NCBI RefSeq assembly: GCF_016342405.1
Contig: NZ_JAEINN010000021.1
Location: 1-36,830, forward strand
Origin: Maridesulfovibrio ferrireducens
Lineage (GTDB): Bacteria; Desulfobacterota; Desulfovibrionia; Desulfovibrionales; Desulfovibrionaceae
Direction: 5' to 3'
Length of the DNA stretch: 36,830 nucleotides
The notes beneath the pieces were generated by a model. It saw only the letters and a list, made by a program, of their open reading frames with translations, was not told the DNA's origin and did not search any database. A program made the position numbers and the translations under genes. How positions within the stretch are numbered: position 1 is the stretch's first letter; each line of letters opens with the position of its first letter. Positions 1-36,830 of the stretch are shown piece by piece.

Positions 1-209
1 GAGAAGCTGTAAAGTTAACGCAGCTTATCCTTTATGCAAAGTTCATTAGAGTTGCACTTGCGAGTTGAATTCAGGAAATAAAATAAATAGAAAGGGTTTG
101 TGAGTATAGCCGTTGCTTAGTACTTTTGTTATGGTTTAAAAATATTTTTGTAATCTGTAATAATAACCCTCTGCCGCCCCTTTTCAGGTGAGAGGACGGG
201 AATTCCCTG

Positions 210-2432
210 ATGCGCTTTTCCTTAAGAAGAAAAATAATCACGATTGCCTGTGGAGCTGCAGTTATTCCCATTGTGGCAATGCTTGTTCTCATCAATATTT
301 TGGAATCCAGCTTAAGCGAAAGTGTCGCTTCGGAAATTCACACTCTTATAACATCCCATGTTTCTCAGGTAACCAGTGATCTTTACGAGGAATGTCGGAC
401 TTCGAACGAGTTGCTTGTGCTCGAAACGAAGCGGGCTGCAAAGGCCTTGCAGGCAATGATTGACGAGGGCGGCGACATCAGGCTTTTGAAAAAAGAATCG
501 GAATGGTCGCTTGTCAATTCGCGAGTAAAAGAGAAAAAAATTACCGTTCCTGTGCTTATGATCGGTGATTATAGTTTGACTTACGGTAAGCGCAAAAATG
601 AATCACTCCCTCTTTTGGTTGAAGCCTCTGAAATTTCAGGAGCCTATTGTACCATTTATCAGCGTGTTAATCCTGAAGGGGATATGTTGGTTGTCGATAC
701 TACTTCTAAAGTAAAAAAAGAAAGCATGGGACTTGGCAGTATCTATTATTCACTAAGTGCAGAAGGGAAAAGAGACTCTATTATTGATGAGATCCTTTCC
801 GGACGGCCTGTAAGTCGACATTGTGAAGAGGATGATGGCATCAAGTTTCTTGCTTATTCCCCTCTTCGGGATCAGGCAGGGGCTGTTGTGGGTATGCTTA
901 GTGTCCACATGCGAGACGATATTTCTGACAATCTGCACAAGTCTATTCTTAAGACCTCTATTAATAAATCCGGTTTTGTCTGGGTTCTCGGTACCAAGGG
1001 AAAAAATCGTGGAAAATATATTCTATCGCATTTCAGCAGCCCTGAAGAAGAAGCAGCATTAAAAACCGGTCAGCAACACGAGGCTTTTGTCACAGAATTG
1101 ATTTCGCAAGCAATTAACGCCGGAGAAGGTAAGCTGCTGACTAAGGAATATCTTTGGAAGCTGGGCTCTGACGATGAAGGGCGGATGAAACTTTCTGTTT
1201 ACACATATTTTGCGCCGTGGGGCTGGGTCATCGGTTCCGGAGTCTATCTTGATGAATATAACGGTATTCGAGATCGTTTGACCGGGACAATGGCTAAACT
1301 TACCCAGTGGCTTGGCATTACGGGTTTTGTACTTCTGATATTGACACTGGTTGTTTCAACGTATGCGAGCGGACTTATCGCCAATCCCATAAGTCATATG
1401 GTTGGTATCTCCAAAATGATTGCAAACGGAGATATTTTCGAAGCCAAGCGTTCTATTGAGATGATTGAAAAGGTTTGTCCCAATGCCCGTAAAGCAGCCC
1501 GGAATGTCGATCGGCAGGAGAATCTTGATGAAACTGGGCAACTTTATCTCGCGGTCAGGGATATGGTCGAGAACCTCGGTTCCCTTGTGGGACAGGTTCA
1601 GCGCTCAGGAATTCAGGTAACGACTTCTTCTACGGAGATTGCCGCTTCGGCTAGACAGTTAGATATGACTTTTAATCAGCAGGCTTCTGCAACTACTCAG
1701 ATAAGCGCTACCAGTACGGAAATTTCAGCAAATTCGGGCGAATTGGCCGGAACCATGCAGGAAGTTACAGCTTCTGCTTCAAACATGGCTCTGTTGGCGC
1801 AGGAAGGGCAGGATGGGTTGAAGACCATGATTAGAATCATGAATGACCTGAGCGTTGCCACTTCAAGTATCACTGATAAATTAGCCGGAATTAATGAACG
1901 GGCAAATTCTATTGAGGGGATTGTCGGGACAATCACAAAAGTTGCTGACAGGACAAATTTACTTTCCCTGAATGCGGCAATTGAGGCTGAAAAGGCAGGA
2001 AAGTTCGGACAGGGTTTCTCCGTTGTTGCCGGAGAGATAAGGCGGCTTGCGGATCAAACTTCTGTAGCGGCTCTTGAAATTGAGAATATGATCGGTAACA
2101 TGCGTGTTGCTGTTGATTCAGGAGTTGTTGAGATGGATCGTTTTGCTGATGATGTCCGTTGCGGAGCCGGAAAGGCCGTAAAGCTTGGAAAGAAGCTTGA
2201 TGGAATTATGATGGGAGTTCGAGACCTTAATCCCAGAATCGAGTTGGTGAATGACGGTATGTCCGCACAGGCCGAAGGCGCGGAACAGATAAGCGAGGCA
2301 CTGGGGCAACTTTCAGATACGTCAACTCATACTTCCGAAGCCCTTGGAGAGTTCAATCGGGCTGCATTTCAGCTTAATGAGGCTGTTCAGGGGTTGCGCG
2401 ATGAAGTTTCGCGTTTCAAGGTGAGTGAGTAA
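210..2432 (+). CDS. Methyl-accepting chemotaxis protein with double Cache sensor (WspA position)
   Basis: Inner-membrane chemoreceptor that should sense a periplasmic ligand and control the CheA encoded downstream. Visible parts: TM1 at about residues 11-31; a long periplasmic region to about 360 ending in the Cache_2-like string FAPWGWVIGSGVYLDE; TM2 at about 362-386; a HAMP-like segment with an unusually long connector; and a signalling hairpin with [15 protein letters not shown] and EIRRLADQT. The strings RRLADQT and SGVVEMDRF resemble WspA-type (alternative cellular function) receptors as I recall them. No CheR-tethering pentapeptide is seen at the C-terminus. The start follows AGGA at 192-195 with wide spacing, so the RBS is weak. 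The stop overlaps the next gene's ATG by one base. The ligand is unknown. Confidence 0.93.
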   Translation: MRFSLRRKIITIACGAAVIPIVAMLVLINILESSLSESVASEIHTLITSHVSQVTSDLYEECRTSNELLVLETKRAAKALQAMIDEGGDIRLLKKESEWSLVNSRVKEKKITVPVLMIGDYSLTYGKRKNESLPLLVEASEISGAYCTIYQRVNPEGDMLVVDTTSKVKKESMGLGSIYYSLSAEGKRDSIIDEILSGRPVSRHCEEDDGIKFLAYSPLRDQAGAVVGMLSVHMRDDISDNLHKSILKTSINKSGFVWVLGTKGKNRGKYILSHFSSPEEEAALKTGQQHEAFVTELISQAINAGEGKLLTKEYLWKLGSDDEGRMKLSVYTYFAPWGWVIGSGVYLDEYNGIRDRLTGTMAKLTQWLGITGFVLLILTLVVSTYASGLIANPISHMVGISKMIANGDIFEAKRSIEMIEKVCPNARKAARNVDRQENLDETGQLYLAVRDMVENLGSLVGQVQRSGIQVTTSSTEIAASARQLDMTFNQQASATTQISATSTEISANSGELAGTMQEVTASASNMALLAQEGQDGLKTMIRIMNDLSVATSSITDKLAGINERANSIEGIVGTITKVADRTNLLSLNAAIEAEKAGKFGQGFSVVAGEIRRLADQTSVAALEIENMIGNMRVAVDSGVVEMDRFADDVRCGAGKAVKLGKKLDGIMMGVRDLNPRIELVNDGMSAQAEGAEQISEALGQLSDTSTHTSEALGEFNRAAFQLNEAVQGLRDEVSRFKVSE

Positions 2433-2917
2433 TGCTCGTTCTTACTTTCAGAATAGGACAATACGCTTACGGACTTGAAGCCCGCTTTGTCGCTGAGGTC
2501 GTTCCACCGACTATTTATAAAGAACTTCCGCGTTCTCCGGGGTATGTTAAGGGAATATTTAACTATCGTGGTACAATTACACCTGTTGTGGATCTTTCAA
2601 TGCTTGCGACTGATACGGCTTGCAAACCTTTGATGAGTACCCGGGTAATTATTTTAGATTTTGCTGATATTGATTCTGCTGAAGAGCGTGGTGAAAGGTA
2701 TCTGGGTTTGCTTGCGGAAAATATAACTGAAACTGTAAAACTTTTTGATTCGGATTTTGAATCTTCCGGCTTAGAAATTCCTGATGCTCCGTGGCTTGGA
2801 AAGGTTGCGAGAATTGAAGGTGGTATGCTTCAACTTATTAAACCGGGCAAACTGCTTTCTGAAGAGTTGCGGACAGTTCTTTTTTCCAAGTCAGAAATAG
2901 AACAGGTTGATGGTTAA
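2432..2917 (+). CDS. cheW: CheW-type coupling protein (WspB position)
   Basis: A 161-residue single-domain CheW adaptor that would link the receptor to the CheA kinase at the membrane. The whole protein is one CheW fold. It opens with the typical LTFRIGQYAYGLEARFVAEV, and the motif YVKGIFNYRGTITPVVDL marks the central CheW signature. Its ATG overlaps the TAA of the upstream receptor by one base (TAATG), which implies translational coupling. It is the second gene of a layout identical to wspABCDEF. Confidence 0.95.
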   Translation: MLVLTFRIGQYAYGLEARFVAEVVPPTIYKELPRSPGYVKGIFNYRGTITPVVDLSMLATDTACKPLMSTRVIILDFADIDSAEERGERYLGLLAENITETVKLFDSDFESSGLEIPDAPWLGKVARIEGGMLQLIKPGKLLSEELRTVLFSKSEIEQVDG

Positions 2918-2920
2918 AAT

Positions 2921-4165
2921 ATGAATCTTGAGCCGTTTCAAAAAATCCTTAAAAGGGCCATGGGCCTTGCTCCGGAATCTCTCGGAAAATCAGGAGTCTG
3001 TCATGCCTTGCAGGTAAGGATGCGGGCGGCTGGTTGCAGCGAGTCTGAATATCTGAGGCTGCTTCAAACTGATGAACAGGAAATTTCAGAACTGATTGAA
3101 GAGATTGTTGTGCCTGAGACGTGGTTTTTTAGGGATACAAAACCTTTTGAACTGCTTTCAGAAACAGCCGTGAGTTGCCGCAGAGAAGTGTATAAAGTGT
3201 TAAGTGCTCCATGTTCTACAGGAGAGGAGCCTTATTCCGCTGCTATGGCTCTTATGGGGGCAGGTCTGTCTACCGATCGCATCAAAGTTGATGCAGTGGA
3301 TATCAGCAAGCGTGCATTATCCAGAGCTAAAGAAGGAATTTATACCGACAACTCGTTTAGATCAGAATTGCCTGTTTACGCTAAAAATTGTTTTAAAAAA
3401 TGTGAACAAGGGCGGAAGTTAGTTGATAGGGTTAAGGATGTTGTAAGCTTCTATTCAGGGAATATTGTTGAGGGGGAGCTTCCGCTCGGACAATACGATG
3501 CTATTTTTTGCAGGAATTTGATCATTTATCTAGATGAAAGTTCAAGGGAATGTTTAGCTGAACTGTTTAATGAAAGATTGAAAAAGGACGGGTTGCTTTT
3601 TGTGGGGCATGCTGAGGCCTTACCGCTTTTTAATAAATATTTCACTCAGGTAAAAAAGTCCGGGGTTTTTGCTTTTAAGAAGACAGAAAAGAAAAGCGTA
3701 GACAGGGCAGTTAAGTCTTTCAACTGCATCAAGTCGAAATATCCGGCTTATCCAGTTCGTAGTGACTTGGTTTTGCCTGAACAACGTAAAAAAAGATTAA
3801 TTAAGAAGCCTTTGATTGATACAGATACGTCTCAACAGCCTGAAAAAATAAAGTTTTCATTAAGTGATGTTAGGCTTTTGGCAGACAGGGGAGAAACCTC
3901 AAAAGCCTTGTCATTATGTCAGAATATTCTGGTGAGTGACGGTCCTGAGGCGAATCTTCTGCACTTGTGCGGTTTACTTTATGAAGCACAGGGAGAGCCT
4001 ATGCAGGCTGAAGAGTATTATGGAAAAGCATTGTATTTGAATCCGCAGCACTTGGATTCTCTGGTGCACCTTGCGTTGCTGGTCGAAACCAGAGGTGATG
4101 AACGTAAGGCTGCTCTTCTTCGTAACCGGGTCCGGCGGGCCGAAAAGCAAAATGAGGCCGGCTAA
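2921..4165 (+). CDS. cheR: CheR-type receptor methyltransferase with C-terminal TPR (WspC-like)
   Basis: SAM-dependent glutamate methyltransferase that should methylate the cognate receptors for adaptation. An N-terminal all-alpha CheR domain contains VPETWFFRD (about residues 64-72). The SAM-binding motif SAPCSTGEEPYS lies at about 95-106, and FCRNLIIYLD forms the later catalytic-domain strand. After a Lys-rich linker (about 260-310), residues 325-400 look like two TPR units (LCGLLYEAQGEPMQAEEYYG). A C-terminal TPR is characteristic of WspC-type CheR and could replace pentapeptide tethering, which fits the lack of a visible pentapeptide on the receptors. It starts 3 bp after cheW, and its TAA overlaps the next ATG. 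Confidence 0.94.
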   Translation: MNLEPFQKILKRAMGLAPESLGKSGVCHALQVRMRAAGCSESEYLRLLQTDEQEISELIEEIVVPETWFFRDTKPFELLSETAVSCRREVYKVLSAPCSTGEEPYSAAMALMGAGLSTDRIKVDAVDISKRALSRAKEGIYTDNSFRSELPVYAKNCFKKCEQGRKLVDRVKDVVSFYSGNIVEGELPLGQYDAIFCRNLIIYLDESSRECLAELFNERLKKDGLLFVGHAEALPLFNKYFTQVKKSGVFAFKKTEKKSVDRAVKSFNCIKSKYPAYPVRSDLVLPEQRKKRLIKKPLIDTDTSQQPEKIKFSLSDVRLLADRGETSKALSLCQNILVSDGPEANLLHLCGLLYEAQGEPMQAEEYYGKALYLNPQHLDSLVHLALLVETRGDERKAALLRNRVRRAEKQNEAG

Positions 4166-4821
4166 TGCTTGATACCTGTTGGAATGAAATAGGTTATGTC
4201 GGTGACAGGTCATGTCCAGAGCTTACGAAGTGGAGTCATTGCTTTAATTGTCCGCAGTTCACTCAAGCCGGATTGAGTCTATTACATAGAGAACCTCCCG
4301 AAGGGTATCTGGCTGAAAATTCCGTGGCGGTTTCAATTGCCAAAGATGAAGAGGTCGCAGAAACTTCCGGGGCAGTTGTATTTAGAATTTCAAAAGAATG
4401 GCTGGCTCTGTCATCACTTGTTTTTGTTTCGGTTCTTGAACTTAGAAAGATACGGCCTGTTCCTCATAAAAGTGGTAAATATTTTAAAGGATTATCAAGT
4501 CTTCAAGGACAGATAGTCCCTGTTGTTTCAGTCCGTGACCTTTTGGGGCTTGAAAGGGAATATCTTACTGAAGAAGAAAAAGGGTTCAGAGTTTACAGCA
4601 GGTTCATCTGTTTAGATCGGGGACTTGGCCGGTGGATTTTTGAAGCTGACGAGGTTTTGGGAGTGCATCATTACTTTGCTGATGCTTTGCTTGATGCCCC
4701 TGCTACCGTTTCAAAAGCTCCTGCTGCGTATACCAAAGGGTTGTTTGATCTTGATGAAAAACGGGTCTCTCTTCTTGATGAAGAGTTGTTATTTGAAGCA
4801 TTTAATCGCATCATAAAATAG
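4165..4821 (+). CDS. cheW: CheW-type coupling protein with Cys-rich N-terminal extension (WspD-like)
   Basis: Second CheW adaptor of the cluster, 218 residues. Residues 1-60 form an extension with four clustered cysteines (C5, C17, C26, C29) in the pattern CWNEIGYVGDRSC...HCFNCP. The CheW domain follows (about 68-215), with VVFRISKEWLALSS and KGLSSLQGQIVPVVSVRDLLG. I recall the same Cys-rich head from WspD-type proteins, so it appears conserved rather than incidental, and it could bind metal or act as a redox element. It is translationally coupled to cheR by TAATG. It probably shares or competes for receptor and CheA binding with the first CheW. Confidence 0.92.
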   Translation: MLDTCWNEIGYVGDRSCPELTKWSHCFNCPQFTQAGLSLLHREPPEGYLAENSVAVSIAKDEEVAETSGAVVFRISKEWLALSSLVFVSVLELRKIRPVPHKSGKYFKGLSSLQGQIVPVVSVRDLLGLEREYLTEEEKGFRVYSRFICLDRGLGRWIFEADEVLGVHHYFADALLDAPATVSKAPAAYTKGLFDLDEKRVSLLDEELLFEAFNRIIK

Positions 4822-4860
4822 TGGCGGAAATTTTGGACAGCCTGACAGGGAGTATTTAAC

Positions 4861-7800
4861 GTGACGCGCGATATGGGCGATCTTTCCATGCTTGAGCTTT
4901 TTCGCATGGAGGCTGAAAACCACACTAAGGTGCTATTCTCGGGCTTGCCCACCCTTGCAGAAGGAGATCACTCCTCTGAACTGGTGGAACCTCTTATGCG
5001 TGCGGCAGCGTCCCTTAAAGGCGCGGCGCGCATAGTCGGTCTTGCTGATGCAATAGAAGTTGCCGGAACGCTTGAATCCGTTTTGGAGCTATGCCGGAGC
5101 GGGAAAGTTGCGGCTTCGGCAAGTATTATTGAGGGGATGCTTTCAGCTACTGAATTTTTATCCAATCTTGCCGCTGTGGAAGTGGAAGAAATGGATAAGT
5201 GGCTTGAGGAGAATAATTCCTCCCGCACGGAAATAGTCTCTTCTTTGCAAAAAGGAAAAGACGTTGAACCTATACCTGTGCCCACGCCTAAACTCGATCC
5301 TGAACCTGTTTTTGAACTAGAATCTAAACCCGAAATTTTAGAAGCTTCACCCAAAAAGAAAGTAGCACTGGCGGATGCCTCTATGCTCGATCTTTTTCGT
5401 ATGGAAGCGGAGAGTCACTCTCAGTCGTTATCTTCCGGTCTGCTTGAACTTGAAAAGAACCAGTCTCCTGAAAATGTGGAACCGCTCATGCGGGCTGCCC
5501 ATTCTTTAAAAGGAGCGGGGCGAATTGTCGGACTGAACGGAGTCGTTGAACTGTCTCACGCCATGGAAGATGTCCTTGAAGCGTGCCGCAAAGGCGAACG
5601 AGTTTTAGTTTCTCAGGATATAGACAGATTGCTTGCCGCAACGGATTTCTTTTCTGAAATGGCTAAGACTGAAGCTGACCAGCTTGAAACGTGGTTGTCT
5701 GATAATTCTTCTTCCATGCAGAGCGTTGCTAAGGAATTAGCCAAACCTCCGTCTGTCCAAAGTACTGTTCCAGAAATTTCTGAGCCTCAGGTTGTAGAGC
5801 CACCAGTTGTAGAACCTCCGGTTGAACAAGCGCCTAAAGTGGACGTTCCACTTGCAGATCTTTCCATGCTCGATCTTTTCCGCATGGAAGCAGAGAGCAA
5901 TTCACAGTCACTTACAGCCGGTCTTTTGGCACTTGAAAAGGATCAGTCTGCTGATAAGGTTGAACCTTTGATGCGCGCAGCCCATTCAATGAAAGGGGCT
6001 GCCAGAATTGTGGGGCTGACGGATGCAGTTGCTCTTGCGCATGCGATGGAAGATTTGCTGGTTGCCTGCCAGAAAGGTGAAGTTAAACTGACGGCTGACC
6101 AAATAGATGTTTTGCTCGCTTCAACCGATATTTACGGAGAAGTTGCCCAGCTTGATACAGATGCTATTCAGGGTTTTCTGACAGATGAGAAGCCCACAAT
6201 GGATCTGCTTGAAAAAGGACTTCGTGGTGATGAAGCTGAAGTTAAAAAGGTGCTTTCGGAGATAAAATCTGTTCATGCTGACATTGTTTCGGATAATGAA
6301 ACATCGGTCTCTTTGCCGGAAGTAAATGAAAAAGAAATTTCTGATAAAAAAAATAAGCCTGAAGTTAAAGAATCTGTTTCACCGATAAAAAAGAGTTTAA
6401 AAAGTAATGACGCAGTGGTCAGAGTCTCCGCAGGAAATCTTAACAGGTTGATGGCTCTTGCCGGAGAAAGTCTGGTTGAGGCCGGAAGGCTCGGTACTTT
6501 TGCATCCTCGTTGCTCAGGTTGAAATCCGGTCAGCGCGATTTGATGAAAGCCTTTGAAAGAGCGGGAGAAAGAGTAGGAAACGGCGAATCTCTGTCATAT
6601 ATAATGGACGAGATAAAGGCTGTTATGAGTGAAAATCAAGTATTACTGGCAACGTATTCCAGTGATTTTGATACCTATCGCAGACGTTCGGATAATATTT
6701 CCGGCAGACTTTATAATGAAGTTGTTGCCAGCCGTATGCGGCCGTTTTCCGACGGGGGACGTGGTTTTCCCCGCTTGGTGCGGGATCTTGCCCGTTCTCT
6801 TGGAAAAGAGGTTGATTTCGTTGTTGAAGGAGAAGCAACAGCCGTGGACAGGGATATCCTTGAACGGCTTGAGGCTCCGCTGAATCATATAATCAGGAAT
6901 TCGGTTGACCATGGTATTGAAATGGGACCGGACCGGGTTGCCGCTGGAAAGCCTTCGAAGGGTACCATCAAAGTTATTGCCGGACACAGGGCTGGAATGC
7001 TTTTTATTGAAGTGCGTGATGACGGCAGAGGGATAGATCCCGAACGTATCAGAGCCAAGGTTGTTGAAAAGAAACTTGCGCCGGGCAGAATGGCGGCTGA
7101 AATGAGTCGCGCTGAGTTGATGGAATTTCTGTTTCTTCCGGGCTTTTCGACCGCAGGAAAAGTCACTGAAATTTCAGGGCGCGGAGTCGGACTTGATGTT
7201 GTACACGCCATGGTTCAGGAAGTTGGCGGAACAGTAAGAGCTGATTCTGTTCCCGGTGAGGGAATGTCTTTTTCCATGCAGCTACCGCTGACCCTTTCGG
7301 TAATACGCACCCTTCTGGTTGAAATTTCCGGTGAACCATATGCCCTTCCACTAAGCCGTATCAGTAGGATTGCTTCTATTCTACCTGCTCAGTTGAAGCT
7401 CGTCGAAGATAGACAATATGTCTCCCTTGATAATTCTAATGTCGGGCTTGTTCCGGCTTCGCAAATTCTTGGTACAGAGACTTCAAAAAAAGAAGAAGAG
7501 GCTGTTAAGGTAGTTGTTATCAGTGATCGTATGAATAAATACGGGTTGGTTGTTGATGATTTTATGGGAGAGCAGGACCTTGTAGTTAGGCCGCTTGATC
7601 ACAGATTCGGCAAAGTGCCCGATGTTAATTCCGTAGCGCTCATGCCTGACGGATCGCCTGTTCTGATTTTAGATGCTGAAGATCTTGTGCGCTCAATTGA
7701 TAATCTGCTTTCAGGCGGAAGACTCAGCAAAGTCGGTATGGATGTCGTTGATAAAGGTCCGGTTCAGCGAATTCTGGTTGTTGATGACTCTCTTACTGTG

Positions 7801-8139
7801 CGGGAAGTTGAGCGTAAGCTTTTAACCAATCACGGTTATGAAGTAGATACGGCAGTAGATGGAATGGACGGGTTTAACGCCCTTGCTACGGGTCATTATG
7901 ATCTAGTGGTTACGGATGTTGATATGCCTAGAATGAACGGGCTGGAATTGACCAGAAAAATAAAATCCGATTCTGACTTGAAATCCATTCCGGTAATGAT
8001 GGTTTCATATAAAGACCGGGAGGAAGATAAACTGCGCGGGCTTGAAGCAGGCGCGGATTATTATTTTACGAAAAGCAGCTTTCATGATGAAACTCTTTTA
8101 ATAGCTGTAGAGGATCTGATCGGTGAGGTTATGAAGTGA
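4861..8139 (+). CDS. cheA: Hybrid chemotaxis histidine kinase CheA with three Hpt domains and a receiver (WspE-like)
   Basis: Central kinase of the cluster, 1092 residues. Order: Hpt1 (about 7-115), Hpt2 (about 172-280), Hpt3 (about 333-440), dimerisation region (about 515-640), HATPase (N box NHIIRNSVDHG, then DDGRGIDPERI and GRGVGLDVVH), CheW-like domain (about 800-940), and REC (about 969-1090) with acidic pair D975/D976 and phospho-acceptor D1019. Hpt2 and Hpt3 keep the phospho-histidine in AAHSLKG (H214) and AAHSMKG (H375). Hpt1 reads AAASLKG, with Ala50 replacing His. The GTG start at 4861 has AGGGAG at 4847-4852, 8 bases upstream. An in-frame ATG at 4873 is possible but worse placed. 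It would phosphorylate CheB and the REC-PP2C protein. Confidence 0.96.
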   Translation: MTRDMGDLSMLELFRMEAENHTKVLFSGLPTLAEGDHSSELVEPLMRAAASLKGAARIVGLADAIEVAGTLESVLELCRSGKVAASASIIEGMLSATEFLSNLAAVEVEEMDKWLEENNSSRTEIVSSLQKGKDVEPIPVPTPKLDPEPVFELESKPEILEASPKKKVALADASMLDLFRMEAESHSQSLSSGLLELEKNQSPENVEPLMRAAHSLKGAGRIVGLNGVVELSHAMEDVLEACRKGERVLVSQDIDRLLAATDFFSEMAKTEADQLETWLSDNSSSMQSVAKELAKPPSVQSTVPEISEPQVVEPPVVEPPVEQAPKVDVPLADLSMLDLFRMEAESNSQSLTAGLLALEKDQSADKVEPLMRAAHSMKGAARIVGLTDAVALAHAMEDLLVACQKGEVKLTADQIDVLLASTDIYGEVAQLDTDAIQGFLTDEKPTMDLLEKGLRGDEAEVKKVLSEIKSVHADIVSDNETSVSLPEVNEKEISDKKNKPEVKESVSPIKKSLKSNDAVVRVSAGNLNRLMALAGESLVEAGRLGTFASSLLRLKSGQRDLMKAFERAGERVGNGESLSYIMDEIKAVMSENQVLLATYSSDFDTYRRRSDNISGRLYNEVVASRMRPFSDGGRGFPRLVRDLARSLGKEVDFVVEGEATAVDRDILERLEAPLNHIIRNSVDHGIEMGPDRVAAGKPSKGTIKVIAGHRAGMLFIEVRDDGRGIDPERIRAKVVEKKLAPGRMAAEMSRAELMEFLFLPGFSTAGKVTEISGRGVGLDVVHAMVQEVGGTVRADSVPGEGMSFSMQLPLTLSVIRTLLVEISGEPYALPLSRISRIASILPAQLKLVEDRQYVSLDNSNVGLVPASQILGTETSKKEEEAVKVVVISDRMNKYGLVVDDFMGEQDLVVRPLDHRFGKVPDVNSVALMPDGSPVLILDAEDLVRSIDNLLSGGRLSKVGMDVVDKGPVQRILVVDDSLTVREVERKLLTNHGYEVDTAVDGMDGFNALATGHYDLVVTDVDMPRMNGLELTRKIKSDSDLKSIPVMMVSYKDREEDKLRGLEAGADYYFTKSSFHDETLLIAVEDLIGEVMK

Positions 8140-9140
8140 GAATTGGTATAGTCAATGATATGGCAATGGCTGTGGAAGTCCTGAAAAGAATTGTCAACGG
8201 GGCTGGATTTCAAGTGGCGTGGGTCGCATTTAACGGTGAAGAAGCTGTTTTTAAATGCTGTAGAGATGTTCCTGATATCGTGCTGATGGATCTGATTATG
8301 CCGGTGATGGACGGAGCAGAAGCAACCCGCCGCATAATGAAGGAATGTCCCTGTTCCATATTGGTTGTTACAGCCAGTATTGAGAGCAATGCTTCAAAAG
8401 TATTCGAAGCAATGGGTGCCGGAGCGCTCGATGTTGTTACCACTCCCGAAATGGGAATAGGTGGTGAGCTTGAAGGGGCAAAAAATCTTACTGCTAAAAT
8501 TTCATTGATCAGAAGATTGCAGGGCGTTGAAGTAGAAAAAGAGGTTAAACCGATTACTGTTGCCTCTTTAAAAAGAACTCCCAGACTGCTTGCAATCGGA
8601 AGCTCCACAGGTGGTCCGACGGCTTTGGCAACAGTTCTCGGAGCTTTGCCGGCTGATTTTCCTGCTGCGATTGTCATTATTCAGCATGTGGACGGGAGTT
8701 TTTCGGAAAATCTCGCTAATTGGCTTAACGGACAGACGAAATTGGAAGTTAGCCTAGCAAAAAGAGGCGATATTTTACACGCTGGTAAAGTTCTTCTGGC
8801 TCCCGGGAACAGGAATATGCTTCTGGGAACGGGCGGGATAGTTCATCTTACAGACGGACCGGGGGAGAGTTTGTATGTTCCTTCGGTGGATATTTTTTTT
8901 AAGAGCCTCTGTTGTGCCGGGATACCCGAAGGTTCAGCCGCAGTTCTTTTGACGGGAATGGGCGCGGATGGTGCGAAAGGTCTTCTTGAGTTAAGAGAAA
9001 AGGGCTGGATGACCATTGCACAGGATAAAGAGAGCAGCGTTGTGTGGGGAATGCCCGGAGCTGCGGTGAAGCTAGGCGCGGCTCGGAAGGTTAGTTCTAT
9101 TGAGAGTATGGCGCAGGTTTTGATCAGACATTTTAAGTAA
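8136..9140 (+). CDS. cheB: CheB chemotaxis response regulator / protein-glutamate methylesterase (WspF-like)
   Basis: 334 residues. An N-terminal receiver (DIVLMDLIMPVMDGAEATRR, phospho-Asp near residue 52) is joined to a CheB methylesterase domain. The catalytic triad can be read as Ser in GSSTGGPT, His in IIQHVDGSF and Asp in GMGADG. It removes methyl groups from receptor glutamates and, by analogy with WspF, damps the pathway. Its GTG start overlaps the cheA stop (GTGA), indicating translational coupling. It also fits CheB-type glutamine deamidation, and no cheD is present in the window. Confidence 0.96.
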   Translation: MRIGIVNDMAMAVEVLKRIVNGAGFQVAWVAFNGEEAVFKCCRDVPDIVLMDLIMPVMDGAEATRRIMKECPCSILVVTASIESNASKVFEAMGAGALDVVTTPEMGIGGELEGAKNLTAKISLIRRLQGVEVEKEVKPITVASLKRTPRLLAIGSSTGGPTALATVLGALPADFPAAIVIIQHVDGSFSENLANWLNGQTKLEVSLAKRGDILHAGKVLLAPGNRNMLLGTGGIVHLTDGPGESLYVPSVDIFFKSLCCAGIPEGSAAVLLTGMGADGAKGLLELREKGWMTIAQDKESSVVWGMPGAAVKLGAARKVSSIESMAQVLIRHFK

Positions 9141-9162
9141 ACTATTTCACGGAGACTGTTAA

Positions 9163-10356
9163 ATGACAAATTCTGTTATGAATGAAAAGTTGCTGACTGA
9201 GCATAAAATCAGCGTACTTTTAATAGATGATCAGCCTATGGTGGGCGAAGCTGTGCGTAGAATGCTGGCCGAAGAAAAGGATATAGATTTTCATTTTGTC
9301 AGTGATCCTACTATTGCAATTCCCACTGCCGAAAAGTTGGAGCCGACCGTTATTTTACAGGATCTGGTTATGCCCGAGATTGACGGTATGACCATGGTAA
9401 AGTTTATGCGGGCCAATTCAAAACTTAAAAATATTCCCCTGATTGTGCTTTCCACCAAAGAAGAAGCTACCACTAAAGCTGAAGCTTTCGCTCTCGGCGC
9501 AAATGACTATCTGGTTAAATTGCCGGACAGAATCGAACTTCTCGCACGCATAAGATATCATTCAAAAGGTTACATCAACCTGCTTCAGAGAAATGAAGCG
9601 TATAAACAGCTCCTTGAAAGCCGGGATGCCATGCGTAAAGAGCTGGCTGTTGCGGCTGATTATGTAACGTCTCTTTTGCCTCTCCCTGTTGCGGAGGGAG
9701 AAATTCAGGCCGATTGGAGATTCCTTCCGTCAGCTTCTCTCGGCGGAGATTCTTTCGGGTATCACTGGCTCGATGATGATCATTTTGCCATTTATCTGCT
9801 TGATGTCTGTGATCATGGAGTCGGTTCTGCGTTACTCTCAGTTTCCGCTATGAACGTTTTGCGTTCACAGACTCTTCCCGACACAGACTTTCATAAGCCC
9901 GATGAAGTGCTTTTCGCTCTGAATGAATCCTTTCAGATGGATCAGCAGAACAATTTATATTTCACTATGTGGTATGGAGTTTATAAAAAATCAGACCGCA
10001 CTTTGACCTACTCGAGCGGCGGACATCCACCGGCTTTACTTATGAACGGAGATGAAGTTGCACAGCTCAGAACTCCGGGCATGATTGTGGGCGGGATGCC
10101 GGATATGGAATATACCAGTGACTCAATAACGGTAAAGCCCGGAGCTCGCTTTTTCCTCTACAGTGACGGGGTATATGAGCTGAAAAAAGTATCTGACGGA
10201 AAAATGTGGGACTTTGAAAGTTTTGTAAATTTTATGGCGTCAACAACAGGCCCGCTCGGCAGTCCTATTGATATGCTTATAGGTCACACCAAAGAACTTC
10301 AGGGACGCGAAGAGTACGATGATGATTTTTCAATGGTCGAATTTGTTTTTGAATAG
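9163..10356 (+). CDS. Response regulator with WspR-type receiver fused to PP2C/SpoIIE phosphatase
   Basis: Output protein of the chemosensory operon, 397 residues. Receiver about 17-132: acidic pair D22/D23, phospho-Asp D67 in TVILQDLVMP, and K119 in ANDYLVKLPDRIE. Its wording (GEAVRRML, IDFHF, IVLSTKEE, IRYHS) is very close to the WspR receiver as I recall it. A helical linker (about 135-175) leads to a PP2C/SpoIIE domain (about 180-395) with GGDSFG (D196), LLDVCDHGVG (D214), SGGHPPALL, LYSDGVYE and EYDDDFSMV, so the metal-binding aspartates are present. RsbU/SpoIIE relatives dephosphorylate STAS anti-anti-sigma proteins. No such partner lies in this window, so the substrate is unknown. RBS GGAG at 9151-9154. 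Confidence 0.95.
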   Translation: MTNSVMNEKLLTEHKISVLLIDDQPMVGEAVRRMLAEEKDIDFHFVSDPTIAIPTAEKLEPTVILQDLVMPEIDGMTMVKFMRANSKLKNIPLIVLSTKEEATTKAEAFALGANDYLVKLPDRIELLARIRYHSKGYINLLQRNEAYKQLLESRDAMRKELAVAADYVTSLLPLPVAEGEIQADWRFLPSASLGGDSFGYHWLDDDHFAIYLLDVCDHGVGSALLSVSAMNVLRSQTLPDTDFHKPDEVLFALNESFQMDQQNNLYFTMWYGVYKKSDRTLTYSSGGHPPALLMNGDEVAQLRTPGMIVGGMPDMEYTSDSITVKPGARFFLYSDGVYELKKVSDGKMWDFESFVNFMASTTGPLGSPIDMLIGHTKELQGREEYDDDFSMVEFVFE

Positions 10357-10389
10357 CAGCTTTGTTTTGAGTCACAAAGAGGGTGGAAT

Positions 10390-12210
10390 ATGAATATCCG
10401 CAAACAGTTCATGATAGGGTGTGTTGTTTTTTGTTTGGTTCTTACTATGGCCATTTTGTTTTTGATTTCAAATTATACCCATAAAACGCTTATGCAGGAA
10501 TATCGGGGTAAAGCTGAAATCATGTTGCACTCCATGATGGCTGTTCGTAAGCATACCAGCGCAGTGATCCGTCCTAAGGCTACAGAATTGTTGCCGAAGA
10601 ATCAGTTCATGCCTGAATTACAATCCACTTCATTTACCGCCAACGGGGTTTTCAGTCGCATTCCGGATAAGTTTAAGCATGAACTTTTGTACAAGACAGC
10701 TTCAACCAAACCGCGAAATCCTGAAAATATGGCGACTGAGGATGAATTCCTTATAATTGAGGATCTTGATAAGCTTGCAAAGAATGGTCAGCGGCCTTTT
10801 TTTGAAGGAATCAGAACTGTAAACGGTGTGGATTATTATGTAATTGCTGAAGGGGAAGCCAACAAGCCCGGATGTATGATTTGTCACGGCAAGCCGGCTG
10901 AAGCTCCGCAGTCCATGAAAGACCGGTATCCGGTTGAAAAGGATGGTGGATATTACCGTAAACCGGGGCAGGTGGAATGTGCTCAGCTTGCTTCTATTCC
11001 GCTTTCAGCAATGGATGTAGTTGCTAATCAAACCCTTGGATCAGTCCTTTTTATAGGCTTTTTCTTCATTTCCTTTGCCTTGGCATTTTTATTGTTCGGG
11101 CTTAATTTAATTTTTAATCCCATTTCCAGAATTACCGGCATTGCTAAATTTATTGCGGAAGGAGACCTTGAAAGCGCTGATACGGCAATCCATAATATGA
11201 GGCGGGCCGCTCAGGGTAAATTCTTTGCGGGTAGAATTATGAAATCTGGAAATGAAATCGGAAACTTAGTTCAATCTTTTGAAATAATGATTGAAGGTCT
11301 TTCGGATTTGATAACCGAAGTGCGGGATTCGGGAGACAATGTCTCTGTTTCCGGCAGAAAAATAAGTGCGACAGTCGGGGATATTGATTCCGCAGTGACC
11401 AGACAGGCAGCTTCCACTAATGAAGTTACGGCAACAAGCAGCCTTATCCGCAAAACATCAAGGAATCTTGTTGATGTAATGGAAGAAGTTGCCGTGAATG
11501 CCTCAGAGTCTGCTGATTTAGCAGAAGTGCTTCAAGGTAATATTTCACTGCGTGAGAAATCACTGATTAATCTCGTTAATTCTACAGATAATGTTTCTTC
11601 CAGACTTGGAGCCATAAACGAGAAGGCTAATAAAATTAATCAGATTGTAACAACTATCGCCAGAATTGCGGATCATACCAATCTTCTTTCACTTAATGCC
11701 GCTATTGAGGCTGAAAAAGCAGGCCAGTTCGGTCAGGGTTTTTCTGTTGTAGCTCGTGAAATCAGAAGACTTGCAGACCAGACGGTTATTGCCGCGGAAG
11801 ATATTGAATTGATGGTTCGCGATATGCAAAGTGCGGTAAGTTCCGGTGTGATGGAAATGGAAAAATTTAATCACGAAGTCCGTTCAAGTGTCGATGAAGT
11901 GGAGAAAATGAGCCTTGACCTCGGGCAAATTGCTGAGCAGGTGAGAGTTCTCAAACCCAAGTTTGCCGAAGTTTCACGGGCAATGGGAGATCAGGCCGAC
12001 AGTGCTGAGCAGATTAATGAAGCGATGTCTGATTTGAGTGAATCCGCAGTCGGAACCACAAGCTCAATTGAAGAGTTTAAGCGCACTGTTGCCAGTTTGA
12101 ATTACACTGTTCAGAGTTTAACAGGGGCTGTTGACGGGTTCAGGGCTGTAGAGTCTGACACAGGCAAGCAGTCCGGAGAAACTCCTGAAACTGAAAAGGA
12201 ACAATCTTAA
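10390..12210 (+). CDS. Methyl-accepting chemotaxis protein with periplasmic c-type heme (Tll0287/DUF3365-like) domain
   Basis: Receptor of 606 residues. TM1 is at about 9-27, a periplasmic domain at about 28-208, TM2 at about 214-242, then a HAMP-like region with a long connector and a signalling hairpin ([33 protein letters not shown]) matching that of the first receptor of the operon. The periplasmic part has one CxxCH site, C162-M-I-C165-H166, followed by GKPAEAP, as in Tll0287-like (DUF3365) heme domains. It therefore probably senses redox state or a gas, like DcrA of Desulfovibrio (a known heme-c receptor). It sits 33 bp behind the REC-PP2C gene and probably belongs to the same transcript. 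Confidence 0.93.
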
Positions 12211-12227
12211 CTGAGATAATTAACACA

Positions 12228-12267
12228 CTTGTAACAATACCGCCTTATTAGAGACAGTTGTTACAGG
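12228..12267 (+). promoter_or_regulatory. Inverted repeat upstream of the PhoB-type gene
   Basis: CTTGTAACAA (12228-12237) and TTGTTACAGG (12258-12267) form nearly perfect inverted arms with a 20-base gap. They end about 26 bases before the GTG start. The position suits an operator, possibly autoregulatory for the following response regulator. The arms do not clearly match a Pho box, and no -35/-10 pair is obvious. Function is inferred from position and symmetry alone. Confidence 0.35.
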
Positions 12268-12293
12268 TATGGTCTGTTCCAAAGGAGATCATT

Positions 12294-12980
12294 GTGTCAA
12301 TTGATAAAATATTGGTCGTAGAAGATCATCATGATACTATTGAATTACTGAAATATAATTTGACCTCATCCGGTTTTGACGTTGTTACAGCAATGGATGG
12401 GCATAAAGCTCTGGAACAAGCCAGAAATGAAAAGCCTGACCTTATTCTGCTTGATCTTATGCTTCCGGGCATTGATGGGCTGGAGGTCTGCCGCAGGCTT
12501 AAACATGAAGCGGGAACGCAGCATATCCCTGTTGTAATGCTTACAGCTAAGGGTGAAGAAGTAGATAGGGTTGTGGGGCTTGAGCTCGGGGTTGACGATT
12601 ATATCGTAAAGCCGTTCAGCCCGCGTGAATTGGTGCTCAGGGTTAAAGCTGTTTTAAGGCGCGGTTCAGAAGTTGAAACGAAACGTCCCGGTAAGTGGAA
12701 TCGTGAAGGTCTCGTAGTTGATTTCGAGGCCCATACTCTGGAATGCGATGGAGAGCTGGTGGCTCTTACTGCAACAGAATTTAAGCTGTTTTCAGAGCTA
12801 TTGCAGCATGAAGGAAAAGTTCGTACGCGTGATCACCTTCTTGATAAAGTCTGGGATACTCATTTTGAGGGATATTCGAGAACTGTTGATACGCATATCC
12901 GGCGATTACGTCAGAAGCTCGGTCCATATGCCGACTTTATCGAGACCGTGCGCGGTGTCGGATATCGCTTTAAAAGCTGA
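12294..12980 (+). CDS. OmpR/PhoB-family winged-helix response regulator
   Basis: DNA-binding response regulator of 228 residues. N-terminal receiver: KILVVEDHHD, phospho-Asp in LILLDLMLPGIDG, and VDDYIVKPFSPREL. C-terminal trans_reg_C winged helix: LTATEFKLFSELLQH and ending SRTVDTHIRRLRQKLG...VRGVGYRF. The GTG at 12294 is preferred to the upstream TTG at 12258 because AAAGGAG (12281-12287) sits 6 bases before it and the receiver begins directly after. It resembles PhoB, but no PhoR-like kinase is adjacent, so the partner is open. It is followed by a strong terminator. Confidence 0.93.
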   Translation: MSIDKILVVEDHHDTIELLKYNLTSSGFDVVTAMDGHKALEQARNEKPDLILLDLMLPGIDGLEVCRRLKHEAGTQHIPVVMLTAKGEEVDRVVGLELGVDDYIVKPFSPRELVLRVKAVLRRGSEVETKRPGKWNREGLVVDFEAHTLECDGELVALTATEFKLFSELLQHEGKVRTRDHLLDKVWDTHFEGYSRTVDTHIRRLRQKLGPYADFIETVRGVGYRFKS

Positions 12981-13019
12981 TTGATCTCAATCTGTATTTT
13001 TTCTGAATTTATTATAAAA

Positions 13020-13056
13020 AAAATCCCGCTTGAAACTAATTTTCAAGCGGGATTTT
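13020..13056. terminator. Bidirectional rho-independent terminator
   Basis: A perfect 16-base stem, AAAATCCCGCTTGAAA (13020-13035) with TTTCAAGCGGGATTTT (13041-13056), has a 5-base loop and A/T runs on both sides. It lies between the convergent PhoB-type gene (+) and SPOR gene (-) and can serve both. Confidence 0.92.
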
Positions 13057-13086
13057 ATATTGCGTATTGAATTTGACTTTTTAGGC

Positions 13087-13812
13087 TTATTGAACAGCTT
13101 TTTTGCTTTTCAACATCGGTTTTTTGATACCGTATTTAGCCAGAACATTTTTCATGCTCTGAGTGCTTTCAGATGATCCGATATGTCTGACAAGGACTCT
13201 ATGCCATGTTTTAGTTCCGCTTTTGCCTGTCTCAATGGAGGAATCAAGGCCGTCAGTAAGAAGCTTATCTCTAAATTCCTGAGCTTTGCTTTCTGATCCG
13301 AAGGATGCAACCTGATACAGATAGTTGAATACCGGAGCGGCGACTGCTTCCGGATTATCCATTTCTACCGGAGGTTCAGGAACTGAGACAGTCTGTTTGG
13401 GCTCAGCCGGAGCTGTAACGGTAATTTCTGTTTTTACTACAGGAGTTACTAGTGTCGTTTTTGTTTCAGATTTTGCAACAATTACTTTAATTGCAGGTTT
13501 CTGATCAGGCTTAGCAGAGGTTTCAGGCTTTATTTTAAGCTGGTCCATATACTGTAACTCTTCGGGTTTAAGAATACCGCCTTTCACTTCACCTGAGCTG
13601 TTTACCGATTGTGTAGGCATCATCATTGCCAGTTCCGGGACGTCTTTTTCCGGCTGATATCCTCTGCCGAGCAGAATTCCGAGTACGAAGAAAGCACATA
13701 ATGCCGCTACGCATACTGAACAAAGCCCAATGACTTCCGCCACAGTAAAGGTGAAAGTATAGGTCTTTTCCTGAGAGGAATCTGATCCGGTCTTTTTTTT
13801 GCGGATAGCCAC
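13087..13812 (-). CDS. SPOR-domain membrane protein
   Basis: 241 residues. It has a basic cytoplasmic head, one TM helix at about 25-50 (VIGLCSVCVAALCAFFVLGILLG region), and a long Pro/Thr/Val/Lys-rich periplasmic linker (about 85-160). A C-terminal SPOR fold follows (about 161-235; YLYQVASFGSESKAQEFRDKL, then WHRVLVRHIGS). SPOR domains bind denuded septal peptidoglycan glycans, so a role at the division site or cell wall is likely. It starts 35 bp after argS and is probably co-transcribed with it. The substrate and any partner enzyme cannot be read from the sequence. Confidence 0.88.
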   Translation of the reverse strand: MAIRKKKTGSDSSQEKTYTFTFTVAEVIGLCSVCVAALCAFFVLGILLGRGYQPEKDVPELAMMMPTQSVNSSGEVKGGILKPEELQYMDQLKIKPETSAKPDQKPAIKVIVAKSETKTTLVTPVVKTEITVTAPAEPKQTVSVPEPPVEMDNPEAVAAPVFNYLYQVASFGSESKAQEFRDKLLTDGLDSSIETGKSGTKTWHRVLVRHIGSSESTQSMKNVLAKYGIKKPMLKSKKAVQ

Positions 13813-13847
13813 GAAGTCGCTCCGTTTTGTTGCAGACTTACAGTTAG

Positions 13848-15491
13848 TTACATTTGTTCCGGCGCGGAAACACCAAGCAGGTTCAAACCATTGGCAAGAG
13901 TTTTTGCCACGGCCTGTAACAGGAGGAGTCTTGCCGCGATAATTTCTTTTTCAGCTGAAAGAATATGGTGCATGGAGTAAAATCTATGCAGCGCATTAGC
14001 AAGATCTCTCAAGTAATAACTGATGGTATGCGGGCTCATGTATTCACCTGCGCTTTCCACCACATCATTAAATTGATCCAGAAGTTTCATGAGGCCCAGT
14101 TCTTCAGTATTTCCTAAGTTGCTCAGAAGGACCGGATCACACGAACCTACTTCGATTCCCTGTTCTGCGGCCTTGCGTATTACTGAGCAGATACGCGCGT
14201 GAGCGTATTGCACATAGTAGACTGGATTTTCCATGGTTTTCTGTTTGACCAGATCAAGGTCAAAGTCGAGATGACTGTCGCTTTTGCGAGAGAGAAACAT
14301 GAAACGTGAAGCATCACGGCCAACTTCGTTGACCACGTCTTTAAGTGTCTCGAATTTTCCGGCACGGGTGGACATTGCAATCTGTTCTCCGCCGCGCAGC
14401 AAGTTAACAAGCTGTACGAGGATAACTTCAAGATGTCCTTTTTTGCCGAGAGCTTCAACCGCCGCCTGCATGCGAGGGACATAACCGTGATGGTCTGCAC
14501 CCCAGATGTCGACGACTTTGTCGAAACCGCGTTTGTATTTATCGTCATGGTAGGCGATATCAGATGCGAAATAAGTCAGGTCCCCGTTTGATTTACGAAG
14601 TACGCGGTCTTTGTCGTCACCGAGGTCGGTACTCTTAAACCAGAGCGCTCCGTCTTTTTCGTAGGCCATGCCTCTTGATTTGAGGTCAGCGAAAGTTTCT
14701 TCAACTTTACCGACTGAAACAAGACTTGCTTCGGAGAACCATACGTCATGGCGGACATCAAAAGCTGCGAGGTCTTTCTTGATACCTTCAAGAATCTGGT
14801 TCATTCCGTATTTGCGGCAGATTGCGATCGAGTCTGCTTCGTCCATTTCAAGAATGGTCGGATTGAGAGCCAGCACTTCTTTGGCGATATCAGTGATATA
14901 TTCGCCCTTATAAAAATCTTCAGGATCGACAATGTCGCGTCCTTCGGACTGCTGTAATCTTACCCAGATGGAGTTCCCGAGGATAAGCATCTGGCGTCCG
15001 GCGTCATTGACATAGTATTCTGCTTCAACGGTATGTCCGTTAAATTCCAGAATACGGACAAGGCAGTCTCCGAGAGCGGCTCCGCGTCCGTGTCCGATAT
15101 GCAGAGGTCCTGTCGGGTTGGCAGAGACGTATTCAACCTGAACTTTTATGCCTTTTCCTATTTCGGAGCGACCGAAATCAGCACCTTTTTCGAGAACTTC
15201 AGGAATGAGGTTCTGCCAGAAGGCGTTGGAAAAAGTAAAGTTCAGGAAGCCCGGTCCTGCAATGTCGACTTTTTCAATATATGGATCATTGTCCAGTTTA
15301 TTCTTAATTTCTTCGGCAATGGCGCGCGGGTTCATTTTTGCCTGCTTGGAAAGCATCATGGCAAGATTCGCGGACATGTCTCCGAAATTTTTATCTCTAG
15401 GGGGTTCGAGAACAGCTTTTTCAGGCCATTCCCAGCCCTTGTTTTCAAGAATGGAACCGAGGACGTTTTGAAGATGAAGTTTGGCTTTCAT
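13848..15491 (-). CDS. argS: Arginyl-tRNA synthetase
   Basis: Class I aminoacyl-tRNA synthetase, 547 residues, which charges tRNA-Arg with arginine using ATP. The N-terminal Add-1 domain (about 1-85) contains [11 protein letters not shown]. The catalytic core has the HIGH motif at residues 131-134 within [13 protein letters not shown], and a degenerate KMSKS equivalent reading IAMSTRAG. The C-terminal DALR anticodon-binding domain ends in [19 protein letters not shown]. Length is normal. Upstream AAGGAG is about 14 bases from the ATG, a little far. The next gene downstream is the SPOR protein. Confidence 0.97.
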
Positions 15492-15684
15492 TATGGATCA
15501 AAAATCTCCTTATCTAGATATGGTAAAACGGCTTATCACTTTTCGCCGAGCCTTCCAAGTGCATAAAACAGTGTAAAAAGGGGCCGAGGTGGAATTAAGA
15601 CTCTTTCATATTTATAAGAAAAGTGTAAATCTCAAATTCAAGCCTTTTAAAAATTAATATTTTTTGCTTTTGCGGAGATCAATT

Positions 15685-16551
15685 TTGGATCCAGTTATGA
15701 ATCGTTTTCAGAAGATGAGCTATTCTATTCCGTGGAATATAGCCCTTTTAACGTTAGGTTCTTTTCTGACAGCCCTTGCCATTAAATCGGTTGTTATTTC
15801 TAACGCATTTTTACCAAGTGGCATTTCAGGGCTTGGACTTTTAACATATTATATTTTTCCGTCAGTGTCTCCGGGTATGTGGATTTTTTTGCTGAATATC
15901 CCGGTGTTCCTTGTGGGCTGGTTTTTTATCAGCCGCCCGTTTTTTTTGTACAGCCTGTACGGAATGATAACTCTTAGCGGATTTATTGAAATTTTGCCGT
16001 GGACAGTTAGTTTTGATGATAAATGGTTGGCTGTTCTTGCCGGAGGAGTTGTGCTGGGACTTGGTTCAGGCATAGCGCTCCGCTCTCTGGGGTCAACAGG
16101 GGGAATCGGCATTTTGCAGATTCTTTTCCGTGAAAAGCTTGGAGTAAGAGTCGGTCAGTTTTCCATGGGATTTAACGTGGTTGTTTTGGGTATCGGGACC
16201 CTCTGGCTAAATTTGAATGATGTTCTTTATTCTTTGGCGATGATTTATGTTTCTTCAGCGGTAATAGACGTTGTGCAGAGATTGTTTAACCAGCGCAAAA
16301 TGGTCTTGATCATAACGTCTTTTCCAGAGGATGTATCCGGCGCAATAATGACACGGCATGGCCGGGGCACAACCTTGCTGAATGCTCGCGGGGGCTACAC
16401 CGGGCAGGAGCGCACTGTTGTAATGACAGTTGTTGACTCTTTCAGACTTAAAAGACTTGAAGCGACAATCTTTAATGTTGACCCGGCCGCGTTTGTAATA
16501 ATCGAATCAACCTTCAGCGTGCTCGGAAAAGGCTTTTCCGTGCCGAGGTAG
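15685..16551 (+). CDS. YitT/DUF161-DUF2179 family membrane protein
   Basis: Polytopic inner-membrane protein of 288 residues. About five TM helices fill residues 15-200, including the family string SGISGLGLLTYY and the Gly-rich GVVLGLGSGIALRSLGSTGG. A soluble DUF2179 domain follows (about 210-288; GRGTTLLNARGGYTGQERTVVM). The TTG at 15685 is chosen because GGAG (15674-15677) lies 7 bases upstream. The ATG at 15697 is too far from it, and the upstream TTG at 15664 has no RBS. The family's transport role is not established. It heads an operon with the SAM hydrolase and cobS. Confidence 0.88.
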   Translation: MDPVMNRFQKMSYSIPWNIALLTLGSFLTALAIKSVVISNAFLPSGISGLGLLTYYIFPSVSPGMWIFLLNIPVFLVGWFFISRPFFLYSLYGMITLSGFIEILPWTVSFDDKWLAVLAGGVVLGLGSGIALRSLGSTGGIGILQILFREKLGVRVGQFSMGFNVVVLGIGTLWLNLNDVLYSLAMIYVSSAVIDVVQRLFNQRKMVLIITSFPEDVSGAIMTRHGRGTTLLNARGGYTGQERTVVMTVVDSFRLKRLEATIFNVDPAAFVIIESTFSVLGKGFSVPR

Positions 16552-16554
16552 CTT

Positions 16555-17361
16555 ATGAGTAGAACTATCGCGCTTTTAACTGATTTTGGACTGGATGATC
16601 CATATGTCGGTCAGATGAAGGGTGTTCTTGCAGATAAAGCTCCTGATTCCCGGATTATTGATGTCAGTCATGGCATTGCGCCTTTTTGTATTTCTCAGGC
16701 TTCTTTCTTTTTAGCAGCGGCGATAAAACATTTTCCTGATGATACAGTTTTTGTCGCTGTGGTTGATCCCGGAGTCGGGAGCGGGCGAAGAATAATTGCC
16801 GCAGAGTTTGGTGACACCATTGTTGTTGCTCCTGACAACGGCATTGTAGAGCTTGCCGAGGCGGATTATTGCGGAACTATGATTGTTACTGATCTCAGCG
16901 AAACCGCAAATCAGATGAGAAGTTCATATACATTTCACGGGCGGGATATTTTTGCTCCTATTGCAGCGAATATAGCTTGCGGAAGCTCTCTTGAAATGCT
17001 CGGATCGAAACTTCCGCTTCGTGACGTTGTGCGGACAGGGCTCAAAAAGCCTTTATGGATGGAAAACGGAGTGGAAGCGGTTGTTTTGCATAAGGATAGA
17101 TTCGGAAATCTTGTGCTGAATATTCCTGAAAATCAGATTATGCCTGAGCGAATGTCTATACCTGATAAAACTCCATGTGTGGGAATAGATGCCGGCTGCG
17201 TCAGACGCGCATGCTGTTATGCAGAGCTTGAGTCCGGTGTTCTAGGGTTGATTGTAGGAAGTCAGGGGTTTTACGAACTGGCTCTTTATCAGGGCTCAGC
17301 GGCTGAAAAACTGAATTTTGGTCCGGGAGATTCACTTGTGCTTAAATGGGGCGGTATATGA
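16555..17361 (+). CDS. S-adenosyl-L-methionine hydrolase (DUF62 / SAM hydroxide adenosyltransferase)
   Basis: 268 residues. The family opens with TDFGLDDPYVGQMKGVL, continues with HGIAPFCISQASFFLAAA and VAVVDPGVGSGRR, then APDNGI and FHGRDIFAP, all hallmarks of the DUF62/chlorinase-like fold. Non-halogenating members use water to split SAM into adenosine and methionine. A fluorinase- or chlorinase-specific insertion is not evident, so the hydrolase assignment is preferred. It starts 3 bp after the YitT gene and overlaps the cobS start. The physiological reason for pairing with cobS is unknown. Confidence 0.9.
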   Translation: MSRTIALLTDFGLDDPYVGQMKGVLADKAPDSRIIDVSHGIAPFCISQASFFLAAAIKHFPDDTVFVAVVDPGVGSGRRIIAAEFGDTIVVAPDNGIVELAEADYCGTMIVTDLSETANQMRSSYTFHGRDIFAPIAANIACGSSLEMLGSKLPLRDVVRTGLKKPLWMENGVEAVVLHKDRFGNLVLNIPENQIMPERMSIPDKTPCVGIDAGCVRRACCYAELESGVLGLIVGSQGFYELALYQGSAAEKLNFGPGDSLVLKWGGI

Positions 17362-18101
17362 GAATTGGGATTGTTAGGGATTTTTTGATTACTCTTGGTT
17401 TTATGACCAGAATCGGTCCGATACTTGATATTGAACCGGAAGATTTAAGGCGGACAGTAAAATGGATGCCTTTCTGCGGGCTTGCTCTCGGCGCAGTGAT
17501 AATTCTTCCTTTTTATCTGGGATTGTTTGCGGGGAAGTTCTGGATTCAGGCATGGTTGACGCTTGCTGCGTCTATTTATTTGACTCGGGGGCTGCATTTT
17601 GATGGCATTGCCGATATTGCAGACGGAGCGGGTCCTTTTCCTGATCCAGATAAATTCTGGCGCATAATAAAAGACAGCTGTTCTGGAGTGTTTGGAATTT
17701 TAGTTTTAATCGTAATGCTTACTGGTCAGCTTATTGGTTTTTATTATGTATTTGAAGCAGGGGCGTTAGGTGCAGTCTTATGGGTCTTTGTTGTTGGACG
17801 ACTTGGAAATTCCGTAATGTGTATGGCCGGAAAATCCTTTGCAAGACCGGGGCAGGGATCGCTCTTTATGTGTGGAGCGGATAATTTTTCTATTGCTTTT
17901 GCTTTTGTTACAACAGTTGTAGTTGGGATCTTTGCTGTGGATATCAATACTCAGATTTTAACTTATCTTCTTGCTGCATTATGTATTTTGTTTTTATACA
18001 GACTTGCAAAGAAGGTGAACGGTGCAAACGGAGATTTTTTGGGCGGGGCTGTTGTTCTTTCCGAAACAGCCGCATTGCTTGCTTTTGTAGCTTGTCATTA
18101 G
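17358..18101 (+). CDS. cobS: Adenosylcobinamide-GDP ribazoletransferase (cobalamin synthase)
   Basis: Integral membrane enzyme of about 247 residues. It joins adenosylcobinamide-GDP to alpha-ribazole (or its phosphate) in the last step of cobalamin nucleotide-loop assembly. Motifs: LGFMTRIGP near the N-terminus, the acidic catalytic region TRGLHFDGIADIADG, and FGILVLIVMLTGQL in a following TM helix. Several TM helices are evident. The ATG at 17358 overlaps the upstream TGA (ATGA), is preceded by a G-rich GGGGCGG, and gives the usual N-terminus. The ATG at 17346 would add four residues. No cobalamin riboswitch consensus is seen upstream of the operon. Confidence 0.93.
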   Translation: MRIGIVRDFLITLGFMTRIGPILDIEPEDLRRTVKWMPFCGLALGAVIILPFYLGLFAGKFWIQAWLTLAASIYLTRGLHFDGIADIADGAGPFPDPDKFWRIIKDSCSGVFGILVLIVMLTGQLIGFYYVFEAGALGAVLWVFVVGRLGNSVMCMAGKSFARPGQGSLFMCGADNFSIAFAFVTTVVVGIFAVDINTQILTYLLAALCILFLYRLAKKVNGANGDFLGGAVVLSETAALLAFVACH

Positions 18102-18207
18102 TCGACATATTTTCTGCTTTATTTTTGCGTTAGTGTCTGTATAATGCTCTTTAAGGTAGACGTTTTTTAAAGCTTGATTGGAACTTTCAATAGATTGGGG
18201 ACAGCTT

Positions 18208-19620
18208 ATGAATGATTTGCCTACGCTTAGAAAGTTCGGGGAGCAGCTTGATGTTCTCAAGCTGTTTGCGGAGCAGGGCGAAGTAAAAAAGGCCTCAGCT
18301 TTAGCACAGTCTATTTTCGAAAACTATGTGTTTGTAAGAGACATGTTTCTTCGTCAGGAAGATGATTTGCTTTCGGCGGGTAATGCCCTTGCCGAGAGTG
18401 AAGACAAAGCTGAAAAGCTGGAAGCAAAGCTGAAGCTGGCGCTTGCAGCTTATAATTCTGATTTTGAGTTGTTCCGTAAATTTTGTCGCGCGCTGGATTA
18501 TGCAAATACACTCAAAGATCTTTCAGATTTACCAGACATGTTGAAAGATATTGCCAATGAATTGGGAGTTCACAGAGTTACAGTTGTTTTAGACCGCAAA
18601 CTTTGTGAAGGATTGCCGGATTCAGGAATACCTTCATTTTTTTTAAAAGGGTGTATGCGTTTCATTGACTCAACCCTTCGTAACACTGGTAATAGAGTTT
18701 TTATAGGCCCTCTTTCACGTATGATGCGGCCTGATGTTTTTTTTGGAGACCCGGAAATGAGCCCTGAAAGTGGTGGGTCGTGTTTTGCTTTCGGGCTGAT
18801 GGATAAGTATAGCCCTGATGAAATGATAGGGCTCTTTTCTCTTTATGATCCTTCTGTCAGCAGATTTCATCCTGAAATGGGAACGGATTTTCTGGAGCAT
18901 TTTTGTAGTTCTATAGCATCGACATTAATAGATGTAATAAATCATCAGAAGGCGATGATTTTAAGGGAAGACGTGAACAGAATCACTCATCACGATCTTA
19001 AAACTCCGCTTAATGCAGTAATAAATCTGCCTCATCTGCTTCTTGCTGAAGAAAAAGATCCAGATAAGATAGAAATGATACAAGCTATTCAAGACTCTGG
19101 TTATCGCATGCTTGGTCTTATCAACAGATCGTATGATTTATATAAAATGGAATCAGGAACTTATAACGTCGTTCCCGAAAATGTTAATATTATTCCGATG
19201 ATACAGCGTATTGAGCTTGATCTTACAGATGTTATTAAGTCTAAAAATTCTGCTTTGCATATTTTTGTGGATAAAGCGAAATGGAACGGTGAAGAGGGCT
19301 TTTATGTCAGAGGTGAAGAGTTGCTTCTGTTCTCTATGCTGGCTAATCTTATAAAAAATGGATTTGAAGCGACTCCTGAAGGAAAGCCCGTAACAGTGGC
19401 TTTTTCCAGTGAAGATAATTTTTCAATTGCGGTTCACAATTACGGAACAGTTCCTGCTGCCATACGGAAAACTTTTTTTGAAAAATATTCAACAAGCGGT
19501 AAAAAAGGCGGAACTGGTCTCGGTACCTATTCCGCCAGTCTTATTGCTAGGGTTCATGGTGGTGAGATCGATATGATCTCTTCTGATGAGGAAGGGACTC
19601 TTGTTACCGTGAAAATTTAA
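18208..19620 (+). CDS. Sensor histidine kinase with DUF484-like GAF domain
   Basis: Soluble kinase of 470 residues with no TM helix. An N-terminal helical region (about 1-85) includes a coiled coil (SEDKAEKLEAKLKLALA). A GAF fold of DUF484 type spans about 90-245, with the signature RFHPEMGTDFLEHF. HisKA follows with phospho-His in ITHHDLKTPLNAVINL, then HATPase with NLIKNGFEATPEG and GTGLGTYSASLIA. The ATG at 18208 is preferred over the upstream TTG because GGGGAC lies 6 bases before it. No response regulator is adjacent, so the target is unknown. A perfect TATAAT occurs at 18140-18145, without a good -35. Confidence 0.9.
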   Translation: MNDLPTLRKFGEQLDVLKLFAEQGEVKKASALAQSIFENYVFVRDMFLRQEDDLLSAGNALAESEDKAEKLEAKLKLALAAYNSDFELFRKFCRALDYANTLKDLSDLPDMLKDIANELGVHRVTVVLDRKLCEGLPDSGIPSFFLKGCMRFIDSTLRNTGNRVFIGPLSRMMRPDVFFGDPEMSPESGGSCFAFGLMDKYSPDEMIGLFSLYDPSVSRFHPEMGTDFLEHFCSSIASTLIDVINHQKAMILREDVNRITHHDLKTPLNAVINLPHLLLAEEKDPDKIEMIQAIQDSGYRMLGLINRSYDLYKMESGTYNVVPENVNIIPMIQRIELDLTDVIKSKNSALHIFVDKAKWNGEEGFYVRGEELLLFSMLANLIKNGFEATPEGKPVTVAFSSEDNFSIAVHNYGTVPAAIRKTFFEKYSTSGKKGGTGLGTYSASLIARVHGGEIDMISSDEEGTLVTVKI

Positions 19621-19697
19621 GTTGTGCCTCTGCTACAAAGCAATGGATGCACGGGGACATCTTTGAATGATTTTTATGAGCGGCCTTGGAAACAGTC

Positions 19698-22232
19698 TTA
19701 GCGATTTATAGGTAGTTGAAAAATAAATTTAGTTCCTTTGCCCGGGGCAGAGTCTACGGAGAAAGTTCCGCCGTGATTCTGAGTGACTATGAAGTATGAA
19801 ACAGAGAGCCCTAAACCTGTTCCAACCCCTTTCGGCTTAGTGGTAAAGAATGGTTCGAAAACTCTTTTGCGGGTCTGTTTGTCCATTCCAGGTCCATTGT
19901 CTTCAACTTCAGTTGTTACATATCCGTCTTCTTCTTTTACTCTGATAGTGATCTGTGCTGGGGCTTCCGGATTTATCACACTGCTCATAGCGTGAGCAGC
20001 ATTGCCTAAAAGATTCAGCAACACCTGTTCTATTTCAGTTGGAGCACAAACAACAAAAGGCAAATCGGCTGCGTAATCTTTTACAATATTGATTTGTTTG
20101 AAGTCATAGTTTTTCTTCAGGTTATAATCCTGCTCGGCCAGAGCCAAAGCTTTATCAACGAGATCAGTCATCTGACATGAAGTGTGGCGCACATCCGTTT
20201 TGCGGCTGAAATCGAGCATGTTTGCCATTATCTTCGCGGCTCTCTCGGCAGCACTTCGTATATTGTTCAGCATTTTGAATATCTTGCGCTCTTCCATATA
20301 ATTTTGCATGTCTTCAAGAGAGAGTCCGCGTTCTTCAGCCGCTTTGATATTACCAGGCAAATCAGGAGAAAGGCGTCGTTCAATGTTTTGCGCGCCTTGG
20401 AGAATTCCTCCGAGAGGATTATTTATTTCATGGGCCATGCCTGCCGCAAGTCCTCCCACAGACATCATTTTCTCAGTCTGAATCATAATTTCTTCGATTT
20501 GGACGCGAGCTGTTACATCATCCAGGCGGATAACTGCTCCTTCTATGTCGTCTCCTATAAGTGGGTAGATAGTGATGTTCCCATAATGTATTTCGTTGTC
20601 CACCTTGCGGGGGGTGCGTACTCGTTCGTATGTTTTTCCGTTTTTAACGATTCGCTTTGCACGTTTTAATTCGTAAGACAATTCTGGAAAGACATTGTAT
20701 AGGCGACGATTCAGCGCTTCTTCTAAAGAAAATCCTGTTGCAATTTCTGCCCCGGAATTCCATTGGGTGACACGGTCTTTGTTGTCGACCCCTACGAGAA
20801 TAGAAGGCATGGAATCAATAATGTTTTTAAGATGATTGCGAAGTCGCAGAAGTTCTTTTTCAACTCGTGCATGTTCGTTTATTTCTATTTCAAGATGTTC
20901 GTTTGTGGATGACAGCTCTTCGTTTCCTTTTTTTAGTTCTTCCACCAGATGTTCTTTTTCGAGAATGCCGCGTCTAACAGAATTAATCATCTGATTGATG
21001 ACCATTCCCAGTTCTCTGGTTTCTGTGGGACCGCCGACAGGAATGTTTGCTGCTGATATACCGTTTTCCCCGATTGCACGGCTTGCCGCAGTTAATTTTA
21101 AAAGAGGCTGTGCAATTCTTCTTGAAAGTATAGTGGCAAAAGCGAGAGCAAGGGCAAGAAAGCCCAAAGAGAGAAGGATAATTTTATTTCTGAGTAATAT
21201 TCCCGGTTGTTCTAATTCTCCTACATAAATAGAGGAACATACATACCAGTCCAGTGGTTCGAAATGTCTGACGTAGGTACGTTTTTTGAATTTAAACTCA
21301 CCGAGGTGGTATGGAGGTTTATCCCACATGTATTCAAGTACTCCGGTTTTATTGGAAGACTTGATCAGCTCCTCACCTATAAGTTCTCCTGTTTCTGGAT
21401 TTCGTAATGTTGAGGTGTTCATACCTGCATATGTGGGATGCACAACTAATTCTTGGTTTCCGGTAAAGATAAAGATGTATCCGCTTTTTCCAAGTTTAAT
21501 CTTTGCCAAGGAGACTTGCAGTTCATGCAGCATTGCATCAAAGCGTTTGCGAACATCCGTTTCAATGTCATCTACGTAAACGCCGGACCCTATGATCCAG
21601 TTCCATTCTTTAAAAATTTTAACATACGAAATTTTAGGCTGGTCTTCGGTTAGGCCGGCAGGACTTGGCTTAGGCCATAGATATTCGACGTATCCGGCCC
21701 CCTTTTCTTCGCATATGTCTCTGGAGGCTACGAATAGATTTTTGCTATTACCTGATGCGGTGTTGAAGCGAGGGTCATCCAAAATTTTGCCGTCAAGTTC
21801 CGGCAGTGTTGTGTGCATTATCATGCTTGGGACAGGCTTTCCAGTGTCGTTAATCCAGATATAGCCGACCCAGTTATCATATCTCATATTTTTAAGCTGT
21901 TCGAGACTGAGAGTCTTGGCTTCCTTCTCAGTAAGTGTGCCTTGTTTATATTTTTCATAATTTAAAAATACAGCTGCGTATGCTATACCTATAATGTCTT
22001 TTAGCTCACCCTTGCGGTTTTCAAGGATGGCTTTTTCAAAAAAGAGTAAGCTTTGGTACTCGTTTGAGACATTGAGCAGAGTTGAATCGATGAGAGCTTG
22101 TGCATTGTTGTATTCAGACTGGTATACTGAGTTGGTTACTTCTCTTTGAGCAAAAAAAGTAATCCCCGCGGTTGTTATGATAACAAGCCCGGCGACAAAA
22201 AGGAGTATAATTGCTCTCATGGATTTAAACAT
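19698..22232 (-). CDS. Membrane sensor histidine kinase: tandem Cache-HAMP-PAS-HisKA-HATPase
   Basis: 844 residues from the ATG at 22232; the reading frame stays open to 22307, but the Lys-rich start MFKSMRAIILL directly precedes TM1. TM1 is at about 6-26, and two Cache_2-like modules (FKEWNWIIGSGVYVDDIE and FEPLDWYVCSSIYVGELE) fill the periplasmic part to about 345. Then come TM2, HAMP, a coiled coil, PAS (VGVDNKDRVTQWNSGAE), HisKA (MAHEINNPLGGILQG) and HATPase (DNGPGMDKQTRKRVFEPFF, GVGTGLGLSVSYF). The catalytic half is NtrB-like, so a sigma-54 activator such as the one at 33812 could be a partner, but this is not shown by linkage. AT-rich hairpin arms lie upstream (22292-22312). Confidence 0.93.
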   Translation of the reverse strand: MFKSMRAIILLFVAGLVIITTAGITFFAQREVTNSVYQSEYNNAQALIDSTLLNVSNEYQSLLFFEKAILENRKGELKDIIGIAYAAVFLNYEKYKQGTLTEKEAKTLSLEQLKNMRYDNWVGYIWINDTGKPVPSMIMHTTLPELDGKILDDPRFNTASGNSKNLFVASRDICEEKGAGYVEYLWPKPSPAGLTEDQPKISYVKIFKEWNWIIGSGVYVDDIETDVRKRFDAMLHELQVSLAKIKLGKSGYIFIFTGNQELVVHPTYAGMNTSTLRNPETGELIGEELIKSSNKTGVLEYMWDKPPYHLGEFKFKKRTYVRHFEPLDWYVCSSIYVGELEQPGILLRNKIILLSLGFLALALAFATILSRRIAQPLLKLTAASRAIGENGISAANIPVGGPTETRELGMVINQMINSVRRGILEKEHLVEELKKGNEELSSTNEHLEIEINEHARVEKELLRLRNHLKNIIDSMPSILVGVDNKDRVTQWNSGAEIATGFSLEEALNRRLYNVFPELSYELKRAKRIVKNGKTYERVRTPRKVDNEIHYGNITIYPLIGDDIEGAVIRLDDVTARVQIEEIMIQTEKMMSVGGLAAGMAHEINNPLGGILQGAQNIERRLSPDLPGNIKAAEERGLSLEDMQNYMEERKIFKMLNNIRSAAERAAKIMANMLDFSRKTDVRHTSCQMTDLVDKALALAEQDYNLKKNYDFKQINIVKDYAADLPFVVCAPTEIEQVLLNLLGNAAHAMSSVINPEAPAQITIRVKEEDGYVTTEVEDNGPGMDKQTRKRVFEPFFTTKPKGVGTGLGLSVSYFIVTQNHGGTFSVDSAPGKGTKFIFQLPINR

Positions 22233-22348
22233 ACCGTCTTCTCTCTTCGTGCAAATGAGGCTGATGAATCTAGTGAGTCGATGATCTTTTTTATTATTAA
22301 TAAACAATAATAGCTAGATACTTATGTTTGGATGATATCATATAGCTG

Positions 22349-22834
22349 TTATGAGGTAAAACCGTTTAGAGGCTTTCCCTTCAATTTTGTTCGTATAAAA
22401 GCCTTGTCAGGGCCATCGAGAAGCTGAAAAGATTCGGCTTTTATCCTGATAATTTCACATTCCGGTCCCGAGAAAAGATCCGCAATGTTCGAGTTTTTTT
22501 GGGAGATAAGTTCTATAATATCAGCGCGTTCGCTGATGGATGAGACGGGAGTATGTATGCCTGTTATGGTTAATGCTTTTATTTCTCCCTGTCGTTTTTC
22601 AAGTTTACCGTCCCGGTCATCGATAAGCAGGCTCACTTGTGGGTTTTTCTCGATATTCTTCCATTTGTTGCTGTTTTTGCGGCTGATCATGTATATCTCA
22701 GACGCATCGTCGGAGCTGGCATAAGTCATAAGCGAGGAAAGAGGGTAGGGTTCTCCCTGTGTAGAGAGAACCAGAATATTATTGTTTCTGATGAGTTCAA
22801 GGCAGGTTTCGAGTTTGTCTTTTTCGTTTGGCAT
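22349..22834 (-). CDS. Pyridoxamine 5'-phosphate oxidase-like flavin split-barrel protein
   Basis: 161 residues. LELIRNNNILVLSTQGEPYPLSSLMTY followed by IYMISRKNSNKWKNIEKNPQVSLLIDD is the typical opening of the PNPOx-like FMN-binding split barrel. The C-terminal part (CEIIRIKAESFQLLDG) also fits. Members bind FMN or heme, and the reaction cannot be assigned from the sequence. It begins 20 bp after acs on the same strand with AAGGA just before the ATG, so it is probably co-transcribed with acs. Confidence 0.82.
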   Translation of the reverse strand: MPNEKDKLETCLELIRNNNILVLSTQGEPYPLSSLMTYASSDDASEIYMISRKNSNKWKNIEKNPQVSLLIDDRDGKLEKRQGEIKALTITGIHTPVSSISERADIIELISQKNSNIADLFSGPECEIIRIKAESFQLLDGPDKAFIRTKLKGKPLNGFTS

Positions 22835-22854
22835 GTGTCCTTACCTGAGTTGTT

Positions 22855-24834
22855 TTATTCAAACAGGACTTTTTGTCCTTCTATCAACTGACTAATAACA
22901 GAAGAGTCTGAGAGCGTTGAGGTATCCCCGAATTCGTTTTCTCCGGCTGCAATTTGACGAAGAATTCTGCGCATGATTTTTCCAGAGCGTGTTTTAGGGA
23001 GTCCTTCGGAGAATTGTATGGTCTCCGGAACAGCAACCGCTCCGATTTCTTTGCGGACCCAGTCACGAAGAATCTTGCCCATTTCTTCGTCTTCATCGAG
23101 GCCGGGACGCAGGGTTACGTATGCATATATGGACTGTCCTTTAATCTGATGTGGAACACCTACTACAGCCGCTTCAGTCACATCGGGATGAGCAACAAGG
23201 GCTGACTCGATTTCCGCAGTTCCGAGTCTGTGGCCTGAGACGTTTATAACATCATCTAACCTGCCCATAATCCAGAAGAAACCGTCTTCATCAATCCGTG
23301 CGCCGTCTCCGGTTTCATACATGCCGGGGAACCGTTCGAAGTACGTTCTGGTATATCGTTCGCGGTCGTTGTTTATAGAATGCAGCATTCCCGGCCAAGG
23401 GTCCGTGATAACCAGATGTCCGCCCTCGTTCACTTCTGCGGGAGTGCCGTCACTGCGGACTACTGCGGCATTGATTCCGGGCAGAGGTTTTGTGGTGGAG
23501 CCCGGTTTAAGCGTGGTTGCATAGGGCAGCGGAGAAATCATGATGCCACCCGTTTCAGTCTGCCACCATGTATCGAGCAGTGGCAGTTTCTCTTTGCCCA
23601 CATGGGTATGGTACCACATCCATACTTCCGGGCTGATGGGTTCTCCGACAGTCCCGAGAATTCTAAGTGACGAGAGGTCGTATTTTTCGGTCCACTGCCT
23701 GCCCTCCCGCATAAGCGCTCTTATGGCTGTGGGGGTGGTATAGAAAATATTTACGCCGAATTTATTTATGATGTTCCAGAACCTGTCCGGCTTAGGATAG
23801 GTCGGGACTCCCTCAAACAGTAAAGTTGTAGCTCCGAGAGCGAGCGGTCCGTATACGGTATAACTGTGGCCTGTGACCCAGCCGATATCCGCCGTGCACC
23901 AGTGAACATCGTCTTCTTTAAGATCGAAAACCCACTGAGAAGTGTGTGCCGCACATGTAAGGTATCCCCCGACTGTATGAACTATTCCTTTGGGTTTTCC
24001 GGTGCTGCCGGATGTATAAAGAATAAAAAGCGGATCGTTTGAGTTTAGAGGAACAGGTTCGCAGCAATCAAGGATATCTTCAGCAGCCATTTCTTCGTGC
24101 CACCAAGTATCCCGTCCTTCGATAAAGTCTATTTCATCGCCGGTTCTCTTGACGACTATGACTTGTTCAATCGACGGGCATGAAAACAGAGCTTCATCCA
24201 CATTCTTTTTCAGGGGAATTGTTTTTCCGCCTCTGAGTACGCCGTCGCCTGTAATCAGAACTTTGGCATCGCAGTCAAGAATACGGTTTTGCAGGCTGAT
24301 TGCTGAAAATCCGGCAAAAACAATGGAGTGTACAGCGCCGATACGGGCGCAAGCAAGCATGGCTATAACCAGTTCAGGAACCATGGGTAGATATATTACG
24401 ACCCGGTCTCCTTTGCTGATGCCCATTTTTTTCAGAACATTGGCAAATCTGCAAACCTTGCGATGTAGCATCTGGTAAGTGAACACAAGTACATCTTCTT
24501 CCGGTTCGCCCTGCCAGATGAGCGCGGCTTTATTTCTGCGTCCGGCTGTCAGGTGACGGTCCAGACAGTTGTATGAAGCGTTGAGTCGTCCGCCTTCAAA
24601 CCAGCTGTATTCATGTTTTTCAGGGTCGGAGACTAGAGTTGTGCGAAAATCACGATTCCAGTGGAGTAGTTCCCGCGCTCTTTCCGCCCAGAATCCTTCG
24701 GGGTCTTTTACTGCTTTTCTGCAAGCTTCGTCATATTTTTCCATGCTTCCGATAAAAGCCTGATTTTGCATATCTGCAGGCGGATCAAAGGACCTTTGTT
24801 CCGTCATCAAATTCTCGATGGATTTTTCACTCAT
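22855..24834 (-). CDS. acs: Acetyl-CoA synthetase (AMP-forming)
   Basis: 659 residues from the ATG at 24834; an upstream in-frame GTG at 24876 would add 14 residues. It activates acetate to acetyl-CoA through acetyl-AMP. Visible: the ACAS_N head (YDEACRKAVKDPEGFWAERA), the P-loop-like FILYTSGSTGKPKGIVHTVG, WWQTETGGIMISP, YETGDGARIDEDGFFWIMGR, and the C-terminal LPKTRSGKIMRRILRQ. The last motif holds the catalytic Lys (about K619, codon 22978-22980) that Pat enzymes acetylate. The divergent neighbour is such a Pat-like protein. It is likely part of a two-gene operon with the flavin split-barrel protein. Confidence 0.97.
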   Translation of the reverse strand: MSEKSIENLMTEQRSFDPPADMQNQAFIGSMEKYDEACRKAVKDPEGFWAERARELLHWNRDFRTTLVSDPEKHEYSWFEGGRLNASYNCLDRHLTAGRRNKAALIWQGEPEEDVLVFTYQMLHRKVCRFANVLKKMGISKGDRVVIYLPMVPELVIAMLACARIGAVHSIVFAGFSAISLQNRILDCDAKVLITGDGVLRGGKTIPLKKNVDEALFSCPSIEQVIVVKRTGDEIDFIEGRDTWWHEEMAAEDILDCCEPVPLNSNDPLFILYTSGSTGKPKGIVHTVGGYLTCAAHTSQWVFDLKEDDVHWCTADIGWVTGHSYTVYGPLALGATTLLFEGVPTYPKPDRFWNIINKFGVNIFYTTPTAIRALMREGRQWTEKYDLSSLRILGTVGEPISPEVWMWYHTHVGKEKLPLLDTWWQTETGGIMISPLPYATTLKPGSTTKPLPGINAAVVRSDGTPAEVNEGGHLVITDPWPGMLHSINNDRERYTRTYFERFPGMYETGDGARIDEDGFFWIMGRLDDVINVSGHRLGTAEIESALVAHPDVTEAAVVGVPHQIKGQSIYAYVTLRPGLDEDEEMGKILRDWVRKEIGAVAVPETIQFSEGLPKTRSGKIMRRILRQIAAGENEFGDTSTLSDSSVISQLIEGQKVLFE

Positions 24835-24980
24835 ATTTTTACTCTGATATTTCCTGTCTTTTCGGGGGGTGTGCACCTCAACTCAATATATACTCTGTTT
24901 CTATCGGGATGGATAGTGCTGAACTCGTAATTTCAATCCTGATAATTTTCTGTTACCACTAAACTCAAGGTAGTTTATGC

Positions 24981-25010
24981 TTGATAATGGTTTCAATACA
25001 TAGGTATGAC
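24981..25010 (+). promoter_or_regulatory. Possible promoter for the Pat-like gene
   Basis: TTGATA (24981-24986) is separated by 18 bases from TATGAC (25005-25010), about 48 bases before the ATG, within the divergent acs/pat intergenic region. The match to a sigma-70 promoter is moderate in the -35 and weak in the -10. It is offered as the best candidate in a short region that must carry promoters in both directions. Confidence 0.3.
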
Positions 25011-25057
25011 GATATTAGAGCTGTTTTTCATCTTCTGAATATTAAAAAGAGGCTTTC

Positions 25058-27763
25058 ATGAGTGTTGTTAATCTGGGATTCCTTTTTCAACCTAGGTCCG
25101 TAGCCGTTATCGGTGCCACCAACGAGCCTGGTAATCCGGGCAATATTCTCATGCGCAATCTCATGGGAGGCGGGTTTCTCGGTCCGGTCATGCCTGTAAG
25201 TACGGATGCGGAAGCCATTTCTGGGGTTCTCACATATAAAGACGTGGAAGCTCTGCCTAAGGTTCCCGATCTGGCTATTATCTGCCGCCCTTTGGCAGAA
25301 TGTCCGGAGCTGCTCATAAAATTACGTAAAAGAGGCGTAAAAGCTGCTGCTTTGATTGGTCCCGGATTCAGTGAAATGACCGAAATGGAAAGGGGTAAGC
25401 TCAGCAGAGAACTTTTGAAAGCCGCGAATTCTCCACAGATGAGGATTTTAGGTCCGAAAAGTCTGGGATTTATTAATCCATCTTTGAATCTGAATGCCAG
25501 CATAGCTCCTCTCCCTGCAAAAGCGGGTAAAATAGCATTTGTTTCACAGTCTGACAGTTTTATTCCGACAGTTCTCGACTGGGCGCATACTAACGATATC
25601 GGTTTTTCTCATGTGATATCTATGGGAAGCCGAATTGATTTAACTTTCGGAGATGTTCTTGATTATCTTGGGTCTGATTCTCAAACCCGCTCTATTCTGC
25701 TCTATATTGAGTCAATTAACGATGCCAGAGACTTTATGTCCGCTGCCCGTGCAGCGTCCCGCAACAAGCCTGTACTGGTAATTCGTCCCGGTCTTGCTTT
25801 ACAGCAGGTGACGCAGGAATTGTCTCAGCTTGGTAATACTATGAATGCAAGGGCAGATGAAGTTTTTGATGTAGCTTTCCGCAGGGCCGGTATGTTGCGA
25901 GTGCAGACCATTGATGGTCTTTTTGATGCGGCTCAGACTCTTGCCAGCCTTAGACAGCCTGTTCGCGGTAACCGTTTGGCAATTATTGCAAACGGAACAA
26001 GTGCAGGACTGACAGCCGCAGACGGACTTATCAGCCGCGGCGGCAAGCTGGCTAAGATTTCAGATGAGACAATAGAGAAGCTTGATAAACTTTTTGCAGG
26101 AAGGTGGGGTAAAGCAAATCCGGTCAGCGTGGGTTTTGATACTTCGGGAGAGATATATCTTGAAGCTGTTAAAATTCTTATTAAAGATAAGGGAGTGGAT
26201 GCGGTTTTAATTGTAAATGTTCCTTTTTCAGGTTTTTCAGGGGTGGAAACAGCTGAAACGATAGCCAAGGGGCTTAAAAAAATCAGACGTATGGTTCTGA
26301 CCGCGTGGCTTGGTTCAGGTATGTCCCGTAAAGCCAGAAAAGTTTTTTCTTTTGCGGGAATACCGACTTATGAAAGTGCAGATCAGGCTGTGCGTGCGTT
26401 CATGTATATGGCTGAGTATCAGCGAAATCAGGAACTACTGACCGAAACACCGGATTCTTTGCCTTCTGACTTTTTCCCCGATACTACTTCCGCCCGTGAG
26501 ATTGTTCGCAAAGCTCTTACACAGGGCCGTGAATCCTTAAATGAGCCGGATTCCCATAAAGTCCTTGCGGCTTACGGTCTTCCTGTTGTTGAAACCAAAA
26601 TTGCTGTTTCAGCGCGTGAGGCTGTTATTGCTGCGGATGAGCTGGGTTGTCCTGTTGCTCTTAAAATTCGGTCCCCTCAAATCAGTCAGCCCTATGATGT
26701 GGGCGGCGTTGTTCTCGATCTCGACAGCCCTGAAAAAGTCTGGGAGACAGCGGCGAATATGTTGACCCGTGTGAACAGACAAAGACCTGACGCCTATATT
26801 GAAGGATTCACTGTTCAGAAAATGGGCAGAAGATCCAGAGCTCATGAGTTGTTTATTTCAGCCTCTATTGACCCGACTTTCGGGCCGATTATTCATTTCG
26901 GACATGGCGGAATGACCAGAGAAGTTGTTCGGGATCAAGCCATCGCAATGGTGCCGCTTAATATGAGTCTGGCCCGCGAGCTTATCAGCCGGACCCGTAT
27001 TTTCAGGCTTTTATCAGGTACACCTACTCAGCCTCCCGTGGATATTGAAGATCTTTGTCTGACGCTTATTCAAGTTTCGCAGCTTTTCATTGATATTCCT
27101 CAAATCGTGCATCTCGATATCAATCCGCTTTATGCTGATGATACCGGAGTTCTCGCTTTGGGTGCGAAGGTAAGGATTGCAGAATGCGGGGAAAATTGTC
27201 CAGAACTGGCAATCAGACCTTATCCCAGAGAGCTTGAAGAATGTGTAGTGCTGAGAGACAGCAGACAGGTAACGTTACGTCCCATAAGACCAGAGGATGA
27301 GCCTGCACATTATGTCTTTTTAGATCAGGTGTCGGATGAGGATATGCGGATGCGCTTTTTCGGAGTGGTCCGCAGGGATTTCGATCATAAAGATATGTCA
27401 CGTTTCACCCAGATTAATTATGATCGCGAAATGGCTTTTATTGCCACAGCGATAGGGCCGAAAGGAATACCGGAAACACTGGGCGTTGTGCGAACATCAA
27501 CCAAGCCGGATAATTCAGAGGCAGAATTTGCTATATTGATCAGGTCCGATCTTACGGGAACCGGTCTTGGCAGTATGCTTTTCCATAAAATTATCCGGTA
27601 CACCCGCGAAAGGGGAACCCATTGGCTGGTGGGGCAGACTTTGTTTGAAAATAAAGCAATGCAGGGGTTGGCGCGTAAGTTCGGATTTGAGATCAGCGAA
27701 AATTATGAAGAAGATCTGGTTGAAATGAGGCTGGATTGTTCTAAAGATCTTGAGAAGGAATAG
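25058..27763 (+). CDS. Pat/YfiQ-type protein lysine acetyltransferase (NDP-forming acyl-CoA synthetase domains plus GNAT)
   Basis: 901 residues. Order: CoA-binding (about 8-135; RSVAVIGATNEPGNPGN), succinyl-CoA-ligase-like (about 150-450), ATP-grasp (about 490-700; DVGGVVLDL, HLDINPLYADD), and a C-terminal GNAT acetyltransferase (about 730-890; acetyl-CoA loop LTGTGLGSMLF). In active ADP-forming acyl-CoA synthetases a phospho-His occurs in an SHTGALAG-like motif. Here the aligned position is Asn260 (GNTMNARADEVFD), as in regulatory Pat proteins. It therefore probably acetylates acetyl-CoA synthetase rather than making acyl-CoA, supported by its divergent arrangement with acs. GAGG lies just before the ATG. 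Confidence 0.93.
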   Translation: MSVVNLGFLFQPRSVAVIGATNEPGNPGNILMRNLMGGGFLGPVMPVSTDAEAISGVLTYKDVEALPKVPDLAIICRPLAECPELLIKLRKRGVKAAALIGPGFSEMTEMERGKLSRELLKAANSPQMRILGPKSLGFINPSLNLNASIAPLPAKAGKIAFVSQSDSFIPTVLDWAHTNDIGFSHVISMGSRIDLTFGDVLDYLGSDSQTRSILLYIESINDARDFMSAARAASRNKPVLVIRPGLALQQVTQELSQLGNTMNARADEVFDVAFRRAGMLRVQTIDGLFDAAQTLASLRQPVRGNRLAIIANGTSAGLTAADGLISRGGKLAKISDETIEKLDKLFAGRWGKANPVSVGFDTSGEIYLEAVKILIKDKGVDAVLIVNVPFSGFSGVETAETIAKGLKKIRRMVLTAWLGSGMSRKARKVFSFAGIPTYESADQAVRAFMYMAEYQRNQELLTETPDSLPSDFFPDTTSAREIVRKALTQGRESLNEPDSHKVLAAYGLPVVETKIAVSAREAVIAADELGCPVALKIRSPQISQPYDVGGVVLDLDSPEKVWETAANMLTRVNRQRPDAYIEGFTVQKMGRRSRAHELFISASIDPTFGPIIHFGHGGMTREVVRDQAIAMVPLNMSLARELISRTRIFRLLSGTPTQPPVDIEDLCLTLIQVSQLFIDIPQIVHLDINPLYADDTGVLALGAKVRIAECGENCPELAIRPYPRELEECVVLRDSRQVTLRPIRPEDEPAHYVFLDQVSDEDMRMRFFGVVRRDFDHKDMSRFTQINYDREMAFIATAIGPKGIPETLGVVRTSTKPDNSEAEFAILIRSDLTGTGLGSMLFHKIIRYTRERGTHWLVGQTLFENKAMQGLARKFGFEISENYEEDLVEMRLDCSKDLEKE

Positions 27764-27801
27764 TTTATACGTATCTTTTTTTACTTAGGTATTAATAGTT
27801 A

Positions 27802-27837
27802 AAAACCCGGCCCTGAATAAGTTCAAGGCCGGGTTTT
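27802..27837. terminator. Bidirectional rho-independent terminator
   Basis: AAAACCCGGCC (27802-27812) pairs with GGCCGGGTTTT (27827-27837). The stem continues with TGAA/TTCA after one mismatch and closes on a short loop. A-rich and T-rich flanks serve both the Pat gene (+) and the convergent C69 peptidase gene (-). Confidence 0.92.
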
Positions 27838-27843
27838 ATTGTT

Positions 27844-29580
27844 TTAATGTTCTCCGGGATGTTTAGCGTAGGTCAGCGGACCTTTTTCATAGCCGACTTG
27901 TTTCAGCCACCATGCCGGATAGAATACGGACTGGGCAATTCCGGCAGAAGTATTGAGATAGCCGTCATTGTATTTGATGTAGAGATGTTCGGACAGCTTC
28001 CACCACTTGTTCAGCACTCTTTGAGCATTATCGTCACAATATTTTGTGAGCATTTCTTTTGCTTCAGCCTTTTTTTTGTTTTTGATCAAGCTGAGTGCGG
28101 TCTGCTCAATTCCTAACTGTCTGCCGAATGCTTCCGCTTCAAATCGGTCACGCACAGAATGAATGTCTTTTATCATGAAAGAATATTTGAGCATTGCATA
28201 ATTGGCGACGTAGTTGAAAGCGGTCCACATGCTGTTACGGTCAAATTTTAGAATGTCACCCTGCTGCAGCGGGGCGGGCAGGTTGTTAACTCCTGCATAA
28301 AAAGGCATCAGGCATGCTGTTGCCGGACGGTCCGGTCCATACCATGTTAATCCGCCTATGGTGTCAGGAAGCCATTTGCGGGACTGATTTACGTAGGCAT
28401 AAACACATCTGTAAATGTTCAACGGACGTTCAAAGGCTCCTTTGACAACGCTGAGTTCGCCTTCCTTTTTGGAAACGGATTCGGCTTGTCCTTCAAATCG
28501 GTTGGGATCGTTGAAAGGTCCGGCAGCCAACCCTTTTGTCAGGTCGAATTCAGTCCCTTCGTAGTTGTCTCTGTGAATGGTGAAAATATTTTCCACACTT
28601 AGTTTGTTATCGGGCTTGATAGCGAAGGGGTATTCTTTCGTTAACGGTCCTTTCACCCACGCTGAAAGTTTTTTGGACGGAGCAACAAGGGATTGCGCTC
28701 TCCAGACTCTGCGTAATGAGTAATAGGGGTGATGATATTCACCGTCACCATATGTTTTAGTCCAGTCCAGCGGGCCGTTTTTAGGTGACCACCAGCCCTT
28801 TTCTTTTGCTGCGGAGAATACATTTTTGGAATGCATCATGTCCCGCGCATCTCTAATCTCACGGATGCGGAACTGGTTTGCGGCTACAAAAAAACTGTCG
28901 TCAGGAACGCGCTGGGCAACCCATACTCCGCCTGTTCCATCTTCTTCATAGCCGCACATTTCCATAACCCAGCCTTCTTCGGTGTCGGCAACAAGAAGTG
29001 TTTCTCCTGTTCCATAATAACCGTATTTATCGATGAGTTTGCCCATAAGTTTTACGGCTTCGCGTGCTTTTGTGCATCGTTCTAAAGCGACCCGTGAAAG
29101 TTCAGAGGAGTAGAATAAGCGTTTACCCGGAGCCGGTTCCGGTTCGACTTTCGCCTTATCGGTGCATTCACCGATGGAAAGCTGGTGTTCATTCATAATG
29201 CCGTAGTTGGCATCAAAATATGCGTAGGTATGTTTAACCTGCGGGATATAACCGATGGGGACGCTGTGTGTGTAGCCTGCTGTGTCATAACCGGGGCCGC
29301 GGTCCTTTGCTACAAGGCGTTGAGTTTCACTTCCGCCCCATTCCGGTTTGTATCCCAGAGAGCAACCGTCGTAATATACAGCACGCATACTTCCTTTTTT
29401 ATGGTCCATTGCGGGGACATAAATAAGCCGCCCGTCTCCGAGGCCGTCATCTGAGTGCGAAACCATTACAGAGCCGTCAGCAGAAGCTTTTTTACCTGTG
29501 AGAGTGGTTGTGCATGCCGCCGCAGGATATGTTGCAAGCAGTAAAGCACCAACTACAAAGGTCAGCAGAAATGTTTTCAT
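27844..29580 (-). CDS. Secreted C69-family (PepD-like) peptidase
   Basis: 578 residues from the ATG at 29580, which has GAGG 6 bases upstream; the frame extends four codons further. A signal peptide (MKTFLLTFVVGALLLATYPAAA) ends right before Cys23 in ACTTTLTGKKASADGS. In C69/U34 Ntn-hydrolase dipeptidases this Cys becomes the N-terminal nucleophile. Other family strings: SHSDDG, YGIMNEHQLSIGECTDKA, YYGTGETLLVADTEEGWVMEM and VAANQFRIREI. It is probably active in the periplasm or outside the cell on short peptides. Length is typical. The upstream side is occupied by the Rhs relic, so its promoter probably lies in that repeat-derived DNA. Confidence 0.9.
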   Translation of the reverse strand: MKTFLLTFVVGALLLATYPAAACTTTLTGKKASADGSVMVSHSDDGLGDGRLIYVPAMDHKKGSMRAVYYDGCSLGYKPEWGGSETQRLVAKDRGPGYDTAGYTHSVPIGYIPQVKHTYAYFDANYGIMNEHQLSIGECTDKAKVEPEPAPGKRLFYSSELSRVALERCTKAREAVKLMGKLIDKYGYYGTGETLLVADTEEGWVMEMCGYEEDGTGGVWVAQRVPDDSFFVAANQFRIREIRDARDMMHSKNVFSAAKEKGWWSPKNGPLDWTKTYGDGEYHHPYYSLRRVWRAQSLVAPSKKLSAWVKGPLTKEYPFAIKPDNKLSVENIFTIHRDNYEGTEFDLTKGLAAGPFNDPNRFEGQAESVSKKEGELSVVKGAFERPLNIYRCVYAYVNQSRKWLPDTIGGLTWYGPDRPATACLMPFYAGVNNLPAPLQQGDILKFDRNSMWTAFNYVANYAMLKYSFMIKDIHSVRDRFEAEAFGRQLGIEQTALSLIKNKKKAEAKEMLTKYCDDNAQRVLNKWWKLSEHLYIKYNDGYLNTSAGIAQSVFYPAWWLKQVGYEKGPLTYAKHPGEH

Positions 29581-29622
29581 AATGAACCTCATGACAAGTA
29601 CTGAAATTGATATAATTATTTT

Positions 29623-29850
29623 TTAAATCAAGTCTGTCATATCATATGAAAGAATGGGGTTCAAATGTTGAGGGGATATTTTTGTAAGTATGGGAGGGAT
29701 GAAAAGCCTCGTCCGGTCATGAAAATTAATCGGATCATCTAGGCAGTAGCCATAAACATCCACATCCCCGCCAGCTAAACCAATTGGGTCGGGGGTTATG
29801 AACCTGCCGATGGTGAGGGCATATTCGTTTCTTAGGTTTAGGACATCCAC
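29623..29850 (-). pseudogene. Displaced Rhs core fragment (orphan tip)
   Basis: A 75-codon open stretch. Residues about 11-47 (TIGRFITPDPIGLAGG through CLDDPINFHDRT) repeat the Rhs core end of the 30649 gene. The homology stops at the Thr codon of HDRT, after which an unrelated 27-residue tail runs to a stop. There is no RBS at its nominal start, and the upstream match fades within about ten codons. It is best read as a relic of an Rhs C-terminal tip left downstream of the toxin/immunity pair, a common layout in Rhs loci. It probably makes no functional protein. Confidence 0.75.
29710..29826 (-). repeat. Rhs core direct repeat, copy B (orphan)
   Basis: A 117-base segment that aligns without gaps to 31300-31416 (offset 1590) with 12 mismatches by eye, about 90% identity. 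Both copies lie in the same orientation. One boundary falls on the core/C-terminal-domain junction of the Rhs gene. Confidence 0.88.
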
Positions 29851-29894
29851 CCCCGGCTAAAAGCAAATTTATCTCCATCAAGACGGCCAAATAT

Positions 29895-30641
29895 TTAAAT
29901 TTTAGTGTTAACTACATCATCAAGTTCATAATGTTTTTTACAGTATTCCTCATAAGCAATCCGTCCTATAGCAAGAACAAGAAAAATGTTTACAACTTCA
30001 TTAATTGCGCCTGAATACAATAATAGATCGTACATTTGCTTAGAATATGAAATGTTCCATAAGACGAGGAAAAGGCTATTCACTGCAAGCAATACCCCAA
30101 AATTAATCAAAAAAGACTTAAATGACATAGGAAAAAACTTAAATTTTGATAGCGGAAGTATTGTAGCCATATAAATGATTGAAGCACACAATGCGAAAAG
30201 AAATGATTTAGCAGTAAGACTTGAGAGTACATAAAAAAAAGTATCATAATCAAAAGAAGTATTTGATGAGACTAGCATATCGCCAAGAAATATTCGTACC
30301 ATATCAAAAATATTATCAATTAAAGAAGCTAACCATGAATTTACTTTTGCTAAAACAAGCATAATAACAAAAAAAAGAATTATTTTTTTAAAAATATACA
30401 ACAAGTTATACGATCCCTTTACGTCTCTAATTAAACTTAAGACTAAAGAAAATATAACAATAGAAAACATTAAATGACTATACCATTCTTCCAAATTTTT
30501 AAATCTAAATACTGAATAGATAAAAAGAATCATAAAACAATATATATTTTGTTTTACGACAGCAAAAAAATACAATGATATTTTTGACACTAAATACTCC
30601 ACTATGGAGATGGACACTCTTTCAACAGTATCCATCTCCAT
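29895..30641 (-). CDS. AT-rich polytopic membrane protein in Rhs immunity position
   Basis: 248 residues, not recognised by sequence. It is strongly hydrophobic with about five to six likely TM helices (roughly 22-45, 53-73, 83-105, 140-165, 172-197, 212-235) and a charged C-terminal tail (EEYCKKHYELDDVVNTKI). It begins 7 bp after the Rhs stop on the same strand, the usual place for an immunity gene, and it has no clear RBS of its own, so translation may be coupled. Base composition is markedly more A/T-rich than the neighbours, with many AAA/TTT codons, suggesting recent transfer. A membrane immunity protein would fit a toxin acting at or through the inner membrane, but this is inference from position. 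Confidence 0.72.
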   Translation of the reverse strand: MEMDTVERVSISIVEYLVSKISLYFFAVVKQNIYCFMILFIYSVFRFKNLEEWYSHLMFSIVIFSLVLSLIRDVKGSYNLLYIFKKIILFFVIMLVLAKVNSWLASLIDNIFDMVRIFLGDMLVSSNTSFDYDTFFYVLSSLTAKSFLFALCASIIYMATILPLSKFKFFPMSFKSFLINFGVLLAVNSLFLVLWNISYSKQMYDLLLYSGAINEVVNIFLVLAIGRIAYEEYCKKHYELDDVVNTKI

Positions 30642-30648
30642 ATCAATT

Positions 30649-32709
30649 TTATTTATTAACCCGACTGCGTTTAATTACTTTTTTCACTTTTTTTAGGTAT
30701 GGAATTGCAATCGACATCCTATCATCAGGAGTATCCAAATAAGCCTTAGCAATTTCCTTAAGTGAAGGACTTACTGCCTCCTGAATAGCCTTTGCCCGCT
30801 GCTTACGGAGCGTGGAGTTTTTGCTGTATAAATCACTCCATTTACTTGAATAAACTTTATGATTTATTTCATTCTGATGTTTTTCAGTTTCTTTTCCTTT
30901 TTCAACCATATTATTCCAAGAGTCTTTAATTGATTCAGTCAACTCTTGTCCCAAAGAGGTTTCGTCAAGAATTACTTTTTTGCCATACTTTGCAGCTTTT
31001 TTTTGGGTCTCAGGATGAGTAATCGGACTGACAATTTTGTGAGTCTCGTCTAAAGCTTCCTCAACGAGTTCAACTCCGGCTTCACCAGCAATGCTGCCTA
31101 TTTTTCCTAAAGCTTGGCTAGTTCCTTTTACGGTCTTCACAAGGCCATTTCTAACTCTTGATGGAAATCCTTCTTCCTTTTCATGAACATTATGACTCGG
31201 AGTGTCAGTCGAATGTCCGCGCACAAATGCCTTGTTCCGTTGTATTTGTTCGTGTTTATTTTTCCCAATATCCGATTCCTCACTCTCCCCAGCCAACCCC
31301 GTCCGGTCATGAAAATTAATAGGATCATCCAAACAGTACCCATAAACATCCACATCCCCGCCAGCTAAACCGATTGGGTCGGGAGTTATGAACCTGCCGA
31401 TAGTGGGATTATATTCACGATATCCCAAATGTACGAGTCCGGTATCTTTGTCTGTCAGTCCCGCGGCGAATCCTAAACACACCTCTAAGCTGACTCCGCT
31501 ATCGAGCAATACATTACCGAACGAATCATATATAATTCGCTTTACATCATAACCTCTTTCGTCCGCAACCATGAAGATAGTGCCGACTTGATTTGTTGCG
31601 AAAAGAAAGGTGCGTCCTTCAAATGTCATGCTGACGGGATCGCCTTCTTCGTTATAGGAAAATACTTTTGGGTGTAATCCTTCGCCGTCTGTCACGGCTA
31701 TAAGTGTAGTCAAATCCTGCCAAAGATACTTTTCGACAACTTTGCCGTTGATAGACTTCGCAATTCTTCGCCCCAGAGGATCAGAGGAATATTCGATTCT
31801 TCGTCCGTCCGGTAAACGAACTTCGTGAAGCGGGCCGGATTCTAAATATGAATAGCGAGTTACCTGCCCGAGATCAGTTTTCATAATCATGCGGCCTTGA
31901 TTGTCGTACATATATTTTACTTCGCCAGCTTGCAGGAGTTGCATGTTTTGGCCGTACTTAAACAACCTTGGTTTTGTCTGCCGAGTTTCCGCGAATAAGC
32001 GTTCACCGTTTTTACCGTACTGATAATGTTCAATAACAGCGTTGTCGCAGAGAACTTTGCTGAGTCTGCCGCCGTTGTCGTATTCATATTCACGTTCAAT
32101 AGCTTCTGGATCGAGAACGATGCCTGTGTATATGATTCTGCCGTTTTCATCTCGTTCGGTGGCGAGTAGCGAAAACTCTTCCTCCGAATTTGGAATCATG
32201 AACGATTTTGTTTGGTATGCTTCGACAGCTTCAACATCCACGGAATCCCTTTTCTGTTCATCATAAATATGTTCACCCGTGCCAGCTTCCGGCTGTCGCG
32301 GCTGATTCCTTGCAACTTCTGCAAGTAATTCCCGCCCGTATTGAGTATTTATCAGATCTTTAACAAGCGGGAGTTCTGGATTTTCAACAATAAACTTTGC
32401 GTGGAGATTCCGCTTTGTTTTTTTAAGATATTCCTTTTCGTATTCCATTTCTCTAAGCTTGCGTTCCCATAACGCCCTACGTTCAGGGGACATCATGCTT
32501 GGATACATGCGTTCATGGGCTGGAAATTCTTTGAGACAATAATAGGGGCTGTCCATTTCTTCCGGCCCCTCAAGAATTGAGTTCGGTACCACATCGTACA
32601 TCATTTCCAGAATGTCTTCGGGAGGCAGTGAGTTTTTATACAGGCGAACATTGATTGGAATATCCTTGCCTTCTTTCTTTCTTAACTTGTAACCGCCGGG
32701 ATAGATCAT
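30649..32709 (-). CDS. Short Rhs-family protein with unidentified C-terminal (toxin-position) domain
   Basis: 686 residues from the ATG at 32709, chosen because GGAG lies 7 bases upstream; the frame stays open to a GTG at 32868. Residues about 1-200 are charged and lack YD repeats. Residues about 210-440 carry Rhs/YD repeats (YEYDNGGRLSKV, YMYDNQGRMIMKTD, IEYSSDPLGRRIAKS). The Rhs core follows (GLVHLGYREYNPTIGRF, TPDPIGLAGGDVDVYGY). The usual closing DPxG motif reads HDRTGL, so Pro is replaced by Arg. From about residue 473 a 214-residue Lys/Glu-rich tail of unknown family replaces it. It is shorter than typical 1400-residue Rhs proteins. Polymorphic toxin delivery is likely, but no VgrG, PAAR or other secretion gene is in the window. 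Confidence 0.85.
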   Translation of the reverse strand: MIYPGGYKLRKKEGKDIPINVRLYKNSLPPEDILEMMYDVVPNSILEGPEEMDSPYYCLKEFPAHERMYPSMMSPERRALWERKLREMEYEKEYLKKTKRNLHAKFIVENPELPLVKDLINTQYGRELLAEVARNQPRQPEAGTGEHIYDEQKRDSVDVEAVEAYQTKSFMIPNSEEEFSLLATERDENGRIIYTGIVLDPEAIEREYEYDNGGRLSKVLCDNAVIEHYQYGKNGERLFAETRQTKPRLFKYGQNMQLLQAGEVKYMYDNQGRMIMKTDLGQVTRYSYLESGPLHEVRLPDGRRIEYSSDPLGRRIAKSINGKVVEKYLWQDLTTLIAVTDGEGLHPKVFSYNEEGDPVSMTFEGRTFLFATNQVGTIFMVADERGYDVKRIIYDSFGNVLLDSGVSLEVCLGFAAGLTDKDTGLVHLGYREYNPTIGRFITPDPIGLAGGDVDVYGYCLDDPINFHDRTGLAGESEESDIGKNKHEQIQRNKAFVRGHSTDTPSHNVHEKEEGFPSRVRNGLVKTVKGTSQALGKIGSIAGEAGVELVEEALDETHKIVSPITHPETQKKAAKYGKKVILDETSLGQELTESIKDSWNNMVEKGKETEKHQNEINHKVYSSKWSDLYSKNSTLRKQRAKAIQEAVSPSLKEIAKAYLDTPDDRMSIAIPYLKKVKKVIKRSRVNK
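31300..31416 (-). repeat. Rhs core direct repeat, copy A (within the intact gene)
   Basis: This is the partner of 29710-29826. It encodes the last part of the Rhs core (GRFITPDPIGLAGG to HDRT) inside the 686-residue protein. Its 3' boundary in the coding direction coincides with Thr470, directly before the variable C-terminal domain. Confidence 0.88.
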
Positions 32710-32868
32710 GTTTCGTCTCCACTTATTTTTGTGATCGCCTTTCCAAATACAGAAATGTTCTGAATTTGGGTGATGGTCGTTTGTCTTAATAAGCAGAGGA
32801 TAATGGACAAGGCGGACATGAATAAGCCGAGTCAGGTCCGTCCTGTGAAAAAAACAAAAAAATACCAC

Positions 32869-33105
32869 GTTAGATCCTTAAGCTTAATCAGGTGTAAGTG
32901 ATGGACTTAACCTAGACGGGGTGAAGGATCGAACATGGTATTTGTTACGGACTGTCCGTGAGGACGTTCCGGACACCTCCCGATTGATGTCTTCTAGCTA
33001 AATCGGTGAATTCTTATATTTCTTTAGCCCGCTTGCAAAAACATGCTTCCGGTATGTATGGTATCTTTATAAAGATTAAACTTACCAAACCGGCGGAGAC
33101 TCAAA
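32869..33105. other. Intergenic region between Rhs locus and carbonic-anhydrase-like gene, with a palindrome
   Basis: No gene is supported in these 237 bases. They contain a perfect palindrome ACGGAC-T-GTCCGT (32947-32959), a further CGGAC at 32970-32974, and the arms CCGATT (32980-32985) / AATCGG (33001-33006). The region must hold promoters for the divergent Rhs and carbonic-anhydrase-like genes. It could instead be the edge of an inserted element. Neither reading is proven. Confidence 0.35.
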
Positions 33106-33804
33106 TTGAGAAAATCGTTTTCAATTTTTATAATATTAATCCTGCTATCGATGACAGCGGGAATTAGTTTTGCTCGAAACGGTTCCGCCATCCCTGATCA
33201 ACCTTTGCTTGATGCGGATCAGGCCTTTGTACTTTTGAAAGAAGGCAATCAGCGTTTTGTAAAAGGTTCCAGTGTTTATCCTAATCAAACTTCCCATCAG
33301 CGGAAAGTGCTGGCTCTGAAAGGGGAGCAGCCTTTTGCAACGATTGTTACCGGGGCAGATTCGCGAGTAGATCCTGTGCTGATTTTTGACCGTGGTCTGG
33401 GGGATATTTACACAGTGCGGATTGCAGGAAATGTGGCAGGAACAGATACTCTGGCTTCTGTAGAATACTCAATGCTCGCAATTGAAACTCCGCTTCTTGT
33501 CGTCATGGGGCATACAAGGAGCAGTATCATTAAGGCAGCGGTCGAAAAGATGACTGTTAAGGGATATCTGGTTCAACTGATGGGTAAAATGGAGCCGGCC
33601 ATAAAAATGACCAAACTCATGTACCCTTCATTAAAAGGAAATGAGCTGGTTGATAAGGTTGCTGAAACGAATGTTCGGCAGGTTTTACGCGATATTTTAG
33701 GGCACTGCCCCGGAGTGCTTGATAAAGTCCGGTCAGGTAAAGTTCAGGTTATGGGGGCTGTTTACAACACAGATACCGGAGCCATTAATTGGCTTGGACC
33801 CTAG
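33106..33804 (+). CDS. Exported beta-carbonic-anhydrase homologue lacking the zinc cysteines
   Basis: 232 residues starting at a TTG with GGAG (33095-33098) 7 bases upstream. A signal peptide (about 1-24) predicts periplasmic location. The fold is clearly beta-carbonic anhydrase: LKEGNQRFVKG, ADSRVDP, RIAGNVAGTDTLASVEYS, VVMGHTRSS and VMGAVYNTDTGAINWL. The canonical first zinc Cys of CxDSR is Gly83 (GADSRV), and the Cys of GHxxCG is Ser139 (GHTRSS). Asp85, Arg87 and His136 remain. Two of three zinc ligands are thus gone, so ordinary CO2 hydration is doubtful. It could be a non-catalytic or repurposed homologue, and the gene is otherwise intact. Confidence 0.9.
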   Translation: MRKSFSIFIILILLSMTAGISFARNGSAIPDQPLLDADQAFVLLKEGNQRFVKGSSVYPNQTSHQRKVLALKGEQPFATIVTGADSRVDPVLIFDRGLGDIYTVRIAGNVAGTDTLASVEYSMLAIETPLLVVMGHTRSSIIKAAVEKMTVKGYLVQLMGKMEPAIKMTKLMYPSLKGNELVDKVAETNVRQVLRDILGHCPGVLDKVRSGKVQVMGAVYNTDTGAINWLGP

Positions 33805-33811
33805 CTTACAG

Positions 33812-35197
33812 CTAATCCGTCTGAATTTCGTAAGATTTAAGTTTACGATATAATGAACTTCTTTCAAGTCCGACAGCTTCTGCCAGCTTAGAGACACTGC
33901 CGTTAAATTCTTTCAGTTTAGTTTCAAGGAATTGGGCTTCAAAATCCGCGCGGGCTTTTTTGAAATCCAGTTGCCCTTCAGGAAGCGGAAGAGGCAGTTG
34001 ATCCTGTTCGATGCTTTCAACTTTGGGGTTGTCCGCAATCTCGGGGGGTAGTTTGTCCGGTCCAACTTCCTTGCCGCCGAACATAATAAGCATCCGTTCC
34101 ACAAAATTTTTCAGTTCACGGACATTTCCGGGCCATGCGTATTCGGACAGAACTTTCAATGCCGAGTTTGTAAAGGTCAGCGGTTTGAATCCATGCTGTC
34201 TGTTGAGGCGGGTTATAAATTCTTCGATAAGTAGCGGAATATCTTCAGACCTGTCTCTTAGAGGAGCAACTTCGAGAGGGAAAACTTTAAGCCTGTAGTA
34301 TAAATCTTCGCGGAAATTACCGTTTTTAATTTCCTGAAAAAGGTCTTTGTTTGTTGCGGCGATAACACGCACATTCACATTGATTGTTTTACGACCACCG
34401 ACCCTTTCAAAACATTGTTCTTGAAGTATCCTTAGTATTTTAGCCTGTGTTTTCAGGCTCATATCACCAATCTCGTCGAGAAATAGAGTTCCGGTGTCCG
34501 CCAGCTCAAATTTCCCTTCCTGTGCTCTTTCGGCTCCTGTGAAGGCTCCTTTTTCATGTCCGAAAAGTTCTGATTCGATAAGTTCTTCCGGTATTGCCGC
34601 GCAGTTTACGGCAACCAGCGGCCTGTCTTTACGAAGACTTTGCGAATGGATTGAGCGGGCGACAATTTCTTTGCCGGTCCCGTTTTCGCCGGTGATGAGA
34701 ACCCACGCGTCAGTCGGAGCAACTTGCCCGATAATTTCGCGCAAGGATACGATTGCTTCTGAGCGACCTGTCAATTTGGCAGGTTGTTCAGTTTCAATAC
34801 GTGTTCGCAGAGCTTTGTTTTCAGATTGCAAGTTCGAAAATTTGACTGCTTTTTCAGCAGTTATAACTACTTTTTCCAGTGAAAGGGGTTTTTCAATGAA
34901 GTCAAAAGCACCTTTTTTGATTGCAGAAACAGCTGTTTCGATATTTCCATGACCGGAAATCATCACCACGGGCAGCCAGTCCCATTCTTTTTTGATGCGG
35001 TCTAGGACTTCAAGTCCATCCATTCCGGGCAGCCAGATATCCAGAAAAACCAGATCCGGCATATCGTCCGATATAGATTTCAATGCGTTTTCGCCGCTGT
35101 CAGCTTCGCTTACGGAAAAACCTTCATCTTCTAAGACGCCTCTAAGAGAATATCTAATTCCATCTTCATCATCGACTATAAGTATGCTTTTGCTCAT
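33812..35197 (-). CDS. NtrC-family sigma-54-dependent response regulator
   Basis: 461 residues. Receiver about 3-118 with phospho-Asp D53 ([13 protein letters not shown]). AAA+ activator domain about 142-375 with Walker [11 protein letters not shown] (168-177), the sigma-54 contact loop GAFTGAE (217-223) and Walker [10 protein letters not shown] (from 237). A C-terminal Fis-type helix-turn-helix reads [22 protein letters not shown]. It activates sigma-54 promoters when phosphorylated. It starts 11 bp downstream of the HD-GYP stop, so the two probably share a transcript. The cognate kinase is not adjacent. The NtrB-like kinase at 19698 is a candidate only. Confidence 0.95.
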
Positions 35198-35208
35198 TTG
35201 GTGTCCGT

Positions 35209-36612
35209 TTATTGGCCGAAGGAAAAAGTTTCGTTTTCAATAATATCTATACAGGCATCAACTACGTCAGCATCATAGATAATTCCGCGTCCTTTTACAA
35301 TTTCTGCGATAGCTTTACCAAATCCCAGAGCGGGGCGGTAAGGGCGGTGTGAACTCATCGCTTCCACAACATCTGCAACTGCGATTATTTTTGATTCAGG
35401 CAGAATGATTTTTTCCGATAGTCCATCCGGGTAGCCGGTTCCGTCAAGCCTTTCGTGGTGCTGTCGAACAATATCTGCAACAGGCCAGGGGAAAGAAATA
35501 CCTTTAAGAATTTCATAACCTATTTCAGGATGAGTTTTTACTAAGCTCATTTCCAGATCAGTAAGCCTTGTGGGTTTTGATAAAATTTCAGCCGGGATAG
35601 AAATTTTTCCTACATCATGAAGGATTCCGGCAATTTTGATGCAGTGAATTTTTTCTACCGGTAGATGAAGTTTTGCCGCTATTCTGGAAGCCAGTTCGGC
35701 TACCCTTTGCTGATGCCCGGAGGTGTACGGATCGCGTTTTTCGGACATGGTAGCAAGGGCGGCAACAGTTTCATCAAATGTACGCCGTAACTGCTTAATG
35801 CTTTTTTTGAGAGCGACTTCACTTTCTTTGATCTGTGAAATATCTCTGAATATAATAACAGTACCCATGACGATGTTTTTGTCTTGAATTTTGGAAATAT
35901 TTACCGAAACTGGAATAGTTTTGGTTTTTGTTTTCAGAGCAATATCTTCAATCAGCAGCGTTTCTTCAGGTTTTGAACTTAAAGTTCTTAAAAGACTAAT
36001 GGATTTTAATGTTGAAGAGTCCACCATATTGATTTCTTCACTGAATTTTTTTGCGAAAAGGTCTTCAGGTGAAGATTCCAGCATAACGGAGGCTGTTTTG
36101 TTCACGGATTTTATTATTCCGTTTTGATCTATCGTTACAACTGCGTCGGCTATACTGTCGAAGGTTGTTTTAAGCCAGCGGCGATTTTCTTTGAGAGAGC
36201 ATTCCGCTTTGTGCTTATAAAGAGCTATTTCGATAGTCAGGTTTAATTCCCTGTCTTCAAAAGGCTTAATGATATAGCCGAAAGGTTCTGTTACTTTGGC
36301 TCGTTTCAGCGTTTCATTGTCAGCGTAAGCGGTAATATAAATTACCGGAATGGAGCAATCTCCGCCAATTGCTTTGGCTGTATCAATTCCGTCCAAGTCT
36401 CCTTCGAGCATTATATCCATGAGGATAAGATCCGGTGACAGGTGAAGAGCCATTTCAATGGCGGTTATTCCATTGGAAGCAGTTCCGACTACAGTATATC
36501 CTAAGGCGAGAAGTCTACTTTTGATATCAAGTGCAACAATAGCTTCATCTTCTACGATAAGAACTCGTGGCATTTGATTGCTTGGTTCCGGCTTTTCTGG
36601 GTAGGGAAGCAT
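35209..36612 (-). CDS. REC-PAS-HD-GYP protein, predicted c-di-GMP phosphodiesterase
   Basis: 467 residues. Receiver about 14-130 (VLIVEDEAIVALDIKSRL, phospho-Asp in LILMDIMLEGDLDG). PAS about 145-260 (TFDSIADAVVTIDQNGIIKSVN). HD-GYP about 285-460 with the metal His-Asp in ILHDVGKISIP, then QHHERLDGTGYPDGL, so the GYP signature and HD pair are intact. It should hydrolyse c-di-GMP in response to phosphorylation. The ATG at 36612 is kept although its RBS is weak; an internal ATG before PRVLIVED has none either. It is the first gene of a likely two-gene operon with the sigma-54 activator. Confidence 0.93.
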   Translation of the reverse strand: MLPYPEKPEPSNQMPRVLIVEDEAIVALDIKSRLLALGYTVVGTASNGITAIEMALHLSPDLILMDIMLEGDLDGIDTAKAIGGDCSIPVIYITAYADNETLKRAKVTEPFGYIIKPFEDRELNLTIEIALYKHKAECSLKENRRWLKTTFDSIADAVVTIDQNGIIKSVNKTASVMLESSPEDLFAKKFSEEINMVDSSTLKSISLLRTLSSKPEETLLIEDIALKTKTKTIPVSVNISKIQDKNIVMGTVIIFRDISQIKESEVALKKSIKQLRRTFDETVAALATMSEKRDPYTSGHQQRVAELASRIAAKLHLPVEKIHCIKIAGILHDVGKISIPAEILSKPTRLTDLEMSLVKTHPEIGYEILKGISFPWPVADIVRQHHERLDGTGYPDGLSEKIILPESKIIAVADVVEAMSSHRPYRPALGFGKAIAEIVKGRGIIYDADVVDACIDIIENETFSFGQ

Positions 36613-36751
36613 ATAAAACTCGGTAGTTATAGCTGATCATATATTAAGGTATTAAGTCCAACAACTGCTAGACGCATCCAATTTGAGTTGGTTTATAGCT
36701 GATATAGTATAATCACGAGTTTTGATTTCAGGCAAGTGTAAGGAGTATTTT

Positions 36752-36781
36752 ATGGCTCCTCGACGTTTCGTGTGGAATTGA
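36752..36781 (+). CDS. Possible 9-codon leader peptide
   Basis: ATG followed by eight codons and TGA (MAPRRFVWN) lies behind a strong AAGGAG (36740-36745) at 6-base spacing. The Shine-Dalgarno match is better than those of several genes here. It could be a leader ORF for a gene beyond the window edge or chance. Nothing downstream is visible to decide. Confidence 0.25.
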   Translation: MAPRRFVWN

Positions 36782-36830
36782 CTTGATCGACAACACAAGT
36801 GAATGCAGTATATTCGGATGACTTATACTG

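Follow-up and report, generated by a model that had tools for sequence, protein, structure and literature searches.

A Wsp-type chemosensory operon with a PP2C-domain response regulator as its predicted output in Maridesulfovibrio ferrireducens

The window, that is, the whole stretch of 36,830 nucleotides analyzed here (Maridesulfovibrio ferrireducens, NZ_JAEINN010000021.1), contains an operon that probably encodes a Wsp-type (alternative cellular function, ACF) chemosensory pathway with regulated Ser/Thr dephosphorylation as its output, acting through a STAS partner switch. At the sequence level, this reading draws on the gene order, the domain composition, a receiver and stalk of the WspR family, the catalytic residues of the phosphatase domain, the kinship of CheA and CheB with their Wsp counterparts, and the STAS and kinase genes neighboring such operons in some other taxa.

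The integration of ORFs with Pfam annotation confirmed the proposal of an earlier, sequence-only reading that seven genes follow the wspABCDEFR order and end in a PP2C gene, all of them head to tail on the + strand (210-10356). The WspA position, which is kept in relatives, is held by a chemoreceptor with a Cache_3-Cache_2 sensor and an MCPsignal domain (210..2432), followed by a CheW at the WspB position (2432..2917), a CheR-TPR protein with CheR and TPR_1 domains at the WspC position (2921..4165), a second CheW with an N-terminal Cys motif at the WspD position (4165..4821), a CheA-REC protein at the WspE position (4861..8139), a CheB at the WspF position (8136..9140), and the response regulator (9163..10356). 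The CheA-REC assignment derives from Pfam, motifs and tree, and comprises three Hpt domains, HATPase_c, CheW and Response_reg, the phospho-accepting His being replaced by Ala in the first Hpt; CheB (Response_reg and CheB_methylest) was assigned by Pfam, by a match to NCBIfam NF009206 above cut-off, and by tree. The genes had been described as consecutive and overlapping; they are indeed consecutive, but overlap occurs at only three of the six junctions, with gaps of 3, 39 and 22 bases at the others. The Cys head ascribed to the second CheW is present and comparable to that of the WspD-position CheW in Azoarcus (L222) and Mesorhizobium (L226), whose GGDEF Wsp operons, annotated with the same order, served as references; the distribution of this motif by output type relies on a strict regular expression and is indicative only. 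Directly beyond the operon, also on the + strand, lie a second chemoreceptor with a Tll0287-like domain (10390..12210) and an OmpR-type response regulator (12258..12980), both assigned by Pfam, and this pair trails the operon in all five genus relatives with a fetched neighborhood. The 20 window proteins scanned include no CheD, no CheY standing alone and no flagellar protein, in line with the earlier reading. Many relatives repeat the complete operon order, some loci being cut by contig ends or lacking members, and since the entire order recurs in this way, the arrangement is more than chance.

The response regulator joins a receiver, a stalk helix and a PP2C/SpoIIE domain, as indicated by Pfam, PDB matches and an AF2 model (mean pLDDT 94.3) consisting of REC, a single helix at residues 123-170, and PP2C. 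The claimed resemblance of its receiver to WspR is supported at the sequence level. The top PDB matches are two WspRs, with 182 and 175 bits, whereas RssB reaches 101 bits over both domains and PleD 59; identity to 20 plasmid-borne Wsp-type receivers amounts to 60-67% for 19 of them and 59.7% for the remaining one; and the receiver falls in a single clade of 104 Wsp-type receivers, separate from 12 other, RsbU-type REC-PP2C receivers of the same phylum as the window (starred support of 99), with long branches among the latter. The residues D22, D23, D67, T98 and K119 are present, and D22, D23, D67 and K119 are invariant in 49 of 49 aligned sequences, an alignment that comprises the window sequence and 48 of 69 eligible homologues. 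Column comparison revealed that receiver and stalk are common to PP2C, GGDEF and cyclase versions (94, 13 and 4 rows, respectively) up to about residue 157, which delimits a cassette from residue 16 to ~157 (9208..9633, + strand) along the continuous helix. Within the genus, an orthologue of the regulator with 78-100% identity was found in 17 of 17 genomes searched, its own included.

The remainder of the protein carries a SpoIIE domain scoring 137 bits in Pfam, and no GGDEF. This PP2C/SpoIIE domain (~residues 184-396; 9712..10350, + strand), delimited by Pfam, alignment and AF2, exhibits the metal-binding Asp196, Asp214, Asp335, Asp387 and Asp388, invariant in all 49 aligned sequences, together with a PPM fold in the model. 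Sequence and model thus support the earlier view of an intact PP2C domain, and a degenerate one was rejected because the catalytic Asp residues are invariant. In the PP2C tree, six label changes separate Wsp-linked from other PP2Cs (23 rows, one of which, L179, is a contig-edge fragment), two of them forced by starred branches; the PP2C domain may therefore have a history of repeated recruitment or transfer.

The kinship expected for CheA and CheB was likewise recovered, the tree of both proteins placing 58 Wsp rows on one side and three other Che systems of the window's genome, which carry no formal assignment to flagellar classes, on the opposite side (starred support of 100); a fourth CheA (C12) was omitted since its locus is devoid of CheB. 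In a survey of 1040 genomes from five phyla, 59 harbored a Wsp-type receiver, linked to PP2C in 47 (six of the counted genomes being seeds picked for PP2C), to GGDEF in 6 and to a hybrid kinase in 4, with 2 cut or fragmentary. The PP2C form was thus commoner than the GGDEF form in these samples; Pseudomonadota GGDEF operons were covered through plasmids and PDB entries. Overall, four kinds of output were seen behind the Wsp-type receiver and stalk, namely PP2C, GGDEF, hybrid histidine kinase and class III cyclase. Of the 61 PP2C regulators for which 1.5 kb or more of upstream sequence was available, 18 showed neither CheA nor CheB in the fetched locus (17 of these 18 being planctomycete or unplaced records), and therefore some regulators may answer to another input. 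As judged from these sequences, the Wsp-PP2C operon is no local rewiring and recurs in several bacterial phyla; a recent local fusion was ruled out by orthologues across many phyla.

This distribution bears on the earlier statement that GGDEF had been replaced by PP2C, which does not stand as worded, given that PP2C is the commoner form and that the trees are compatible with either direction of the swap. A derived PP2C state, reached by an exchange of output in an ancestral c-di-GMP Wsp system, is conceivable, though we lean against it: a single clade of all PP2C operons is compatible with the data, the constraint costing 0.11 log units (p-AU 0.48, for the CheA and CheB tree with the long-branch outgroup L254 omitted), whereas the rooted trees place the GGDEF rows as one nested group within the PP2C rows (starred support of 96 for the receiver, 79 for CheA and CheB), alongside the prevalence of PP2C in the five phyla. 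We tentatively suggest, with some reserve, that the receiver and stalk could comprise a plug-in module for chemosensory and related kinases, driving at least four enzyme kinds, and that the c-di-GMP Wsp pathway might have branched off from a partner switch under chemoreceptor control that is both older and more widespread.

Two functional suggestions of the sequence-only reading fared less well. Surface or contact sensing is not supported by the receptors, which bear Cache and Tll0287-like domains here, whereas the four-helix bundle 4HB_MCP_1 was detected in three of four receptors scanned from GGDEF operons; the first receptor of the window operon, with its Cache_3-Cache_2 architecture, is not of the four-helix-bundle kind. 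The removal of c-di-GMP from the circuit does not follow either, since the final target of a partner switch can be a diguanylate cyclase, as described for SiaABCD (PMC9239204). A pathway still ending in c-di-GMP, with a diguanylate cyclase under the control of the freed STAS protein or kinase, has precedents in P. aeruginosa (SiaABCD and HsbR-HsbA-HsbD; PMC9239204, PMC5085249, PMC6482189), yet no GGDEF was found in the 10 neighbor proteins scanned, a small sample (L168, L204, L151, L165, L121, L203, L130), and we consider it rather unlikely here.

The partner-switching proposal itself gained support from RsbW-like kinase and STAS neighbors in some other taxa. An RsbW-like kinase and/or STAS gene lies within 2 kb downstream in seven of the 68 PP2C loci whose flank was long enough, against a crude expectation of 0.3; in one of the seven (L165), the kinase domain lies within a 513-aa protein. 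Across all receiver types, 31 of 118 loci were excluded as too short. Beyond these seven, partners occur just upstream in L039, from the window's family, and in L187, and directly downstream in L228, L291 and L292. The detectors were built from sequences of one genome, and they returned no STAS or kinase gene within 2 kb downstream in 61 of the 68 PP2C loci; the difference from GGDEF loci (0 of 13) is not significant (p 0.59). When compared with the six stand-alone STAS proteins and three stand-alone kinases of the window's genome (G000), the operon-linked STAS sequences best matched that of C14 in seven of eight cases (L142 by a mere 0.4 bits), and the operon-linked kinases best matched the C14 kinase in nine of eleven. 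This STAS and kinase pair (C14, ~96297-97166) is unlinked to the operon. All 19 relatives that carry the operon have a match to the C14 kinase, versus 9 of the 39 that lack it, and 17 of the 19 belong to one genus; counted by genus, the figures are 3 of 3 versus 8 of 27 (p 0.04, uncorrected). On these sequence comparisons, the C14 pair is the likeliest partner pair in the window's genome. In Desulfatibacillum (L121 = L143), a STAS-kinase-PP2C run is closed by a PP2C that belongs to the same subfamily but has no Wsp-type receiver. No conserved client gene was found beside the linked STAS/kinase pairs. ABC transporter genes lie near linked pairs in three acidobacterial loci (L168, L203, L204). 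We regard it as improbable that the PP2C acts on something other than STAS, such as CheA/CheB, a receptor or the substrate of a Ser/Thr kinase, with the STAS/kinase neighbors being incidental: the unlinked pair in the window's genome and the lack of a downstream STAS gene in most PP2C loci would fit this, but linked pairs occur in several phyla, mostly best matching the same orphan C14 pair, and the Desulfatibacillum run places a related PP2C after a STAS-kinase pair.

Under the partner-switch reading, CheA activity would be set by a chemical ligand that the Cache receptor senses, and perhaps by a redox or haem-linked signal perceived through the Tll0287 receptor, with adaptation presumably achieved through methylation by CheR-TPR and CheB. 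Phosphate would pass from CheA to Asp67 of the regulator, whereupon phosphorylated receivers may dimerize or re-register the continuous helix, thereby activating paired PP2C domains in the manner proposed for RsbU. The PP2C domain would then strip phosphate from a STAS protein, which, once dephosphorylated, could capture the RsbW-like kinase and free its client, possibly an anti-sigma target, a diguanylate cyclase or another protein.

Among known systems, P. aeruginosa RssB/HsbR-type regulators and RsbU/SiaA phosphatases have STAS partners and receive their input from histidine kinases or stress proteins; they are not known to be driven by a chemoreceptor array. The regulator shares their REC-helix-PP2C layout: a fold search with the AF2 model returned P. 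aeruginosa RssB first (3f7a/3eq2) and E. coli RssB next, with WspR at ranks 9-11 and the SiaA PP2C (6k4e) lower; its receiver, however, is of another family than RssB/HsbR-type receivers, according to the tree with the 12 same-phylum REC-PP2C sequences. That an ordinary RsbU-type regulator should stand behind a chemosensory operon by chance, its WspR kinship being superficial, is very improbable even with the full-length fold nearest RssB and RssB as top NCBIfam match (far below its cut-off), considering the far higher WspR scores, the Wsp-clade placement (against long outgroup branches), the stalk in common with Wsp-type regulators and the recurrence of the operon across phyla; a generic RsbU receiver was ruled out by the PDB scores and the receiver tree. 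The SiaA phosphatase is described with a STAS partner in PMC9239204. With Pseudomonas Wsp (WspABCDEF-WspR), the operon shares gene order, CheR-TPR, Cys-motif CheW, CheA-REC, CheB, and receiver plus stalk; it differs in having PP2C in place of a GGDEF output, a Cache in place of a four-helix-bundle receptor, and a second receptor. It also combines CheR-TPR with a multidomain response regulator, by which PMC3447774 defines the ACF class, and that paper (Munoz-Martinez 2012) already lists a Ser/Thr phosphatase family 2C and a mononucleotidyl cyclase among regulator outputs of cheR-TPR clusters, so that PP2C and cyclase outputs are both in print. The passages considered here do not identify the receiver as that of WspR and contain nothing on a shared stalk, partner genes or the present distribution. 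In the titles, abstract openings and passages surveyed, no description of a WspR-family receiver on PP2C was found.

Together, these observations connect Ser/Thr partner switches to chemoreceptor arrays and name the receiver, a swap boundary and candidate partners. They also provide a natural test of exchangeable outputs: PMC12143880 proposes a common linker mechanism for PPM phosphatases, kinases and diguanylate cyclases, in which a helical, coiled-coil linker allows input-domain exchange across these outputs, whereas here one family of receiver plus stalk is found on four enzymes. Finally, "Wsp" need not mean "c-di-GMP". PMC6461901 names WspE-WspRF two-component systems of Planctomycetes as surface-affinity regulators, and caution in equating the two is advisable because, among nine planctomycete genomes with a Wsp-type receiver found here (apparently other genomes than those of that paper), eight carry PP2C and none GGDEF.

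The window, which is the whole of contig C21 in a genome of 4.2 Mb, carries at 210-10356 seven consecutive genes in the Wsp order (MCP, CheW, CheR-TPR, CheW, CheA-REC, CheB, regulator), all with the expected domains by ORF calling and Pfam, as the sequence-only reading had it; the overlap that it also ascribed to these genes holds at three of the six junctions. In the product of the final gene (9163-10356, forward strand), a helical linker connects the receiver to a SpoIIE/PP2C domain. The same gene order was observed in all five genus relatives whose neighborhoods were fetched (G005, G002, G015, G009, and the L128 record), where a Tll0287-like receptor and then an OmpR-type regulator lie 3' of the operon. 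The window's copies of these two neighbors, the receptor bearing a CxxCH stretch, occupy 10390-12980. The regulator ortholog was 78–100% identical in the 17 of 17 genus genomes searched (own genome counted), and outside the genus the same search recovered it at full length in two same-family genera (63 and 55% identity). In CheA (4861-8139), Ala replaces the phospho-accepting His at residue 50 of the first of three Hpt domains, the other two being intact. Elsewhere in the window, 30649-32868 encodes a protein matching the teneurin YD-shell model (71 bits, cut-off 50).

Judged by sequence comparison, the receiver of this PP2C regulator is that of WspR, as had been proposed. Two WspR structures were the top PDB matches (182 and 175 bits), followed by Pseudomonas aeruginosa RssB (101 bits across both domains) and PleD (59 bits). 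RssB was the nearest whole-chain fold to the structure model (mean pLDDT 94.3), with WspR at ranks 9–11; SiaA, SpoIIE, RsbX, and the RsbU domain of Rv1364c appeared further down among matches for the PP2C part. In the receiver tree, 104 Wsp-type rows formed one clade (support 99, starred in the tree output), separate from 12 other REC-PP2C receivers, several of them very long-branched. Column comparison showed a receiver and stalk motif common to the PP2C, GGDEF, and cyclase versions until about residue 157 and divergent beyond, and the model places a single helix at residues 123 to 170. Plasmid-borne Wsp-type receivers from 20 Alpha- and Betaproteobacteria records showed 60–67% identity in 19 and 59.7% in one, and no plasmid record had a match spanning 80% of the PP2C regulator; profiles assigned GGDEF in all seven of the plasmid regions fetched.

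The kind of system is itself known, since the portion of Munoz-Martinez et al. (2012; PMC3447774) consulted already places PP2C and mononucleotidyl cyclase among the outputs of cheR-TPR cluster regulators. What appears new here, not being found in the sections of the literature searched, is the assignment of the receiver to WspR, together with the stalk that the output types have in common, the boundary at which outputs are exchanged, how widely the system is distributed, and its candidate partner genes.

Named genomes were scanned with a PP2C alignment, and the top 80 of at least 569 candidate loci were retained. These include at least 70 distinct Wsp-type receivers with PP2C, spread over Desulfobacterota, Planctomycetota, Verrucomicrobiota, Kiritimatiellota, Lentisphaerota, Chlamydiota, Acidobacteriota, Ignavibacteriota, Chlorobiota, Elusimicrobiota, and one record placed by taxonomy in Myxococcota. 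Among the 61 regulators of this set with at least 1.5 kb upstream, CheB was detected in 41 loci, CheA in 38, and neither in 18 (L142, L146, L153, L155, L157, L159, L163, L164, L173, L180, L183, L184, L186, L190, L193, L195, L200, and L205), of which 16 are planctomycete records.

Because such a scan favors PP2C, a census by receiver was taken, using the whole regulator as query in the window's phylum (E≤1e-30) and the receiver alone in four others (E≤1e-25). The Wsp-type receiver was detected in 19/297 genomes of the window's phylum (13 PP2C and 6 GGDEF, with Pfam checks on three GGDEF and two PP2C genomes), 9/199 Planctomycetota (8 PP2C, 1 hybrid kinase), 6/199 Acidobacteriota (4 PP2C, 1 hybrid kinase, 1 fragment), 10/194 Verrucomicrobiota (8 PP2C, 2 hybrid kinases), and 15/151 Chlamydiota (14 PP2C, 1 cut by a contig end). 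Together these make at least 59 of 1040 genomes, with 47 PP2C, 6 GGDEF, 4 hybrid kinases, and 2 cut or fragmentary, totals that are lower bounds because only the top candidates per genome (6 or about 21) were scored; six of the 59 were seeds picked for having PP2C, and the PP2C share without them is 41/53. The Chlamydiota carrying the PP2C regulator include genomes of 2.1–3.5 Mb (L141, L152, L175, and L297-L310), with CheW, CheA, and CheB at the locus in L141 and L152 and CheW and CheA in L175.

The CheA and CheB tree, which is independent of the regulator, agrees with the Wsp assignment, 58 Wsp operons grouping together (support 100, starred) apart from three further Che systems encoded in the window's genome. 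The GGDEF operons formed one group (support 79, not starred) and the remainder were PP2C, a single switch between outputs. Rooting placed GGDEF inside PP2C, and the alternative with PP2C as one clade was not rejected (p-AU 0.48).

Other outputs also occur on this receiver. Tandem regulators, a receiver-class III cyclase and then a receiver-PP2C, end the operon in G330, G288, and a Desulfobacteraceae MAG (L118:12279-14971, L119:10928-13551, and L162:7255-10804; outputs called by Pfam in the first two and by profile in the third), so that two outputs may answer to one array. A Kuenenia MAG (L220) has an additional, more divergent receiver-cyclase (45 bits against the cyclase profile). Four genomes of Planctomycetota, Acidobacteriota, and Verrucomicrobiota (L234, L239, L295, L296) encode a hybrid histidine kinase, typed from sequence rather than Pfam, fused to the Wsp-type receiver and stalk. 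In five genomes of one other family of the order (L042-L046), a receiver-only protein of 160–182 residues adjoins a large protein, a hybrid kinase by Pfam in the one scanned; in L043 (3141-12094) its neighbors are a HisKA-REC-Hpt hybrid kinase on one side and, on the other, a type II/IV secretion ATPase containing an MshEN domain, a setting that suggests pilus control.

The proposed rewiring to partner switching was followed through STAS and RsbW-like kinase genes. The window's genome has 8 SpoIIE, 15 STAS, and 17 HATPase_c_2 matches (including fused proteins and matches below the family cut-off), and profiles from six of its stand-alone STAS proteins and three of its stand-alone RsbW-like kinases were searched against the fetched loci, 31 of 118 receiver loci being left out for short flanks. 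Linkage was found, with STAS and/or kinase genes no farther than 2 kb downstream from the regulator in 7 of 68 PP2C loci (L130, L142, L149, L151, L165, L168, and L204; on the opposite strand in L130, L142, and L204) against 0.3 expected from a crude own-genome base rate; the difference from GGDEF loci (0/13) was not significant (p 0.59). Outside this count, L039 (window's family) has a STAS/kinase pair immediately before the receptor gene, L187 has one upstream, and L228 has one 3' of the regulator, a position taken by a kinase in L291 and L292. The closest own-genome homologs, by margins sometimes small, were C14:96315 for seven of eight linked STAS proteins and C14:96735 for nine of 11 linked kinases. 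This unlinked candidate pair on contig C14, which carries none of the genome's eight SpoIIE proteins, is flanked by a mechanosensitive channel and an ABC protein. The C14 kinase was matched (E≤1e-15) in 19/19 relatives with the operon, 17 of them from one genus, versus 9/39 without it, or by genus in 3/3 versus 8/27; in G029 the match is the operon-linked kinase itself. Separately, Desulfatibacillum (L121:5839-8378, which is also the L143 site; and L137) has a STAS, RsbW-like kinase, and PP2C run whose PP2C is 52–55% identical to that of the window and lacks a Wsp-type receiver; in the related protein of L041, a GAF domain occupies the receiver's place.

Surface or contact sensing, the input first suggested, fits poorly with the receptors. 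Pfam assigns Cache and Tll0287 to the two in the window, and the six PP2C-operon receptors scanned comprised three with Cache (one of L110; L113; L147), one with Tll0287 (L130), and two with no recognized sensor domain (the other of L110; L150). Four-helix bundles were found in three of the four GGDEF-operon receptors scanned, the fourth showing no sensor domain. The input is more likely chemical than contact. In the simplest reading, taken with the linker mechanism that the consulted part of PMC12143880 proposes for RsbU, the phosphorylated receiver would re-register the stalk dimer and turn the phosphatase on.
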